Below are positions 1 through 64,000 of a DNA stretch of 64,000 bases, piece by piece; positions within the stretch are counted from its first letter, which is position 1, and each line of letters starts with the position of its first letter. This DNA is from Candidatus Mycobacterium wuenschmannii. Its GTDB lineage: Bacteria > Actinomycetota > Actinomycetes > Mycobacteriales > Mycobacteriaceae. The position numbers were made by a program, and so were the translations under genes. Below the pieces are notes generated by a model that was given only the letters and a program-made list of their open reading frames with translations, made no database searches and was not told the DNA's origin. Location of the stretch: NCBI RefSeq assembly GCF_030252325.1, contig NZ_CP126981.1:1860001-1924000 (forward strand). The letters are read 5' to 3'.

Positions 1-31
1 ACCACGCGGGGCCGGGGTTGCTGAGCGGCAT
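1..31 (-). CDS. citE: CitE-like lyase, N-terminal fragment cut by window edge
   Basis: An ATG on the minus strand at 31-29 overlaps the TGA stop of the upstream maoC gene (TGATG). The ten codons visible read MPLSNPGPAW, which fits the start of mycobacterial CitE (Rv2498c type), where a GPGW motif precedes the first beta strand of the HpcH/HpaI aldolase barrel. In M. tuberculosis this enzyme follows the MaoC protein and cleaves (R)-HMG-CoA and citramalyl-CoA, ending leucine and itaconate breakdown. Only about 10 of some 270 residues are inside the window, so the call rests mainly on gene order. Confidence 0.55.
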   Translation of the reverse strand, partial: MPLSNPGPAW

Positions 32-525
32 CAGTCATGCTCCTCTGCGGGACGCATCCGCACCATGGTCTTGCGGTGTGCGGTGGCGACCACGTCGCCG
101 TGCTGGTTGCGGCCGGTGTGCGCAAAGGTCACGATGCCCTCGCCCGGCCGGCTCTTGGATTCGCGCTTCTCGAGGATGACCGACTCGGCGTACAGCGTGT
201 CGCCGTGGAAAAGCGGCTTGGGGAAGGCGATTTCGGAGAACCCGAGGTTGCCGACGATGGTGCCCTGGGTTAGCTGTGCGACCGACAGGCCGACGAGCGT
301 CGACAGCGTGAACATCGAGTTGACCAGCCGCTGGTTGAACGGCGGCAGCGCGTCCGAGAACGCCGCATCGAGGTGCAGCGCCTGGGTGTTCATCGTCAGG
401 GTCGTGAACAACACATTGTCGGCCTCGGTGATCGTCCGGCCCGGGCGGTGCAGATAACGCACGCCGGTCTCGAATTCCTCGAACCACAAGCCCCTCTGGA
501 CGACTTCGCGAAATTCCTCACTCAC
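31..525 (-). CDS. MaoC-family (R)-enoyl-CoA hydratase of the leucine operon
   Basis: A 164-residue hotdog-fold protein of the MaoC hydratase type (Rv2499c-like). The active-site segment is visible as N46-x4-H51-x-D53, the form found in the itaconyl/methylglutaconyl-CoA hydratase subgroup. By family and position it would hydrate 3-methylglutaconyl-CoA to HMG-CoA, between the carboxylase (accA1/accD1) and the CitE lyase. The start ATG overlaps the fadE19 stop by 4 bp (ATGA), and its own stop overlaps the citE start, so the operon is translationally coupled. The family assignment is firm. The exact substrate is inferred from the operon. Confidence 0.88.
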   Translation of the reverse strand: MSEEFREVVQRGLWFEEFETGVRYLHRPGRTITEADNVLFTTLTMNTQALHLDAAFSDALPPFNQRLVNSMFTLSTLVGLSVAQLTQGTIVGNLGFSEIAFPKPLFHGDTLYAESVILEKRESKSRPGEGIVTFAHTGRNQHGDVVATAHRKTMVRMRPAEEHD

Positions 526-1682
526 AGGCCGACCTCGCGGCCAATCAGCATCAGCTGCACTTCTGTTGTCCCCTCGCCGATTTCGAGAATCTTACTGTCC
601 CGGTAGTGCCGGGCCACCGTGAACTCGTTCATGAACCCATACCCGCCGTGGATCTGGGTGGCATCCCGGGCGTTGTCCATCGCCGCCTCGCTGGCCACCA
701 GCTTGGCGATCGCCGCCTGCTTCTTGAACGGCTTTCCGGCCAGCATCAACGCCGCGGCGTCGTAGTAGGCGGTGCGGGCGGTGTGGGCTCGGGCCTCCAT
801 CCGCGCGATGGTGAACGCGATGGATTGGTAGCGGCCGATCGCCTGTCCAAACGCCTCGCGCTCCTTGGCGTACTTGACGCTTTCGTCGACGCAGCCCTGC
901 GCGACGCCGGTGGACAACGCCGCGATCGCGATCCGGCCCTCGTCGAGGATGCGCAGGAAGTTGGCGTACCCGCGGCCGCGTTCGCCGAGCAGGTTCTCCT
1001 CGGGCACGCGCACGTCGTCGAAGCTCAGCGGGTGGGTGTCCGAGGCGTTCCAACCGACCTTGTCGTATGCGGGCTCGACGGTGAATCCCTTTGTCGGAGC
1101 GGGCACCAGGATCGACGAGATCTCTTTCTTGCCGTCCCGGTCACCGGTCACCGCCGTGACGGTGACGAGCTTGGTGATGTCGGTGCCGGAGTTGGTGATG
1201 AACTGCTTGGAGCCGTTGATGACCCAGTGGCCGTCGTCGAGTTGCGCGGTGGTCTTCGTCGCGCCGGCGTCGGTGCCGCCACCTGGTTCGGTCAGCCCGA
1301 ACGCGCCCAACGCCTGCCCACTGGCCAACAGCGGCAACCATTCTCGCTTCTGCGCGTCGTTGCCGAATCGGTAGACGGGCATCGCACCGAGCGAGACGCC
1401 GGCCTCCAGCGTGATCGCGACGCTCTGGTCGACCTTGCCTAGTTCCTCCAACGCCAGGCAGAGCGCGAAGTAGTCGCCGCCCATGCCGCCCCACTCTTCC
1501 GGGAACGGCAGACCGAACAACCCCATCTCGGCCATGCCCGCGACAACTTCGTACGGAAAGGAGTGCTCGGCGTCATGCTTGGCGGCGACGGGGGCGACGA
1601 CACTCTGGGCGAAGTCGCGGACGGTCTTGGCCAATTGTTGGTATTCGTCCGGGAGCGTCCCGGTCGACAGGAAGTCACTCAT
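522..1682 (-). CDS. fadE19: Acyl-CoA dehydrogenase, isovaleryl-CoA type
   Basis: A full-length 386-residue acyl-CoA dehydrogenase with the complete set of motifs: [11 protein letters not shown] for FAD/substrate binding, [10 protein letters not shown] for the neighbouring-subunit FAD contact, IHGGYGF, and a C-terminal [10 protein letters not shown] segment. Both halves of the FAD site lie in one chain, so it should work as a homotetramer, unlike the paired enzymes near 45-49 kb. It probably oxidises isovaleryl-CoA to 3-methylcrotonyl-CoA, the substrate of the carboxylase encoded just upstream. Its start overlaps the accA1 end by 8 bp. The match to M. tuberculosis FadE19 (Rv2500c) is supported by gene order. 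Confidence 0.9.
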
Positions 1683-3660
1683 CAGTCTTGTCCTCTGCCT
1701 GGATTCGGGCCAGCGTCTGGCCCACTTTCACCTGATCGCCAACGGCGACAAGAAGTTCGACCACGCCATCGACGGGCGCGGGCAGCGCATGCTCCATCTT
1801 CATCGCCTCGACGGTGACGACCACCGTGCCGGCCGCGATCTCTGCGCCGTTCTCGACGCCGACAGCGACGACCGCGCCGGGCATCGGGCTGGTCAACTCG
1901 GCATCGCCCGAATGCTCTTCATCCGCGCGGACCGACGCCTCGCGCACTTCTTCCAGCACGGCGACGACGCCTTCACCCGCCAACCAGACCGCACTGTCCT
2001 GCGCCGCGACGGTGTAGGTCGTCCGCAACCCGTCGAGCGCCACGGTGAGCTGATCGCCAACCAAAGACACTCGCAGCGAACGGGATTCGCCATCTTCGAC
2101 GCGGGCCTCGGCGGCGTCCGGACTGCCGACGAGGTGAACATGGTCGGTGCGCTCGCCGGAGCGCAGCCGGACGCCAACCGGCGCGTGTCGGCCGACCCGC
2201 CACCCGGACGGCACCGTCCACAGGTCGGCCCCTGCGGCCGGGAAGCGTTGCAGCCATAGGTAAGCCGCCGCGGCGATGAACTCCGCGTCGGACGGTTCGG
2301 CGGCCACGAAGTCGCCGGCCCGGCGGTCCAGCAGACCGGTGTCGAGCCGACCGGCGACCACGTCGGGGTCGGCCAGCAGAAAGCGGACGAATTCGATGTT
2401 GGTGACGACGCCGAGCACCGCGGTGTCGGCCAGCGCGCGATCCAGGGTGCGTAGCGCCGTGGCCCGGTCCGGGCCGTAGGCGATGACTTTCGCGAGCATC
2501 GGGTCGTAGTCGCTGCCGACTACCGTCCCGGCAGACAAACCGGAGTCGTTGCGCACGCCGTCGGCATGGGATTCCTTCAACCCCAGCACGTCACCGCCGG
2601 TGGGCAGGAAGCCGTGCGCCGGATCCTCGGCGTAGACGCGGGCCTCGATCGCGTGGCCGCGCAACGCGATATCGCCCTGCTCGACGGTCAACTTCTCCCC
2701 CGCGGCGATCCGGACCTGCCACTCGACCAGGTCCCAGCCGGTCACGAGTTCGGTGACGGGGTGCTCGACCTGCAGGCGGGTGTTCATCTCCATGAAGAAG
2801 AACTCGTCGGGACGGTCGGCGGAGACGATGAATTCGACAGTGCCCGCGCCGGAGTAGTCGACGCTGCGGGCGGTGTCGCAGGCGGCGGCGCCGATCCGGG
2901 CGCGGGTCTCGGCGTCGAGTAGCGGCGACGGCGCCTCTTCGATCACCTTCTGGTGGCGGCGCTGCAGGCTGCACTCCCGCTCACCGAAGTGCACCACGTT
3001 GCCGTGGTTGTCGGCCAGCACCTGCACTTCGATGTGTCTGGGCCGCAGTACAAATCGCTCGAGGAATAGGGTGTCGTCGCCGAACGCGGCGGCCGACTCA
3101 CGGCGGGCGCTCACCAGAGCGGCGGGCAGGTCTGCCGGCTCCTCGACCATGCGCATGCCCTTGCCGCCGCCTCCGGCGGACGGCTTCACCAGGACCGGGT
3201 AGCCGACCTCGTCGGCGGCCGCGATCAACTCGTCGTCGCTGAGGCCGGGACGCGCGAGGCCGGGAACGACCGGCACGTCGAAAGCCGACACGGTCTTCTT
3301 GGCGGCGATCTTGTCACCCATGGTCTCGATGGCGCCGACCGGCGGCCCGATGAACGCGATGCCGGCGGCGTCGAGGGCCGCGGCGAATTCCGCGTTCTCC
3401 GAAAGGAATCCGTAGCCGGGGTGCACGGCCTGCGCGCCGGTGCGTGCCGCCGCGTCGACGATCTTGGCGATGTTGAGGTAGCTCTCCCGCGCGGCCGCCG
3501 GGCCGATCGCCACGGCGACGTCGGCCTCCGCGACGTGGCGGGCATGGGAGTCGGCGTCGCTGTAGACCGCAACCGACCGAATACCCATCGCCTTGAGCGT
3601 GCGGATCACCCGGACGGCGATCTCGCCGCGGTTGGCCACCAGAACTGTATGGAATCCCAT
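1675..3660 (-). CDS. accA1: Biotin-dependent acyl-CoA carboxylase alpha subunit
   Basis: A 661-residue alpha subunit with biotin carboxylase and biotin carboxyl carrier domains. It begins [20 protein letters not shown], the classic biotin carboxylase N terminus. An ATP-grasp loop ([14 protein letters not shown]) lies near residue 160, and the C-terminal biotinyl domain holds EAMKMEHA with biotin-accepting Lys621. With AccD1 it should form 3-methylcrotonyl-CoA carboxylase. The reading frame stays open for 128 codons upstream, but that stretch overlaps accD1 and lacks family similarity, so the ATG at 3660 was chosen. That start is 5 bp after the accD1 stop. Confidence 0.93.
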
Positions 3661-3665
3661 CGCGG

Positions 3666-5216
3666 TCACATCCGGAAGACGCCGTAGGACACCGGGTCGA
3701 CCGGTGCGGTGGATGCCACGGAAAGCGCTAGTCCGACAACCGTTCTGGTGTCGGCGGGATCGATCACGCCGTCGTCCCACAGCCGGGCCGTCGAGTAGTA
3801 CGGGTTGCCCTGATGCTCGTACTGGGCACGGATCGGCGCCTTCAACGCTTCCTCCTCTTCGGCGGTCAGCTCCCCACGCACCGTAGCGAGCACCGACGCG
3901 GCCTGTTCGCCACCCATCACGGAGATCCGCGCGTTCGGCCACATCCACAAGAAGCGCGGCGAGTACGCCCGCCCGCACATCGAATAGTTGCCTGCGCCAT
4001 AGGATCCGCCGATCACGACGGTCAGCTTTGGTACTCGCGCGCACGCCACCGCGGTCACCATCTTGGCGCCGTGCTTGGCGATGCCGCCCGCCTCGTATTC
4101 GCGGCCGACCATGAAGCCCGAGATGTTCTGCAGGAACAGCAGCGGCACCATCCGCTTGTCGCAGAGCTCGATGAAATGCGCTCCCTTGACCGCGGATTCG
4201 GAGAACAGCACGCCGTTGTTGGCGATGATGCCGACCGGATGGCCGTGGATGTGCGCGAAGCCGGTGACCAGCGTGGTGCCGTATTCGGCTTTGAATTCCT
4301 GGAATTCGCCACCGTCGACGATCCGGGTGATGACGTTGTGCACGTCGTACGGGATGCGCGGATCGACCGGGACCACGTCGTACAGCTCGGACTGGTCGGC
4401 GATCGGGTCTGCCGCGGGCAGCACGTCCCAGATCGGCCGCTCGCGCGGACCCAGCGTCGACACGATGTTCCGGACGATGCGCAACGCATCACGGTCGTCG
4501 TTGGCGAGGTGGTCGGTGACACCGGATGTCTTCGAATGCAGTTCTCCCCCACCGAGATCCTCGGCCGACACCACTTCGCCGGTCGCGGCCTTCACCAGCG
4601 GCGGGCCACCCAGGAAGATGGTGCCCTGGTTGCGCACGATCACCGCTTCGTCGCTCATCGCCGGCACGTATGCGCCGCCTGCGGTGCAGGATCCGAGCAC
4701 CGCGGCGATCTGCGGGATGCCCTGCGCGCTGAGATTGGCCTGGTTGTAGAAGATTCGGCCGAAGTGGTCGCGATCGGGAAACACCTCGTCCTGCCGTGGC
4801 AGGAACGCGCCTCCGGAGTCGACGAGGTAAATGCACGGCAGGCGATTTTGCGCGGCGATCTCCTGGGCGCGCAGATGCTTCTTGACCGTAATCGGATAGT
4901 AGGTGCCACCTTTGACCGTCGCGTCGTTGGCGACGATCATGCACTCGCGACCGGAGATCCGGCCGATGCCGGTGATGATGCCGGCGCCGGGACATTCATC
5001 GTCGTACATCCCGTCGGCGGCCAACGGTGCGATCTCGAGGAAGGGACTACCAGGATCGAGCAGGCCATCGACGCGGTCGCGCGGGAGCAGCTTGCCGCGA
5101 TCCACGTGACGGGCGCGGGAACGCTCCGAGCCACCGAGTGCGGCCGTCGCGAGCTTGCCGCGCAACTGCCCCACGAGGGTGTCGTGCGCGCTGCGGTTCT
5201 CCGCCGGTGAGGTCAT
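3666..5216 (-). CDS. accD1: Acyl-CoA carboxylase beta (carboxyltransferase) subunit
   Basis: A 516-residue carboxyltransferase with N- and C-terminal crotonase-like domains. Motifs include the glycine-rich [12 protein letters not shown], which forms an oxyanion hole, and [20 protein letters not shown] in the C half, both typical of methylcrotonyl-CoA carboxylase beta subunits. It transfers carboxyl from biotin on AccA1 to 3-methylcrotonyl-CoA. It is the first gene of the operon and starts with ATG only 16 bp from the edge of a twin palindrome (5232-5280), so its promoter is probably occluded when the divergent TetR repressor binds. In M. tuberculosis scoA, scoB and fadD35 sit between accD1 and the regulator. 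They are absent here. Confidence 0.93.
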
Positions 5217-5231
5217 CGATCACACGCCAAT

Positions 5232-5280
5232 TTCGGTTAATGGTCACTAACTCGTGATATGTTAGTGGCCATTAACCGAA
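5232..5280. promoter_or_regulatory. Twin palindromic operator between accD1 and bkaR
   Basis: Two 16-bp palindromes, GTTAATGGTCACTAAC (5236-5251) and GTTAGTGGCCATTAAC (5261-5276), are separated by 9 nt. Together they form a larger inverted repeat with 20-nt arms (5232-5251 and 5261-5280) differing at one base. The consensus is GTTArTGGyCAyTAAC. The pair fills the gap between the divergent accD1 and TetR genes and is the probable binding site of that repressor, regulating both its own gene and the leucine operon. Confidence 0.85.
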
Positions 5281-5297
5281 CTGTCCAGGGAGGCTGG

Positions 5298-5930
5298 ATG
5301 GCAGCGTCCGCCCCGGCCGAGCACGGTGACGACCACCCGGCGCCGAACCCCCGTAGCCGAGCCAAATCCGATCGCCGGCTGCAACTGCTGGCCGCCGCCG
5401 AGCGACTGTTCGCCGAGCGCGGATTCCTGGCGGTGCGCCTCGAAGACATCGGCGCCGCGGCAGGGGTCAGCGGACCCGCGATCTACCGGCACTTCCCCAA
5501 CAAGGAGTCGCTGCTCGTCGAGTTGCTCGTCGGGATCAGCACGCGCCTGCTCTCGGGCGCCCGCGAGGTGCGCGCGCGCGAAACCGACGCCGCCGCGGCG
5601 CTCGACGGCCTGATCGACTTCCACCTCGACTTCGCCCTCGGCGAGCCGGACCTGATCCGCATCCAGGATCGCGACCTCGCCTACCTGCCGGTCGGCGCCG
5701 AGCGTCAGGTGCGACGGGCCCAGCGGCAATACGTCGAGGTGTGGGTCGGGGTGTTGCGCCAGATCGATCCCGGGCTCGCCGAGACGGACGCCAGGCTGAT
5801 GGCACATGCCGCGTTCGGGCTCCTCAACTCCACCCCGCACAGCCTGAAGCCCGACGGCGCCGCGCGGTCCCGGGCCGTGATGCGGGCGATGACGGTGGCC
5901 GCACTCTCCGTCGGCTCGCCGGCCGGTTAA
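5298..5930 (+). CDS. bkaR: TetR-family repressor of the leucine operon (BkaR-like)
   Basis: A 210-residue TetR regulator. The helix-turn-helix spans roughly residues 28-65 (FAERGF, EDIGAAAGVSGPAIYRHFPNK), followed by a variable helical ligand domain. The ATG at 5298 was chosen because AGGGAGG lies 4-10 nt upstream. The earlier in-frame ATG at 5259 lies inside the operator and has no ribosome binding site. It is divergent from accD1, and the twin palindrome lies between them. M. tuberculosis BkaR (Rv2506) holds the same position and represses the branched-chain keto-acid operon. The inducer is likely an acyl-CoA or keto-acid intermediate, which is inference. Confidence 0.88.
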   Translation: MAASAPAEHGDDHPAPNPRSRAKSDRRLQLLAAAERLFAERGFLAVRLEDIGAAAGVSGPAIYRHFPNKESLLVELLVGISTRLLSGAREVRARETDAAAALDGLIDFHLDFALGEPDLIRIQDRDLAYLPVGAERQVRRAQRQYVEVWVGVLRQIDPGLAETDARLMAHAAFGLLNSTPHSLKPDGAARSRAVMRAMTVAALSVGSPAG

Positions 5931-6013
5931 CGCGGGAAACCGCGGCGATACCCGCACCGCGCCAACGCACCCGGCGATATTCTCGACGTCACCTTCACGT
6001 TGAGGAGACGCCA

Positions 6014-7684
6014 GTGAGTCGTGACTACGACGTCCTTGTGATCGGGTCGGGCTTCGGCGGGTCGGTGGCGGCACTCCGGTTGAGCGAGAAGGGATATCGC
6101 GTCGGCGTGCTCGAGAAGGGTGCCCGCTGGGCGCCCGAGGACCACCCGCCGAACTCGGAGCACACCCGAAAAGTCGCGTGGCGCCCGCATTTCGGCATGA
6201 TCGGTCCCCTTCAATTGACCGCGCTGAAGAACGTTCTCGTCCAGACGTTCATCGCCGTCGGCGGTGGCTCGCTGATGTACGGCGGCGTCCTGTACGAACC
6301 GCCGCAGACGTTCTACGACAACCCGCAGTGGGCATCGATCACCGACTGGCGAGCCGAGCTGGCGGCGTACTACGACCAGGCCAAGCGGATGCTGGGCGTC
6401 GCAACGAATCCGCGGCTGACCCCGGCCGACGAGGCGTTCAAGGCGGTTGCCGAGGACCTGGGTGTCGCGGACACTTTCCAACCGACCGACGTCGGGATTT
6501 TCTTCGGCGAACCGGGAAAGACGGTGCCCGACCCCTACTTCGGAGGCGCCGGCCCCGAGCGGGCCGGATGCATCTTCTGCTCGCAATGCATGACCGGCTG
6601 TCCGCACAATGCGAAGAACACCACCGAACGTAATTACCTGTATCTCGCGGAAAAGGCTGGCGCGCAGATCCATCCGATGACCACCGTTATCGATGTACGC
6701 GAATCTCCCACGGGCGGTTACCTCGTCGAGACGGTGCGCAGCGGCCGCTGGTTCAGCAAGGAGCGCCGAATCTGGAGTGCCGATCAGGTCGTCTTCGCCG
6801 CCGCCAGCATCGGCACCCAGGAGCTGCTGCATCGGTTGCGGGCCAAGGGATCTCTGCCAGGGATCTCGCCGCGGCTGGGCGAGCTGGCCCGGACCAACTC
6901 CGAAGCCACCCTGATCGTCTCCTCGCGCACCCGTACCGACCTGTCGCAAGGTGTCGTCGGGACATCGTCGATCCGTCCCGACGAGCACACCCACGCCGAG
7001 GCGTTCCATCTGGGCAAGGGCAGCAACTCGGGGTTCCTGCTGGCGACCACCCTGATCGACGGCGACAAGCATCGCCTGGCGAGATGGATAGGGACCAATC
7101 TGCGTCATCCGGCCGCTTTTTTGCGCGCGTTCGATGTGAGCCGAGCGGCCGAGCGGTCGATCACCATTCTGGTGATGCAGGACCTCGACAATTCGGTGAC
7201 GACGTATCTCAGACGCGGCCTCTTCGGCCGGAAGCTGGCGTCCCGCCAGGGCGTCGGCGCGCCGAACCAGAACTGGATTCCCGCGGCCAACGACGTCGCC
7301 CGGCGTACCGCCCAGAAGCTGGACGGGGATGCTCGCGGCTACTACTTCGATCTGATCGGCCGGCCCACCACCGCGCACTTCATCGGCGGCTGCCCCATCG
7401 GGGATTCGCCCGCCACCGGCGTCGTCGATCCGTATCACCGTCTGTACGGGCATCCGGGCCTGCATGTCATCGACGGCTCGACGATCACCGCCAACCTCGG
7501 CGTCAACCCGGCGCTGACCATCACGGCGATGTCCGAACGGGCGGTGGCGTTGTGGCCGAACAACGGCGAGCCCGATCCCCGACCCGCACCCGGCGCCGGC
7601 TACCGACCCGTTGCGCCGGTGCCACCGCGGCACCCGATCGTGCCGGCGAGCGCTCCGGCGTCGCTTCGCCTGACACCCGTCTGA
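6014..7684 (+). CDS. GMC-family oxidoreductase, ChoD-like
   Basis: A 556-residue FAD enzyme starting at a GTG preceded by GAGGAG. It has an N-terminal Rossmann motif (VIGSGFGGSVAALRLSEKGY), a second FAD contact (VGGGSLMYGG), and a C-terminal GMC active-site block with AHF (His) and NLGVNPAL (Asn). Overall layout and many segments match mycobacterial ChoD (Rv3409c), historically called cholesterol oxidase. The cysteine pattern CIFCSQCMTGCP (CxxCxxCxxxCP) looks like a 4Fe-4S ferredoxin motif. The natural substrate of this group is uncertain. The gene lies between the bkaR and Rv2507-like genes, where M. tuberculosis has nothing, so it is an insertion or lineage-specific addition. Confidence 0.85.
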   Translation: MSRDYDVLVIGSGFGGSVAALRLSEKGYRVGVLEKGARWAPEDHPPNSEHTRKVAWRPHFGMIGPLQLTALKNVLVQTFIAVGGGSLMYGGVLYEPPQTFYDNPQWASITDWRAELAAYYDQAKRMLGVATNPRLTPADEAFKAVAEDLGVADTFQPTDVGIFFGEPGKTVPDPYFGGAGPERAGCIFCSQCMTGCPHNAKNTTERNYLYLAEKAGAQIHPMTTVIDVRESPTGGYLVETVRSGRWFSKERRIWSADQVVFAAASIGTQELLHRLRAKGSLPGISPRLGELARTNSEATLIVSSRTRTDLSQGVVGTSSIRPDEHTHAEAFHLGKGSNSGFLLATTLIDGDKHRLARWIGTNLRHPAAFLRAFDVSRAAERSITILVMQDLDNSVTTYLRRGLFGRKLASRQGVGAPNQNWIPAANDVARRTAQKLDGDARGYYFDLIGRPTTAHFIGGCPIGDSPATGVVDPYHRLYGHPGLHVIDGSTITANLGVNPALTITAMSERAVALWPNNGEPDPRPAPGAGYRPVAPVPPRHPIVPASAPASLRLTPV

Positions 7685-7754
7685 TCACCACGCCGCGTGC
7701 CGCCATGACCAGCATTTTCACTGTTCATCAGACGTTTCGGCATCGATGGTTGCG

Positions 7755-7771
7755 CTGCAGGTACCCTGCAG
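7755..7771. promoter_or_regulatory. Palindrome over a predicted -10 box
   Basis: CTGCAGGTACCCTGCAG is a 17-bp near-perfect palindrome (7 of 8 pairs) that contains a TANNNT hexamer, TACCCT, at 7762-7767. The next gene starts at 7785, so a start of transcription near 7774 would leave a short leader carrying the GAGGTGGG ribosome binding site. A protein bound here would block the promoter. No regulator was identified. Confidence 0.45.
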
Positions 7772-7784
7772 AAATGAGGTGGGC

Positions 7785-8522
7785 ATGAGCGATCGACGTC
7801 ACCCCGAAAACACCCGTTCGACCCAAGAGCGGACCGAGCAAACTCAGCGGTTGCAGCAGTCCTATCGGCCGCCAATCGACCCTGCCTACAGCGGCCAGCC
7901 TTCTTACCCGCCGCCGTACTACCCGCGGTCGTCGCAAGACCCCAACTCGGCAAACCCGACCGACCGCCTGCCGCAGTACTGGCAGCACGGTCAGCCGTCT
8001 ACGGGCCCGACACCGCAGGACCTCGATCCGGACAAGCCCAAGGCGCCGCGCTGGCTGTGGATCGCCGCGGGCGCGGCGGTGCTGTTGGTGGCGGGATTGG
8101 TGATCGCGCTCGTGATCGCCAACGGCACGGCCAGCAAGCAGACGGCGGTGCCGGCGCTGCCGTCGTCACCGAGTTCGCCCCGGCCGATCCCGGTCGTCCC
8201 GCGCTCGCCATCGCACAAGGCCACCACTGAGCCGAGCCAGCCCGTCGACCCCGGCTCGATGCAGACCGTGCTCTACAACGTCAGCGGCGACGGCCGCGCG
8301 ATCAGCATCACCTATGTCGACAACGACGGGATGATGCAGACCGAGTTCAACGTGGCGCTGCCGTGGATCAAGGAAGTCAGCCTGCCCGAATCCGGCAGCC
8401 GCACACCCAACGTCACGATCGTGAACATCGGCCACGACGTCACGTGCTCGGTGACGGTCGACGGGGTCGAGATCAATCAGCGCAGCGGAGTCGGCCTGAC
8501 CATCTGCAACGGCAACGGCTAG
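7785..8522 (+). CDS. Proline-rich membrane protein with MmpS-like extracellular domain
   Basis: A 245-residue protein equivalent in position to Rv2507. Residues 1-85 are a proline/glutamine-rich cytoplasmic tail. One membrane span follows (WLWIAAGAAVLLVAGLVIAL), then a Pro/Ser linker. The last ~90 residues (VLYNVSGDGRAISITYVDND ... CSVTVDGVEIN ... CNG) resemble the MmpS beta-sandwich domain, including its paired cysteines. MmpS proteins are periplasmic partners of MmpL exporters, but no MmpL gene is adjacent here. The ATG at 7785 was preferred over 7746 because GAGGTGGG lies just before it. Confidence 0.8.
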   Translation: MSDRRHPENTRSTQERTEQTQRLQQSYRPPIDPAYSGQPSYPPPYYPRSSQDPNSANPTDRLPQYWQHGQPSTGPTPQDLDPDKPKAPRWLWIAAGAAVLLVAGLVIALVIANGTASKQTAVPALPSSPSSPRPIPVVPRSPSHKATTEPSQPVDPGSMQTVLYNVSGDGRAISITYVDNDGMMQTEFNVALPWIKEVSLPESGSRTPNVTIVNIGHDVTCSVTVDGVEINQRSGVGLTICNGNG

Positions 8523-9832
8523 GCCCGGCGCGGGACGCGGACCATCAGCAAGGCAACCAAGCCGACAGCCACCACAAGAAGCAGGCCACCCATGCCGGCC
8601 CGCTCGGCGTGGAACTGATCGACGAAGATCGAATACAGCAGCGGCGCAACGAAAGTCACCGCTCGCCCGGTCATCGTGAAGAGACCGAAAGCTACGCCCT
8701 CCTTGCCCTCGCTGGACAGGCGGAGCAACAGGGTGCGCGCGGACGCCTGCGCCGGCCCGATGAACAAACAGAGCAGCAGACCGGTGACCCAGAAGGCGCC
8801 CGGCCCGGACAGCAGCATCATCGCCAGGCCCGCGGCAAGGATGCTGGACAGGGAGCCGATGATGACCGGCTTCGAGCCGATCCTGTCGTCCAGGAATCCG
8901 CCCGCCACCGCCCCGATCGCCGCGACCACGCAGAACGCCACCCCGAAGATGGGCACGACGGCGGGGTCGATTCCGTAGGCCTTCACGCCGAGCACCCCAC
9001 CGAACTGGGTGACGCCCGCCAATCCGTCCCGGAACACCGCCGCGGCCAGCAGGTAGTAGACGAGGTTGCGGTCGCGATGCCATTCCGCGACCAGGTCCCG
9101 CCAGAGTTGACGGTAGCCGCCGAGGGCGCCGTGCCCGCGACGCTCCGCCTCGACCGCCGTCGGTAGCCGGTGCGCGGTCAGCAGCAGCGGGGTGGCGAAC
9201 GCCACGAACCATCCGGCGGCCACCAGCATCGCGATCCGGATGTTCATCCCGTCGGCGGCGGGGAGGTGCAGGAATCCGCGGGTGGCGCCGTCGCCTGCGA
9301 TGCAGCCGAACATGACGACGAGCAGCAGGCCGACGCTTCCGATGAATGCCGCCGTCAGGCCCAACCCGGAGATGCGGCCGGAGTTTCGCGACGTCGAGAG
9401 CTGGCGCAGCATCGCGTTGTACGGGACGCTCGCCAAATCGCCGCATGCGGCGCCGATCCCGAGGAGAGCCAGGCCGAGCCACAGGTATCCCGGGCTTTCG
9501 CGAACCAGGCTCATCGTGCTGACCAACGCCACCACTAGACCGGTCAACACGGTCAGCGTGATCCGTCGCCGCCGGGGATCGTCGACCCACACGCCGATCA
9601 TCGGCGCCAGCAGGGCGACCAGCACCCCGGAGATGGCCAGCGCGCGCCCCAGCCAGCTGGCCGGCGTCGCGCCCCCTGGTGCGCCCTTGCCGACGGCGGT
9701 GGTCAGATACACGGAGAACACGAACGTCAGAACGACCGCGGTCACCCCGGCCGAGCCGGTATCCCAGAGGGCCCATGCCAGCACCTGAGACCGCTTGGGA
9801 GTCCGCGAATCGTCACCGTTGGATTCAGACAT
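8519..9832 (-). CDS. MFS permease, UMF1/Atg22-like (Rv2508c type)
   Basis: A 437-residue integral membrane protein with about 12 hydrophobic segments. The N terminus (VLAWALWDTGSAGVTAVVLT) resembles the UMF1/Atg22 branch of the major facilitator superfamily. It is equivalent by position to Rv2508c. The substrate is unknown. Two in-frame starts exist, ATG 9850 and ATG 9832, and neither has a clear ribosome binding site. The inner start was chosen because the outer one overlaps the -10 box of the divergent cmrA gene. The stop overlaps the end of the convergent Rv2507-like gene by 4 bp. Confidence 0.85.
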   Translation of the reverse strand: MSESNGDDSRTPKRSQVLAWALWDTGSAGVTAVVLTFVFSVYLTTAVGKGAPGGATPASWLGRALAISGVLVALLAPMIGVWVDDPRRRRITLTVLTGLVVALVSTMSLVRESPGYLWLGLALLGIGAACGDLASVPYNAMLRQLSTSRNSGRISGLGLTAAFIGSVGLLLVVMFGCIAGDGATRGFLHLPAADGMNIRIAMLVAAGWFVAFATPLLLTAHRLPTAVEAERRGHGALGGYRQLWRDLVAEWHRDRNLVYYLLAAAVFRDGLAGVTQFGGVLGVKAYGIDPAVVPIFGVAFCVVAAIGAVAGGFLDDRIGSKPVIIGSLSSILAAGLAMMLLSGPGAFWVTGLLLCLFIGPAQASARTLLLRLSSEGKEGVAFGLFTMTGRAVTFVAPLLYSIFVDQFHAERAGMGGLLLVVAVGLVALLMVRVPRRA

Positions 9833-9844
9833 CGTTGGTCTGTC

Positions 9845-9850
9845 TACCAT
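9845..9850 (+). promoter_or_regulatory. -10 box of leaderless cmrA promoter
   Basis: TACCAT matches the mycobacterial TANNNT -10 consensus and lies at -12 to -7 relative to the ATG at 9857. There is no Shine-Dalgarno sequence. The spacing predicts that transcription starts at the A of the ATG, giving a leaderless mRNA. Confidence 0.65.
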
Positions 9851-9856
9851 TGGCGC

Positions 9857-10663
9857 ATGCCGGTACCCGCTCCCAGTCCCGACGCGCGCGCAGTTGTCAC
9901 CGGAGCTTCACAGAACATTGGTGAGGCTCTGGCCACCGAATTGGCCGCTCAAGGCCACCACCTGATCATCACGGCGCGCCGCGAGGACATGCTCAACGCG
10001 CTGGCCACCAAGCTGAGCGAGAAGCACGGCGTCCTGGTCGAAGTGCGCGCATGCGATCTTTCCGACCCCGCCGATCGCGCAAAACTGGTCGACGAGTTGG
10101 CCACTCGCAACATCTCGATCCTGTGCGCCAACGCCGGAACGGCGACATTCGGCCCGGTTTCCGGTCTCGACCCGGAGGTCGAGCGGGCCCAGGTGCAGCT
10201 GAACGCGGTCGCGGTGCACGACATGGTGTTGGCGGTGCTGCCCGGCATGCTAGAGCGCCAGGCCGGCGGAATATTGATTTCCGGCTCCGCAGCAGGGAAT
10301 TCGCCGATCCCCAACAATGCGACCTACGCGGCGACGAAGGCGTTCGCGAACACCTTCAGCGAGTCGCTGCGCGGCGAGCTGCGCAAAACCGGTGTGCACG
10401 TGACGGTTCTGGCGCCCGGGCCGGTGCGTAACGAGTTACCCGGCCCCGCGGATGCGTCTCTCGTCGAGAAGCTGGTGCCCGAATTCCTCTGGATCTCCAC
10501 CACCTACACCGCGAAGAAGTCGCTGGATGCGTTGGCGCGCAACAAGATGCGCATCGTGCCGGGTCTGACGTCGAAGGCGATGTCGGCGGCCAGCCAGTAC
10601 GCGCCGCGCGCGATCGTCGCACCCATCGTGGGCGCGTTCTACAAGAAGATGGGCGGCGGCTAA
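9857..10663 (+). CDS. cmrA: Mycolate-motif beta-ketoreductase CmrA
   Basis: A 268-residue short-chain dehydrogenase with a slightly unusual cofactor motif (TGASQNIG), NAG in the fourth strand, and the Ser-Tyr-Lys triad (SGSAAG then YAATK). It corresponds to Rv2509/NCgl2385, which reduces the beta-keto ester formed by Pks13 to give mature mycolic acid. The C terminus has a conserved basic, hydrophobic tail that may attach to the membrane. It lies in the same neighbourhood as fas and acpS, which supply other parts of mycolate synthesis. It is likely translated from a leaderless transcript. Confidence 0.9.
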   Translation: MPVPAPSPDARAVVTGASQNIGEALATELAAQGHHLIITARREDMLNALATKLSEKHGVLVEVRACDLSDPADRAKLVDELATRNISILCANAGTATFGPVSGLDPEVERAQVQLNAVAVHDMVLAVLPGMLERQAGGILISGSAAGNSPIPNNATYAATKAFANTFSESLRGELRKTGVHVTVLAPGPVRNELPGPADASLVEKLVPEFLWISTTYTAKKSLDALARNKMRIVPGLTSKAMSAASQYAPRAIVAPIVGAFYKKMGGG

Positions 10664-10664
10664 C

Positions 10665-12200
10665 CTAACGCCGGCGCTTGCTGCTGCCGCCGCCGAACAG
10701 GTTGCGGATCAGTTCGGTGCCAAGCGCTTTCAGGAAGGTCTGGAAGCCACGACTGTTCACGAAGCGACTGAACCACCCGGGCTTCTTCGCGGCCTCGGGC
10801 GCATTCTTGGACCCCGCAGGTGCGGGCTGATTGGCTTGCGCCTCAGCCTTTTTGGCCTGCAGCTTCTCGTAGGCCGAGTCGCGGTCCACGGTCTTGCCGT
10901 ACCTCTGGTTCAGCGTGCTGGATTGAGCCGCCGAGCTGATCGCGTTGTCGCCGATGGCCGCCATCAACGAACGCGGCGGCCGCAGCCGCGTCCACGCGAC
11001 CGGTGTCGGTGCTCCGCGCTCGGACAGCACGGTCACGATCGCTTCGCCGATGCCGAGCGACGTCAGCGCCGAAGCCAGGTCGTAGACATCGGTTTTCGGG
11101 TAGGTGCGGACGGTCTTGGTCAGCGCCTTCTGATCGTCGGGCGTGAAGGCGCGCAGCGCGTGTTGGATACGGGCTCCGAGCTGCGACAGAACGTCGTTCG
11201 GAATATCGGTGGGCAGCTGAGTGCAGAAGAACACCCCGACACCGCGAGAGCGGATCAGCTTGACGGTCTGCTCCACCTGGTCCAGGAAAGCCTTCGACGC
11301 GTCGGCGAACAGCAGGTGCGCCTCGTCGAAGAAGAACACCAACTTGGGCTTGTCGATGTCGCCGACTTCGGGTAACGACTTGAACAGGGTGGACAGCATC
11401 CACATCAAGAAGGTAGAGAACAGCACCGGCCGGGCGGCCTGATCGCCGAGCTCTAGCAACGAAATCCGGCCGTGCCCGCCGTCAACCGTCAGCAGATCGT
11501 TGGGGTCGAGTTCCGGCTCGCCGAAGAACGTGTCGCCGCCTTCTCCTTCGAGGTTGACCAGAGCTCGGAGGATCACCCCCGCCGTCGGCGCCGACACGCC
11601 ACCCAGCGTTTTCAGCTCGGCCTTGCCCCCATCACTGGTCAGGTAGCCGATCACCTCGCGCAGGTCCTTCACATCCAGCAGCTCGAGTTTCTGGTCGTTC
11701 GCCCACTTGAAGATCAGGCCGAGGGTCGACTCTTGAGTGCCGTTGAGGCCCAACACTTTCGACAGCAGGATCGGACCGAAGCTGGCGATAGTGGCCCGTA
11801 CCGGCACGCCAATGCCCTTGGTACCCAACGACAGAAACTCCACCGGGAAGCCGCTCGGCTGCCAATCGTCACCAATTTCCTTGGCGCGTGCGGTGATCTT
11901 GTCGTTGCTCTCACCGGGCTTCGACAGGCCGGCGAGGTCGCCTTTGACGTCGGCCATCAGCACCGGCACACCCGCCGCGGAGAGTTGCTCGGCGATCACC
12001 TGCAGCGTCTTGGTCTTGCCGGTACCGGTCGCACCGGCCACCAGGCCGTGCCGGTTGATGGTTGCCAGTGGGATGCGGATCTGCGCTTTCGAGTCCGTCT
12101 TGCCGTCGATGACGACGCTGCCCAGTTCGAGCGCCTGGCCCCCGACGGCGTAGCCGGCTGCGATCTGGCCGGCGGGGGTCGAAGTCGATTCAGTGCTCAT
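10665..12200 (-). CDS. HerA-like AAA ATPase, DUF853 family (Rv2510c type)
   Basis: A 511-residue P-loop ATPase. Walker A is [10 protein letters not shown] near residue 55, and Walker B is [13 protein letters not shown] low-complexity Ala/Lys/Pro stretch precedes the basic C terminus, SSKRRR. DUF853 proteins are related to the HerA/FtsK superfamily, but their role in mycobacteria is not established. The ATG at 12200 was chosen because AGGGGAGAGG lies about 10 nt upstream and it matches the MSTE... start expected for the family. The frame is open 45 nt further upstream without support. The 3' end almost abuts convergent cmrA. Confidence 0.88.
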
Positions 12201-12304
12201 ACGGCCGTTGCCTCTCCCCTGATGCTGTGGTCGAAGATCACGCACGACCTTACTGGCAACCGCGCAGAGGCGGGGTGGCTGTCGGGTGGCCAGCTAACTT
12301 TGCC

Positions 12305-12310
12305 TACTGT
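12305..12310 (+). promoter_or_regulatory. -10 box of orn promoter
   Basis: TACTGT (TANNNT) ends 7 nt before the GTG at 12318. This supports a leaderless orn transcript starting at or next to that codon and helps to choose it over the GTG at 12309. Confidence 0.5.
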
Positions 12311-12317
12311 GAACGCT

Positions 12318-12965
12318 GTGCGGGACGAACTGGTGTGGATCGACTGCGAGATGACCGGGCTGGACCTTGGCTCGGACAAGTTGATCGAAATCGCCGTCCT
12401 GGTGACCGACGGCGACCTGAACATCCTCGGCGACGGCCTCGACCTGGTGATTCACGCCGACGACGCCGCGCTGACGGGCATGCTGCCGGTGGTGACCGAG
12501 ATGCACACCAAGTCCGGGCTCATCGACGAGGTGCGCGCCTCCTCGGTCGACCTCGCGACCGCGGAGGCCGCCGTGCTCGATTACATCCGTCAACACGTCA
12601 AGCAGGCCAAAACGGCTCCCCTGGCGGGCAACTCGATCGCCACCGACCGTGGCTTCATCTCGCGCGACATGCCGGCGCTGGATTCGTTCCTGCACTATCG
12701 GATGATCGATGTGAGCTCGATCAAGGAGCTCTGCCGGCGTTGGTACCCGAAGATCTACTACGGCCAGCCGGCCAAGGGCCTCGCACACCGCGCGCTGGCC
12801 GACATTCACGAGTCCATCCGCGAGCTGAAGTACTACCGTGGCACCGCGTTCGTGCCCCAGCCGGGGCCCTCGACCAGCGAGATCGCCGCCGTGGCCGATG
12901 TGCTGGGGGTCGACTCTGCCGCGCCGGGGAAAACGGATTCGGCCGCCGAGGACCCGAGCCGCTAA
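12318..12965 (+). CDS. orn: Oligoribonuclease
   Basis: A 215-residue DEDDh 3'-5' exonuclease that degrades 2-5 nt RNAs and pGpG. The DEDD motifs are visible: [10 protein letters not shown] at the N terminus, a central Asp in GNSIATDR, and the [10 protein letters not shown] segment with the catalytic His and Asp. Sequence and length match M. tuberculosis Orn (Rv2511). The GTG at 12318 (VRDELVWID) aligns with the start of that protein (MQDELVWID). The GTG at 12309 is possible. The reading frame continues 279 codons further upstream, but that stretch is antisense to the DUF853 gene. It is followed by tRNA-His, as in M. tuberculosis. Confidence 0.93.
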
Positions 12966-12999
12966 GATCGACGGCGCTGCTTCTCGCGAGGCAGCAATG

Positions 13000-13075
13000 G
13001 TGGCTGTAGTTCAGTTGGTAGAGCGTCAGGTTGTGATCCTGAATGTCGCGGGTTCGAGTCCCGTCAGTCACCCCA
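13000..13075 (+). tRNA. hisT: tRNA-His (GTG)
   Basis: A 76-nt cloverleaf with encoded CCA. The acceptor stem pairs GTGGCTG with CAGTCAC, including one G-T pair. The anticodon loop TTGTGAT carries GTG at 13033-13035, and the T loop is TTCGAGT. A G at 12999 could be the extra G-1 that pairs with the C discriminator, as is typical of tRNA-His. Confidence 0.97.
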
Positions 13076-13104
13076 AGTGGGCGCCACGCGCTCGGCGTTG
13101 ATCG

Positions 13105-13281
13105 CTAACGCTGAGCGCGCAGCGCGGCCCGACGCATTTCGAGTTCGAATCCACCCGCCTCGGCCGCGTAGCTGATTGCGGTGGCCGCTGCGCCGACCAC
13201 CTGCCACAGCACGATGCCGCTCAACGTCGCAAGACGGCCGCGCCCTCCGGATGCCGCATGCTCACTGAGAGTTGCACTCAT
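13105..13281 (-). CDS. Small single-span membrane protein, hypothetical
   Basis: A 58-residue protein starting at ATG 13281. Residues 18-41 are hydrophobic (LATLSGIVLWQVVGAAATAI), and the C terminus is charged (MRRAALRAQR). The start is supported by a -10 box, TAGCCT (13294-13289), ending 7 nt upstream, the leaderless arrangement seen for other genes here. The open frame continues to 13518 but would then overlap ldtB. The function is unknown. It lies where M. tuberculosis carries IS1081 and several hypothetical genes. Confidence 0.6.
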   Translation of the reverse strand: MSATLSEHAASGGRGRLATLSGIVLWQVVGAAATAISYAAEAGGFELEMRRAALRAQR

Positions 13282-13288
13282 ACCGACC

Positions 13289-13294
13289 AGGCTA
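13289..13294 (-). promoter_or_regulatory. -10 box of leaderless small membrane protein gene
   Basis: TAGCCT on the minus strand is followed by 7 nt and then the ATG at 13281. The identical hexamer and spacing precede the M20 peptidase gene (17040) and the CDGP-like protein gene (53447). Confidence 0.55.
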
Positions 13295-13411
13295 AGAGCG
13301 CCGCTGCGTCGATGCGCGGACGAGTGACCAATTCGGCGTGTCAGGCGTCCAGCGGCTGAACTGCGGGCGAATGAGGTTGCGCGATAACCAATGTGGCGTT
13401 GCGAACGGGTG

Positions 13412-14626
13412 TCAGGCCTTGGCGTTGCCGGCGTGCCACTGGTCCCACGGGATGTTCCAGTCACCGAGACCCTCGGTGCCCGACAGCGGCGGGCCGACCG
13501 TGTTCTGCACCTCGACAATGTCGCCGCGCTTGGTGTGCTCGAAGAACCACTGCGCGTTGCTCGGGCTCACGTTGAGGCAGCCATGACTGGTGTTCGAGTG
13601 ACCCTGCGCACCGACCGACCACGGCGCCGAGTGCACGAAGATGCCGCTGTAGGACATCTGGGTGGCGAAGTCCACCTCCGTGCGATATCCGTTGGGCGAG
13701 TTGGCCGGAACGCCGTACGTCGACGAATCCATGATCATGTGCGCGAACCGGACGCCGAGAATGTAGGTGCCGCTCGCGGTCGGCGTGCTGTCCTTACCCA
13801 TCGAGGTTGGCATGGTCTTGACGACGTCGCCGTTGACCCGAACTGTCACGATCTTGGTGTTGTCGTCGGCGGTCGCGATGACCTCGTCACCGATGGTGAA
13901 GTGCGTCCGCGCGTTGTCCTGGCCGAACAACCCGTCACCGAGGTCGATGCCGTAGGTGTTGACAGCGACGTCGACGTTGGTCCCGGGCTTCCAGAAATGC
14001 TCTGGGCGCCAACGGACTTCGCGATTGTTCAGCCAATAGAACGCACCCTCGACGGGAGGGTCGGTCGTCACGCGGATCGCCTTCTCCGCGGCCTGACGGT
14101 TGCCGATGTTCTCGTCGAATTGAACGGCGACCGTCTGCCCGACGCCCACCACCTCGCCCTCGCTCGGTCGGGGGTAGGCCATCGTCAGGTTCTGCGGCGA
14201 ATGCGTTTGAAATGACAGCTGCCGGGTTGCGACGCCGCCCAGCCCGCGCGCCTTGGCGGTCAGCGTGTACATCCGGTTGTAGCCAAGCCGCTCGGTGGTC
14301 GCCCAGTGCACGCCGTCCTGGCTCAACTGGCCGTCGACGGTGCCACCGTTCTCGTTGACCATCTCGACGGACGCCAGCACCCCATTGTCGGCGCTCACTG
14401 TTACCGGTGTGTCGACCGCCACCCCGACGGCGCCATCGGTCACCGAGGTGCTGAGCTTCGGGACCAGCAGGTCGCCGAACGGCGTGGCCTTGTCCATGAT
14501 CGCCTTGGGGGCCGGCGCGTTACCGCCGCCGCTGCAGGCCGCCACGCCGAAGACGACAAGCGGGATCATCAGCACAGCCAGCCACCGCCGGCCTCCGTGC
14601 TGAAGCCTGCTAAAGCGACGTGCCAC
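13412..14626 (-). CDS. ldtB: L,D-transpeptidase LdtMt2-like lipoprotein
   Basis: A 404-residue cell-wall enzyme that makes 3-3 peptidoglycan cross-links and is a carbapenem target. A lipoprotein signal ends in the lipobox VAAC near residue 31. Two Ig-like domains follow, then the YkuD catalytic domain with [16 protein letters not shown], where the Cys is the nucleophile, and a C-terminal tail ([15 protein letters not shown]). Layout and length match M. tuberculosis LdtMt2/LppS (Rv2518c). The start is a GTG preceded by GAAGGGAAA about 10 nt upstream. A candidate -10, TAGACT, lies at 14679-14674 on the same strand. Confidence 0.93.
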
Positions 14627-14755
14627 CTGCGCTGTTTCCCTTCACGATCGGTAATGCTGCGTTTCTGCGGAGTAGTCTAAGGCGTAGACGCCTGTACACA
14701 GCGGTCAGCAATCAATCCCAGATGCGACGATTTCGTCCGTCGACGGAATGACTGT

Positions 14756-14761
14756 TATTGT
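14756..14761 (+). promoter_or_regulatory. Candidate -10 box of tRNA-Lys
   Basis: TATTGT fits TANNNT and ends 26 nt before the mature tRNA-Lys. It is the only good -10 match in the 160-bp gap between ldtB and the tRNA on this strand. Confidence 0.4.
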
Positions 14762-14787
14762 CTCAAACGCGGTCCAGCAGGCCGCAC

Positions 14788-14863
<76 letters not shown>

Positions 14864-14888
14864 AGCTCCACTCGCAGACGTCCCCTGA

Positions 14889-15116
14889 CTACCTGTTGCG
14901 AATGCGGCGCACCGCAAGCGCGGCTGCCAGCGCCGCGACCCCAGCCAGCGAGATGATCACCGGCGGCTTCTTGACGAATGCGATAGCGCGCGCCTTGGCG
15001 TCATCGGCGAGTCGGCGGGGATTGGCCCGCACAGCCAGCGAGTCGACGGTCGACGCGAGTTGGTCGCGGGCCTTGTCGATCTCCTGCTTGATGGTGTCGG
15101 GGTCCCGCTCCGCCAC
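14889..15116 (-). CDS. DUF3618 small membrane protein (Rv2520c type)
   Basis: A 75-residue protein with an N-terminal helical segment (DTIKQEIDKARDQLASTVDS), the DUF3618 signature, followed by RANPRRLADDAKARA. A C-terminal membrane span then ends in a basic RRIRNR tail. Length and sequence match Rv2520c. The GTG at 15116 was chosen because AGGGAGGA lies 8-16 nt upstream, and it gives the same length as Rv2520c. The frame extends ten codons further without support. The function is unknown. Confidence 0.85.
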   Translation of the reverse strand: MAERDPDTIKQEIDKARDQLASTVDSLAVRANPRRLADDAKARAIAFVKKPPVIISLAGVAALAAALAVRRIRNR

Positions 15117-15158
15117 GCTCGTCCTCCCTGTCGTCGGCGAACCCAAACCGGCGCGGTC

Positions 15159-15180
15159 TAGGTTGGTGCCTGCCGACCTA
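15159..15180. promoter_or_regulatory. Hairpin/dyad upstream of bcp
   Basis: TAGGTTGG (15159-15166) and CCGACCTA (15173-15180) form a dyad with 7 of 8 pairs and a 6-nt centre. A TANNNT match (TACCCT, 15179-15184) overlaps its right edge. It could be an operator or promoter element of bcp or of the divergent DUF3618 gene. No direct evidence distinguishes these. Confidence 0.35.
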
Positions 15181-15233
15181 CCCTAGATCAGCCGGCGCGC
15201 TCCACACCTGCCGGTGAACAGAAAGGCAGCTCC

Positions 15234-15707
15234 TTGACCGACACCGCCCGCCTCGCCGAAGGCGACAAAGCGCCCGCCTTCACCCTGCCCGACGCCGACG
15301 GAAAGAAAGTCTCGCTCTCCGACTACAAGGGCCGCCGAGTGATCGTGTACTTCTACCCCGCGGCCTCCACACCCGGGTGCACCAAGCAGGCCTGCGACTT
15401 CCGCGACAGCCTCAGCGAACTCAACGGCGCGGGCCTCGACGTCATCGGCATCTCCCCCGACAAGCCGGAGAAGCTGGCCAAGTTCCGCGACGCGGAGAAG
15501 CTGACGTTCCCGTTGCTGTCCGACCCCGAGCGCAAGGTCTTGACGGCCTACGGCGCCTTCGGCGAGAAGAAGATGTACGGCAAGACCGTCCAGGGTGTCA
15601 TCCGCTCGACGTTCGTTGTCGACGAGAAGGGCAAGATCGCCGAGGCGCAGTACAACGTGAAGGCCACCGGCCACGTGGCCAAGCTGCGCCGCGACCTGGA
15701 GGTCTAG
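15234..15707 (+). CDS. bcp: Thiol peroxidase, bacterioferritin comigratory protein (peroxiredoxin Q)
   Basis: A 157-residue peroxiredoxin that reduces hydrogen and alkyl hydroperoxides. The active-site segment ASTPGCTKQACDF holds the peroxidatic Cys and a resolving Cys five residues later, the atypical 2-Cys PrxQ pattern. It is equivalent to Rv2521. Translation starts at TTG (15234) with AGAAAGG about 8 nt upstream; no ATG or GTG is better placed. The gene converges on the M20 peptidase gene 8 bp away. Confidence 0.92.
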   Translation: MTDTARLAEGDKAPAFTLPDADGKKVSLSDYKGRRVIVYFYPAASTPGCTKQACDFRDSLSELNGAGLDVIGISPDKPEKLAKFRDAEKLTFPLLSDPERKVLTAYGAFGEKKMYGKTVQGVIRSTFVVDEKGKIAEAQYNVKATGHVAKLRRDLEV

Positions 15708-15714
15708 GCCGCCG

Positions 15715-17040
15715 TCAGCCCAGATTCGCCAGCAATAGCGCCTCTGCGGTGGCGGCCCGCTCCAGCACGCCGAGATGCAGGCTCTCGTTGACGCTGTGCG
15801 CCTGAGTTCCGGGGTCCTCGACACCGGTGACCAGGATCGCGGCGTGCGGATACGCGTTGGCCAACTCGGCGATGAACGGGATCGAGCCGCCCATGCCCAT
15901 GTCGACCGGTTCGGTCCCCCACGCTTGCCGGAACGCCGCGCGGGCGGCGTCGTACACCGGCCCGGTGGCGTCGATGGCGTACGGCTGACCGACATCGCCG
16001 AGCGTCACGGTGACGTGGGCTCCCCAGGGCGCGTGCTGCTCGAGGTGGGTACGCAGCGCGTCGAGGTGTGCGGCCGCATCGCCGCCGGGCGCGACCCGCA
16101 TGCTCACCTTGGCGCGGGCGCGCGGGATCAACGTATTCGACGACGCCGCAATGGAAGTGGTGTCGATGCCGATCACCGTGATCGCCGGCTTGGCCCACAT
16201 GCGTTGCGGCACAGAGCCGGAGCCGATCTCGCTCACGCCATCGAGTAGACCGGACTCCAACCGGACCCGGTCGGCGGGGTAATCGACTGCCGCTGCGGTA
16301 CTTTCGTGTAGGCCCGCCACCGCGACGTTGCCGTCGTCGTCGTGCAGACTGGCCAGCAACCGAACCAACACCGACAGAGCGTCGGGCACGACCCCGCCCC
16401 ACAGACCCGAATGCAGGCCATGATCCAGGGTGGCGACCTCGACCACACAGTCGGCCATGCCACGCAATGACACGGTCAGCGCGGGGATCTCGGTGCTCCA
16501 GTTGTCCGAGTCGGCGATGACGATCACGTCGGCCTTGAGCGCTTCCCGATGCGCGGCCAGCAGCCGGCCCAGCGACGGTGACCCCGACTCCTCCTCCCCC
16601 TCGACGAACACCGTCACACCGACCGGCGGGTTGCCGCCGTGCGCCCGGAAGGCCGCCAAATGCGTTGCGATACCGGCCTTGTCGTCGGCGCTGCCGCGGG
16701 CGTAGAGCCGTCCATCGCGCTCGGTCGGCTCGAAGGGCGGCGACACCCACTGCGCGAGATCGCCCTCGGGTTGCACGTCGTGGTGGGCGTACAGCAGAAC
16801 TGTCGGCGCACCGGGCGGCGCGGGATGCTTCGCGATGACGGCGGGTGCACCACCTTCACTGACGATCTGCACATCGCCAAAACCGGCTTGCGACAGTAGA
16901 TCTGCGGTGACCTGGGCGCTGCGATGCACCTGGTCGCGGCGGGCCGGGTCGGCCCACACCGACTGGATGCGGACGAGATCCTCGAGATCGCTCCGCACCG
17001 ACGGCAGGATTTCACGCACCCGCTCGACCAGATCGTTCAT
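15715..17040 (-). CDS. M20-family metallopeptidase (Rv2522c type)
   Basis: A 441-residue dipeptidase-like M20 enzyme. Metal and catalytic motifs are AHHDVQP (His and Asp), YARGSADDKAG (bridging Asp) and VEGEEESGS (Glu-Glu), with a lid/dimerisation domain inserted in the middle. It should hydrolyse a dipeptide or an N-acyl amino acid; the substrate is unknown. The ATG at 17040 is supported by a -10 box (TAGCCT, 17053-17048) ending 7 nt upstream, so the transcript is likely leaderless. The frame extends nine codons further without support. Confidence 0.88.
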   Translation of the reverse strand: MNDLVERVREILPSVRSDLEDLVRIQSVWADPARRDQVHRSAQVTADLLSQAGFGDVQIVSEGGAPAVIAKHPAPPGAPTVLLYAHHDVQPEGDLAQWVSPPFEPTERDGRLYARGSADDKAGIATHLAAFRAHGGNPPVGVTVFVEGEEESGSPSLGRLLAAHREALKADVIVIADSDNWSTEIPALTVSLRGMADCVVEVATLDHGLHSGLWGGVVPDALSVLVRLLASLHDDDGNVAVAGLHESTAAAVDYPADRVRLESGLLDGVSEIGSGSVPQRMWAKPAITVIGIDTTSIAASSNTLIPRARAKVSMRVAPGGDAAAHLDALRTHLEQHAPWGAHVTVTLGDVGQPYAIDATGPVYDAARAAFRQAWGTEPVDMGMGGSIPFIAELANAYPHAAILVTGVEDPGTQAHSVNESLHLGVLERAATAEALLLANLG

Positions 17041-17047
17041 GGCCACG

Positions 17048-17053
17048 AGGCTA
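17048..17053 (-). promoter_or_regulatory. -10 box of leaderless M20 peptidase gene
   Basis: TAGCCT on the minus strand is separated from the ATG at 17040 by 7 nt, with no Shine-Dalgarno sequence. Confidence 0.6.
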
Positions 17054-17104
17054 GTCGAAGATCCCATCCGCCACGTCAGTCACTGGGAGCAGCGGCAAGC
17101 ATTC

Positions 17105-17167
17105 TGCCCACCTCACAGCGACAATCCCGCGGCACCGCTGAGTTTTCGCTCGGAGGTGGGCAATTCG
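17105..17167. repeat. Hairpin repeat element, copy 1 (downstream of acpS)
   Basis: Perfect 10-bp arms, TGCCCACCTC (17105-17114) and GAGGTGGGCA (17153-17162), enclose 38 nt. The whole block, including the inner GCGGCAC and TTCGCT stretches and the trailing TCG, aligns with a second copy at 33330-33391. It lies 39 bp after the acpS stop, so it may help end or stabilise the fas-acpS transcript. There is no U-rich tract. Confidence 0.6.
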
Positions 17168-17200
17168 GTACCCACCCGCCTCGTGTGACAGCTGTGAAGG

Positions 17201-17593
17201 CTAGGGCATCTCCAGGATCGCCACCGCGGCGGCGGTGTCAGCCTCGTGCGTCAGCGACACGTGGATCGTGACGTCCTTGAGGTGGGTGGCGATGTCGCCG
17301 GTCAACCGCACCCGCGGCCGGCCCCACATGTCGGTGACCACCTCGATGTCGCGGTGGATATCCTCGCGCAGCACCGGCCGCTGCGAGAACCGCGACCCGG
17401 ACCATGCCTTGATCACCGCTTCTTTGGCCGCCCACCGGGCCGCCAGGTGGCGGGCCGCCGACGAGCTCTTGTCCGAGGCGTCACGCCGCTCGCCGGGCGT
17501 GAACGTCTCGGCAAACATGGTCCCTGGCTGATCCACCTGCTCGGCGAATTCAGTAATGGAGACAAGGTCTATCCCCACTCCGACGATGCTCAT
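17201..17593 (-). CDS. acpS: Holo-ACP synthase (4'-phosphopantetheinyl transferase)
   Basis: A 130-residue AcpS-type transferase that moves phosphopantetheine from CoA onto the ACP domain of FAS-I. Signature motifs are GVGIDLVSI at the N terminus (Mg-binding Asp) and HLAARWAAKEAVIKAW in the middle (Mg-binding Glu and CoA contacts). It starts 21 bp after the fas stop on the same strand, forming the fas-acpS operon known in mycobacteria (Rv2524c-Rv2523c). The encoded enzyme thus activates the product of the preceding gene. Confidence 0.96.
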   Translation of the reverse strand: MSIVGVGIDLVSITEFAEQVDQPGTMFAETFTPGERRDASDKSSSAARHLAARWAAKEAVIKAWSGSRFSQRPVLREDIHRDIEVVTDMWGRPRVRLTGDIATHLKDVTIHVSLTHEADTAAAVAILEMP

Positions 17594-17614
17594 TAGAGGA
17601 AACCTATCGGATGC

Positions 17615-20600
17615 CTATCGGCGGTAGACGTCGTCGTCGCCCAATCGCGCGTTCGCGTCGAGCAACATCGCCGATTCCTGCCGCTTCTCGGACACCTCGT
17701 GGTCGAAGCGACGGTCAGCGGGCCGCTCGTACATCGGGCGGCCGCCGGCGATCGCCGACGCCAGGCGACGCTGGCCGGCCAACAGACGGGCGTCAGCCCG
17801 CTGCTGGTAGTCCGCACGCTCGTCGGCGCCCAGGGTGGCCAGGAACGCCTCCGGATGCACCAGAGCGACCAGACCGGACACGTGGCCGAATCCGAGGCTG
17901 GTCACCAGACCGGCCTTCAGCGGGAACTTCTCCCCGAGCCGCAGCGTGTCACGAACCCAGACGAAGTGTGCGGAGTCGGCGAGTTCGTCGTCGACGCAGT
18001 CCAGGCTGCGATTCGGCGGGATCACTCCGTCGCGCAGGATCTGGCACAGGCCCATCATCTGGAAGACCGCCGCGCCACCCTTGGCGTGCCCGGTGAGGCT
18101 CTTCTGCGAGACGATGAACAACGGCGCACCGTCGGACCGGCCGATCGAATCCGCCAGCCGCTCATGCATTTCCGTCTCGTTGGGATCATTCGCCAGCGTC
18201 GAGGTGTCGTGCTTGGAGATCACCGCGACGTCGTCGGCGGTGACGCCTAGCCTGCCCAGCGCCTTGGCCAGCGGCGAGTCCTTGCCACCACGGCCGGCGC
18301 CCAGCGCACCGAGACCGGGAGCCGGGATCGAGGTGTGCACACCGTCGGCGAACGACTGCGCGTAGCCGACCACGGCAAGCACCGGCAGACCCATCTTGAC
18401 CGCGAGGTCACCGCGGGCCAGCAGGATCGTCCCACCACCCTGGGCTTCCAGGAAGCCAAGGCGGCGACGGTCATTCGGCCGGGAGAACTTGCCGTCGCTG
18501 ATACCACGACCACGCATCATGCCGGTGTCGGCGGTGGCGGCCATGTCACCGAAGCCGATGATGGCCTCCAGCGTCAGGTCGTCGAATCCACCGGTCACCA
18601 CCAACTCGGCCTTGCCGAGGCGGATCTTGTCCATGCCCTCCTCGACCGAGACCGCCGCGGTGGCGCACGCGCCGACCGGATGGATCATCGCGCCGTAGCT
18701 ACCGACGTAGGACTGAATCACGTGTGCGGCAACGACGTTCGGCAGGACTTCCTGCAGGATGTCGTTCGGCTTGTTCCGGCCGAGCAGGTTGCCGTGGTAC
18801 ATCGTCTGCATCGACGTCATACCGCCCATGCCGGTGCCCTGCGTGCTGGCCACCAGGCCGGGGTGCACCCAACGCATCAGCTCGGTCGGGGTGAAGCCCG
18901 ACGACAGGAACGCGTCGACGGTCGCCACGATGTTCCACAGCGCCACCCGGTCGATCGAACTCGCCATGTCCTGGCTAATGCCGAACACGGTCGGGTCGAA
19001 CCCGGTCGGGATCTGCGCGCCGACAGTTCGCGACAGCTTGGTCTTGCGCGGAACCCGAATCTCGGTGCCCGCCTTGCGCGTAACCTGCCAGTCGCTGGAG
19101 CCCGGGACCGGCTGTACCACCGTGTGCTCGGCGTCGAACTGCGCGAATCCACGCGCGTCGGCCTCCGAGGAGACGACGAACGTGAAGTCCTTGTCTAGGA
19201 AGACGCTGACCATCAACGGCGATGCGTGGTCGGGGTCGATCGCGCCGTCGTCGACGAACTCGCGGATGCCGACCCGCTCGACCACGACGTCGTGATAGCG
19301 CTCGACCAGCTCGGCCTCGTCGATCAGGTCACCGGACTCGGTGTCGTACCAGCCCGGCGTCGGGTCCTCTTCCCACTTGATGAGCCCTGTGGTCCACGCC
19401 AATTCGAGAACACCAGCGGCCGACAGTTCGTTGTCGACCTCCATCTCGAAGCGGGTCCGCGACGAGCCGTACGGCCCGAGTTCGGCGCCACCGACGATGA
19501 CCACCAGCTCCGACGGGTCGAGGTCGAGGTGGCCCCACTCCGGCGCCGGGGCGGGCGTGAAGCCCCGCGGCGGTGACGGCAGCGCGGCCACCGTTCCCCG
19601 GTCTCCCCGTCGCTCCGCGTCGTCGTCGACGGCAGCTTCTGAGGTCATCTCCTCGCGCGCCTTGGCGGCCAGCTCGGCCATGTCGAGGTCGACATCGCCG
19701 AGACCGCCGGTGAAGTCCACCTTGATCGGGGTGGTCGCGGCGTGTGCCCGGGACTCGATGTTGCAGAGCCCGAGCAGCATCTCGGCCATCTCGTCGGTGG
19801 AATACGTTGTCACACCGGCCTCTTCGACGGCGCTGACGATCGCGTCGTTATGGCCCATCAGCCCGGTGCCGCGGGTCCAGCCGATCAGCGCGTGAGCCAG
19901 GCTGACGCGCTGCGCCCAGGACGACTCGGCGCTCCATCGGGTCACCACGGCGTCGAGCGCCGACTTGGCCTCGCCGTAGGCGCCGTCACCACCGAACATG
20001 CCGCGGTTCGGGGAACCCGGCAATACGACGTGCAGGCGCGAGGCGATGTCACGCTCGGCGCCGATCTTGGACAGTCCGCCAATCAGGCGCTGCACGGCCC
20101 ACAACAGGACCTTCATCTCCATCTCCGAGCGCGAACCCGCCTCGGACAGGTCGCCGACCACCCGCGGCGCCGCGAACGGGAACAGCAGCGTCGGAACCTG
20201 AGCGTCCTTGATGTGAATCGATTGCGGCCCAAGGCTTTCGGACTGCTCGTTACCGACCCATTCGGCGAGCGCGTCGATGTCGGAGTAGGACGCCATGTTG
20301 GCCGCTACCACCCACAGCGACGCACCGAAGCGGGCGTGGTCGCGATACAGGTTGCGGTAGAACGCAAGCCGGTCGTCGTCGAGCTTGGACGTCGTCGCGA
20401 TGACGGTCGCGCCGCCGTCGAGCAGCTTGCCGACCACCGACGCGGCGATCGAGCCCTTCGACGCACCTGTCACCACCGCGACCTCAGCGTGGTACGGGCC
20501 GTTGTCCGGGTTCTCGGCGCCGGCCGCGATCCGGCCGTAAAGCGACGCGTGGATCTGCCGCCCGGCGGCCAGCGCCCTGCCCTGCCACCAGGTCGCCTGC

Positions 20601-23600
20601 TTGGCCACCACGTGACCGGCGCCCTCGAAGCGCTCCGAGAGGCGTGCCCAGTCGGCGTTGGCCTCGTCCTCTTCGACCAGCCACAGCTTGACCAGGTCTT
20701 CGCGCGCGCTGGCCCAGCGGTCGTCGAACACGACGGCCTTCTTGCCGTCGAACACCGGTGCCACCAGTCTCGGCCAGTCGGCACCGAGTTCCGATGTCAC
20801 CAGGTCGATCAGCTCGGCGTCGGTCGCGGCCGGCGGCACGCTGACCTTCTCGTCGAGGCCCAGCTGACCCAGCACCAGGCGCGCCGCCGAGGCGAGCACG
20901 CCGTCGCGGCCGGTGATCTGGTCGGTGAACTCGCTCAGCGCCGCCGCGTCGACGGTCGCGCCGCCGCCGGCGGCACCGCTGGACGGCAGGGCCACCGCGA
21001 CACCCCGACGGGCCGCCACGGATGTGACAGCGGCGTCGATGACGCTGTCGACCGCGGCGGCATCCGCCAGAGCACCTTCGTGGAGGTTGCCCAGCGAGCC
21101 GCCACGGACGCTGGTTCCTTCACGAGTTCCGAGCGCCACCTCGACGGTGACGTGCTTGACCCAGCCGGCACCGAGTTCCCAGGTCTTGGTGACCCGTTCG
21201 GCGATTGCGGCCGGTCGCTTGCCGGACGGTCCGAGGATCGTGCGCAGCTGGTCGTTGATTGCGTCGGAAAGCACTGGGCCGTAGGGCTTGTACGTGCGGG
21301 CCAGCTTGGTCACCTGCGCCCGCAGCCCGGACAGATCGGCCTCCGCGGCGCCGTCGATCGCGCCGAGGTTCAGCTCCGAACCCAGGTCGACCAACAGCTG
21401 GTTGCGTCGTGACGACGCGCCGTCGGTGATGGACTCGATGGAGTCCAGTTCCTCGATCTGGTCGATGCGCATCTTGGCCGACAGCGCGATCAGCGCCAAA
21501 GTCGCGTCGGCCGCGTCGAATCCGATGTCGTCGGGGCGTGGGGCACCCGACGGCGCCACTGGAGCGGCCGGAGCGGCGGCAGGTGCGGCGTCCGCCGCGG
21601 GGGCGGCGGCCTCCGATTCTGCAGCGGGTGCCTCGTCGACAATGTCCTCGGGCTCGGGGTCGGTGTCGGTGGCGAACAGCACCGCGGCGTCGCGCTCGGC
21701 GTTGAGCACTTCGACTGTGCTGTGGGCGTATTCGTTCAGCTTCAGGGTGTTGGTGGCCAGCCCGGCGACGGTCGGCGCGGACTTCACGCCGATCTCGACA
21801 AACCGCTCCACACCCAGACCGCCGGCGGCCTCCTCGGTGAACAGCAGGTCCTGGGTCTCGATCCAGCGCACCGGGCTGGCGAACTGCCAGGCGAGTAGCT
21901 CGATGAGCACCGTGCGGGCCAAGTCGAACGGCCGCTCGGTGCGCCAGTAGTCGTAGTTCTCCAGGATCTCGTCCAGCGGCTCGGCCGGCACCAGATCACG
22001 GATCTCCTGGATGAAGTCGCGGTCGAGGGTGAACGGCCGCGGCACCAGGTTCGGGATGTAGCGCCCGATGATCACCTTGGGGTCCTTGCCCCGCGGCATG
22101 GCGCGCTCGAGCGAGCGGCGGAACTCGCCGACACCGACCCGCAGCACCTGCGAGTGGAACGGCACGTCGATGCCCGGCACCAGGATGAAAGAGCGCTTGC
22201 CGCCGGAGATCTCGCGACGGCGCTCGACCTCGGCCTCGAGCTCCTCGAGCCCGCGGACCGTCCCGGCGATCGCGTACTGCGAGCCGCGCAGGTTGAAGTT
22301 CACGATCTGCAAGAACTCCCCGGTCCGCTGCGAGATCTCCTCGACGAACGCCACGACGTCGGCGTCGTCGAGGTCGATCTGCGACGGGCGGATCGCAGCC
22401 AACCGGTAGTTGGACCGGCCCAACTCGTCCCGCGGCACGATGTCGTGCATGTTGGAGCCGCGCTGGAACACGGTCTCCAGCAACGCTTCCAGCCCGTAGA
22501 TGTCGCTCACGCAGGCCAACGCGGTGTACTCGCCGACGGAGTGCCCACACGCGATCGCGTCCTCGACGAACGAGCCCTGCTCCCGCATCTCGGCGACCTG
22601 CGCGCTGGCCACCGTGGCCATCGCGACCTGAGTGAACTGCGTCAGGTTCAGCACGCCCTCGGGGTGGTTGTAGTGCACACCGCTGGCGATCAGGCTGGTT
22701 GGGTTGTCGCGCACCACGTGCAGGATCGAGAAGCCGAGCGTCTCGCGGGTGTACTTGTCCGCGTCGTCCCAGACCTTGCGGGCCGCCTTGGAGCGGGCGC
22801 GGACGTCCATGCCCATGCCCTTGTGCTGGATGCCCTGTCCCGGGAAGGCGTAGACGGTCTTCGGCGAGGCGAGCCGCGCCGTCGCCGACATCACCAGGTC
22901 GGAGCCGATTCGTGCGCTGACCTCCAAAACCTCTGCGCCGCGGTCGATTCCGACGCGGTCGACACGGAAGTCCACCTCGTCGCCGGGCTTGACCATGCCG
23001 AGGAACCGGGCGGTCCAGCCGATCAGCCGGGCCGGCGGCCGGGCCTGGCCGTCGGTGGCGGTGACGACGTGCTGGGCGGCGGCCGACAGCCACATGCCGT
23101 GCACGATCGGCGATTCCAGGCCGGCCAGCAGCGCAGCGGCGCGGTCGGTGTGGATCGGGTTGTGGTCACCGGACACGACGGCGAACGGGCGCATGTCGAC
23201 CGGTGCGGTGAGCGTGACGTCGCGCCGGCGACGGCGCGGGGTGTCGGTGGCGTTCTCGGAGACCGCACCACCGGCCCGCTGCGGGTCGGTCAGCTCGGTG
23301 GGCCCGGTGCGGCCGCGGATCGCGAACCGCTCCTCCATCGTCGCCAGCACCGTGCGATAGGCATCGGTCACCGTGACGCTGATCGGGACCACCCGGCCGA
23401 CCTCGGTGTCGGTGGCGACGGAAGCCGTTGCGGTGACGGTCAATTCGGCCGGCACCTTCGGTAGCGCGGCGACGAGGTGCGCGGCGTGGTCGAGGTGAAC
23501 CAGGCTCAGCAGGCCCTCGACGACCGGGACACCCGCGCCGGTGACGGCGGAGCCGATCGCCGCGAAGACGGCCGGCCAGCAGCGGCCGACCAGCGCGTCG

Positions 23601-26600
23601 GGCACCGTGCTCAGGGTCGGCGCCAACGGCTCACCGAAGATCGCGGTGACGCCGGTGTGGTCGGCGACGCGCTCGGGGTCCCACTGCACGGTCACGGTCG
23701 CGGTGCCGTTGTGCACGCGCGGCAGCGTCTCGGGGCTGTCCGCGCCGGCGGCGATGGCCAACACCGCACGCATGGCCTCGATTGCGTCCTTGGTGCGGAT
23801 CACCGGGATTGCGCCGTCAATCGTGTTGGGCGGCAAGCTGAATCGGATGTCGATCCACACGCCGGCGATCGGGGTGCTGAGCACCACCTGGTCGCCCTCG
23901 ATCTGTAGGCGTGCCCCGGTCGACGAGTGGGTGGCCCGGGGTTCTTCGAGACCACCGAATTCGCCGTGCACCTGCCAGTCGGCAGGATCGGCGATCCGGT
24001 GCACCGGGTTGGTCGCAACACGACCGGCCCACAACACATCTGGCGCGTCCAGCACGGTGGCGAGCGGGCCACGGATGTCCAGACGGCCCTGCCGGCGCGC
24101 GGTGACCGGAGTCGGCGAGACGCCGGATGCGAGCACGTCGTCGACGGCGGCCTTCTCGAAGCGGTCCAGCAGCTCACCGACCGGCTCGTCGAGCCGCGTG
24201 ATGCCGGCGACCGCGGCGGTGCCGGGGATGATGCAGACCTGGTCGGCGTCGTAGCGGGCGTCGTGCGCCTGCCACAGCGAATCGCTTCGCCACCAACGCC
24301 TTACGTCCTTGTCGATCACCGGGACGAAGTTCACCGGCTTGCCCGGCGTCTTGCACTGCGTGACGAAGAACGGCACGTCGGCCGGGTGCAACTGCACGGT
24401 CGCGGCATCCGGGTAGCGGGCCACCAGCGCGGAGATCGCCTCGGCCGGACGCTCCAGCAGGTCGGCATCCGCGAAGAGTGTGTCGATCGGCCCGGAGTCC
24501 AGTGGGTGCAGGCGGGCCTCGGCGCGCTGCAGCATCGCCGCGAATCGCTCGACCCAGGTGTCGGCCAGCCACGGGCTGCCCGGGGCGGCGGTGTCGGCGG
24601 TGCTGTCGCCGTCGCCGATCGCGAGTTCGACGTAGCGCTGCAACCACTGCAGGTAGGTCATCTCGCCGACGTCGCCGAAGTACGGCTTGGCCGTGTTGGC
24701 CATCGCGGCGATGATCTCGTCGCGGCGCGCCGCAACGGCTTCGGCGTCGCCGGCGACGTCGTCGAGCAGTCGCCCGCAGCGCGACGCGGTGTTGTCGATC
24801 TCGTGGATGTCGGCGCCGAGCTGGCTGCGGCCAGAGGCCATGCCGCCCTGCGCTTTTCCGGCGCCTACCCACTGGTCGGTGCCCTGGATGTCGACCAGCA
24901 TCTGTTTGACCGACGGCGAGGTGGTTGCCTCGAGGGTCGCCATCGCCGCGGTGCCGACCAGGATGCCGTCGACCGGCATCAGCGGGAAGCCGTAGGCCTG
25001 GGCCCAGCGGCCGGACAGGTACTCGGCCGCGTGCTCGGGTGTGCCGATGCCACCACCGACGCAGACGGTGATGTTGGGCCGCGACCGCAGTTCGGAGTAG
25101 GTGGCCAGCAGCAGGTCGTCGAGGTCTTCCCACGAGTGGTGTCCGCCGGCGCGTCCACCTTCGATGTGCATGATGACCGGCTTGGTCGGAACCTCGGTGG
25201 CGATGCGGATGACCGAGCGGATCTGCTCCACGGTGCCCGGCTTGAACACCACGTGCGAGATGCCGATGTCGTTGAGCTCTTCGATCAGCTCGACGGCCTC
25301 TTCCAGTTCGGGGATGCCGGCGCTGACGACGAGCCCGTCGATCGCGGCGCCCGACTGACGGGCCTTCTGCACCAACCGCTTTCCACCGACCTGCAGCTTC
25401 CACAAATACGGGTCGAGGAACAGCGAGTTGAACTGGTAGGTGCGGCCGGGCTCGAGCAGACCGGCGAGCTCCTCGACGCGGGCGTCGAAGATCGGCTCGG
25501 TGACCTGCCCGCCGCCGGCGAGTTCGGACCAGTGGCCCGCGTTGGCCGCGGCGGCGACGATCTTGGCGTCGACGGTCGTCGGAGTCATGCCCGCGAGCAG
25601 GATCGGAGAGCGGCCGGTGAGTCGGGTGAACTTCGTCGAGAGCTTCACCCGGCCGTCGGGCAGGGTGACAACCGTCGGGGCGTAGCTCGACCACGGCCGG
25701 GCCACCTCGGGCACGGCGCCGACGGTGAAGAGGTTGCGCTGGCCGCCGCGGGTCGCGGCGGGGACGATGCCGACCCCGAGGCCGCGGATCACCGGCGCGG
25801 TGAGCCGGGTCAGGATGTCGCCGGGACCCAGGTCGAGGATCCACCGGGCGCCGGCCTCGTGCACCTGGATGACCTCGTCGACCCAGTCGACCGGCTGCAC
25901 CAGGATGGCTTCGGCCATCGCGCGAGCCAGGTCGACGTCGATGCCGACCTTCTCCGCCCAGTCGCCGACGATGTCGATGCTGTCGGACAGCCGCGGCGTG
26001 TGGAAGCCGACCTCGACCTGAACGGCGTCGAACACCGGCGCGAAGACGTCGCCGCCGCGCAGCTTGTTCTTGCGCTCGGCCTCTTCCCTCTCCGAGATCT
26101 GCTTGCAGTACAGCTCGAAGCGGGACAGCTGTTCCGGCGTCCCGGTGATGACGACCGAGCGCCGGCCGTTGCGAATGGACAGCACCGGCGGCAACACCGT
26201 GCGGACGTCCTGCGAGAACTCCTCGAGCAGCCGGTAGATGCGCTCGGGATCGGCGTTGCTGATCGACACCATCGGCGAACGGTCGCCGAGCACCGAGATG
26301 CCGCGCCGGCGCGCCACCAGCGTGCCGGCCGCGCCGATGAGCTGCGCCATCGCGAGCAGTTCGATGTCGCGCGTACCGCCCGCCTTGAGCGCCTCGACGG
26401 CGAGGATGCCCTGCGAGTGGCCCACCACGGCCACCGGCGGGGTGGCCATCAGGTCCATGCCCTGACGGGCGAGCGTGCGGATCGCGGCGATCTGGGTGAG
26501 CAGGACTCCGGGCAGCGACACCGCGGCCGAGGTCAGGTGTTTTTCGGACGGGATGGGGTCCTCGGCGGCCAGCGCGCGCACCCACTGCAACGGCTCGAAG

Positions 26601-26857
26601 CCGATCGGCCGCACGACCACCAGTTCGTTGGCCACCGGCTCGAGCAGCAGGTCCACCTCACCGGCCAGCGTCGCCAGCTCGGACTCGATCCCGGACGACG
26701 AGACCAGCTCTTCCAGCGTCTCCAACCAGGCACCGCCCTGGCCGCCGAAGGCGACCGCGTAGGCCTCACCGGCCGTCAGACGATCGACGAGCGCATGAGT
26801 ATCCGCGTCGAAGCCGTCGCGGTCCGCGGACACTCGATGATGCTCATAGATCGTCAC
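17615..26857 (-). CDS. fas: Type I fatty acid synthase, single-chain multienzyme
   Basis: A 3080-residue mycobacterial FAS-I that makes C16-C26 acyl-CoAs for membrane lipids and mycolate precursors. Domains in order, with visible residues: acetyl transferase with GHSQG (Ser148), enoyl reductase (LAGMTPTTVDAK, near 420), dehydratase (GDHNPIHTD, near 1230), malonyl/palmitoyl transferase with GHSVG (Ser1440), an Ala/Pro-rich linker (about 1740-1780), ACP (GASSRRNQ, phosphopantetheine Ser near 1815), ketoreductase (TGASKGSIA, near 2130), and ketosynthase with GACATA (Cys2731). All are intact, and the order and length match M. tuberculosis Fas. The start is a GTG with AGGGAGAT 7-14 nt upstream. 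It is followed by acpS. Confidence 0.98.
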   Translation of the reverse strand: MTIYEHHRVSADRDGFDADTHALVDRLTAGEAYAVAFGGQGGAWLETLEELVSSSGIESELATLAGEVDLLLEPVANELVVVRPIGFEPLQWVRALAAEDPIPSEKHLTSAAVSLPGVLLTQIAAIRTLARQGMDLMATPPVAVVGHSQGILAVEALKAGGTRDIELLAMAQLIGAAGTLVARRRGISVLGDRSPMVSISNADPERIYRLLEEFSQDVRTVLPPVLSIRNGRRSVVITGTPEQLSRFELYCKQISEREEAERKNKLRGGDVFAPVFDAVQVEVGFHTPRLSDSIDIVGDWAEKVGIDVDLARAMAEAILVQPVDWVDEVIQVHEAGARWILDLGPGDILTRLTAPVIRGLGVGIVPAATRGGQRNLFTVGAVPEVARPWSSYAPTVVTLPDGRVKLSTKFTRLTGRSPILLAGMTPTTVDAKIVAAAANAGHWSELAGGGQVTEPIFDARVEELAGLLEPGRTYQFNSLFLDPYLWKLQVGGKRLVQKARQSGAAIDGLVVSAGIPELEEAVELIEELNDIGISHVVFKPGTVEQIRSVIRIATEVPTKPVIMHIEGGRAGGHHSWEDLDDLLLATYSELRSRPNITVCVGGGIGTPEHAAEYLSGRWAQAYGFPLMPVDGILVGTAAMATLEATTSPSVKQMLVDIQGTDQWVGAGKAQGGMASGRSQLGADIHEIDNTASRCGRLLDDVAGDAEAVAARRDEIIAAMANTAKPYFGDVGEMTYLQWLQRYVELAIGDGDSTADTAAPGSPWLADTWVERFAAMLQRAEARLHPLDSGPIDTLFADADLLERPAEAISALVARYPDAATVQLHPADVPFFVTQCKTPGKPVNFVPVIDKDVRRWWRSDSLWQAHDARYDADQVCIIPGTAAVAGITRLDEPVGELLDRFEKAAVDDVLASGVSPTPVTARRQGRLDIRGPLATVLDAPDVLWAGRVATNPVHRIADPADWQVHGEFGGLEEPRATHSSTGARLQIEGDQVVLSTPIAGVWIDIRFSLPPNTIDGAIPVIRTKDAIEAMRAVLAIAAGADSPETLPRVHNGTATVTVQWDPERVADHTGVTAIFGEPLAPTLSTVPDALVGRCWPAVFAAIGSAVTGAGVPVVEGLLSLVHLDHAAHLVAALPKVPAELTVTATASVATDTEVGRVVPISVTVTDAYRTVLATMEERFAIRGRTGPTELTDPQRAGGAVSENATDTPRRRRRDVTLTAPVDMRPFAVVSGDHNPIHTDRAAALLAGLESPIVHGMWLSAAAQHVVTATDGQARPPARLIGWTARFLGMVKPGDEVDFRVDRVGIDRGAEVLEVSARIGSDLVMSATARLASPKTVYAFPGQGIQHKGMGMDVRARSKAARKVWDDADKYTRETLGFSILHVVRDNPTSLIASGVHYNHPEGVLNLTQFTQVAMATVASAQVAEMREQGSFVEDAIACGHSVGEYTALACVSDIYGLEALLETVFQRGSNMHDIVPRDELGRSNYRLAAIRPSQIDLDDADVVAFVEEISQRTGEFLQIVNFNLRGSQYAIAGTVRGLEELEAEVERRREISGGKRSFILVPGIDVPFHSQVLRVGVGEFRRSLERAMPRGKDPKVIIGRYIPNLVPRPFTLDRDFIQEIRDLVPAEPLDEILENYDYWRTERPFDLARTVLIELLAWQFASPVRWIETQDLLFTEEAAGGLGVERFVEIGVKSAPTVAGLATNTLKLNEYAHSTVEVLNAERDAAVLFATDTDPEPEDIVDEAPAAESEAAAPAADAAPAAAPAAPVAPSGAPRPDDIGFDAADATLALIALSAKMRIDQIEELDSIESITDGASSRRNQLLVDLGSELNLGAIDGAAEADLSGLRAQVTKLARTYKPYGPVLSDAINDQLRTILGPSGKRPAAIAERVTKTWELGAGWVKHVTVEVALGTREGTSVRGGSLGNLHEGALADAAAVDSVIDAAVTSVAARRGVAVALPSSGAAGGGATVDAAALSEFTDQITGRDGVLASAARLVLGQLGLDEKVSVPPAATDAELIDLVTSELGADWPRLVAPVFDGKKAVVFDDRWASAREDLVKLWLVEEDEANADWARLSERFEGAGHVVAKQATWWQGRALAAGRQIHASLYGRIAAGAENPDNGPYHAEVAVVTGASKGSIAASVVGKLLDGGATVIATTSKLDDDRLAFYRNLYRDHARFGASLWVVAANMASYSDIDALAEWVGNEQSESLGPQSIHIKDAQVPTLLFPFAAPRVVGDLSEAGSRSEMEMKVLLWAVQRLIGGLSKIGAERDIASRLHVVLPGSPNRGMFGGDGAYGEAKSALDAVVTRWSAESSWAQRVSLAHALIGWTRGTGLMGHNDAIVSAVEEAGVTTYSTDEMAEMLLGLCNIESRAHAATTPIKVDFTGGLGDVDLDMAELAAKAREEMTSEAAVDDDAERRGDRGTVAALPSPPRGFTPAPAPEWGHLDLDPSELVVIVGGAELGPYGSSRTRFEMEVDNELSAAGVLELAWTTGLIKWEEDPTPGWYDTESGDLIDEAELVERYHDVVVERVGIREFVDDGAIDPDHASPLMVSVFLDKDFTFVVSSEADARGFAQFDAEHTVVQPVPGSSDWQVTRKAGTEIRVPRKTKLSRTVGAQIPTGFDPTVFGISQDMASSIDRVALWNIVATVDAFLSSGFTPTELMRWVHPGLVASTQGTGMGGMTSMQTMYHGNLLGRNKPNDILQEVLPNVVAAHVIQSYVGSYGAMIHPVGACATAAVSVEEGMDKIRLGKAELVVTGGFDDLTLEAIIGFGDMAATADTGMMRGRGISDGKFSRPNDRRRLGFLEAQGGGTILLARGDLAVKMGLPVLAVVGYAQSFADGVHTSIPAPGLGALGAGRGGKDSPLAKALGRLGVTADDVAVISKHDTSTLANDPNETEMHERLADSIGRSDGAPLFIVSQKSLTGHAKGGAAVFQMMGLCQILRDGVIPPNRSLDCVDDELADSAHFVWVRDTLRLGEKFPLKAGLVTSLGFGHVSGLVALVHPEAFLATLGADERADYQQRADARLLAGQRRLASAIAGGRPMYERPADRRFDHEVSEKRQESAMLLDANARLGDDDVYRR

Positions 26858-27328
26858 GTGTGTATCTCCCTAAATAGCGCTCGTCCGCTCAGGTGCCAGA
26901 GCCGCGCTGCCCCGTAAATACCGTCAAAGTCCCGACTGAGCCCCGGTCCACAGTGGCTACGTCTTGGCTGTCCCGGCTCACGCGGGCGCCGCCAAGGAGG
27001 CGTCATCGGCTGCACTAAGAGTGTCATAAGAAATTTGGAGCTTTCCGGGGGATTTTGGTTACTGGTGAGTTCTACGCGCGAGTAATGGTGGGCTGGGTAA
27101 CACTCCGCTCTGGGGTCGCCGACAGCGTCCGGACCAAACCCGCTGCGTGCGGGTGGTTACGGTTGAGTAGCTATAACTGCGCAGATCAAGGCAGTATTGT
27201 TACCTAATCGTTATCTAAAAATTTTGCGCCATATCAGCCGTCTCGGCCCCACACGGACGAGATGACGCCGTGCGACTGTTACGAATCCGGCCAACCGGAC
27301 GGTAGGCGCGAGTTTGCTGGGAACTTAC
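26858..27328. promoter_or_regulatory. Regulatory gap upstream of fas
   Basis: A 471-bp gap with no convincing gene. It is more AT-rich than its surroundings, especially 27010-27060 and 27190-27230. It contains five GTTAC/GTAAC pentamers (27058, 27097, 27156, 27199, 27278) and a TTACT/AGTAA inverted pair (27059-27063 and 27081-27085). In mycobacteria the fas-acpS promoter is controlled by the TetR-type activator FasR, and this region is where its operators would be expected. I cannot confirm which repeats it binds. No clear terminator for the LtrA-family gene was found. Confidence 0.45.
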
Positions 27329-28603
27329 TCAGGAGTCAGCTAAGTTCCGGCCGCGCGCCAGTGCCGCATTCGTCCGCTGATGCCCCAGCGACTCGTAGCC
27401 GATCACCACCACCGCCGGCGCCGCCATCACCACCAAGAGGCACACCGGGACGGACACACCCGCGGATGCGAGAGCCACGGCGCCGCCCAGCACGGAAAGC
27501 GCCACCACGACGATGACGGTGTAGAAGCCGTCCCAGGCCCGGGTCAGCAGCTGATAGGTCCCGTATACCGCCCCGACGTAGGCGCCGACCGGAACGGCAA
27601 CCGCAAGCACCGTAGCCACCGGGTCGAGCGCGGAGTGGTGCTGGATGGCGTCCGCGGCGGCGTGCAGTCCGGCGCCGGTGGCCACGATCGAGCCGAACAC
27701 CGCGATGTGCAGGTAGCCATACCCGAACGAACGCTCGCGGTGGTCGTGCAGGAGATGCGCCGACGGCACCACGAAGTACACCCACCACAGCCCGAAGGTC
27801 AGACCGGTCCCGGCGACCGCCACCAGCGCTGCATCGGTGGTCCAACCGTGCTCGGCGACCATCGCCGACAGCGACGCAACCGTTCCCACCACGCCCTCGC
27901 CGAGCGCGATGATCGTCAACAACCCGTTGCGCTCGGCGATGTGATGCGCGTGCCAAGGCGTGCCGCCCTTGTGTTTCTCGGCGATCAGCGGGCCGCTGAC
28001 CTCGATGGCCACCATCAGCGCGAACAGCACGAACGTGACGCCGACCGTGGTGTTGACGACGGCGATCGCGATCCAGCCGATCTGCGCGACGGTGATGGTC
28101 GCCGCGTACGTCAGGCATGCCGACTTACGGGCCGGGTCCTGGCTGGCGGCCCGCAGCCACTGGATCACCATGGCCACCCGCATCACGACATAGCCGCCGA
28201 CCAGGACCCGGTTGTCGACGTGGGCTCCGTCCGCGATCGAGCTGAACACCTGCGGAATGCCCAAGGCCAGCACCAGGACGCCGACCATCTGCAGCATCGT
28301 CGTCAGCCGGTACACCCAGTCGTCGGTGTCGTAGGCCGAGGCGAACCAGCTGAAATTGATCCACGCCCAGCACACCGAGAAGGTCGCGAAGGTGAAGCTG
28401 ATCAGCCCGGACTCGACGTGGCCGGCGGCCAGGGAGTGCGCAAACTGCGCGGCGGCGACGCCGAAGGCGATGACGAAGGTCAGGTCGAACAGCAGCTCGA
28501 GTGGGGTGGCGACCCGATTCGACTCGTGCGGGTCGCGCCCCGACATGCGACGCAGCCGGTGGGTCCGCACCTCGTGGGTGTGGTGGCTTCCAGGTTCACT
28601 CAC
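27329..28603 (-). CDS. LtrA-family integral membrane protein
   Basis: A 424-residue protein with about 10-12 hydrophobic segments and the low-temperature-requirement A signatures ATPLELLFDLTFVIAFG near the N terminus and HHIAERNGLLTIIALGEGVV in the middle. The biochemical role of LtrA proteins is not known. The GTG at 28603 was chosen because GGGGGAAAA lies about 8 nt upstream. An in-frame TTG at 28627 is less likely. It is divergent from the pseudokinase gene. Confidence 0.85.
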   Translation of the reverse strand: MSEPGSHHTHEVRTHRLRRMSGRDPHESNRVATPLELLFDLTFVIAFGVAAAQFAHSLAAGHVESGLISFTFATFSVCWAWINFSWFASAYDTDDWVYRLTTMLQMVGVLVLALGIPQVFSSIADGAHVDNRVLVGGYVVMRVAMVIQWLRAASQDPARKSACLTYAATITVAQIGWIAIAVVNTTVGVTFVLFALMVAIEVSGPLIAEKHKGGTPWHAHHIAERNGLLTIIALGEGVVGTVASLSAMVAEHGWTTDAALVAVAGTGLTFGLWWVYFVVPSAHLLHDHRERSFGYGYLHIAVFGSIVATGAGLHAAADAIQHHSALDPVATVLAVAVPVGAYVGAVYGTYQLLTRAWDGFYTVIVVVALSVLGGAVALASAGVSVPVCLLVVMAAPAVVVIGYESLGHQRTNAALARGRNLADS

Positions 28604-28675
28604 CCAAATATTTTCCCCCGGTCTCAATTGAGTGACCGCTTAATACCGAGACCGAGAACGATGCGCGGCAGTCTG

Positions 28676-28681
28676 TACCAT
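28676..28681 (+). promoter_or_regulatory. -10 box of leaderless pseudokinase gene
   Basis: TACCAT lies at -12 to -7 relative to the ATG at 28688, the same hexamer and spacing as at cmrA. This supports the choice of start over the in-frame ATG at 28661. Confidence 0.6.
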
Positions 28682-28687
28682 CTCCCC

Positions 28688-30100
28688 ATGCCGCTGGTCA
28701 TGGGAGCGACGGCCGCTGGATTCAACATCGTTCGGCAGCTCGGATACGAGGAGTTCGGCGAGATCTACGTCGCCGAGCACCCGCGGCTCCCCCGTCAGCA
28801 GGTCCTTCACCTGATCCCCGCCGAGACCTCACTCGACCTGGACTACCGGATCCGGTTCAACGAGGAGTCCGACCAGGCGGCCACGCTGTGGCACCCGAAC
28901 ATCGCCGGCCTGACCGACCGCGGCGAATTCGAGGGCCAGCTCTGGATCTCCACCGAATACATCGAGGGCTCCGACGCGGCCGAAGTGCTCGGCGACGGTC
29001 ACCTCGACGGCATGCCGCCGCGGATGGTCATCGAGATCGTGTCGGCGATCGCCGACGCGCTGGACTACGCGCACGATCGCGGGATCCTGCACCGCCACGT
29101 GAATCCGGGCAACATCCTGATCAGCAACGCGGCCGCGGATCGACGACGAATCGCGTTGACCGGCTTTGGTGTAGCGCGACCCGAGGGTGCGCACAACACA
29201 CTGACGCGCGCCGGGATGTTCATCGGGACCGCCGGTTACACCGCGCCCGAACAGCTGATGGGCGAGGAGATCGACGGCCGGATCGACCAGTACGCTCTGG
29301 CGGCCACCGCTTTTCACCTGTTGACCGGCGCTCCGCCGTTCGCGCACTTCAATCCGTCGGTCGTGGTCAACCGCCAACTCAACGACCGGCCACCCCGGCC
29401 GAGCGAGATCCGGCCCGACCTGACGGACTTCGACGCGATCTTCGCCCGCGCGCTCTCGTCCGATCCGGTCGACAGGTTCCGGCGCTGCCGCGACTTCGCC
29501 AAGGCTCTCGAATCGACGGGCGGCACCCGCTCGCACATTCGCGCCACCTCTGAGGAGCGGGCTGCGTCCATTTTCCGCGAGGCAACCGAGAACGGCAACG
29601 GGGCGACCGCGGCGTTCGTGGCAACGCCGAAGGCGGCGGACCACGAGCCGACGTCCGCCGTGCCGACGACCGCCGTGCCGACGACCGCAGCCCCGAATGG
29701 CCGCTCGCACAACCACATTGACCAGGCCACCGCAGTCGCCGCTGCACCTGCCGCGCCGCCGGCCCCCGAGGAATTCGACGAACTCGACGACGAGTACGAC
29801 GACTACCTCGACGACGACGACGACGAATACGACGACGAAGCCGCGGAGGCCCGCAAGCGGCGCCTGAAGCACTCCGCCGCAATCGGCGGCGTGATCGTGG
29901 TCGTTCTGATCGCCTGGTTCGCCGGCGTCAAGGCCCTGCGATCGGCGTCGCAGCCCGAAGACACGCAGAGCACCGTCGAGACCACGTCGAACGAGCCTGC
30001 CTCCCCGTCGCCGTCGTTCGTCGCGCCGGCGCCGATCGTCGTCGCCCCGCCTCCGCCGCCCCCGGTCATTCCCCGCCGCCGGCGGCCACCACACCGGTGA
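28688..30100 (+). CDS. Membrane-anchored PknB-like pseudokinase (reading frame broken in tail)
   Basis: A 470-residue open frame. Residues 13-270 have the fold signature of mycobacterial Ser/Thr kinases (EHPRLPR, YIEGSDAAEVL, GTAGYTAPEQL), but the catalytic residues are gone. The glycine loop is GYEEFG, the ATP-binding Lys is His41, the HRD Asp is His137, HRDxK Lys is Asn139, and the DFG Asp is Gly159. Asn142 and APE remain. An Asp/Glu-rich stretch (about 360-385) precedes one membrane span (near 397-415) and a Pro-rich exterior. The frame ends in an odd RRRRPPHR, while the natural-looking Thr/Pro tail continues in another frame (30073-30360). Likely role: a non-catalytic membrane signalling scaffold. 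The partner is unknown. Confidence 0.85.
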   Translation: MPLVMGATAAGFNIVRQLGYEEFGEIYVAEHPRLPRQQVLHLIPAETSLDLDYRIRFNEESDQAATLWHPNIAGLTDRGEFEGQLWISTEYIEGSDAAEVLGDGHLDGMPPRMVIEIVSAIADALDYAHDRGILHRHVNPGNILISNAAADRRRIALTGFGVARPEGAHNTLTRAGMFIGTAGYTAPEQLMGEEIDGRIDQYALAATAFHLLTGAPPFAHFNPSVVVNRQLNDRPPRPSEIRPDLTDFDAIFARALSSDPVDRFRRCRDFAKALESTGGTRSHIRATSEERAASIFREATENGNGATAAFVATPKAADHEPTSAVPTTAVPTTAAPNGRSHNHIDQATAVAAAPAAPPAPEEFDELDDEYDDYLDDDDDEYDDEAAEARKRRLKHSAAIGGVIVVVLIAWFAGVKALRSASQPEDTQSTVETTSNEPASPSPSFVAPAPIVVAPPPPPPVIPRRRRPPHR

Positions 30101-30360
30101 TCACCACGACGGTGCCGGCCACGACCAAGGCTCCGGTCGCCACCACACCGGCGCAGAGCACCCAACCGCAGACCACCGTGGCGAAACCGCCGAAGCCGGC
30201 GACCACCACCCCGTCTGGGCCGAACGTGCTCGACACCCGGCCGGCCGTCGGTATGCCCTGCGGCCCAGAGGGTTCCGTCGCCGTCTCCAACTCGGGCGCA
30301 CCGGTCACCTGCGTGGGCACGCCGGGCGGGTCCGCCTGGCAACCGCCGGGCGCCGGCTGA
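30064..30360 (+). pseudogene. Out-of-frame extracellular tail of the pseudokinase
   Basis: In this frame the sequence reads SPPPAATTPVITTTVPATTK and ends in a small two-cysteine segment (GMPCGPEG ... VTCVGTPGG), exactly what would continue the Pro-rich exterior of the preceding frame. Adding a single C in the run at 30071-30074 would join the two. It may be a real 1-bp deletion, a homopolymer sequencing error or a -1 slippage site. Its own candidate start (GTG 30097) has no ribosome binding site. Confidence 0.65.
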
Positions 30361-30366
30361 GCGACG

Positions 30367-31689
30367 TCAGCTTTCGGCCGACAGCACCGCGATCAATGCC
30401 TCGGCGACCTCACGGCCCGCGACCGGAAGCTCGGCTAGGTTGTCCTGCAACAGCTTCAGCGCATCGGGCCGTTTGCCGGCCGCAATCAGCGGGCTGAGCC
30501 GTTCCAGGAGCTCGCTGCGGTCGTCCAGGGTGGACGCCAGCACGTCGATCAGCTCCCAGTCGCGGTACATCGCCAGCGAGCGTTCGTAGAATGCGAACCC
30601 GCTCACTGGCTCACCACGCATGGTGCCGTGGTAGCGGTACGGCCCCTCCATGTATTCGATCGGCAGCCCGTGCGCCGGCGCGGGCACGAGCGGTTCGCCG
30701 GTGAGGTCCAATTCCAATGCGGCGCTGCTCAATCGATGCAGATTGGGCATGAACCGGTCCTTGGCCGGCGGGCGCACCAGAGGGCGAATCGAATCCGGCC
30801 AGCGCACATAGCTGGTGGTGGTCACCTCGACGTCTTCGGCGCACTCCGGGACCCTGTCCGGGTCCGGGTAGCTGACCGTCGCGCCCGAAAATGGTTGCGG
30901 CGCATTGCCTTCGATCCGATCGAACTGATGCCAGATGCTCATGTCGACCCCGTTGTCGAGGTTGATCGTGCGCCATTCGTGTGATCTGGACCGCGGGTCG
31001 CCGGTCGGTCCACCGTCGTTGGCGTACTTGGGAAACCATTGCCGGTCAACGTGTCCGGCACTGCCACTGACGTCTTCACGTTCGTCGCCCCAGCGCAGCG
31101 TCCCGTTCATCACCATGCCGGTTTGAAAGTAGGAGTACGTTCCGGCCTGGCCGAAGCAGATGATCTTGCCGTCATAGGTGTCCGCGCCTACCGGCACCGG
31201 CGCGCGCGTCGGCGTCACGTCGAGGTCGAGTTCCATTGGCTGACCGGCCTGGTCGGTACCGCGCAGGCTCACCCGGTAGCTATAGGGCTCCAGCTCGCCG
31301 GCCTCGTCGCGACACGACGTCCACGTCACCGGGCCTGCGCTGCTCTCGTACCGGATGTCGAGGTATCCGGTCGCCATCGTCATCTTCGGCTGTGCGCCTG
31401 GCTCCATGTTCCGGGGCGGCATGTCGTAGTCGGTATAGGTGCCGTATTCGCCTGTGTCGCAATCGAAGAGCGCCATCGTATAAAAGTCGGCGACCACGGT
31501 GCCGCCCGGACGGTTCTTGTTGAAGATGGTCAGGTAGGCGAAGGTGCGGCCGGTGGTGCTGGTCAGCTCGCCGGCGATGAACCAGGTGTCGGACTCCTGG
31601 TCCTCGTGCAATCCCTCGGCCTCCGGGAAGTCCAGCGCGCGGTCGTTGTCCACCAAGCGGAACGGGTACTTGCGCCAGTCAGTGTTCAT
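30367..31689 (-). CDS. AttH/CrtC-like lipocalin-fold protein
   Basis: A 440-residue protein without a signal peptide. The central SGSAGHVDRQWFPKY resembles the conserved GxxxxDxQW motif of AttH-like and carotenoid 1,2-hydratase-like (CrtC) proteins, and the chain is rich in predicted beta strands. Family members hydrate or isomerise hydrophobic substrates, but most are uncharacterised. Helices form the last ~70 residues. The gene starts at ATG 31689 and is divergent from an aldehyde dehydrogenase. The gap holds an AT-rich box (31731-31750) also found at two other divergent promoters of the island, so it is probably co-regulated. Confidence 0.65.
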   Translation of the reverse strand: MNTDWRKYPFRLVDNDRALDFPEAEGLHEDQESDTWFIAGELTSTTGRTFAYLTIFNKNRPGGTVVADFYTMALFDCDTGEYGTYTDYDMPPRNMEPGAQPKMTMATGYLDIRYESSAGPVTWTSCRDEAGELEPYSYRVSLRGTDQAGQPMELDLDVTPTRAPVPVGADTYDGKIICFGQAGTYSYFQTGMVMNGTLRWGDEREDVSGSAGHVDRQWFPKYANDGGPTGDPRSRSHEWRTINLDNGVDMSIWHQFDRIEGNAPQPFSGATVSYPDPDRVPECAEDVEVTTTSYVRWPDSIRPLVRPPAKDRFMPNLHRLSSAALELDLTGEPLVPAPAHGLPIEYMEGPYRYHGTMRGEPVSGFAFYERSLAMYRDWELIDVLASTLDDRSELLERLSPLIAAGKRPDALKLLQDNLAELPVAGREVAEALIAVLSAES

Positions 31690-31730
31690 CTCACGCCTCT
31701 GGTTTCCGCGACAGACGCCAGGCGCCCCGG

Positions 31731-31750
31731 CTTTTTTGCTATGTTAGCAT
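31731..31750. promoter_or_regulatory. Island box 1 (AttH-like / ALDH divergent promoter)
   Basis: CTTTTTTGCTATGTTAGCAT contains the core TTTTTrCTATkTTA shared with 38083-38101 and 44633-44651. In this copy the core is part of a 13-bp palindrome, TGCTATGTTAGCA (arms TGCTA and TAGCA). It is about 45 nt from the AttH-like start and 50 nt from the ALDH start. Probably an operator or promoter of an island-specific regulator. Confidence 0.5.
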
Positions 31751-31800
31751 CAATAGCGAATTTGCCATCGCCTTGTCTCGCCCTGTTTAAGGTCGTGCCC

Positions 31801-33273
31801 ATGCCGGAAACCCGTGACCATCGTTGCTACGACCAGCTTTTCATCGGGGGACGGTGGCGCAAGCCGTCCTCCGAGCAGCGCCTGACGGTCATCTCCCCGC
31901 ATACCGAGAAGCCGATCGGCGATGTCCCGGCGGCGACGCCGGCGGACGTCGACGACGCCGTCGCCGCCGCCCGGCACGCGTTCGACCACGGTCCATGGCC
32001 GCGGCTCGACCCGCAGGAACGGATGCGGAAGGTCGAGCAGCTCGCGACCATCTACGGCGCACACCTCGACGAGATGGCCGACCTGATCACCGACGAGATG
32101 GGCTCGCCGCGCAGCTTCAGCCGGCTGGGTCAGGCCGCAGCGGCGGTCTCGATGATCCACCTGACGCTGGGCGTCGCCCGCGACTTCCACTGGACCGAAC
32201 GGCGGCACGGCGTCCTAGGCGAAGTCCACCTGCGCCGGGCGCCGGTGGGAGTCGTCGCGGCGATTGTGCCGTGGAATGTGCCGCAGTTCCTGATCATGCC
32301 CAAGCTGATCCCGGCGCTGATCGCGGGCTGTCCGGTGATCGTCAAGCCCGCGCCCGAAACCCCTTTCGACGCTTTGTGGTTGGCCGAGATGATCGAGCAG
32401 CTCGACCTGCCCGAGGGGGTGGTGTCCGTGCTGCCCGGTGGTACCGACGTGGGCGAGGCGCTGGTCCGCCATGCCGGGGTGGACAAGGTGTCGTTCACCG
32501 GGTCGAGCGCGGTAGGACGCCGGATCGCCACGCTCTGCGGCGAGCAGCTCAAGCGCTACAGCCTGGAACTCGGCGGCAAGTCGGCGGCGATCATTCTCGA
32601 TGACGCGGACATCGGCAAGACGGTCCGGGAGCTGAAGTCCGCGAGCCTGATGAACAACGGGCAGGCCTGCGTTGCGCAGACCCGGATCCTGGTCAGCGAA
32701 CGCCGCCACGACGAGGTGATCGACGCCCTGTCGGAGATGATGTCCGGCCTGCAAGTCGGCGACCCGACCGACGAGGCCACCGACGTCGGTCCGTTGGTGG
32801 CTCAGCGTCAGCAGTCCCGCGTGCAGGACTTCATCCGCTCCGGGGTGAAAGAGGGCGCCCGGATGATCCTCGGCGGCGAGGACGCCCCGCACGATCAGGG
32901 GTGGTACGTGCGACCGACGTTGTTCACCGACGTCACCAACGACATGCGGATCGCGCGCGAGGAGATCTTCGGCCCGGTGCTCAGTGTGCTCACCTACCGC
33001 GACGAGGCGGACGCGGTGCGCATCGCCAACGACAGTGACTACGGGCTGGCCGGGTCGGTGTGGACCGCCGACATCGCGCACGGTCTGGAGGTGGCCGCGA
33101 GCGTGCGCACCGGGACCTACGGGATCAACATGTACACGCTCGACATCGGTAGCCCCTTCGGCGGTTTCAAGCAGTCCGGCATCGGCCGCGAGTTCGGGCC
33201 CGAGGGCCTGCACGAGTACGTCGAGTTGCAGTCGGTGATCAGCAAGGGCACGATGCCGCCGCTGTCCAGCTAG
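31801..33273 (+). CDS. NAD(P)-dependent aldehyde dehydrogenase
   Basis: A 490-residue ALDH. Motifs are VPWNVPQF (cofactor site), FTGSSAVGRRI, LELGGKSA with the general-base Glu, NNGQACVAQTR with the catalytic Cys, and EEIFGPVLSV. It oxidises an aldehyde to the acid, probably one formed by the P450 or by aldolytic cleavage in the island. The substrate is unknown. The ATG at 31801 was chosen; a TAAGGT hexamer (31788-31793) ends 7 nt upstream and could be either a leaderless -10 or a weak ribosome binding site. The frame is open far upstream but overlaps the AttH-like gene. Confidence 0.92.
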   Translation: MPETRDHRCYDQLFIGGRWRKPSSEQRLTVISPHTEKPIGDVPAATPADVDDAVAAARHAFDHGPWPRLDPQERMRKVEQLATIYGAHLDEMADLITDEMGSPRSFSRLGQAAAAVSMIHLTLGVARDFHWTERRHGVLGEVHLRRAPVGVVAAIVPWNVPQFLIMPKLIPALIAGCPVIVKPAPETPFDALWLAEMIEQLDLPEGVVSVLPGGTDVGEALVRHAGVDKVSFTGSSAVGRRIATLCGEQLKRYSLELGGKSAAIILDDADIGKTVRELKSASLMNNGQACVAQTRILVSERRHDEVIDALSEMMSGLQVGDPTDEATDVGPLVAQRQQSRVQDFIRSGVKEGARMILGGEDAPHDQGWYVRPTLFTDVTNDMRIAREEIFGPVLSVLTYRDEADAVRIANDSDYGLAGSVWTADIAHGLEVAASVRTGTYGINMYTLDIGSPFGGFKQSGIGREFGPEGLHEYVELQSVISKGTMPPLSS

Positions 33274-33327
33274 GGCCGGTGCTCGTCACTCCTATCACTT
33301 CAGTCTCCGCATTCTTGGAAGTCCCGG

Positions 33328-33391
33328 TTTGCCCGCCTTCGCGCGAATTTTCCGGCGGCACTGAATAATTCGCTATGAGGCGGGCAAGTCG
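33328..33391. repeat. Hairpin repeat element, copy 2 (between convergent genes)
   Basis: Outer arms TTGCCCGCCT (33329-33338) and AGGCGGGCAA (33378-33387) pair perfectly. Inner arms GCGAATT (33343-33349) and AATTCGC (33367-33373) pair as well, with 4-nt internal bulges and a 17-nt loop. It aligns with the element at 17105-17167, and the pair 33335/33381 is G-C where the other copy has A-T. It sits between the ends of the aldehyde dehydrogenase and TIGR03086 genes, where a bidirectional terminator would be useful, but it lacks a U tract. Confidence 0.65.
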
Positions 33392-33437
33392 ACGTGTACG
33401 TCCTCGGCGTGGCTGATGTGAAGTGAGTGACGCCTGC

Positions 33438-33950
33438 TTACGCGCGCCAGCCAGGGTTACGGCCAAGCCGGGCAAGAAGTTTCGATTGCACGTCGGACTG
33501 GGCGCCAACTGCGACCGGGGCGTCGAACATCGCGGAACCGGCGAACGCGCCTGGGTCGTCACGCAACGGCGTATAAAACAATTCGCACCATTCGGGGTCC
33601 AACCGATCATCGGCCTCGACCGCCCGGGCCAGGTCCCAGGTGTGCACCAACACATCACGAGTCAGGTTCGGCAGGACCGCGACCGCATCCGGCTCGAGCT
33701 CGCGTTCACACGCAACTTCAAGCTGTTCGTAGGTCAGCTCCCAACGCTGCCGAGGATCATCCCGTGGACGGTCGGGCTTGAGGCCCATCGGTCGCAACAG
33801 CAGCACGTCGTGAAATCCGATGACATGTTCCAGTACTGCTCTGGCATCCCATGCATCACAGGGCGACTGTCGATCCCACTTTCCGCCCACGGCGCGAACT
33901 GCCGAGCCAAACCTTCGGCACACAGCCAGATGGCGCGCGCCGTCGCTCAT
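33438..33950 (-). CDS. TIGR03086-like / maleylpyruvate isomerase-fold protein
   Basis: A 170-residue DinB/MDMPI-fold protein. Candidate metal ligands are in EHVIGFHDVLL and LVHTWDLARAV, the latter a hallmark of this actinobacterial family. Relatives include mycothiol-dependent isomerases and transferases, but most have no assigned reaction. The ATG at 33950 overlaps the stop of the MaoC gene upstream (TGATG), so it is the last gene of a coupled minus-strand operon. An earlier in-frame start would overlap that gene by 42 bp. Confidence 0.75.
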   Translation of the reverse strand: MSDGARHLAVCRRFGSAVRAVGGKWDRQSPCDAWDARAVLEHVIGFHDVLLLRPMGLKPDRPRDDPRQRWELTYEQLEVACERELEPDAVAVLPNLTRDVLVHTWDLARAVEADDRLDPEWCELFYTPLRDDPGAFAGSAMFDAPVAVGAQSDVQSKLLARLGRNPGWRA

Positions 33951-34381
33951 CACCGCTCCGGCAGCTGCAGTGTGAGCTCGACCGGACTGCACAGCTCACC
34001 ACGTTGATTGACGACGTCGATCTGCAGCTCGACTTGTCCCGGCGCCGGCTTGCCCACCACGCGGGCCCGGCCCACCATCGTGTCCCCTGCGTAGATCGAA
34101 CCGACCAGCCGCATCTTGCGCCGCACCACGCGGCTCAGCGGGCCGGCCCACTCGGTCGCGATCCGGTCGGCAAAACCGGCGACGTGCATGGTGTTGACGA
34201 AAATTCCTGGGTGACCTTGCTTTTCGGCATAGTAAGGATCGAAATGCACCGGGGTGTAGTCCCAGGTCGATCCCGAATTCATCACCACCCGTTGGTAGCT
34301 GATCTCGTCGCGTACTTCGGGCAGTTCCGTCGGCACGGCGACATCTGCCCAGGCGAGACTCACGCCGCCCCCGGTGCTCAT
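33950..34381 (-). CDS. MaoC-like hydratase, catalytic subunit of a probable heteromer
   Basis: A 143-residue hotdog protein with the hydratase motif intact: WDYTPVHFDPYYA carries the Asp and His of the (R)-hydratase active site, followed by GIFVNTMHVAG. It starts at ATG 34381, overlapping the stop of the next MaoC-fold gene upstream (ATGA). Pairs like this form heteromeric enoyl-CoA hydratases (HadAB, ChsH1-ChsH2) for bulky or very long acyl chains. It would act after the acyl-CoA dehydrogenases of the island. Confidence 0.82.
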   Translation of the reverse strand: MSTGGGVSLAWADVAVPTELPEVRDEISYQRVVMNSGSTWDYTPVHFDPYYAEKQGHPGIFVNTMHVAGFADRIATEWAGPLSRVVRRKMRLVGSIYAGDTMVGRARVVGKPAPGQVELQIDVVNQRGELCSPVELTLQLPER

Positions 34382-34425
34382 TCGGAGCTCCTCTTCATCG
34401 CTTCGCTCTGCATCGTCGCCGCCAG
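34378..34425 (-). repeat. MIRU-like remnant at the junction of two maoC genes
   Basis: On the minus strand this segment reads GCAGAGCGAAGCGATG flanked by GGCGGCGACGAT and AAGAGGAGCTCCG, then the ATGA stop/start overlap. Fifteen bases (CAGAGCGAAGCGATG) are identical to the 53-bp units at 48920-49078, in the same frame and with the same relation to the overlap. It supplies the last residues (TMQSEAMKRSSE) of the upstream gene. Confidence 0.65.
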
Positions 34426-34944
34426 CGGAGTGAATCGGAACAACGTGTTCCGGTTGGTCGCCACCACCGTGCCGTCCTGCCGGGTGAAGGTGTCCAGCGT
34501 CTCGATGAAATGCCCGACGCCGAGCTTGGACCGCTTCTCCGGTGACACCGACACGACTTCTTCGACGATGGTGAGCCGGTCGCCGTCCAGGATCGGCACC
34601 GGGAACTCCGCCTCGTTGGCGGCGTTCACAATCGTGGTGCCGGGCAACGGAACCCGCAGCGCGATCGCGCCAACCGGCCGTTGCCCATCCGGTTGCCACG
34701 GTGTCGGCACCAGCCAGCCCATCAGCAACGCCGGCGGCGCCACCAGGCCGCCCCACGTCCGCGCCGCGAAATCGGGATCCCAGTACGACGGATTGCCGTC
34801 CTGCACCGTCGCAGCGAACATCTGGATCCGCGCGGCGCTGACGACGGTGCCCGCTACCCGCGGTTCGGATGTCACGCCGACCATCCGCAGGGCGTCCTCG
34901 TAGGTGCCGAACGCAAGCGTGTAGCTGATCGGGCTCCCCGTCAC
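34378..34944 (-). CDS. MaoC-fold (FAS1 dehydratase-like) partner subunit
   Basis: A 188-residue HadA-like hotdog protein. The segment VQDGNPSYWDPDFA lines up with the hydratase motif, but the His position is Tyr, so this chain is probably non-catalytic and pairs with the following MaoC gene. It starts at GTG 34944, overlapping the SnoaL-like gene stop (GTGA). Its last dozen residues (TMQSEAMKRSSE) come from a MIRU-like repeat rather than from the protein family. Confidence 0.78.
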   Translation of the reverse strand: MTGSPISYTLAFGTYEDALRMVGVTSEPRVAGTVVSAARIQMFAATVQDGNPSYWDPDFAARTWGGLVAPPALLMGWLVPTPWQPDGQRPVGAIALRVPLPGTTIVNAANEAEFPVPILDGDRLTIVEEVVSVSPEKRSKLGVGHFIETLDTFTRQDGTVVATNRNTLFRFTPLAATMQSEAMKRSSE

Positions 34945-35351
34945 GCCGATACCGGAACCGAATCCCAGTGCAGTTCGCGGGAAGTGAAGTACCAGCCACC
35001 GCGCTCGTAGACCAGTTGATCGCGATAGCTTCCGGTAGCGCGCAGCGTCGCGCCGCCGTCACCGGCCGCGAACAGCAGCGCCACACAGCGCTGTGTCGCG
35101 TTCACCCCGTCGACGGTGATCTCGTGGTCGACGGTGACCAGTCGCCCGCCACCGCCGTCGAAAGCCTCACGCAGATCGGTGAATTCGGCACCGTCCCGGG
35201 TGAAGCTGGCGCCCGAGTGACGGAAGGTCGCGATCCATCCGTTGCGATCCCCGTCGGAGTAGCACCGATTGTGCCGAGCGGTCAGGTTCAAGATCGCGTC
35301 GCGGCCCACCGAGCCGTCGAGGACATACTGCTGTTGATAGGTCATGGCCAT
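34941..35351 (-). CDS. SnoaL-like (NTF2-fold) protein
   Basis: A 136-residue NTF2-like protein (ILNLTARHNRCYSDGDRNGW near the N terminus, then LVYERGGWYFTSRELHW), a fold used by steroid isomerases, small-ring hydroxylase subunits and lyases. The substrate is unknown. The ATG at 35351 was chosen because AGGGAGAA lies about 8 nt upstream. An ATG two codons later and an upstream GTG are alternatives. It lies between the acyl-CoA synthetase and MaoC genes in one operon. Confidence 0.75.
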   Translation of the reverse strand: MAMTYQQQYVLDGSVGRDAILNLTARHNRCYSDGDRNGWIATFRHSGASFTRDGAEFTDLREAFDGGGGRLVTVDHEITVDGVNATQRCVALLFAAGDGGATLRATGSYRDQLVYERGGWYFTSRELHWDSVPVSA

Positions 35352-35368
35352 GCGTTGTTCTCCCTGTC

Positions 35369-36940
35369 TCACCTACTGACGATGTATCCATGGCTTTCGC
35401 GGTCCCACGTCCCTGGTCCGACTCCCCGGCCGCGCAGGACGTCCTTGCGGATCCGGCCGATGACGTTCTTGGGAAGCTCGCTGACCACCTCCACGTACCG
35501 CGGTACGGAGAAGTAGGGCATCCGGGCGCCGCAAAAGTCCAGCAGCTCTGGGTAATCCACGTCGTCGCCGGGCGCCACGGTGACGAACAGCAGGATGTCG
35601 TCCTCGCCCAGGTCGCTCGGCACACCGACGACCGCGGCCTCGAGCACCGTGGGGTGCCCCGTCACGACCGCCTCGACTTCGACCGACGAGATGTTCTCGC
35701 CGCGGCGGCGCAGCGAATCCTTCACACGATCCACGTATGTCAGGTTGCGGTCCCCGTCCAGCACACCCAGGTCACCCGTTCGGAACCACTCCGGGTGCGG
35801 GACGACGGCGTGGTCCGTCGGGTTCACGTAGCCTTCGCTCATCACGTGCGGACAGCGTGAGCGGCAGGCGATCTCGCCCACGGCACCCGCCGGCAGCGGG
35901 GTGCCGTCGGAGTCGACGATGTTGACGTCGAAGTGCGGATTCGGCTTGCCGGACGTCCCGGGCACCCCGTCCTCGGATACGCCCTTGACCGCGATTGGAA
36001 ACGCCTCGGTGAGCCCGTACATGGTCACAATCCGGCAGCCGTAACGCTTTTCGATGTCGTGATAGATCCCGGCGGCGATCGGCGCCGCGGAGATGAAGCG
36101 CAGCGGCAACTCCCCGTCGCGGTTATCGGGTGGCTGGTTCCACAGCATCGACACCATCGCGCCGGCACCGACGAAGCCCACCGCACCGCAGTTCCGAATC
36201 TCGTCCCACACCGAGGTCGGATGAAAAGCCGCCGCCAAAACCGTTGTGCCACCGACCAGCATCGGTGCCAGTACGGCCGGCGCGGCGCTCAAATGGAACA
36301 GCGGCATCGCCGTCCACAACGCCTCCCCCGCGCCGAACTCCCACGCCGACGCGGCGGTCGCGGCCGTGGTGAACAGATAATGCCAGGTAGTGGCAACGGC
36401 TTTGGAGGGCCCGGTCGTGCCGGAGGTGAAGAACAGCGAGCCGACGTCGTCGATCGCACCGACGTGCGCGGCAACCGCGGCACTCTCGTCCAGCGCGACG
36501 TCCTCGACGACGAGGCAGGGCAACCGGTCGGCCACCTCGGCGACCCGGGTCAACCGGTCGGTGTCAGTGATGACCACCTTCGCCCGCGACAGCCGCAGCG
36601 CATGCAGCAGGAAGTCACCTTTGTTGGCGGTGTTCACCGCGGCCGCGACGGCCCCGATTCGTGCCGCACCCAGCCAGAAATAGACCCACTCGGGACAGGT
36701 CCCGGCGAACAACGCGAGGCCATCACCCGGCCCAATCCCCAACTCCTGCAAGGCGTGCGCGGCCGCGCAGGACCGTCGGCGCATCTGCTCGTAGGTCACG
36801 TCGACGCCGTCGATCGACATCATCACCCGGTCGGGGAACTGCTCGGCCCGCCGGTCGAGGACCTCGGCGACGCTGAACCGCTCGACGCCGAATTCGGCCG
36901 GACCGATGTCAGGCCCCTGCAGCCGCCGGGTCCGGTTCAC
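35369..36940 (-). CDS. Acyl-CoA synthetase (AMP-forming)
   Basis: A 523-residue adenylating enzyme of the FadD type. Motifs: P-loop FFTSGTTGPSKAV, MYGLTEAF, RTGDLGVLDGDRNLTYVDR, and a C-terminal catalytic Lys near VIGRIRKDVLR. It would activate the carboxylate substrate of the pathway as its CoA ester. The best start, GTG 36940, overlaps the Rieske gene end by 32 bp and has no ribosome binding site, so translation is probably coupled. The start could lie further inside. Confidence 0.88.
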   Translation of the reverse strand: MNRTRRLQGPDIGPAEFGVERFSVAEVLDRRAEQFPDRVMMSIDGVDVTYEQMRRRSCAAAHALQELGIGPGDGLALFAGTCPEWVYFWLGAARIGAVAAAVNTANKGDFLLHALRLSRAKVVITDTDRLTRVAEVADRLPCLVVEDVALDESAAVAAHVGAIDDVGSLFFTSGTTGPSKAVATTWHYLFTTAATAASAWEFGAGEALWTAMPLFHLSAAPAVLAPMLVGGTTVLAAAFHPTSVWDEIRNCGAVGFVGAGAMVSMLWNQPPDNRDGELPLRFISAAPIAAGIYHDIEKRYGCRIVTMYGLTEAFPIAVKGVSEDGVPGTSGKPNPHFDVNIVDSDGTPLPAGAVGEIACRSRCPHVMSEGYVNPTDHAVVPHPEWFRTGDLGVLDGDRNLTYVDRVKDSLRRRGENISSVEVEAVVTGHPTVLEAAVVGVPSDLGEDDILLFVTVAPGDDVDYPELLDFCGARMPYFSVPRYVEVVSELPKNVIGRIRKDVLRGRGVGPGTWDRESHGYIVSR

Positions 36941-38024
36941 CGCTGGCGGTGTAGCCGAAGTCGTCCGCCGCGGCTTCTTCGTCCGGATAGAAGCGATGCG
37001 CCCAGCGGCGCAGCGCCGCGTAGTCGCGGGCTTCCTCCGGGGCGAGGTTCGGCTTCTCCAGGTACTTCATGTTCTCCCAGGTGAAGAAGTCCTGCTTGAT
37101 GACTTCCTGCTGCAGCGCAAGGAATTTCGCGGCCCGACCGGTGGGAACATCGCCGGAGTCGCCGGGCTCGCGTACCGACGCCTGGGTGTAGAAGTAGTCG
37201 GTGTAGTCCTCGTCGACGGGGGTCTGCCCGGTGACCTCGATGGTGGCCACCAGGTCGCTCGGGAAGCGCACGATGCCCAGGCCCAACGAGTAGTTGTCGT
37301 AGATGATCTTGGCGTCGACCGGGCCGTTCGGGGTCAGCCAGGTTTCCGCGCGGCCGCCGCCGAAATGGGCGCTGACCGTCGCGTGCAGGTGGTAGCCGGC
37401 TACTTCGAATGACGTGGTGTTGGCCGGGTTCGCGGCCTTGTGCACGTATTGCACGTGATACGGGTCGGCGGCGTTCTCGATGATCATCTGCGCGTGCACC
37501 TTGACGCGGTTCAGCATCCGGCTGTGCGGGTGCAGCGGGTAGTACTCGTCGGTCTCCAACTCCGGCAGCACCGGCGGCTGCCAGTACGGCGCACGACCGT
37601 GCCGCTCGTGCCACACCAGGATGAAGCCGTACCACTCCGCGCTGTGATAGGTCTTGACGCGGACGTTGTTCTTGCAGCCGATCTTGCTGTACGGGATCAG
37701 CGCGTTCGTTCCGTCGCCGCGCCACTGCCACCCGTGCCATGGACAGACGATGTTCTCGCCCTCGACCGTGCCGCCGACGCCCATGTTGGCGCCGAGGTGC
37801 TGGCAGTAGGCGTCGAGCACATTGACCTGGCCGGACTGCGTCCGGAACAGCACCATCTCTTCGCCGAAGTAGTGCACCCGCTTGACCTCGCCGGGCGCGA
37901 GTTCGGAGGCGAACCCGACGATGAACCATCCGGTTGGGAATCGGTACGGCGACAAGCTGATGCCGCTGGGCCCGAATTCGCGCTCGGAAGGGTCGATGGA
38001 CGCATCAGGCATGGTGTCCGTCAT
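36909..38024 (-). CDS. Rieske non-heme iron oxygenase, KshA-like
   Basis: A 371-residue oxygenase alpha subunit. The Rieske [2Fe-2S] ligands are YCQHLGANMG and CPWHGWQWRG. The mononuclear iron site is ENAADPYHVQYVH, with two His and Asp. Overall it resembles 3-ketosteroid 9-alpha-hydroxylase oxygenases (KshA). It needs a reductase, and none is adjacent. It is the first gene of a minus-strand operon (Rieske, synthetase, SnoaL, MaoC, MaoC, TIGR03086) and divergent from a P450 gene. The gap holds island box 2. Confidence 0.88.
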   Translation of the reverse strand: MTDTMPDASIDPSEREFGPSGISLSPYRFPTGWFIVGFASELAPGEVKRVHYFGEEMVLFRTQSGQVNVLDAYCQHLGANMGVGGTVEGENIVCPWHGWQWRGDGTNALIPYSKIGCKNNVRVKTYHSAEWYGFILVWHERHGRAPYWQPPVLPELETDEYYPLHPHSRMLNRVKVHAQMIIENAADPYHVQYVHKAANPANTTSFEVAGYHLHATVSAHFGGGRAETWLTPNGPVDAKIIYDNYSLGLGIVRFPSDLVATIEVTGQTPVDEDYTDYFYTQASVREPGDSGDVPTGRAAKFLALQQEVIKQDFFTWENMKYLEKPNLAPEEARDYAALRRWAHRFYPDEEAAADDFGYTASGEPDPAAAGA

Positions 38025-38082
38025 TGGCTGCTCCTTGGCGCATGGCCGCGCTGACGCGCGCCACGCTTCGTGAAGACTTCGT

Positions 38083-38101
38083 CTATTTTTACTATTTTAA
38101 G
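38083..38101. promoter_or_regulatory. Island box 2 (Rieske / P450 divergent promoter)
   Basis: CTATTTTTACTATTTTAAG differs at only two positions from the box at 44633-44651 and shares the core with 31731-31750. It contains TACTAT, a good -10 match. It is 58 nt from the Rieske start and 96 nt from the P450 start. Confidence 0.5.
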
Positions 38102-38196
38102 CATTGAACGTCAACGAGCGCGCACACCGGCGGTAGGGTCAGTCACCGGACCCGTCCCCACGGCGACGCGGACGTCTGAGTTAAGCGAGGATGCCA

Positions 38197-39420
38197 ATGA
38201 CGGCTTCGACAGTCGACCTGTCCGATTTTGCGTTGTGGCGCAACGGCTTTCCCGACGACGTGTTCACCGAGCTGCGCCGCGACCGCCCGCTGTTCCGGCA
38301 CGGCCTGACGCCCGGCGTCGAAAAGACGGTCAAGCGGAATTTCTGGATGACGACCAAGCATCGGCACGCGATGCGCCTGCACAGGGACTACGAATCGTTC
38401 ACCGCCACCGACGGCCCCCTGATCCAGCCCGCCGACCTGTTCGCGTCGTATCCAACCGTGATCACGCTGGACCCGCCGGAACAGAGCAAGCACCGCAAGC
38501 TGATTTCGAGCGCCTTCACGCCACGGGCGATCGCCAAGCTCGAAGACGGCATCCGGGCGCGCGCGGCGCGGATGGTCGACGACCTGATTTCCCGAGGCGG
38601 CGGCGACTGGATCGACGACGTGGCCGACCTGCTGCCGATGACGGTGATCGGCGACATCATCGGCATTCCGGAGCAGGACCGGCCGCGCATCTTCGACGGC
38701 TTCGACCACATCCTGAAGTCGCAGTCCAGCCAAGAGCAGGTGGACGCCAACATCTTCGCCAACATCTTCGGCTATGCGATGGAACTCACCGCCGAGAAGC
38801 GGCGCAATCCCACCGACGACATCTGGAGCACGCTGGCGTCCGCGGTGATCACCGGCGACGACGGCCAACAGTTCAGCCTGGCCGACAACGAGCTCGAGTT
38901 CTTCTTCTTCGTGCTGGCGTTCGCGGGCAGTGACACCACCAAGAACTCACTGGCGATCGGACTGCAGGCGTTCGTCGCCAATCCGGTGCAGATCGAGCGC
39001 TATCGCGAGGATGAGTCGCTGCGATCGAGCGCCATCGAGGAGGTGCTGCGCTGGTCTTCTCCAGTGGCGTACTGGACGCGCACCACTGCGATGGACATCG
39101 AGATCGACGGCCAGCACATCCCGAAGGGCGAGCGGGTGGTCTCGATGCTGCGATCGGCGAACCGCGACGAGGAGGTGTTCGACTCGCCGTTCACCTTTGA
39201 CATTGGACGCCAACCGAATCCGCACGTGGCCTTCGGTGGCGGTGGGCCGCACCACTGCCTGGGCGCCATGCTGGCCCGCGCGGAACTACGCGCGGTGTTC
39301 GACGAATTGCTGCTGCGCGGAGACGGATTCGCGCTCGGGCCGGCGCGGGTGAGCTATCCGAACTTGACCACCAACATGTCGATCTACGACGACATGCCGA
39401 TCACGCTGAAGGCGCGCTGA
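38197..39420 (+). CDS. Cytochrome P450
   Basis: A 407-residue P450. Visible motifs are AGSDTT in the I helix (oxygen activation), an EEVLR K-helix motif, and heme-binding FGGGGPHHCLG with Cys near residue 354. The sequence resembles the mycobacterial CYP125/CYP142-like group that oxidises terminal methyl groups of sterols, but the subfamily cannot be fixed by eye. The ATG at 38197 was chosen because GCGAGG lies 6 nt upstream. The ATG at 38191 directly abuts that site. Its likely redox partner, a 3Fe-4S ferredoxin, is encoded convergently 4 bp away. Confidence 0.93.
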   Translation: MTASTVDLSDFALWRNGFPDDVFTELRRDRPLFRHGLTPGVEKTVKRNFWMTTKHRHAMRLHRDYESFTATDGPLIQPADLFASYPTVITLDPPEQSKHRKLISSAFTPRAIAKLEDGIRARAARMVDDLISRGGGDWIDDVADLLPMTVIGDIIGIPEQDRPRIFDGFDHILKSQSSQEQVDANIFANIFGYAMELTAEKRRNPTDDIWSTLASAVITGDDGQQFSLADNELEFFFFVLAFAGSDTTKNSLAIGLQAFVANPVQIERYREDESLRSSAIEEVLRWSSPVAYWTRTTAMDIEIDGQHIPKGERVVSMLRSANRDEEVFDSPFTFDIGRQPNPHVAFGGGGPHHCLGAMLARAELRAVFDELLLRGDGFALGPARVSYPNLTTNMSIYDDMPITLKAR

Positions 39421-39424
39421 CGCG

Positions 39425-39616
39425 TCACTCGACGATCCGCAGCGCGGCCTTCGGGCACTGGTCGACGGCCGCCGCCGCATCGACCTCCAAGTGCTCCGGC
39501 ACCTCGCCGTCGGCGACGTGCACCACGTCGGACGTTCCGATCTCGAAGATGTCCGGTGCCAGCGATTCGCAGAATCCGTTGGCCTCACACAATGATTCGT
39601 CGACGACGATTCGCAT
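39425..39616 (-). CDS. [3Fe-4S] ferredoxin, P450 partner
   Basis: A 63-residue ferredoxin with Cys10, Cys16 and Cys54 (CEANGFC and QCP). The position that is a fourth Cys in 4Fe-4S proteins is Asn, typical of actinobacterial 3Fe-4S ferredoxins encoded next to P450s. It should carry electrons to the neighbouring P450. It starts at ATG 39616 and lies 24 bp upstream of nothing else on its strand except the end of the CoA-transferase gene. Confidence 0.92.
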   Translation of the reverse strand: MRIVVDESLCEANGFCESLAPDIFEIGTSDVVHVADGEVPEHLEVDAAAAVDQCPKAALRIVE

Positions 39617-39640
39617 CGCTTTACTCCCTTCCGAGCAATG

Positions 39641-42055
39641 TCATAGTCCCCTGGGCCGGGTGCCGATCACCCCGGCGGTCGTCAGGCGCGCCAGGTCCTC
39701 GTCGCTCAGACCGCACAACTCGCGCAGCACCTCACCGTTGTGTTCGCCGAGGGTGGGCGGTGGGCGCATCAGCCAGGCGCGCTGGCCACGCAACGGCGCG
39801 AACGGTGGGCACGGGTAGCGGGCCGACCCGGTACGCGGATGCTCCAGCGTCTCGAGGAACCCGCGGTCGTTGAGCTGATCGTTCTCGGTGACGAGCGATG
39901 GCGACACGACGGGCGCGGCCGGAATCGATGCGGTGGCAAGCGTATTCACGGCATCGTCGAGCTTCCGGCCGGCGAACCAGTCCTGCAGATTCAGGTCGAT
40001 CTCGTCGGCGTGTGCCCGGCGCCCGTCGACGGAGTCGAATCGGCGATCGTCCGCCCATGCCGGCGCGCCGAGCACCTCGACCAAGGTTCGCCACTGCTGG
40101 TCGGTGCTCACCGTCACCGCGATCCAGTCGTCGTCGCCGTCGCAGCGGTACAGGTTCTGCACGGCCCGGCCGTGTCCGCGGTTGCCCCGGCGGCTCAGCG
40201 TCACCCCGAAGACCTCGGCCTCCATCGGCTGGATCGCGGTCACGTTGAGCACCGTCTCGATCATCGGCAGTTCTACGAGTTGGCCTCGCCCGGTGCGGTC
40301 GGCGAAGCAGAGAGCGGCGGTCACCGCGAACGCCGCGTGCACGCCGGCGAGTGGGTCGCATGCGCCCCGGGGCGGGACGGGCGGCCCGTCCGCCTCGCCG
40401 GTGACCCAGGCCAGCCCGGCGATCTGCTCCATCGTCGGCGCGAAGCCAACCCGGTCTCGCCACGGCCCGTCCAATCCGAATGCCGGCATCCGGGCGACGA
40501 CCAGCCGCGGGTTGATCGCCAGCAGCGCGTCGGCGGTCAGCCCGAAGTGGTCCATCACCCGCGGGGAGAAGTTCTCGATCACCACGTCGGCGTCGGCAAC
40601 CAACTCACCGAACAGTCGGCGCCCCTCCTCGGATCCCAAATCCAGTGTGACGGAACGCTTGTTGGTGTTCATGGCGTGAAACACCCAGCCGTATTCCCAC
40701 CAGTCGTCGACGTCTTTGCGCATCCCGCCGGAATACCGGATGCCGTCGGGCCGTTGGATCGACTCCACCTTGATCACGTCGGCGCCGAACGCGGCGAGCA
40801 GATGCGTGGCAGCCGGCCCGGCCCAGAACGCCGTCAGGTCGACGACGCGCAGTCCTTGGAACGGCAGTCGCGCGGCGGACGGCGGCCCGGCGTACTCGCG
40901 GGCCGGCCATGGCACGGTGTCGTCCGCGTCGCCGAGCGCGGGCGCGACGCGAAGTGCCGCCGGCGCGCATTCCGACATCAGCCAGGGCGTACGGGGTTGA
41001 TGAAATCCCGCCGGGTTGCGCGCGAAGACGCCCCGCTCGGTGGCGTAGGCCGTGTCGCGAATCGTCGAGCCGTTGCCCAGTGCCGCGATCGGCAACCGGA
41101 ACAACTGACCCAGTTCGACCACCTCGGCGACGGTGCGTTCGGCCAACCAGGGCCTGATCTGCTCACGGATGACGCCGCGGTACTGCCACCGGCCGATCTG
41201 GAAACTCAGTTGCGGATTCTCCGTCAGCTCCGGACAGTCGACCATCGCCGCGAAATCCAGCCACTGCTGACCGGTCACCATCGTGATCCCGATGTAGCCG
41301 TCTTTGGCCGGTTCGATCGACGGCACCTCGATGGTTCGCGTCACCGGCGGCGAGTTGAGCAGATGCGAGTGCAGCCATTCGCCGCTCTGCATCAACGTGA
41401 TCGCTTCCAGCAGAGAAAGATCCAGATGTTCGCCCGGCCCGCCGCTGTCGACGCGGCGACGGACCGCAAGGGCGCCGAAGGCGGCGAACACCCCACCCAT
41501 GTACTCGCCGAGGTCGCCGCCGATCGAGATCGGCGGACCCGCCGGGTCACCGCGGAAGCCGGTCAGGCCAGACCACGCCTGCAGGGTGAATTCGCTGGCG
41601 GCGCGCTCGGCGTAGGGCCCGGTCCAGCCGAAGTCGGAGATCGTCACGACGACGGCGCGCGGAGAGTCGGCCAGCAACCGTGCCGGGTCGACTCCCCACT
41701 GGGTCGCGCGGGATCGGGTCGCCGTCACCACGATGATGTCCGCCCCGGCGAATTCGGCGGCGAGATCGGCCGGCCAGGTGACGCTGCTCTTGCCCGCATT
41801 GAGGTAGCCGAACAGCGGTGAATCCGCGCCGTCCGGGACCTTCGTCCCGCCCGCACTGAACCCCCGGAGCCAATCCCCTTGCGGCGGCTCGACTTTGCGC
41901 ACCTCGGCACCGGCGTCCACCAGAAGCTTGCCGCAGTAACTGCCGGCGATCCGGTCACTGATCTCGACGACGCGAACGTCCTTCAGCGGTGTCGGTCGGC
42001 CGCCCTGCCCGTCGCTCAACCTGTATCCGTCTGCACTCGTCGGTACGCTGTCCAC
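39641..42055 (-). CDS. Double-domain class III CoA-transferase (CaiB/BaiF)
   Basis: An 804-residue protein made of two CaiB/BaiF domains, roughly residues 20-380 and 400-800. Each begins with the family start (LKDVRVVEISDRIAGSYCGK; LPFQGLRVVDLTAFWAGPAA) and each keeps an Asp at the place of the catalytic nucleophile (GGDLGEYMGG; ACDPLAGVHAA). Single-domain relatives work as interlocked dimers, so this may be a fused dimer. It moves CoA between acyl groups, probably saving ATP in the pathway. It starts at GTG 42055 with only a weak ribosome binding site, divergent from the GntR gene. Confidence 0.88.
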   Translation of the reverse strand: MDSVPTSADGYRLSDGQGGRPTPLKDVRVVEISDRIAGSYCGKLLVDAGAEVRKVEPPQGDWLRGFSAGGTKVPDGADSPLFGYLNAGKSSVTWPADLAAEFAGADIIVVTATRSRATQWGVDPARLLADSPRAVVVTISDFGWTGPYAERAASEFTLQAWSGLTGFRGDPAGPPISIGGDLGEYMGGVFAAFGALAVRRRVDSGGPGEHLDLSLLEAITLMQSGEWLHSHLLNSPPVTRTIEVPSIEPAKDGYIGITMVTGQQWLDFAAMVDCPELTENPQLSFQIGRWQYRGVIREQIRPWLAERTVAEVVELGQLFRLPIAALGNGSTIRDTAYATERGVFARNPAGFHQPRTPWLMSECAPAALRVAPALGDADDTVPWPAREYAGPPSAARLPFQGLRVVDLTAFWAGPAATHLLAAFGADVIKVESIQRPDGIRYSGGMRKDVDDWWEYGWVFHAMNTNKRSVTLDLGSEEGRRLFGELVADADVVIENFSPRVMDHFGLTADALLAINPRLVVARMPAFGLDGPWRDRVGFAPTMEQIAGLAWVTGEADGPPVPPRGACDPLAGVHAAFAVTAALCFADRTGRGQLVELPMIETVLNVTAIQPMEAEVFGVTLSRRGNRGHGRAVQNLYRCDGDDDWIAVTVSTDQQWRTLVEVLGAPAWADDRRFDSVDGRRAHADEIDLNLQDWFAGRKLDDAVNTLATASIPAAPVVSPSLVTENDQLNDRGFLETLEHPRTGSARYPCPPFAPLRGQRAWLMRPPPTLGEHNGEVLRELCGLSDEDLARLTTAGVIGTRPRGL

Positions 42056-42078
42056 GCCGGCCCCGTCGCGGAAAATCC

Positions 42079-42128
42079 GCAGTATTGACCAGCGCGGCTA
42101 TTATGCCATTACTGCTAAGATTGCAGTA
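42079..42128. promoter_or_regulatory. GCAGTA half-sites, candidate GntR operator
   Basis: TACTGC (42110-42115) and GCAGTA (42123-42128) form a dyad with a 7-nt centre, and another GCAGTA lies at 42079-42084. All fall between the divergent CoA-transferase and GntR genes, where autoregulation is expected. A TAAGAT hexamer (42116-42121) in the centre of the dyad could be the gntR -10 box. Confidence 0.55.
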
Positions 42129-42189
42129 TATGGAGTTTGCGGGCGCGGCGGCCGCAAACTCCAGTCGGTCCGTCCGCTGCTGGAATCAG

Positions 42190-43011
42190 ATGACTGCTCT
42201 GGGAATTGGTCCCGAGGCCCGTCGCCGACTGTCGGCGCCGCGGATCGCCGAAATCGTCGCCGACGAGTTGCGGCGGCAGATCATCGACGGTGAATTGGCG
42301 GACGGCGACCTGCTGCCGCGCCAGGAAGTTCTCGTCGAGCAGTTCAACGTCAGCCTGGTGTCACTGCGAGAAGCGTTGCGAATCCTCGAAACTGAAGGCC
42401 TGGTTTCGGTGCGACGTGGTAACCGCGGCGGCGCGATCGTGCACGCGCCCGCCAAAACCAGCGCTGCCTACATGCTGGGTCTGGTGCTGCAGAGCGAATC
42501 GGTGGTCGTCTCCGACCTGGGCACGGCGATCCTCGAACTCGAACCCGCGTGCGCCGCACTGGCCGCGCAGCGCGCCGACCGCGCCGACACCATCGTCAAG
42601 GAGCTCAACGAGATCAACCAGGCGATGGAGACGCACCTGGAGGACGGGCCCGAATTCACCGAGATCGGCCGCAGATTCCACGACGCAATCGTGCAGGGCA
42701 GCGGAAACAAGACCATCATCGCCGTCGTCGGCACCCTGGAGACGCTGTGGACCAGCCACGAACAGCAGTGGGCTGACGAGAGCGCCGCCAAGGGCACCTA
42801 CCCGTCGCTGAGCAAGCGGCGCGCCGTGCTCAACACCCACATCAAGATGGCCGAGATGATCGCGGCCGGCGACGTGGACCGGGCCCGCCGGGTGGCGGCG
42901 CGGCATCTGTCCGACACCCAGAGTCACGTGTTGGCCACCGGACCCGACCAACGGATCTACGCCCTGTCGCCGCAGGCGTTGTCCCGCCCACGGGACAACC
43001 GCCATCTCTAG
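42190..43011 (+). CDS. GntR-family regulator, FadR/FCD type
   Basis: A 273-residue regulator. The winged helix (about residues 15-85) includes LPRQEVLVEQFNVSLVSLRE and RRGNRGG. The C-terminal FCD domain, about residues 100-245, has helical segments with potential metal ligands (RRFHDAIV, NTHIKMAEMI, RHLSDT). FCD regulators sense acyl or hydroxy acids, so this is the best candidate for the local regulator of the island. The ATG at 42190 fits the domain start. The ATG at 42130, just after the dyad, would add 20 residues and could be leaderless. Confidence 0.85.
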   Translation: MTALGIGPEARRRLSAPRIAEIVADELRRQIIDGELADGDLLPRQEVLVEQFNVSLVSLREALRILETEGLVSVRRGNRGGAIVHAPAKTSAAYMLGLVLQSESVVVSDLGTAILELEPACAALAAQRADRADTIVKELNEINQAMETHLEDGPEFTEIGRRFHDAIVQGSGNKTIIAVVGTLETLWTSHEQQWADESAAKGTYPSLSKRRAVLNTHIKMAEMIAAGDVDRARRVAARHLSDTQSHVLATGPDQRIYALSPQALSRPRDNRHL

Positions 43012-43735
43012 GACCGCCCTGGTCACCGGTGGCAGCGGCGGCATCGGCAAGGCGTGCGCGGCCAAGCTGTGCGAATTGGGTTACGACGTGGTGCTTTCCG
43101 CGCGTCGCGAAGAACCGCTGCGCGCGGCCGCCGAGGACATCGGCGCGCGCTACCTGGTCGCCGACGCCTCGGACCCGACTGGGTTCGCAGCGGCGATCGC
43201 GCCGCTGGAGACCGTCGATCTGGTCGTGCACGCCGCGGGCGCGTTGGGCGGAACCTACGCGCGCAAGCAGACATTCGAGCAATGGCAGACGATCATCGCC
43301 GCCAACCTCGATTCCTGCTTCGTGCTGACGTCGGCCACGCTGCCCAAGATGCGTGCCGGCTCTCGGTTCGTCTTCATCTCCTCATCCGGGGCCCACGAGC
43401 CACAGATGGCCCGCACCGCCTACTGCGCATCCAAGGCCGGAATGAACGGATTCGCCGGCGCCCTGGCTCTCGAGGTGGACCGGGACGGTATCGCCGTCCA
43501 CATCGTCACCCCCGGCCCGGTGGAAACCGAGATGCTGCAAGACGTTCCGTTCGAGATGCAGGCCATCCAGGCCGCCGACGTCGCCGATGCCGTCGCCTGG
43601 CTCGACACCGTAGACCCGTCGGTGAAACTGCCGGAGATCCGGCTGAGCGCGGTGCGTCGCGGGCCATACGCGCGCGTGCCGGTGGTGCCCGACGAGGTGC
43701 ACCGGCGGGCGGCTAGCGCGGAAAAGGCGCGATGA
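43004..43735 (+). CDS. Short-chain dehydrogenase with no canonical start codon
   Basis: An SDR of about 240 residues with TGGSGGIGKA (cofactor loop), VHAAGALGG, SSSGAHEP and YCASKAG (catalytic Ser, Tyr, Lys), and PGPVETEM. Similarity begins with RTALVTGG, encoded from about 43010, right at the gntR stop. The frame has no ATG, GTG or TTG before the cofactor loop; the first is a TTG at 43076, which would delete the loop. ATC 43004 or CTG 43019 are possible non-standard starts, with reinitiation after gntR. The start given is therefore tentative. Its end overlaps the convergent luciferase-like gene by 23 bp. Confidence 0.75.
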   Translation: MSRTALVTGGSGGIGKACAAKLCELGYDVVLSARREEPLRAAAEDIGARYLVADASDPTGFAAAIAPLETVDLVVHAAGALGGTYARKQTFEQWQTIIAANLDSCFVLTSATLPKMRAGSRFVFISSSGAHEPQMARTAYCASKAGMNGFAGALALEVDRDGIAVHIVTPGPVETEMLQDVPFEMQAIQAADVADAVAWLDTVDPSVKLPEIRLSAVRRGPYARVPVVPDEVHRRAASAEKAR

Positions 43736-44564
43736 CCGTCTCGCCGAATTCCTGCAGCGACTCCGGCGCCGCGAAATCGGCGAACCAGACGTAAAAGCGT
43801 TCAACTCCTTGACCGGACAAATGCCTGAAATGTCCGGACAATTCGTCGGCGTCGCCGCATACCAACCCTGACCCGAGGTTGCCGAAGCGCTTGGCGCTGA
43901 CTTCGCGGACCTTGTTCGGATCGCTGTCCTTGCGAATGAAGCCGACCATCTGCTGGATGGACACCCGCGCCGATCCCGCCTTCGGCGCCAATTCCGCCAG
44001 CCGATTCAGGTGCGTGACCGGAATGTTCCACCAATCCGCATGTCTGCGAACCAGTTCCATCATTCGCGGCCCGATGCCGCCGAGCACCAAGGGGATGTGA
44101 TAGGTCGGCAGCGGAGCCTGACTTCCGGACGGGTCCTCGCTACGTCCCCAGTAGTGGTTCAGCAGATCGAGGTGCTGACCGAGTTGAGCGACCCGTGCCT
44201 TCGGATCCTGTTGACCGACATTGAATCTGGTGAACTCGTCCGGCCATGAGCCCGAGCCGAGGCCGAGTTCGAACCTGCCGCCGGAAGCGTCGGACAGGGT
44301 GACGGCCTGCTTGGCCAGCACCGCCGGGTGACGGAACGCGTCGCACAGCACCAGGTGGCCGATGCGGAGCCGCTCGGTCTTGGCGGCCACCCAGGTCGCG
44401 ACGCTCATTGCCTCCCAGATGTTTTCGTCGCGAAGTCCGGGCGCCTCGAGGTGGTCGATGAACGCGATCCCGTCGAAGCCGCCGGCCTCCGCGTTGCGTG
44501 CGCGCTCGACGATGTCGACCATCGGCAATCGCACCTGCGGCAAGAACAAATACCACTCCGCCAT
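43713..44564 (-). CDS. Luciferase-like (LLM class) F420/flavin oxidoreductase
   Basis: A 283-residue TIM-barrel oxidoreductase with family motifs at FDGIAFIDHLEAP, LRIGHLVLCDAFRHPAVLAK, GGRFELGLGSGSW and PLVLGGIGPRMM. In mycobacteria this group usually binds F420 and acts as dehydrogenase or reductase. The substrate is unknown. It starts at ATG 44564 with GGTGGAGGG 4-12 nt upstream and is divergent from the acyl-CoA dehydrogenase operon. Island box 3 is in the gap. Confidence 0.85.
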   Translation of the reverse strand: MAEWYLFLPQVRLPMVDIVERARNAEAGGFDGIAFIDHLEAPGLRDENIWEAMSVATWVAAKTERLRIGHLVLCDAFRHPAVLAKQAVTLSDASGGRFELGLGSGSWPDEFTRFNVGQQDPKARVAQLGQHLDLLNHYWGRSEDPSGSQAPLPTYHIPLVLGGIGPRMMELVRRHADWWNIPVTHLNRLAELAPKAGSARVSIQQMVGFIRKDSDPNKVREVSAKRFGNLGSGLVCGDADELSGHFRHLSGQGVERFYVWFADFAAPESLQEFGETVIAPFPR

Positions 44565-44624
44565 GACCCTCCACCATTCCGCGGGCGCGAAGATGCCTCG
44601 CCGCAGCGATTGACGATTGTCGCG

Positions 44625-44651
44625 CTAGTTTACTATTTTTACTATGTTAGG
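44625..44651. promoter_or_regulatory. Island box 3 (LLM / fadE divergent promoter)
   Basis: CTATTTTTACTATGTTAGG (44633-44651) carries the core shared with the boxes at 31.7 and 38.1 kb. A further CTAGTTTA at 44625 makes three CTA repeats 8-9 nt apart. TACTAT (44640-44645) is a strong -10 match, and the fadE start is only 12 nt further, so the box overlaps the core promoter. Confidence 0.55.
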
Positions 44652-44657
44652 GGCCTT

Positions 44658-45731
44658 ATGGACGTCGGACTGAATTCCGGACAATTGGCGCTGCGCGACA
44701 GCGTGCGTGACGTCCTGCGCACGGAGTGCCCGCCCGCCATCGCGCGACAGGCGATGACGGATCCGGAGCGGTGGCAGACCGTGTGGAAGACGGTTGTCGA
44801 ACTGGGCTGGACCGAGCTTGCCGTTCCCGGCGGTGACAGCGCGTTCGGCCGGATGGATCTCGCCATGGTCCTCGAGGAATGCGGGGCGGCACTGGCGCCG
44901 GTCCCGCTGCTGTCCAGCGTCGGACTCGCCGCGGGTCTGCTCCGGCAGGCCGGCCCCACGGTCGCCGACGTGCTGGCCGACATCGGAGCGGGCGTTGTCG
45001 CGGCTCTGGCCGTCCACGCCCCGGGCGATCGCCTGCCCGGCGTCCCGATGACCCTGCGGGACGGCCGCGTAAGGGGCCGCGCCATCGCGGTGCCCGGCCT
45101 GCCCCGCGCCGAGCTGATCGTCACCCTGGCCTCGTCGCCGGACGGACCGGTCGCCGCGGTGGTTCGCGTCGGCGACGGCGTCACCGTGCGCGAGACCGAG
45201 TGCACCGATCCGGCTCAACCGATCGCCGACGTCGAGATCGACGCCGAACCGGTCGCCGTGGCGGCGGTGGACCTGGAGTCGGCGCTGTCGACCCCGCTGC
45301 TCGCGGCGGCCGCCGACCTGGTCGGTGTCGCAGCCGCAGCGCTGGCCCGCGCGGTCGAGCACGCCAAGACCCGCGAGCAGTTCGGCAAGCCGATCGGCGC
45401 ATTCCAGGGCATCAAGCACGCACTGGCGGACAACTACGTCGCGGTGGAGCGCGCTCGGGGCCTCACCTACGCCGCGGCCGCGCGCCTCGACGATCCAGCG
45501 ACGCCGATCGCTGCCGGCTGGACCGCCGCCGCGCTGGCCAAAGCGGCGGCGGGCGAGGCCGCCGTCAGCTGTGGACGGACCGGCGTCCAGGTGCACGGCG
45601 CGCTGGCACAGACCTGGGAACACGACATGCACCTCTACCTTCGCCACGCCTGGCAGGGCGCCTCGACGCTGGGCGACAGCCGGGCGCTGTATCACTCGGT
45701 GGGACGCCGCTTCGCCGGGAGCACGCAATGA
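44658..45731 (+). CDS. Acyl-CoA dehydrogenase, small subunit of pair 1
   Basis: A 357-residue acyl-CoA dehydrogenase-fold protein. It keeps the FAD contact TREQFGKPIGAFQGIKH and QVHGALAQTWEHDMHLYLR but lacks the usual EP-GSD motif in the middle. The next gene has the opposite pattern. This fits the alpha2beta2 FadE heterotetramers (such as ChsE enzymes) known for cholesterol side-chain oxidation. Start ATG 44658 has AGGGG 4-9 nt upstream. The stop overlaps the next start by 4 bp. Confidence 0.85.
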   Translation: MDVGLNSGQLALRDSVRDVLRTECPPAIARQAMTDPERWQTVWKTVVELGWTELAVPGGDSAFGRMDLAMVLEECGAALAPVPLLSSVGLAAGLLRQAGPTVADVLADIGAGVVAALAVHAPGDRLPGVPMTLRDGRVRGRAIAVPGLPRAELIVTLASSPDGPVAAVVRVGDGVTVRETECTDPAQPIADVEIDAEPVAVAAVDLESALSTPLLAAAADLVGVAAAALARAVEHAKTREQFGKPIGAFQGIKHALADNYVAVERARGLTYAAAARLDDPATPIAAGWTAAALAKAAAGEAAVSCGRTGVQVHGALAQTWEHDMHLYLRHAWQGASTLGDSRALYHSVGRRFAGSTQ

Positions 45732-46843
45732 GCGACCTGACCCGCGAATACGGGGCATGGCTGGCCGACTTCCTGCCCGCGGACTACTACCAGCGCTACG
45801 ACGACTACCGCTGGGACATCGAGCTTCGTCGCGATCATCAGCGCGCCGCGTTCGAGGCCGGCTGGCTGCAGCCGACGTGGACCCGCGAACACGGTGGCCG
45901 ATCGCTCGGCCTGGCCGAGGCGATGGAGATCCGGATCGAAGCCGCGACGCGGTCGGCCCCCAAGCTGCCCAACGTCGCCGGGCCGGGGGTGGCGGCGCCG
46001 GGGGTCCGGCAATTCGGTACCCCCGCACAGATCGAGCGCCTATTGGTCCCGTTGCTGCGCGGCGACGAATGGTGGGCGCTGGGCATGTCCGAACCCGAGG
46101 CGGGGTCCGACTTCGCCGGCCTACGCACGCGCGCGGTGCGCGACGGCGACATGTTTCGGGTCCGGGGCAGAAAGATCTGGACCACCCAGGCGCACCAGTC
46201 ACGTTGGTGCACGCTGTACGCCCGCACCGACGCGGACGCCCCCAAGCATCGTGGAATCTCCTGCTTCATCTTGGATCTCGAGTCCGACGGGTTGACCATC
46301 GAGCCGATCCGCATGTCGTCGATCTCCGACGAGACGTTCTGCGAAGTCACTCTCGACGACGTGGAGATACCCGCGGACAACCTGCTCGGCGAGCTCAACG
46401 GCGGCTGGCAGGTGGCCATGTCGTCGCTCAACCATGAGCGGCAGATGATTTGGATCATGAACTGGGTGGAGATTCAGCGTGGCCTCAAGGACGTCAAGGA
46501 TTCCCACGCCTCGCACGACGACCACGCCTCCGGTGAGGTGTACGCCGAACTCGGATCGCTGCTCGCCGACGCGGAGGCGTTGCGGGCGAACGGCTATCGC
46601 GCGCTGAACAACGAACTCGCCGGATTGCCGACCCCCGAGGCCGACACCCTCAAGCTGCTGGGTTCGGTTACGCTGCAGCGGGTTTGGGACTTGGCCGCCG
46701 CGGCGGCCGGACCTCGCTCGATCGACGACACCGACCTGCTCTTCGAACGCCAGGACGCCCTCGCGGCGACCATCTACGGCGGTACATCGGAGGTCCAGCG
46801 CAACATCATCGCCGAGCGACTACTCGGACTGCCGAAGGGATGA
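45728..46843 (+). CDS. Acyl-CoA dehydrogenase, large subunit of pair 1
   Basis: A 371-residue acyl-CoA dehydrogenase. It has MSEPEAGSDFAGL, IWTTQAHQSRWC and the C-terminal YGGTSEVQRNIIAERLLG, but no RxxFGxP motif (that region reads LNHERQMIWIMNW). It should complement the small subunit encoded just before, with which it is coupled by an ATGA overlap. It probably oxidises the CoA ester made by an island synthetase. Confidence 0.88.
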   Translation: MSDLTREYGAWLADFLPADYYQRYDDYRWDIELRRDHQRAAFEAGWLQPTWTREHGGRSLGLAEAMEIRIEAATRSAPKLPNVAGPGVAAPGVRQFGTPAQIERLLVPLLRGDEWWALGMSEPEAGSDFAGLRTRAVRDGDMFRVRGRKIWTTQAHQSRWCTLYARTDADAPKHRGISCFILDLESDGLTIEPIRMSSISDETFCEVTLDDVEIPADNLLGELNGGWQVAMSSLNHERQMIWIMNWVEIQRGLKDVKDSHASHDDHASGEVYAELGSLLADAEALRANGYRALNNELAGLPTPEADTLKLLGSVTLQRVWDLAAAAAGPRSIDDTDLLFERQDALAATIYGGTSEVQRNIIAERLLGLPKG

Positions 46844-46845
46844 CG

Positions 46846-47994
46846 ATGGATTACGACCTCGGCACCGACGCCGCCGAACTCCGAACACGGTTGCGGGAAC
46901 TGATAACGAAGCACATTCCCGAAGACTTCCTGGGTGCCTGCACCAACGACCCGCGCGATCTCGCGATCACCGAATCGTTCTGCAAGATGCTCGCCTCCGA
47001 CGGACTGCTCGCCCTGGCCTGGCCGAAAGAGCATGGGGGCGGCGGCGGTTCGGTTTGGCAGCAGACCGTGCTGCGCGAAGAGATGTGGGCCCATCACGAA
47101 CCACGCGGCGCCCAGTACATGGGCATCAACTGGGTCGGGCCGGCACTGATGCGATACGGCACCGAGGAGCAGCAAGCCCGGCATCTGGCGGCCATCGCCG
47201 CCGGCGAAGTGATCTGGTGCCAAGGGTTTTCCGAGCCCGAAGCGGGGTCCGATCTCGCCTCGCTGCGCACCCGGGCCGTCGCCGACGGTGACGGCTGGCG
47301 CGTCACCGGACAGAAGGTCTGGACGTCCTATGCCCGCATGGCGTCGTGGTGTGTACTCGCCGCATGCACCGATCCAAGTGCGCCGAAACCCAAGCGGATC
47401 ACGCTGTTTCTCGTTCCGATGGATCGTCCGGGCATCACCGTGCGACCGATCCGCTCGATGCTCGGGCCGCATCACCTCAATGAGGTGTTCCTCGATGATC
47501 TCGAGGTGTCGGCCGGCGATGTGCTCGGCGAGGTGGGCGACGGATGGCGCGTGATGCGCGAGGCACTCGCCTTCGAGCGGGTCGGGATAGCCCGGTACGC
47601 CCGGTGCGAGTCACTACTCGACCGGATGCAGACCGAGCTCGGTGACGACTGGGACCGGTTGCCCGAGTCGATCCGCACCCGCTGGGTGCGCGCGCTCATC
47701 GACCTCCGGGTGGCCCGGCTGTTGGCCTACCGCGCGGTGTCGCTGCAAGACGACCCGTCGGCGGGAGCCGCGGCCAGCGCCGCCCGCATCGCCACCACGA
47801 CGTGCGACCAGCAGGTTGCCGAGTTGCTGTTCGACGTGCTGGGTCCGACGGCGCTGGACAGCGGCTCGTCGGCAGCCCTGCACGGCGCCATCGACGACCA
47901 CTGGCGTTACGCACAGGCCGCCACCGTGGCGTCGGGCACCATCGAGGTCCAACGGATGCTCGTAGCGCGTGAAGCTCTGGGAGGTAGAGGATGA
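46846..47994 (+). CDS. Acyl-CoA dehydrogenase, large subunit of pair 2
   Basis: A 382-residue acyl-CoA dehydrogenase with FSEPEAGSDLASL, KVWTSYARMASWC and a C-terminal VASGTIEVQRMLVAREALG. As in pair 1, the RxxFGxP motif is missing (AFERVGIARYARC instead). The ATG at 46846 was chosen because GAAGGGA lies 5 nt upstream. The ATG at 46840, overlapping the previous stop, is the alternative. It is followed with an ATGA overlap by a small-subunit gene. Confidence 0.88.
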   Translation: MDYDLGTDAAELRTRLRELITKHIPEDFLGACTNDPRDLAITESFCKMLASDGLLALAWPKEHGGGGGSVWQQTVLREEMWAHHEPRGAQYMGINWVGPALMRYGTEEQQARHLAAIAAGEVIWCQGFSEPEAGSDLASLRTRAVADGDGWRVTGQKVWTSYARMASWCVLAACTDPSAPKPKRITLFLVPMDRPGITVRPIRSMLGPHHLNEVFLDDLEVSAGDVLGEVGDGWRVMREALAFERVGIARYARCESLLDRMQTELGDDWDRLPESIRTRWVRALIDLRVARLLAYRAVSLQDDPSAGAAASAARIATTTCDQQVAELLFDVLGPTALDSGSSAALHGAIDDHWRYAQAATVASGTIEVQRMLVAREALGGRG

Positions 47995-48923
47995 AAACCG
48001 CTCTGCCAGAAGACATTGCGGAGTTCGGCGCAGTCGCGGCCAAGCGGCTCGCCAGGTTCGGCGGACCGCAGGCCGCGCTGCAAGCCGAGACCGACGAAGC
48101 GCTTCGGGCCGAGGCCCGCACCGCGCTGACCGATCTCGGCGCATTCGATCTCGACGTCCGCTCCAGCGACGAGGATTTGTTGGCGGCCGCGGTGCTCTGT
48201 CACGCCGCCGGCGCGACCGCGCTGCCGTACCCGCTCGTCGAGGACCTACTCGCGGTCGACGGCGCGCGGCTGGCACTGGTGAACCCCTCGGCGCCGCGCA
48301 TCGACCACGGCGACCTGCCCGGCGACTGGCTTGCCTCCGACCTCGACGGCATCCGATACCGGGTGCAGCCCGCATCGCGTTCTGAGGCAAAGCTCGGGCC
48401 GTTTCTGGTGCCCGCCACGCTCAGCGAAGACCGCAGCGTTCCGTCGGCCGACGTCGACCTTCATCTGAACCTCGGGTCTTGGCGGATTCTGGGCGCTGTG
48501 CAGCAGGCCTACGACATCGCCCGGCAGCACGTCTCAGATCGCGTGCAATTCGGTAAGCCGCTGGCGGAATTCCAGGCCGTCCGCTTCACCGTCGCCGACG
48601 CCTCGGTTGCCGTTCGCGGACTGTCAGAGCTGGCAAAGTATACGATCAGCCGCATGGAATCGGCTCCGGCGCAAGTTCGTTCGGCGGATGCGCTGGTGCT
48701 GCGGCTGAAGGCCACCGAGACCGCTCGGCAGATGTTCCGCACCGCGCACCAGCTGCTGGGCGCGCTGGGTTTCTGCGACGAGTCCGATATCAGCGTGCTC
48801 GATCGGCACACGCAGCCGCTGATCCGGTTGCCGCTCGGCGCGGAGGGACTCGCGATGCGGCTGCTGCCGGCGGTGCGCGGCGGCGGGCTCGAGACGTTGT
48901 TCTCCGGCCCGGTCTCGGTATGA
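47991..48923 (+). CDS. Acyl-CoA dehydrogenase, small subunit of pair 2
   Basis: A 310-residue chain, shorter than usual. It has SDRVQFGKPLAEFQAVRF, the FAD contact missing from its partner, but no EP-GSD motif, and its C terminus (QLLGALGFCDESDISVLDRH) replaces the usual catalytic segment. It probably forms a heteromer with the preceding large subunit. Its TGA stop is the first of a chain of ATGA overlaps running through the 53-bp repeats that follow. Confidence 0.85.
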   Translation: MKTALPEDIAEFGAVAAKRLARFGGPQAALQAETDEALRAEARTALTDLGAFDLDVRSSDEDLLAAAVLCHAAGATALPYPLVEDLLAVDGARLALVNPSAPRIDHGDLPGDWLASDLDGIRYRVQPASRSEAKLGPFLVPATLSEDRSVPSADVDLHLNLGSWRILGAVQQAYDIARQHVSDRVQFGKPLAEFQAVRFTVADASVAVRGLSELAKYTISRMESAPAQVRSADALVLRLKATETARQMFRTAHQLLGALGFCDESDISVLDRHTQPLIRLPLGAEGLAMRLLPAVRGGGLETLFSGPVSV

Positions 48924-49078
48924 CACCGCCGACGACGACGCAGAGCGAAGCGATGCCGAGGAGTGGCGCCAAATGACACCGCCGACGACGACGCAAAGCG
49001 AAGCGATGCCGAGGAGTGGCGCCAAATGACACCGCCGACGACGACGCAGAGCGAAGCGATGCCGAGGAGTGGCGCCAA
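48920..49078 (+). repeat. MIRU-like 53-bp tandem repeat, three copies
   Basis: Three head-to-tail units of 53 bp (48920-48972, 48973-49025, 49026-49078) differ at one or two bases. Each starts at an ATG overlapping the stop before it (ATGA) and encodes an 18-residue peptide, MTPPTTTQSEAMPRSGAK, that stops in the next overlap; the last one overlaps the GTG of the synthetase gene. The core GCAGAGCGAAGCGATG and the stop/start design match mycobacterial interspersed repetitive units of the 53-bp class described between senX3 and regX3. Confidence 0.85.
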
Positions 49079-50542
49079 GTGATACCGCCGGTCGAGGAGG
49101 GAATCCCGTTCGGCGCCAAGCTCAGGCAGCTCGCCGAACAACGCGGCGACGAGCGGGCGCTGACCCTGCTCGGCCGCGACGGCGCCGGGCGGTCGATCAC
49201 GTTCGCCGAGCTGGATCTGCGGGCCAATCAGTGGGGTCGGGCACTGGCGGCCGCCGGCGCCCAGCTCGGTTCGCTTGTCGCACTGGGAGTTCCGAACTCC
49301 GAGGAGCTGATCCTCGCGGCGTTGGGCTGCTGGAAGATCGGTGCCGTCCCGGTTCCGATGCGCTGGGATCTGCCCGACTGGGAGCGCTCTCGCGTGCTCG
49401 AGGTGATCGCCCCGGCCGTCACCGTCGATGACGACACCCGTCCCACCCTCGCCGCGAGTGCGGCCGGTCAGTCGACCGATCCACTACCGGACGTGATATC
49501 CCCCAAGGCGAACGGGATCTGCAGCAGCGGATCCACCGGGCTGCCGAAGGTGATCCTCACGCTGGCACAGGGTGCCTGGACACCGGAGTCGTCGTTCCCG
49601 TTCCTGGCCGCCTGGACGCCCACGCCCACACCGCAGACCATCTTGGTGCCCGGCCCGATGTATCACACCAACGGCTTCTCCCCGCTGACCTACCTGCTCG
49701 GCGGTGACGAGCTGGTCGTGCTCGAAAAGTTCGATGCCGCTTTGGTTCTCGATGCCATCGAGCAGTACCGCATCACCAACTTCACCGCGACACCGACCAT
49801 GCTGTCGCGCATCGCGGCGGTGCCCGGCGTCCGCGACCGCGACCTGTCCAGCATCGCCTGGATCTTGCAGGGCGCCGCGGTCATGCCGCACGCCCTGCTG
49901 CACACCTGGTTCGACCTGCTCAGCCCCGAGCAGGTGGTGATGGCCTATGGGATGACGGAGAACTTGGGGCTCACCGCATTACGCGGCGACGAATGGCTGG
50001 CCCACCCGGGCAGCGTCGGCCGGGGCTTCCGCGACACCGAGGTGTGCATTCTCGACCAGCACGGCCAGCCCGTGCCGCCCGGCGAACTCGGGGAGGTGTA
50101 CCTTCGCTCGCCGATGAGCGCCGGATACCTCTACCTGGGTGGCGCGCCCCTGCTGGCGTCGACCCCTGACGGCTTCCGCACGGCCGGCGACATCGGCCAC
50201 GTCGACGCCGACGGCTACCTCTACATCGCCGATCGCCGCAGCGACATGATCATCACCGGCGGCGCCAATGTCTTTCCCGCCGAGGTGGAATCCGCGCTCG
50301 TCGAACACGACGATATCGCCGACGTGGTGGTCATCGGCCTCTCCGACAGCGAGTGGGGCCGGCGGGTGCACGCCGTGATCCAACTGGCCAATCCGCTCAC
50401 CGAGCGTGACGTGATCGCCTACGCCAAGACCAGGCTGGCCGCCTACAAGGTCCCCAAGAGCGTGGAGTTCGTCGACCAGATACCGCGCACCGCGGCGACC
50501 AAGGTCAATCGCTCGGCGATGGTCGACGCCCGCGGGGGTTGA
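49079..50542 (+). CDS. Acyl-CoA synthetase (AMP-forming)
   Basis: A 487-residue adenylating enzyme. Motifs: ICSSGSTGLPKVI, AYGMTENLGL, TAGDIGHVDADGYLYIADR, and a C-terminal Lys in PRTAATKVNRSAM. The GTG at 49079 (VIPPVEEG) was chosen because everything upstream in this frame is MIRU-like repeat, and it overlaps the last repeat stop (GTGA). It is the last gene of the four-fadE operon and may activate the acid that those enzymes oxidise. Confidence 0.87.
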   Translation: MIPPVEEGIPFGAKLRQLAEQRGDERALTLLGRDGAGRSITFAELDLRANQWGRALAAAGAQLGSLVALGVPNSEELILAALGCWKIGAVPVPMRWDLPDWERSRVLEVIAPAVTVDDDTRPTLAASAAGQSTDPLPDVISPKANGICSSGSTGLPKVILTLAQGAWTPESSFPFLAAWTPTPTPQTILVPGPMYHTNGFSPLTYLLGGDELVVLEKFDAALVLDAIEQYRITNFTATPTMLSRIAAVPGVRDRDLSSIAWILQGAAVMPHALLHTWFDLLSPEQVVMAYGMTENLGLTALRGDEWLAHPGSVGRGFRDTEVCILDQHGQPVPPGELGEVYLRSPMSAGYLYLGGAPLLASTPDGFRTAGDIGHVDADGYLYIADRRSDMIITGGANVFPAEVESALVEHDDIADVVVIGLSDSEWGRRVHAVIQLANPLTERDVIAYAKTRLAAYKVPKSVEFVDQIPRTAATKVNRSAMVDARGG

Positions 50543-50544
50543 CC

Positions 50545-51642
50545 TCAGCTGATGGCTCTGGCCGCGGCGGCAACCCTGGTCTGGAAGTCGGCGGGCAGCG
50601 GGATGTAGCCGAGCGGCGTGAGGCCGTCCTGTCCGGTGGACACCGTCGACTCCATGAACGCCTTCACCGCCGTACCCACCTGTGCGTCAGGGTATTTCGA
50701 GCAGACCAGCTCGTAGCTGGCCAGCAGGATCGGGTATGCGCCGGGCGTGCCGGTGGCATAGACCTTTGACAGGTCGAGCACCAGGTCGTTGCCGGTGCCC
50801 CTGATGGTGACGTCGGAGATCGTCTTACCGACCCAGTCGTTGCCGATGTGCACCACGCCGCCGGCGGTCGCGATGCCGGCCACGTCGAGGTGCTGCTTCA
50901 TCGCGTACGACCACTCGTTGTAGCTGATCGCGCCCTCGGTCTTCTTGACCGCTTCCGACGTGCCCTCGTTGCCCCGCGCGGCGGTACCGACGCCGCCGTT
51001 GAACGTCTTGCCCGCACCCTTGGTCCACGCGCCGTTCGAGGCCGACTGCAGGTACTGCTGAAAGTTGTCGCTGGTCCCCGACGCGTCGCCGCGGTAGACG
51101 ACCTTGATCTCCTCGTCGGGCAGGCTGCTGTTGCCGTTCAACGCGGTGATGGCCGGGTCGTTCCAGCGGGTGATGGCGCCGCTGAAGATCTTCGCGAGCG
51201 TGGGCGCATCGAAGGTGAGCACGTCGGTCGACGCGACGTTGAACGTGATCGCGATCGGGCCGAAGACGGCCGGCAGGTTCCACGCATCGTTTCCGCCGCA
51301 GCGCTGCTTGGCGTTCGCGTACTCGCCACCGCTGAGTGGGGAGTCCGAGCCGCCGAAGTCGGTCTTGGCCGCGAGGAAGTCCGCGACGCCGGCGCCCGAT
51401 CCGGTGGCCGCGTAGTTGAGTTCCTTGCCCGAGCAGGACTCCTGGTAGCTGGTGATGAAGTGGCTGATCGCGTTGGCCTGAGCGGTCGAGCCACTGCCGG
51501 TCAAGTCTTGCTTGCCGCCGCAGTCGACCTTGACGCCCTTGGCGTAGGTCGGCGGCGTGTCGAGATGCGTACATCCCGACAGGATGAGGCCACCCGCGAG
51601 GAGCAGCCCGGCCGTGGCCGCGATTCCCTTGTGCTGCTTCAT
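50545..51642 (-). CDS. pstS: Phosphate-binding lipoprotein PstS
   Basis: A 365-residue substrate-binding lipoprotein of the phosphate ABC importer. A lipobox (LILSGC) ends the signal peptide near residue 24. Phosphate-site segments follow: TGSGSTAQANA, SGAGVADFLA, FGGSDSPLSG and RGDASGTSDNFQQYL. The ATG at 51642 has GAGGAGG 5-11 nt upstream. No pstC, pstA or pstB is adjacent, so it must work with a transporter encoded elsewhere. It is divergent from an MFS transporter with a phosphate-permease look, and a Pho-box-like sequence lies between. Confidence 0.92.
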   Translation of the reverse strand: MKQHKGIAATAGLLLAGGLILSGCTHLDTPPTYAKGVKVDCGGKQDLTGSGSTAQANAISHFITSYQESCSGKELNYAATGSGAGVADFLAAKTDFGGSDSPLSGGEYANAKQRCGGNDAWNLPAVFGPIAITFNVASTDVLTFDAPTLAKIFSGAITRWNDPAITALNGNSSLPDEEIKVVYRGDASGTSDNFQQYLQSASNGAWTKGAGKTFNGGVGTAARGNEGTSEAVKKTEGAISYNEWSYAMKQHLDVAGIATAGGVVHIGNDWVGKTISDVTIRGTGNDLVLDLSKVYATGTPGAYPILLASYELVCSKYPDAQVGTAVKAFMESTVSTGQDGLTPLGYIPLPADFQTRVAAAARAIS

Positions 51643-51749
51643 GTTTGCCTCCTCGTGGGCATAGGTCGGCGCGTCGCAGCACCGCGCGTCGGCTCGAGCG
51701 CGTCCGCGAACATTAAATGGCACCGATGCCGAATTCGAATCAAGCCGCA

Positions 51750-51767
51750 AACGAACAACAGGTGAAG
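51750..51767 (-). promoter_or_regulatory. Pho-box-like direct repeat upstream of pstS
   Basis: On the minus strand the segment reads CTTCACC-TGTT-GTTCGTT. The first heptamer matches 6 of 7 bases of GTTCACC and the second 4 of 7, with the 4-nt spacing typical of PhoP/RegX3-type sites. Plausible but weak. Confidence 0.3.
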
Positions 51768-51882
51768 CTCATATCGGTTGCCGAATTCATCCGGCTGTCA
51801 GCGCGCGTTCAGCTAACTGACTTAGCGTCTGGCGAGGCTGGCACTGGCCGGTGGGTTGCGCGATGGCTCCGGGAGAGGCGAC

Positions 51883-53385
51883 ATGACGGACATGCTCGAC
51901 AAGCCGCAGGTCAACGGCAAAACGGTGCAGGAATACATCGACGAATTGCCGCAATGGCCCGACGGCACCGCGCTGAAATCGATGCCGATGACCGCGATGC
52001 AGTTCCGCATCTGGGCGCTCGCCTGTGCTGGCAAGTTCTTCGAGGGCATGGTCGTGTTCATGACCGGCGTTGCCCTGCCGCTCATTTCGATCCAATTCCA
52101 TCTCAACGCGACCGACAAGGGACTCGTCACCGCGTCCTCGCTGGCGGGCATCCTCGTCGGCGCGACCGCTCTCGGCGGCCTGGCCGACAGTTACGGGCGC
52201 AAGAAGATGTTCATCATCGAGATGATCATCTTCGCTGTGTTTCTCGTCGGGTTGACCGCCGCGCCGAACTTCATCACGCTGGTCGTCTGCCTGTTCGGCG
52301 CCGGCATCGCGCTGGGGTGTGACTACCCGACCGCGCACATGGTGATCTCGGAGAGCATCGCCACCTCGATGCGTGGCCGACTTGTGTTGAGCGCGTTCGC
52401 CTTCCAGGCCGTCGGAGCGTTCTTCGGCACGGCGCTGGGCTTCGGCATCTTGTACGCGAACCCGAACCTGGGCGCCTGGCGGATGATGTACGCCGCCGCG
52501 ATCGTGCCGGCGGTCCTGGTCGTCATCGGCCGTCTCTACGTCACCGAGAGCCCGCACTGGCTGATCTCGAAGGGCCGCACCGAAGAAGGCGAGAAGGCCA
52601 CCACCGCACTGCTCAAGCGCACCCCGCAGTACCCGAAGAGCGTGTCACTGGGACACCTCGCCCAGACCCACAAAGCCGCCGAGGAGCACGCGACCTACCT
52701 GGCGCTGTTCAAAAAGCGCAACCGTCGCGCGACGATCCTGGCATCGGTCCCGTGGTTCCTGCAGGACCTCGGCGTCTACGGCATCGGCATCTTCACGCCG
52801 ACGATCCTGGGTGCCGTCATCGGCAAGGAGTCCAAGTCGCACGGTCTGGCCGACACCATCCACAACGACATCCTGGGCGCCAAGGGTTCGGCGATGATGG
52901 ACGTGCTGTTCGTCCTCGGCGTCATCGTGGCCATCTTCCTGGTGGACCGGATCGGCCGCATCAAATTGCAAATCTGGGGCTTCATCGGTTGCGCGGCCGG
53001 CCTGCTGCTCTCCGGGTTGTCGATCAAGCCGGACGGCAGCAACACGATGTGGCTACTCTTCCTCGGCTTCACGATCTTCTACTTCATGGTCAACTTCGGG
53101 CCGAACGCGATGACGTATCTGCTTGCGGGCGAGGTCTTTCCGACCGAAGTTCGCGGCAAGGGCGCCGGCTTCGCCGCGTCGTTCGCCAAGATCGGCGCCG
53201 TGCTGACCGCCTTCATGTTCCCGATCCTGCTCAAGACGATCGGCACCACCGCGTTGCTCTGGGGCCTCGTCGTCTGCTTCCTGCTGGGCGCCGTCGTGAC
53301 CTACTTCTTCCGGATCGAGACCACCGGCCTGAACCTGGAAGACATCGGCAAGGACGAGGCCTCGCCCGCCGCCACCACGTCCTAG
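51883..53385 (+). CDS. MFS transporter, sugar/phosphate-symporter type
   Basis: A 500-residue permease with 12 predicted spans and the MFS signatures GGLADSYGRKK (loop 2-3) and LVDRIGRIK (loop 8-9), ESPHWLISKGR after span 6, and GEVFPTEVRGKG after span 10. This set is typical of the sugar and phosphate:H+ symporter branches. Pairing with divergent pstS suggests phosphate, which is inference; uptake of an aromatic or terpenoid acid is the alternative given the island. The ATG at 51883 has GGGAGAGG 5-12 nt upstream. Confidence 0.88.
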   Translation: MTDMLDKPQVNGKTVQEYIDELPQWPDGTALKSMPMTAMQFRIWALACAGKFFEGMVVFMTGVALPLISIQFHLNATDKGLVTASSLAGILVGATALGGLADSYGRKKMFIIEMIIFAVFLVGLTAAPNFITLVVCLFGAGIALGCDYPTAHMVISESIATSMRGRLVLSAFAFQAVGAFFGTALGFGILYANPNLGAWRMMYAAAIVPAVLVVIGRLYVTESPHWLISKGRTEEGEKATTALLKRTPQYPKSVSLGHLAQTHKAAEEHATYLALFKKRNRRATILASVPWFLQDLGVYGIGIFTPTILGAVIGKESKSHGLADTIHNDILGAKGSAMMDVLFVLGVIVAIFLVDRIGRIKLQIWGFIGCAAGLLLSGLSIKPDGSNTMWLLFLGFTIFYFMVNFGPNAMTYLLAGEVFPTEVRGKGAGFAASFAKIGAVLTAFMFPILLKTIGTTALLWGLVVCFLLGAVVTYFFRIETTGLNLEDIGKDEASPAATTS

Positions 53386-53433
53386 CGCGGTACGCGTTCG
53401 GCGAATCACAAGGCGCAGAGCGACTCTCGCCAC

Positions 53434-53439
53434 TAGCCT
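53434..53439 (+). promoter_or_regulatory. -10 box of leaderless CDGP-like gene
   Basis: TAGCCT, then 7 nt, then the ATG at 53447: the same element and spacing as at 13281 and 17040 on the other strand. Confidence 0.55.
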
Positions 53440-53446
53440 GCCCACC

Positions 53447-53740
53447 ATGGAACGTCGCACGGCCGTAGCACTGGCCGCCACGCTGCTGGCTTCAGGTCTG
53501 CTGGCCTCAGCACCGCCGGCCGGCGCCGGCTGTCTGTACGGCGGAGGGCTGAGCATCAGCCGCTGCGACGATCCCGTCCAGCCCGACGGCACCTGGCAAA
53601 GGTGTGTCGAGACGCACCGGACGACCACCGACTCCAGCGGCTCCTCCATTTTCGGGCGGGAGCGCACCTGCAGGCTGATGGGCCCCGGCCAGTTCCCCCT
53701 GGGCATCGCCTTCGGCGACCCGCCAACGCACATCGATTAG
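53447..53740 (+). CDS. Small secreted cysteine-containing protein (CDGP-like)
   Basis: A 97-residue protein with a signal peptide cleaved near APPAGAG (residue 27). The mature part has four cysteines and the segment SRCDDPVQPDGTWQRC, typical of small exported mycobacterial proteins annotated as CDGP-domain proteins. No function is known. The disulfide-forming Cys pattern suggests a stable extracellular domain. Confidence 0.75.
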   Translation: MERRTAVALAATLLASGLLASAPPAGAGCLYGGGLSISRCDDPVQPDGTWQRCVETHRTTTDSSGSSIFGRERTCRLMGPGQFPLGIAFGDPPTHID

Positions 53741-53753
53741 CCCCCCGTCAGTC

Positions 53754-54305
53754 ATGACCGAGGACGACGCCCTGTCGGACGCTCAGATCGCGGCGATGTC
53801 GCCGGCGCAGCGCCGTGACCTGATCCATCGGCTGGAGCGTCCGCTCGACGAGGTGTTTCCGCCGACGCTCGCGAGACGTATGCGAAGAAGTCGGTTGACC
53901 CTGATGGTGGGCGGCACCATCGCGTTGATTCCGTGGATGGTCTACCTGGCCTTCACATTGCCCGACAACTACGTGGCCCATAACTGGCCGGCCACCTGGA
54001 TCGGCTTCGACTGCGTGCTGATCGCCTCGATGATCGCGACCGCAACGCTCGGCTGGCTACGCCGCCAACGGGTCATCCTCCCCGCGTTTACCACCGGAGT
54101 GCTGCTGATCTGCGACGCCTGGTTCGACATCATGACCGCCGGGACTGGGCAGGTGTGGGTGTCAGCGACGACCGCGGGCCTGATCAACGTGCCGCTCGCG
54201 GCGATCATGATCGTCGGCGCACTGCGGCTGGTGCGCCTGACGGCGGTGCGCATGTGGTTTCTCGACCCCGCGACTCCGGTATGGCGCCTGCCGCTGCTGC
54301 CCTGA
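53754..54305 (+). CDS. Four-span membrane protein, hypothetical
   Basis: A 183-residue protein. Residues 1-45 are cytoplasmic and charged (SPAQRRDLIHRLERPLDEVF). Four hydrophobic segments follow (near 50-70, 82-102, 110-130 and 138-160). No family recognised beyond similarity in layout to actinobacterial hypothetical membrane proteins. It begins 13 bp after the CDGP-like gene and may be cotranscribed with it. Confidence 0.75.
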   Translation: MTEDDALSDAQIAAMSPAQRRDLIHRLERPLDEVFPPTLARRMRRSRLTLMVGGTIALIPWMVYLAFTLPDNYVAHNWPATWIGFDCVLIASMIATATLGWLRRQRVILPAFTTGVLLICDAWFDIMTAGTGQVWVSATTAGLINVPLAAIMIVGALRLVRLTAVRMWFLDPATPVWRLPLLP

Positions 54306-54341
54306 GCGTCCTCCCGCCACGCCTCACCCCGTCGCGGTAAC

Positions 54342-54374
54342 CTCATTCTCACAGCGCAACGCCATGAGATTGAG
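54342..54374. promoter_or_regulatory. Dyad upstream of the TetR-hotdog gene
   Basis: CTCATTCTCA (54342-54351) and TGAGATTGAG (54365-54374) pair at 9 of 10 positions around a 13-nt centre. It lies just before the ribosome binding site of the TetR-hotdog gene and is a plausible autoregulatory operator. Confidence 0.5.
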
Positions 54375-54384
54375 GGAGGGCGGC

Positions 54385-55431
54385 ATGGCCATCAAGAGCG
54401 AAGCCGACGAGTCCAACGAGCCCACGGCCCGCGATGCCCGCTTCATCAAGACCGCCGTCGAAATACTGCGCGAGACCGGGCGCACCGACTTCACCGTGCA
54501 GGAAGTCGTCGCCCGCTCGAAGACGTCGCTGCGCGCGTTCTACCAGCATTTCAGCAGCAAGGACGAGCTACTGATCGCCCTGCTGGAACGGACCATGGCG
54601 CAGTCCAGTGCGGCCTGGCGGGCCGAGACGACCGGACTGGCGAGCACCGCGGCGATCAAGCTGATCATCGACCGGATCAGCGCCGAGCCCGAGTCGAGCA
54701 CCCAGGACAGCCTCAACCGGGCGATGAACCTGTACAACCAGCACCTGTCCGAAACCCGCCCACGCGACTACGCCCGGGTGCTCTCGCCCCTGCACGATCT
54801 GCTCCGCGACGTCATCCGGCGGGGCATCAGCGAGGGGGTGTTCCGGCCGAACCTCGACGTCGGGCCGGCTGCCGCGATTGTCATGCAGACCATCCTCGGC
54901 GCGCTGCGACTGCATTGGCTGGGTGCCGAGTTGAACGGCGCGCCAATCGATTCCGCACACCTGTACGACTTCTGCGTTCGTGCGCTCGGCGCCGACGAGA
55001 GCGTGCAACCGGAGACCCCGACGCTGGCGGAGTTGTTCAACCAGATCGGGATGCGGCCGGGCAGCCACAACGGCCAGTTCGCGATGACCATCCCGGTCAG
55101 CCCGCAGGTGGTCAACACCTCCGGCGCGCTGCAGGGCGGGCTGATCGCCACGCTGATCGACGTCGCCGGCGGGCAGTTCGGGCTGGACTACCTGCAGGAC
55201 GGCACCACGATGACCACCGCCGACATGAACATCCGCTATCTGCGACCGATCCGCCAGGGCACGGCCTACGCGGTGCCGCGGATGCTGCGGGGCGGCCGGC
55301 GCGCGCTGGTCATGCAGGTCGACGTGCTGACCGACGAAGGCGGCGACGAAGCCTTGCTCGCCTCGGCGACGGTGAACTTCGCCGTGATCAACGGGGCGAC
55401 CCCGAAACTGCCGGACTGGCCTTCGAGCTGA
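54385..55431 (+). CDS. TetR regulator fused to a hotdog thioesterase-like domain
   Basis: A 348-residue fusion. Residues 15-65 form a TetR helix-turn-helix (FTVQEVVARSKTSLRAFYQHF), and residues 66-215 the usual helical domain. Residues about 222-345 are a PaaI-like hotdog domain (VNTSGALQGGLIATLIDVAGG, DMNIRYLRPI). In the thioesterase motif the His of HGG is Gln, so it may bind rather than hydrolyse an acyl-CoA. An acyl-CoA sensor controlling the second module would make sense. The ATG at 54385 was chosen because GAGGGAGGG precedes it; no stop or frame shift separates the domains. Confidence 0.88.
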   Translation: MAIKSEADESNEPTARDARFIKTAVEILRETGRTDFTVQEVVARSKTSLRAFYQHFSSKDELLIALLERTMAQSSAAWRAETTGLASTAAIKLIIDRISAEPESSTQDSLNRAMNLYNQHLSETRPRDYARVLSPLHDLLRDVIRRGISEGVFRPNLDVGPAAAIVMQTILGALRLHWLGAELNGAPIDSAHLYDFCVRALGADESVQPETPTLAELFNQIGMRPGSHNGQFAMTIPVSPQVVNTSGALQGGLIATLIDVAGGQFGLDYLQDGTTMTTADMNIRYLRPIRQGTAYAVPRMLRGGRRALVMQVDVLTDEGGDEALLASATVNFAVINGATPKLPDWPSS

Positions 55432-55435
55432 AGCG

Positions 55436-55476
55436 GTTACCCGCCGCCCACACCGGGTGGTAACGTCATTACCACC
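55436..55476. promoter_or_regulatory. Perfect 21-bp palindrome upstream of the amidohydrolase gene
   Basis: GGTGGTAA (55456-55463), five bases, then TTACCACC (55469-55476) form a perfect palindrome. A further GTTACC half-site lies at 55436-55441, facing GGTAAC at 55459-55464. It sits 30 nt before the amidohydrolase start and 25 nt after the TetR-hotdog stop: a strong operator candidate, perhaps for that regulator. Confidence 0.65.
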
Positions 55477-55506
55477 AAGTGAGAACCAGCCCTTCAGGAG
55501 ATCGCC

Positions 55507-56700
55507 ATGCCGTCTCGCGAACTTTCCTTTCCCGTCTTCGACGCCGACAACCACATGTACGAGTCGGAGGAGGCACTGACCAAGTTCCTTCCGGACAACC
55601 GCAAACGCGTCATCGACTATGTCGAGGTCCGTGGCCGCAAGAAGATCGTGGTCCGCGGCCACATCAGCGAGTACATCCCGAACCCGACCTTCTCGGTGGT
55701 CGCCAAACCTGGCGCCCAAGAGGACTACTTCCGCAACGGCGCGCAGGGCAAGAGCTACCGCGAGATCCTCGGCGAGCCGATGAAGTCGATCCCCGCCTTC
55801 CGGGAACCGGCCGCGCGCCTGGAGGTAATGGACGAACTCGGCATCGACTACGCCCTGATGTTCCCGACCTTGGCCAGCCTGGTCGAGGAGCGGATGAAGG
55901 ACGACCCCGAGATGACCCACGACGTCATCCACGCGCTCAACGAGTGGATGCACGAGCAGTGGTCGTTCAACCACAAGGACCGCATTTTCGCGACGCCGGT
56001 GATCACCCTGCCGATCGTCGAGCGCGCGCTCGAGGAACTCGAATGGTGTCTGGAGCGCGGCGCCCGCACGGTCTTGGTCCGCCCTGCCCCGGTCCCCGGA
56101 TTCAAGGGCAGCCGCTCGTTCGGCCTCGAAGAGTTCGACCCGTTCTGGCAGGCCTGCGTCAAGGCCGGCATCCCGGTGTCGATGCACGCCTCCGACAGCG
56201 GCTACTCGGAGTTCGCGAACGTGTGGGAGCCCGGCGACGAGTTCCTGCCGTTCAAGCCGACCCCGTTCCGCAGCTTCGCGATGGGCCACCGGCCGATCCT
56301 CGACGCCATGGGTGCGTTGGTCTGCCACGGCGCGCTGTCGCGTAACCCCGACCTTCGGATCCTGTCCATCGAGAACGGCGCCGACTGGGTGCCGGATCTG
56401 TTCAAGGGCCTGACCGGTGTCTACAAGAAGATGCCGCAGGCGTTCGCCGAAGACCCGATCGAGGCCTTCAAGCGCTGCGTCTACATCACCCCGTTCTGGG
56501 AGGACCGCTTCACCGAGATCGTCAACATGGTCGGCACCGACCGGGTGCTGTTCGGCTCGGACTGGCCGCATCCCGAGGGCCTGAAGGACCCGATCAGCTT
56601 CGTCGACGAGCTCACCGACTTCAGCGAAGAGGACGTCGCCAAGATCATGGGTGGCAACCTGATGAAGCTGATGAAGGTCTCGGCGCCGGCCAACGCGTAG
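55507..56700 (+). CDS. Amidohydrolase-2 family metal hydrolase (ACMSD-like)
   Basis: A 397-residue TIM-barrel protein. The first metal motif reads FDADNHMYE, where the family has DxDxH. SMHASDSG lies in the middle, and FGSDWPHPEG near residue 345 carries the metal-binding Asp and His. Relatives decarboxylate or hydrolyse carboxylated ring products. Here it could act on a product of the nearby Rieske oxygenase. AGGAG lies 7-11 nt before the ATG. The enoyl-CoA hydratase gene follows after 8 bp. Confidence 0.87.
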   Translation: MPSRELSFPVFDADNHMYESEEALTKFLPDNRKRVIDYVEVRGRKKIVVRGHISEYIPNPTFSVVAKPGAQEDYFRNGAQGKSYREILGEPMKSIPAFREPAARLEVMDELGIDYALMFPTLASLVEERMKDDPEMTHDVIHALNEWMHEQWSFNHKDRIFATPVITLPIVERALEELEWCLERGARTVLVRPAPVPGFKGSRSFGLEEFDPFWQACVKAGIPVSMHASDSGYSEFANVWEPGDEFLPFKPTPFRSFAMGHRPILDAMGALVCHGALSRNPDLRILSIENGADWVPDLFKGLTGVYKKMPQAFAEDPIEAFKRCVYITPFWEDRFTEIVNMVGTDRVLFGSDWPHPEGLKDPISFVDELTDFSEEDVAKIMGGNLMKLMKVSAPANA

Positions 56701-56708
56701 CCCCCACA

Positions 56709-57557
56709 ATGGAGCGGCGCACGCTGGAAGCGGTTGTCTACGAACGTGAACCACCGATCGCGCGGATCATCCTGAACCGGGCCGACAAGGCCAACACCAA
56801 AGACGCGACGCTGGTGCAGGAGGTCGACGCCTGCCTGCACGAAGCCGACCGTGACCGTGAGATCAAGGTCGTGATCCTCAAGGCCAACGGCAACGGCTTC
56901 TGCGGTGGGCACGTCGCCCGCTGGGGTCCGGACGAAAACCCCTATCCCGATTTCGGCGACTCGTTCGAAGACCTCTACAAGGGCACCGCCGACCTGTTCC
57001 TCTGGCCGACGTTGTACCTGTGGGAGTTTCCGAAGCCGACCATCTCGCAGATTCACGGCTATTGCATGGGCGGCGGGATCTACCTCGGCCTGCTGACCGA
57101 CTTCTGTGTGGCGTCCGAGGACGCGTACTTCCAGATGCCGTTGGCGCAGAGCCTCGGTGAACCCGGCGGGCACACCATGATCGAGCCGTGGCTGCTGATG
57201 AACTGGCACCGCACCATGGACTGGCTGCTGCTGGCGCCGACCCTGACGGCGGCCGAGGCGCTGGAGTGGGGCCTGCTCAACAAGGTGGTGCCGCGCGACC
57301 AGCTCGAGGACACCGTCGAGGAGATGGCCCGCAAGCTCGCCCAGGTCCCGTTGACGACGTCGATGGCGGTCAAGAACAGCGTCAAGCGCGCCTACGAGCT
57401 GATGGGCATGCGGGTGCACCTACAGGTCAGCCACATCCTGACGAACATGGTGGGCGCCGCGTCTGACGTTCAGGAGCGTCGGGCCCAGCTCATGCAATCC
57501 GGTTTGAAGCCAAGGGAATTCATCGGCCGCGAGGACGGCGAGCCGCAAGCCGACTAG
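56709..57557 (+). CDS. Enoyl-CoA hydratase/isomerase family protein
   Basis: A 282-residue crotonase-fold enzyme. Oxyanion-hole segments are GNGFCGGHVARWG and HGYCMGGGIYLGL. The catalytic Glu region differs from classical hydratases (LGEPGGHTMIEPW), so hydrolase, lyase or isomerase activity is possible. It is similar in layout to the second crotonase gene at 62130 (WEFPKPTISQ and WEFSKPTIAQ; IEPW in both), suggesting two related steps. Its end overlaps the convergent KstD-like gene by 4 bp. Confidence 0.88.
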   Translation: MERRTLEAVVYEREPPIARIILNRADKANTKDATLVQEVDACLHEADRDREIKVVILKANGNGFCGGHVARWGPDENPYPDFGDSFEDLYKGTADLFLWPTLYLWEFPKPTISQIHGYCMGGGIYLGLLTDFCVASEDAYFQMPLAQSLGEPGGHTMIEPWLLMNWHRTMDWLLLAPTLTAAEALEWGLLNKVVPRDQLEDTVEEMARKLAQVPLTTSMAVKNSVKRAYELMGMRVHLQVSHILTNMVGAASDVQERRAQLMQSGLKPREFIGREDGEPQAD

Positions 57558-59251
57558 CGGCTGCGCTCACCGGGTAGCGCGCGGCCGGCCGCATGCCGCG
57601 CGGCGACATAGCCGAACACCATCGAGCTGGCGATGCTCGCGCCGGCGCCCGGATAGGTGCGGCCCATGACGGTCGCGGTGTTGTTACCGGTCGCATAGAG
57701 GCCATCGATCACCCGGTCCTGCTCGTCGAGCACCTGCGCGTACTCGTTGGTGACGACCCCGCCACACGTCCCGACGTCGGCGGGCAGCACCCTGGTCGCG
57801 TAGAACGGCGCGCGCTCGAGCGGCCCGACCGCCGCGTTGGGCCGAAACCCCGGATCGCCGAGGCAGTCGTTGTACGCCGATTGCCCGCGACCGAAGTCGG
57901 GGTCGAGACCCTTGGCCGCGAACTCGTTGAAGCGCCGAACCGTCTGCGCCAATTCGTCTGCGGGAACGTCGATGTCGCGGGCCAGAGCCTCGATGGTGTC
58001 CGCGCGTCTGACCCCGCCCGATTCGACCAATTCGGCCGGCAATTGCTGGTTACGCTTGAGCGGGTTGACACTGGTGACGTAGCGCCGCACGTACCCTTCG
58101 TCGAAGATCATCCAGCAGGGCACCGCCTTGTTGGCGTACATCGCCTTGCCGACTTCCACGTAGGAGTTCGACTCGTTGCAGAACCGGCGGCCGCTCGAGT
58201 CGACGTAGATGGCCCCGGGCCGTTGCCGCCCCGAACCCAGTGACGCGGCGACGACCCGGTCGGGCAGGAACACCGAAGGCAGCCACCATGCTTCGTCGAG
58301 CAGGTCGACCTTGGCGCCGAGTTCCATCGCGGACTGCAGCACCTCGCCGGTGTCGCCGGCATTGGCGATCGACCACTTGGCGTCGTTGGGCTGATCGCCG
58401 CTGTACTTCTGACGCATCTCGGCGTTGTGCCCGAATCCGCCCGCGGCCAACAGGACTCCCTTGCGTGCCTCGACGTTGACCGATTCTCCGTCGTGGACGA
58501 TTCGTGCACCGACGACCCGACCGTTCTCGACGATCAGGTCGGCGAACGTCGCGTTGATCCACAGCGGCGGCCGGCCGTCGCTGAGGTCGATCAACGACTT
58601 GAGCATCTGCCCGATCAGTGACGCCCCGTTGGTCAGGATCAGCCGTCGGCGCGCCCGCCCGGCTGCGGTGCGCAGGAAGACTTTGGTCGCAACCGCGAAA
58701 GCCTTTGGCGCACGGTTGAAGTACTGCACCGAGCGGAGCTCGTTGGTCAGCACGGTGTAGCCGTAGTTCTTGGCCAGCGACGGCTGCACCTTGTCGTGCC
58801 ACTCCCCCAGCTCGGCGGCGTCGAACGGGATGCCTTCGACGGCGCGGCCGGCGGCGTTGCCGCCCTTGTGGTTCGGGTAGTAGTCACTCCAGCCGGCACA
58901 CCGGATGAGTGCGATGCCGCGACGGATGAGGAAGTTGATCATCTCGTAGCCCGCGGTCAGAAACATCTCCCGGCGTTCGGGCGACGACGGCGCGCCGATG
59001 TCGCCGACGACGTCGGCCAGGTAGGCCAGGCCGTCCTCGTGCGAGTCGGCGATCCCGTCGGCGCGCATCAGCGGGTTGTTGGGCAACCAGACGATGCCAC
59101 CGGACAATCCGGTCGAACCACCCACCAGCGCTTGCTTTTCCACGATCAGCGGCTCCAGGCCGCTGTCCAGCGCGGCCAGGCCGGCGACCATGCCACCCCC
59201 GCCGCTGCCCGCGATCAGGAGGTCGACCGACCGGTCCCAATGCGTCGTCAT
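57554..59251 (-). CDS. FAD dehydrogenase, 3-ketosteroid delta1-dehydrogenase family
   Basis: A 565-residue flavoprotein. The N-terminal FAD motif is AGSGGGGMVAGLAALDSGL, followed by GGSTGLSGGIVWLPNN. The C-terminal ATGNNTATVMGRTYPGAGA includes the Tyr and Gly that in KstD enzymes activate the 3-keto group. The substrate is probably a cyclic ketone or steroid-like ring; KstD-family proteins also act on other ring ketones. The ATG at 59251 overlaps the Rieske gene stop by 4 bp, placing it last in the minus-strand operon. Confidence 0.88.
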   Translation of the reverse strand: MTTHWDRSVDLLIAGSGGGGMVAGLAALDSGLEPLIVEKQALVGGSTGLSGGIVWLPNNPLMRADGIADSHEDGLAYLADVVGDIGAPSSPERREMFLTAGYEMINFLIRRGIALIRCAGWSDYYPNHKGGNAAGRAVEGIPFDAAELGEWHDKVQPSLAKNYGYTVLTNELRSVQYFNRAPKAFAVATKVFLRTAAGRARRRLILTNGASLIGQMLKSLIDLSDGRPPLWINATFADLIVENGRVVGARIVHDGESVNVEARKGVLLAAGGFGHNAEMRQKYSGDQPNDAKWSIANAGDTGEVLQSAMELGAKVDLLDEAWWLPSVFLPDRVVAASLGSGRQRPGAIYVDSSGRRFCNESNSYVEVGKAMYANKAVPCWMIFDEGYVRRYVTSVNPLKRNQQLPAELVESGGVRRADTIEALARDIDVPADELAQTVRRFNEFAAKGLDPDFGRGQSAYNDCLGDPGFRPNAAVGPLERAPFYATRVLPADVGTCGGVVTNEYAQVLDEQDRVIDGLYATGNNTATVMGRTYPGAGASIASSMVFGYVAARHAAGRALPGERSR

Positions 59252-60594
59252 TGCGCCTCCGAGGTGAATCCGAGATCGGCGATCGGAACATCGATCGTGG
59301 TGTTGGTCTTCTGGATCGCGGGCAGCAGCGTCTCGTAGGGCAGACCGGCAAGGAATCCGTCGACGACGCGCTCGAAGTTCGAGATCAGCCCTTCGATCTG
59401 GCTGGACAGCCGCATGAATTCGAAGCCCTTGGAGTGCAGCCCTTTTTGCTGTTTAGGCAGGTTGGAAAAATCCTGGGCGGGGATCGGTGGCCAGCGCGGG
59501 TCGTCCGGCGCCAACGGCTCGGGCGGTGTCGGCTTGCCGGTCGACTGGTCGTCGGGCATGCGGGTCAGCGACCAGATTTCGAACAGCGTCTCCTCCGGGC
59601 CGAGCGGCCGGATCCGGTACGACGAGGCACTGCTGTAGGTGGGCAGGATGAAATGGTGCGGGAAGGCGAAATTGATCGCCTCGGTGATGCCCTGCCGGAT
59701 TAGGCCGTTCAGGTCGGGCATCGAGCTACCCCGGGCGCGATGCCACTGCACCACCGCATCATTGAGCGCGCTGCGCCAAGCGGCCAGCGCCTCCGCGGGA
59801 TCCGACGGCAGCGCGAGAGTCTGCATGCCTTCGGCGATGCGAATGTCGTTCTCGTGGGTCATGCCGCCCATGCCGTCGCCCAGCGTGCGCATGAAGTACA
59901 GGCTGCTGGCGACGACGGGATGCACGGCCTCCGAAGCACTTCCGGTGGACGCCGACGGCAGCAATTGTGGATGCGTCTGCGGAACGTGGTAGCCCTCCAT
60001 GAACGCCGCGGTCGCCAGCTTCCAGTTCACCGGCAGCCGGCAGGACTGCCACCACTCGACACGCAGTGACTCGACTTTCCAGGCGTCGTAGATCGAGGCG
60101 AACGGCTCCATCCAGTCGCGCAGCGGTGGCGCGTCGTCGTCGAGATTGATCCAGACGCAGCCGCCCCAGATTTCGCTCTTGACGGTGATCAGTTGCAGGT
60201 CGTCGGCGGCCATGTTGGCGTCGTCGAACGCCTCGGGCCGTAGCACGAACGTGTTGCGCCCGTCGATCCCCCAACACCAGCCGTGGAACGGGCAGACGAA
60301 CGTACGGCGATTGCCGTTGCCCTCCACCAGCTTCACCCCGCGGTGGCGGCACGCGTTGTGGTAGGCGCGGACGGTGTCGGAGTCGACCCGCACGACGATG
60401 ACGGACTGGTCGAGGATCTCGTATTCGACGAAATCGCCGGTCTTGGGAATCTCCTCGAGCCGGCAGGCCATCTGCCACACCCGCGGCCAGAACAGTTCGG
60501 CCTCGGCCGCGTAGAAGTCGGGATCGTAGTAACGCTGCTTGGGAATCCGGCTCGGGTTCACCACCGCCCACGGCACTGTCGTCCGTTTTGTCAT
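59248..60594 (-). CDS. Rieske aromatic-ring-hydroxylating-type oxygenase
   Basis: A 448-residue oxygenase alpha subunit. Rieske ligands are NACRHRGVKL and CPFHGWCWGIDG. The iron site is MEGYHVPQTHPQ with its two His residues. The long C-terminal part (FPHHFILPTYSSASSYRIRP) is typical of ring-hydroxylating dioxygenase alpha subunits. No reductase or beta subunit lies next to it. It is coupled by ATGA to the KstD-like gene, suggesting hydroxylation and desaturation of the same ring substrate. Confidence 0.88.
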   Translation of the reverse strand: MTKRTTVPWAVVNPSRIPKQRYYDPDFYAAEAELFWPRVWQMACRLEEIPKTGDFVEYEILDQSVIVVRVDSDTVRAYHNACRHRGVKLVEGNGNRRTFVCPFHGWCWGIDGRNTFVLRPEAFDDANMAADDLQLITVKSEIWGGCVWINLDDDAPPLRDWMEPFASIYDAWKVESLRVEWWQSCRLPVNWKLATAAFMEGYHVPQTHPQLLPSASTGSASEAVHPVVASSLYFMRTLGDGMGGMTHENDIRIAEGMQTLALPSDPAEALAAWRSALNDAVVQWHRARGSSMPDLNGLIRQGITEAINFAFPHHFILPTYSSASSYRIRPLGPEETLFEIWSLTRMPDDQSTGKPTPPEPLAPDDPRWPPIPAQDFSNLPKQQKGLHSKGFEFMRLSSQIEGLISNFERVVDGFLAGLPYETLLPAIQKTNTTIDVPIADLGFTSEAQ

Positions 60595-60603
60595 CGTGTC
60601 ACC

Positions 60604-62127
60604 TCACAGGATCCGGGACGCCCGTCCCTGCCAGTACCGTTCGCGGATGCGCCGCTTGTAGAGCTTGCCGTTCGGGTCACGCGGGAGGGTGTCGAATTCG
60701 ATTGTGCGCGGGCATTTGTAGCCCGCGAGGTGGGTTCGGCAATATTCGATGAGCTCGGCCTCGAGGTCCGGTCCGGCGGCGACGCCATCGGCCGGTTCGA
60801 CGACCGCCTTGACCTCTTCGCCGAACTCGTCGTTGGGCACCCCGAACACCGCGGCATCGACCAGTTTGGGATGCATGGTGAGCAGGTTCTCGGCTTCTTG
60901 CGGGTAGATGTTCACCCCACCCGAGACGATCATGAACGTCGACCGGTCGGTGAGATACAGGTAGCCGTCGTCGTCGACATAGCCCATGTCGCCCAGCGAA
61001 CGCCAGCCCCGGTCGTTGGAGACCGACGCCGTTTTGGCCGGGTCCTTGAAGTACTCGAATTTCGGCCCGCCCTCGAAGAACAGCTCGCCGGTCCGCCCGG
61101 CCGCGACCTCGTCGCCGTCGTCGCCGACCACGTGCACCGGTGACATCGGGATGCCCACCGATCCCGGGTGGGCGAGCCACTCGAGCGGGCCGATCGTGGT
61201 GCCGGCGAATCCCTCAGTGCCGCCGTAATATTCGTGAATGATCGGGCCGAACCAGTCCATCATCTGCTGCTTGACGTCGACCGGGCACGGCGCGGCCGCG
61301 TGGATGACACACTGCAGGCTCGACACGTCATAGCGGCGGCGCACCGACTCAGGCAGCTTCAGCATCCGGACGAACATCGTCGGCACGAATTGGGCGTGGG
61401 TCACCCGGTGCGTCTCGATCAGCCGCAGCACGTCCTCGGCGTCGAACTTGCGCACGATAATCGCCGCGGCGCCAACCCGATTGACCGCCATCGTGTAGTT
61501 GACTCCCGCCGCGTGATACATCGGCGCGGGCGACAGATAGACGCTCTCCGCAGTCATGCCGTACTTGTGGATCAGCGCCATCTCCAGCACCGACTGCGCC
61601 CACGAACCGTTGCCGTCGGTCGGCAACGGCCGACGAACGGCCTTGGGTCGTCCCGTCGTTCCCGAGGAGTACAGCATCTCCGAGCCGTCGGCCACCGCCG
61701 GCGGATCGCCCGCCGCCGCGACCGTCTCGGCGTAGGGCAACCAGCCGGGCAGGTCGCCGCCGACCGCGACGTGCAGGTGGTCGGAGCCGCCCAGGTGCGC
61801 GGCGAGGTCAACCATCGACGCGTCGACAAAGACCGCCTTCGCGTCCGAGTCGTCGATGACGTACGCGACCTCGTCGGGCGTGAAGTGGGTATTCACCGCG
61901 GTGTAGTAGAGGCCGGAAAGCTGGCAGCCCCAGGTGATCTCGAAGAATTCTAGCCGATTCGGCAACACCAGTGCCACGCCGTCACCGGGGCGCAACCCCG
62001 CATCATGCAGGGCTGCGGCGACCCGTTGACTTCTGGCGTACAAGTCGCCGAACGAGAGCACATCGCCGTCGGACATGACCAGCGCAGGCGAGGGGCCGGC
62101 GATGATCGCGTGGTCGGCGATGTTCAC
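60604..62127 (-). CDS. Acyl-CoA synthetase (AMP-forming)
   Basis: A 507-residue FadD-type enzyme with MLYSSGTTGRPKAV, YYGGTEGFAG, LGDMGYVDDDGYLYLTDR and a catalytic Lys in LPRDPNGKLYKRR. The GTG at 62127 (VNIADHAII) was chosen, 2 bp after the crotonase stop. The frame is open 134 codons further but that part is antisense-like shadow of the crotonase gene. It probably activates the carboxylate substrate of the second module. Confidence 0.88.
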   Translation of the reverse strand: MNIADHAIIAGPSPALVMSDGDVLSFGDLYARSQRVAAALHDAGLRPGDGVALVLPNRLEFFEITWGCQLSGLYYTAVNTHFTPDEVAYVIDDSDAKAVFVDASMVDLAAHLGGSDHLHVAVGGDLPGWLPYAETVAAAGDPPAVADGSEMLYSSGTTGRPKAVRRPLPTDGNGSWAQSVLEMALIHKYGMTAESVYLSPAPMYHAAGVNYTMAVNRVGAAAIIVRKFDAEDVLRLIETHRVTHAQFVPTMFVRMLKLPESVRRRYDVSSLQCVIHAAAPCPVDVKQQMMDWFGPIIHEYYGGTEGFAGTTIGPLEWLAHPGSVGIPMSPVHVVGDDGDEVAAGRTGELFFEGGPKFEYFKDPAKTASVSNDRGWRSLGDMGYVDDDGYLYLTDRSTFMIVSGGVNIYPQEAENLLTMHPKLVDAAVFGVPNDEFGEEVKAVVEPADGVAAGPDLEAELIEYCRTHLAGYKCPRTIEFDTLPRDPNGKLYKRRIRERYWQGRASRIL

Positions 62128-62129
62128 GA

Positions 62130-62999
62130 CTAGCCGGATGCGCCGTCGGTCGATGCAGCCGCCGCGGCTTGCCGGCGGGCGTGCTCGGACGGCAGCACCT
62201 TGTCCTTGAACACGGTCTGGATCAGCTGCTGTACGTCCTTGCTGATCGAGGCGAGCGCGACGAGATCGTTGGAGCTCTGCCAGTGCACCCGCATTCCCAT
62301 CAGCTCCCAGGCCCGCTTCAGGTTGGCCTTGGTGAGCATCAGCGTCGTCAGCGGCGCCTGCGCGATGTGGCGGGCGATCGCGTCGACCCGGTCGTCCAGG
62401 TCTTCCTTCTTGACCACCTCGTTGACCAGACCGACTTCCAGCGCCTTCTTCGCGTCGATCACCTCGGCGGTGAACAGGTAGTAGGCCGCCCGGCGCCAGT
62501 TCATGAACACCCAAGGCTCGATGGAGCATTCACCCGAGGGCATGCCGAAGCCCTGCAGCGGCGGGTAGGAGAAGTAGGCGTCCTCGGAGGCGATGACGAT
62601 GTCGGTGGTCAGGCCCATGTGGGTGCCGCCGCCAACGCAGTAGCCGTGCACCTGCGCGATGGTGGGCTTGGAGAACTCCCACAGGTTCAGCGTCGGCTTG
62701 ACGAACAGATCCGACTGCGCCTTCCACGGGTGACCGGTCACCATGGCGTTCTCGACGAACGACGGGTAGTCGACGGCGTTGTTGCCGATCGCGTGCCCGG
62801 AGCAGAAGCCCTTGCCGTTGGCCTTGAGCACAAGCACCTTGATGTCATAGTCGCGGTCGGCGTCCAGCAGCGCGGCGTCCACTTCCTCGGCCAGCTTCTG
62901 GTCTTGCGCGTTGGCCTTCTCCGGCCAGTTCAATGTGATCTTCGCGATCGGGCCATCCTTCTGGTAGATGATCCGTTCACGAGTTTCATTGAGATCCAT
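62130..62999 (-). CDS. Enoyl-CoA hydratase/isomerase family protein
   Basis: A 289-residue crotonase with GKGFCSGHAIGNN and HGYCVGGGTHMGL as oxyanion-hole segments and SGECSIEPW in the catalytic region. An Ala-rich tail follows (ARRQAAAAAS). It resembles the crotonase at 56709 along most of its length, so one probably arose from the other. The ATG at 62999 has AGAAGGG 9-15 nt upstream; 27 further in-frame codons upstream overlap the lipoyl gene. Confidence 0.88.
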   Translation of the reverse strand: MDLNETRERIIYQKDGPIAKITLNWPEKANAQDQKLAEEVDAALLDADRDYDIKVLVLKANGKGFCSGHAIGNNAVDYPSFVENAMVTGHPWKAQSDLFVKPTLNLWEFSKPTIAQVHGYCVGGGTHMGLTTDIVIASEDAYFSYPPLQGFGMPSGECSIEPWVFMNWRRAAYYLFTAEVIDAKKALEVGLVNEVVKKEDLDDRVDAIARHIAQAPLTTLMLTKANLKRAWELMGMRVHWQSSNDLVALASISKDVQQLIQTVFKDKVLPSEHARRQAAAAASTDGASG

Positions 63000-63013
63000 A
63001 TATTTTCGCCCTT

Positions 63014-63253
63014 CTACTGTGAAGTGATGACGCCGATTTGCGCGCCGATGTCGTAGGTCGTGCCGATCTCGCCGGTCCACTGCACGGTGCCCGATGCCCC
63101 GGCTACGATTTCCTGTTCCACCTTCTCGGTGGCGATCGTGAAGAGCGGGGCGCCCTCGTCGACGTGCTGCCCAGCCGGGACGAGCAGTTCGGTCAGCTCG
63201 GCCTCGGAGACGGCGACCGATACCCGCGGGATGCGAACCACGAAGTCAGCCAT
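63014..63253 (-). CDS. Stand-alone lipoyl (biotinyl-like) domain protein
   Basis: A 79-residue single domain, MADFVVRIPRVSV at the start and ATEKVEQEIVA in the hairpin, where the Lys is the expected lipoylation site. It lacks the E1-binding and catalytic domains of a normal E2. The ATG at 63253 overlaps the E1 beta end by 8 bp, so the two are made together. It may be the swinging arm for the adjacent keto-acid dehydrogenase, with the catalytic E2 core encoded elsewhere. Confidence 0.85.
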   Translation of the reverse strand: MADFVVRIPRVSVAVSEAELTELLVPAGQHVDEGAPLFTIATEKVEQEIVAGASGTVQWTGEIGTTYDIGAQIGVITSQ

Positions 63254-64000
63254 GGGCTTCCGCCCGCTCGAGCGTCCGCTGCGCGGCGGCGACGATCCGC
63301 TGCGGCGACGGGTACACCAGCGCTTCGAGCGCCGCGGCCGCTGGGTTGGGAACGAACCTGGCCGCCACCCGCTCGATCGGCGCCGCGAGTTCGCCGAACA
63401 GCTCGGCCTGCAGGATCGCGGCAACCTCCGCGCCAGGCCCGGCGAATTGCACTGCGTCGTGGACGATCACCGCGCGGCGGGTCCGGCGCACGGACTCGAC
63501 GAGGGTGTCGACATCCAGCGGGACCAGCGTGCGCAGGTCGACGACCTCCGCGCTGACTCCCTGACCCGCAAGCATTTCCGCGGCGGACAGCGCGTCGTGC
63601 ACGGCGCGGCCGTAGCCGATCAGCGTCACGTCGCTGCCGGGCCGCTTGATGTCGGCCTCCCCCAGCGGGATCCGGAACTCCGCGTCGACGGGCACCGGGC
63701 CCTTCTTACCCTGCAAGCGCACGGTCTCGACGAACAGACAGGGGTCGGGATCGAAGATCGCCGACGCCAGCAGGCCTTTGCCGTCACGCGGCGTGGAGGG
63801 CACGATCACCTTCATGCCCGGGATGTGCATGAACCACGCCTCGAGGCTCTGCGAATGCGTTGCGCCGGTGGCCAATCCCGCGTAGACCTGGGTGCGGATC
63901 GTGATCGGAGCGGTAGTCCGGCCCGCGGTCATGAACCGCAGCTTGGCGGCGTTGTTGATCAACTGGTCGGCGGCGATACCGATGAAGTCCATGATCATGA
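63246..64000 (-). CDS. TPP-dependent keto-acid dehydrogenase E1 beta subunit, 5' end outside window
   Basis: At least 250 residues of an E1 beta subunit (pyruvate/branched-chain/acetoin dehydrogenase type), open at the window edge. Segments seen: AADQLINNAAKLRFMTAG, THSQSLEAWFMHIPGMKVIV, GYGRAVHDAL and VEVVDLRTL-like AEVVDLRTLVPLD. Family members are about 325 residues, so roughly 75 are missing. With the following lipoyl domain it would oxidatively decarboxylate a keto acid or cleave a diketone produced by the pathway. An alpha subunit is expected just outside. Confidence 0.9.
   Translation of the reverse strand, partial: MIMDFIGIAADQLINNAAKLRFMTAGRTTAPITIRTQVYAGLATGATHSQSLEAWFMHIPGMKVIVPSTPRDGKGLLASAIFDPDPCLFVETVRLQGKKGPVPVDAEFRIPLGEADIKRPGSDVTLIGYGRAVHDALSAAEMLAGQGVSAEVVDLRTLVPLDVDTLVESVRRTRRAVIVHDAVQFAGPGAEVAAILQAELFGELAAPIERVAARFVPNPAAAALEALVYPSPQRIVAAAQRTLERAEAHG

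Follow-up and report, generated by a model that had tools for sequence, protein, structure and literature searches.

A membrane-anchored pseudokinase of PknF type beside the mycobacterial fas gene that probably works as a signalling partner

What is a receptor kinase kept for when its catalytic residues are gone? The question is raised by a gene beside fas in the genome of Candidatus Mycobacterium wuenschmannii, which encodes a protein with the layout of a membrane receptor kinase. According to passages of a 2025 review, bacterial pseudokinases are largely unexplored by experiment (PMC12599244). We analysed a stretch of 64,000 nucleotides that carries this gene, here called the window, and compared the encoded protein with its relatives in the genus. 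The features of the locus are collected in Table 1.

The protein matched the Pfam family Pkinase (PF00069) over residues 13-248 with an E of 1.3e-25 and 90.7 bits (cut-off 31.7), which is the weakest of the 14 Pkinase matches in its own genome. When ranked against solved chains, PknF came first (7naa, E 3.7e-98), followed by PknI (about 1e-62; 5xka, 6.7e-63) and PknB (~2e-39). Chain 7NAA is described in one report as M. tuberculosis PknF (PMC13147305). The protein had been predicted to have the layout of a PknB-type receptor kinase; the receptor layout stands, whereas the closest type is PknF and not PknB. Two intact PknF-like kinases of the same genome (L009 and L011) are ~49% identical to it.

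The beta-3 Lys41 is replaced by His, the HRD Asp137 by His and the DFG Asp159 by Gly, exactly as the original prediction had it. The catalytic-loop Lys139 and the middle Gly21 of the glycine loop are likewise lost; this loop retains its first and third Gly and is degraded, as had been claimed. The motif EHPRLPR, the end of the activation segment GTAGYTAPEQ, one membrane span and the acidic juxtamembrane run were all found, and the activation segment is full-length. Asn142 had been named as the only survivor of the active site, but the alpha-C Glu60 and the Phe160 and Gly161 of the DFG motif are retained as well. Asn142 itself is absent from two of the three other proteins that lack all three key residues. 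We also looked for an intact Lys/Asp/Asp set elsewhere in the chain. It is absent by sequence, as residues 1-270 contain no Lys, and the same region of the relative in genome G030 is also free of Lys; a displaced Lys was thereby rejected. For a protein to be classed as a pseudokinase, it is generally enough that Lys, the HRD Asp or the DFG Asp is missing, and this one lacks all three. An active Hanks-type Ser/Thr kinase of the PknF type agrees with the fold match, but not with the state of these three residues. The domain match and the triple replacement together bear out a membrane-anchored pseudokinase beside fas.

Table 1. Features of the fas-linked pseudokinase locus, in positions of the window
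Feature	Position	Strand	Basis
fas, type I fatty acid synthase, neighbour, ORF of 3080 aa	17615..26857	-	own sequence and label of the original prediction
ltrA-type gene between fas and the pseudokinase gene, divergent from the latter	27329..28627	-	Pfam PF06772
Pseudokinase gene, one-frame reading, 470 aa and stop	28688..30100	+	ORF; aligned start MPL shared with all 12 other dead fas-slot proteins
Kinase-like domain, PknF type, residues 1-275	28688..29512	+	Pfam PF00069; 7naa PknF, E 3.7e-98
Degraded glycine loop LGYEEFGE	28739..28762	+	
Leu34, the same in all 13 dead and all 28 intact rows	28787..28789	+	
His41 in place of the beta-3 Lys	28808..28810	+	
Alpha-C Glu60, kept	28865..28867	+	
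Asp77, the same in all 13 dead and all 28 intact rows	28916..28918	+	
Catalytic loop HRHVNPGN, with His137 replacing Asp, Asn139 replacing Lys, and Asn142 retained	29090..29113	+	
TGFG, with Gly159 replacing the DFG Asp	29159..29170	+	
End of activation segment GTAGYTAPEQ, kept	29225..29254	+	
Acidic juxtamembrane run, residues 361-387, then a basic stretch ahead of the span	29768..29848	+	
Single membrane span, residues 397-417 (about)	29876..29938	+	hydropathy
Frame-change stretch; stop of the first frame at 30098-30100	30047..30100	+	third-position GC by frame; continuous frame of relatives
Conserved Cys-pair exterior end, out of frame with the kinase domain, stop at 30358-30360	30229..30360	+	

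The exterior part of the protein is affected by a change of the coding frame. The third-position GC content, analysed by frame, switches near 30.05 kb. In frame, the exterior of the window protein comprises 56 residues with 27% Pro and 7% Thr. Of the Pro/Thr-rich exterior that had been predicted, the Pro part was thus confirmed and the Thr part was not. A Pro/Thr-rich stretch and a 43-residue end with a pair of cysteines follow downstream in another frame than the kinase domain. In the same way, the gene end predicted at 30360 does not apply to the frame of the kinase domain, which stops at 30100, but is the stop of the Cys-pair end in the other frame. One continuous frame encodes the corresponding protein of G030 and of G189. 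The Cys-pair end occurs in all 12 other dead proteins of the fas slot, each time in one frame with the kinase domain, whereas the frame change removes it from the in-frame product of the window. The displaced end gave a pN/pS of 0.16 against G030 and 0.23 against G189 (42-43 codons) and still looks coding and selected. Since the relatives are unbroken and the displaced end is still coding-like, the frame switch, which was read in a single assembly, is either a very recent break or a sequencing error. The Cys-pair end had no second match in its own genome at E up to 0.01, and a scan for promoters and terminators found none.

To its left, the pseudokinase gene is flanked by the ltrA-type gene and then by fas. 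To its right lie genes for a CrtC-like lipocalin, an aldehyde dehydrogenase, a FAS1-dehydratase-like protein, MaoC, a SnoaL-like protein and an AMP-binding, acyl-CoA-ligase-like protein. In the window, the CrtC-like gene (low end 30367) directly follows the pseudokinase gene. Two related loci differ in having a gene for a MerR-type regulator and one for a Rieske oxygenase between the kinase and the CrtC-like gene (L086:9489-11595 and L087:10404-12453). In L248 from genome G282, the acyl-CoA ligase, ltrA and SnoaL-like neighbours matched in broken pieces only, which suggests assembly errors or decay.

The distribution of the gene was followed with fas as the landmark. With its first 300 residues as the query, fas was matched in 144 of 148 genomes of the genus. 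The slot survey covered these 144 genomes with 139 fetched stretches and 5 genomes already in the set; 8 of the 139 stretches fell short of 5 kb, and one of the 8 consisted of just one base. In 7 of the 144 (G000, the window's own genome, G030, G060, G071, G094, G117 and G016), the region upstream of fas contained a PknF-like kinase with an identity of 50% or more; the one in G016 belongs to another lineage in the careful tree described below. G086 and G101 have a distant kinase, 32% identical, ~8.4 kb away. Among 396 genomes of the genus, eight more with a kinase in the fas slot were found (G189, G387, G148, G282, G319, G379, G320 and G186). The loci at which catalytic residues were read in this search were selected for their rank, for a match that extended beyond the membrane span or for their tandem position.

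Dead kinases occupy the fas slot in at least 13 Mycobacterium genomes. The HRD Asp is lost in all 13 and the DFG Asp is replaced in 6 of them. G094 has an intact kinase only. In G071, G117, G319 and G379, a dead copy that keeps Lys and the DFG Asp stands in tandem with an intact sister; the dead copy of G117 has lost the DFG Phe. G060 also keeps Lys and the DFG Asp but not the DFG Phe; in G320 and G186, Lys is replaced by Arg and the DFG Phe is missing; G148 and G282 carry GFG with Lys kept. All three residues are lost in G387, G189, G030 and the window, where residue 137 is His or Tyr and residue 41 His or Gln; no intact sister is found in the fas slot of this triple-dead clade. Extant species therefore span the stages from an intact kinase alone, through an intact kinase with a dead twin, to a dead kinase alone that lacks one, two or three of the key residues. 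Because the triple loss recurs in four genomes, the window included, and the loss of the HRD Asp in 13, the replacements are not due to chance.

To place these proteins, a tree of 90 kinase rows was calculated by a quick method, and 44 kinase domains chosen from these were used for a careful tree. The 90 rows were compiled without L013, L014, the distant L058-L060, L063 and L064, matches under 200 residues, and copies of rows already present (L015, L016, L065-L069 and L072). In the careful tree, the 18 fas-slot kinases grouped together with a support of 98/95, the 13 dead ones with 100/98, the six kinases with GFG with 100/98 and the four triple-dead ones with 100/100. The window protein is placed among the PknF-like kinases in both trees, and the fas-slot proteins form a clade of their own, apart from the other PknF-like rows in the searched genomes. 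A scattered, convergent origin of the dead kinases was rejected by the tree, which has all 13 in one clade. The least number of changes among the 18 fas-slot kinases was one each for the HRD Asp, the DFG Asp and the catalytic-loop Lys, and two each for the beta-3 Lys and the DFG Phe. Parsimony on these residues showed a reconstructed order of loss with the HRD Asp first, then the DFG Asp and then Lys.

In the free tree, the neighbour of the dead clade was the intact kinase of G094 (99/96) and not the intact tandem sisters. When the five intact fas-slot kinases were forced into one clade, this was not rejected (p-AU 0.133). With the G094 kinase beside the dead clade, one tandem duplication is no more than a possible origin of both types. 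In a tree of the neighbouring aldehyde dehydrogenase, also made by the quick method, the 14 genomes of the fas-slot kinase lineage formed one clade with a support of 90. The 35 other rows were separate, and their slots gave no such kinase. This pattern would fit a single gain of the fas-slot kinase followed by vertical descent.

Constraint on the proteins was estimated as dN/dS by a simple NG86 count, for which the window protein was trimmed ahead of the frame change. For the kinase domain of the triple-dead clade, where dS is high (0.59-1.00), dN/dS was 0.087-0.196 in six pairs, and the values for the window were 0.087 against G030 and 0.119 against G189. The values for the linker of the same proteins were 0.256-0.773. 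Six species pairs of the tandem clade gave 0.075-0.131 for the dead domain and 0.044-0.103 for the intact sister. The dead domain was above the intact sister in five of the six pairs, and its constraint nearly equals that of the live twin. Constraint was weaker in G320, G186 and G060 (0.242-0.286). Judged by these counts, the dead domain is under purifying selection, and simple pseudogene status of the whole lineage was rejected.

The changes are also unevenly placed along the domain. We took 95 positions that agree in no fewer than 27 of the 28 intact kinase rows selected, and presume 13 of these positions to be nucleotide-binding or catalytic. In all four triple-dead proteins, 7 of these 13 sites are changed, compared to 10 of the 82 others (Fisher p 0.0016); in the window alone, the numbers are 7 of 13 and 14 of 82 (p 0.0072). 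This concentration indicates that the losses fell mainly on the active site and that the rest was largely kept. We are highly confident that the dead fas-slot proteins represent a pseudokinase lineage maintained by selection.

A stretch of the activation segment, NTLTRAGMFIGTAGYTAPEQ, is identical in the window, G030 and G189, and a RAT motif just C-terminal to the kinase domain is common to all four triple-dead proteins. In the dead proteins of the tandem clade, the activation loop is shortened and the Thr at position 181 is lost. The dead kinases at L249, L250, L087 and L088 in this clade have acidic linker motifs with Thr, such as WEDTEYDD and WHDTEFDD, some of them repeated. These motifs are possible candidates for phosphosites at which an FHA protein docks. 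The intact tandem sister at L087:7114-8688 carries an exterior Rv1352/Rv1906c domain (NF053833) that was not found in the dead copy. By eye, the two have a similar Cys-pair motif.

For the function, we propose that the protein is a dead receptor kinase derived from PknF, maintained by selection and acting as a non-catalytic dimer partner, and we give this explanation as a whole a probability of about 0.5. An intact receptor kinase in the fas slot would have been duplicated. The copy would then have been disabled stepwise at the HRD Asp, the DFG Asp and Lys, with selection continuing to preserve its fold and topology. The retained N-lobe face of the dead kinase would then pair in the membrane with a live PknF-type kinase, and the pairing would tune the activation of the live kinase. 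Wherever the tandem sister is still present, it would be the cognate partner; in the lineage of the window, this part would fall to another PknF-type kinase of the cell, for which L009 and L011 are candidates. The Cys-pair end would be the sensing part. We infer the duplication as the source, the lack of phosphotransfer, the dimerisation, the choice of the partner and the sensing by the Cys-pair end.

Since a live twin is adjacent in four genomes, a non-catalytic dimer partner is the simplest role. The original prediction had offered binding either to a true kinase or to an FHA protein, and the intact tandem sister favours the former. Pairing with a live PknF-type kinase through the N-lobe face we put forward tentatively, at slightly less than even odds. 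Leu34 and Asp77, which we take to be the counterparts of Leu33 and Asp76 in the back-to-back dimer of PknB (PknB numbering), are equally invariant in the 28 intact rows, so that their retention may reflect the fold only. The shortened activation loop of the dead proteins in the tandem clade speaks against one universal mechanism. In the review's description, the MviN pseudokinase dimerises back to back, and the Leu/Asp positions that it uses have analogues in other bacterial Ser/Thr kinases (PMC12599244). For PknB, one report holds dimerisation to be a prerequisite for phosphorylation of the activation loop (PMC6428115), and a further one takes activation to require dimerisation (PMC6333020). 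A bolder version, which we consider rather unlikely, is that the intact kinase of the fas slot and its dead tandem twin would be an obligate hetero-receptor, a bacterial counterpart of pseudo-receptor pairing. The dead subunit in the window's lineage would have outlived its twin and been re-assigned to gate another kinase, possibly coupling the state of the envelope to the fatty acid synthase. If true, an obligate hetero-receptor locus would preserve in living species the full ladder from enzyme to non-enzyme.

Other explanations have to be weighed against the dimer partner. The protein could be a phospho-scaffold like MviN, in which a live kinase phosphorylates a Thr of the activation segment or the juxtamembrane region and an FHA protein docks there, so that an envelope signal is relayed without catalysis. 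The identity of NTLTRAGMFIGTAGYTAPEQ in three genomes, the RAT motif behind the domain and the precedent of MviN with FhaA in the review (PMC12599244) are in line with such a scaffold. However, the linker evolves fast overall, and the dead proteins of the tandem clade are devoid of part of the activation loop and of Thr 181, so we regard it as possible but doubtful. Early decay would concern the window copy, which would have become a pseudogene when the exterior frame change abolished the function of the lineage here. The in-frame product indeed stops short of the pair of cysteines present in all 12 other dead proteins, but both the domain and the displaced end look selected and the single assembly may contain a sequencing error. 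We consider this decay unlikely.

Retention or gain of another nucleotide-dependent activity, as in SelO (AMPylation) or SidJ (glutamylation), is very improbable. The fold family is kept, and His is found at residue 41 in three and at residue 137 in three of the four triple-dead proteins, with both in the window and in G189. The alternation with Gln and Tyr at these positions is unlike a new conserved active site, and Lys is kept in SelO and SidJ as the review describes them (PMC12599244), whereas the domain here has none. A still active protein kinase with displaced catalytic residues has a known model in the WNK-type displacement of Lys (PMC12599244). Residues 1-270 contain no Lys in the window and G030, all 13 dead fas-slot proteins have another residue for the HRD Asp, and 6 of them have one for the DFG Asp as well, so that an active kinase is hardly probable.

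Taken together, our results suggest that the pseudokinase probably works as a signalling partner rather than as an enzyme. With living intermediates and a constrained dead domain, the conversion of a kinase into a signalling partner could be tested directly. The same species also offer a way to find out if live mycobacterial kinases are tuned by a dead receptor kinase, as the dimer-partner explanation would have it.

Compared with the known systems, PknF (Rv1746; 7naa) is the closest solved relative over residues 1-274 and has the same N-terminus. Its order of kinase domain, membrane span and exterior is, we assume, the same as in the window protein. The PknF chain keeps Lys, the HRD Asp and the DFG Asp, whereas the window protein has none of them. 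PknI (Rv2914c; 5xka, 5m06-5m09) has a PknF-like domain and shares with the window protein the VNP instead of VKP in the catalytic loop. In a crystal-structure study, PknI was reportedly described as pseudokinase-like. In chain 5xka, Lys, the HRD Asp and the DFG Asp are kept and the activation segment is shortened. The PknI-type dimerisation domain (PknI/Rv2253, NF052447) is present in a PknI-like protein of the window's genome, which lies outside the fas-slot clade in the careful tree, and is absent from the window protein and from G030. Membership in the PknI group was rejected for lack of this domain. The PknI-like protein itself (L089:4719-6479; G000:C1 near 1.141 Mb) has HRG for HRD and a degraded glycine loop, and its gene lies close to genes of an ESX locus, EspG at a distance of 1.6 kb and EccD at 2.7 kb. 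Its relative L062 of M. simiae, which is near it in the tree, has HRA.

The pseudokinase of MviN/MurJ (Rv3910; ActPs3) is likewise membrane-linked, mycobacterial and without all three motifs. It is described as fused to MurJ with a deleted activation loop (PMC12599244), whereas the window protein is unfused with a full-length segment. The MviN of the same genome and the window protein matched at the level of noise only (phmmer E 0.029 in a one-sequence search, -0.5 bits). Kinship to MviN was rejected, as no sequence similarity is detectable and the loop is not deleted, and the predicted separation from the MviN architecture thus holds.

The review further lists the actinobacterial pseudokinases ActPs1 and ActPs2, the latter commonly with a membrane span, and in its Table 1 DLHK as an example of a bacterial pseudokinase with GFG (PMC12599244). 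ActPs2 is described with Lys to Arg, HRD Asp to Asn, a deletion of DFG and insertions of 32 and 250 aa (PMC12599244); the window protein with His41, His137, GFG and no such insertions was rejected as a member by these published motifs. As in ActPs1, all three catalytic residues are substituted. ActPs1 proteins often have a PQQ domain and have lost the G-helix (PMC12599244); a C-terminal PQQ domain, present in many members but not universal, had no Pfam match in the window protein at E up to 1. DLHK, judged by the motif of the one example in the review's table, keeps HRD together with GFG (PMC12599244) and was rejected by this motif, since the window protein has HRH. MviN is the only M. tuberculosis entry in Table 1 of the review, and the names PknF and PknI occur 0 times in its main text (PMC12599244). 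A search of open-licence PMC papers, as far as titles and the openings of abstracts show, turned up no fas-linked pseudokinase. In conclusion, what is new here is a fas-linked pseudokinase lineage, derived from PknF and with a putative function in signalling, of which a live twin and the intermediate stages are extant.
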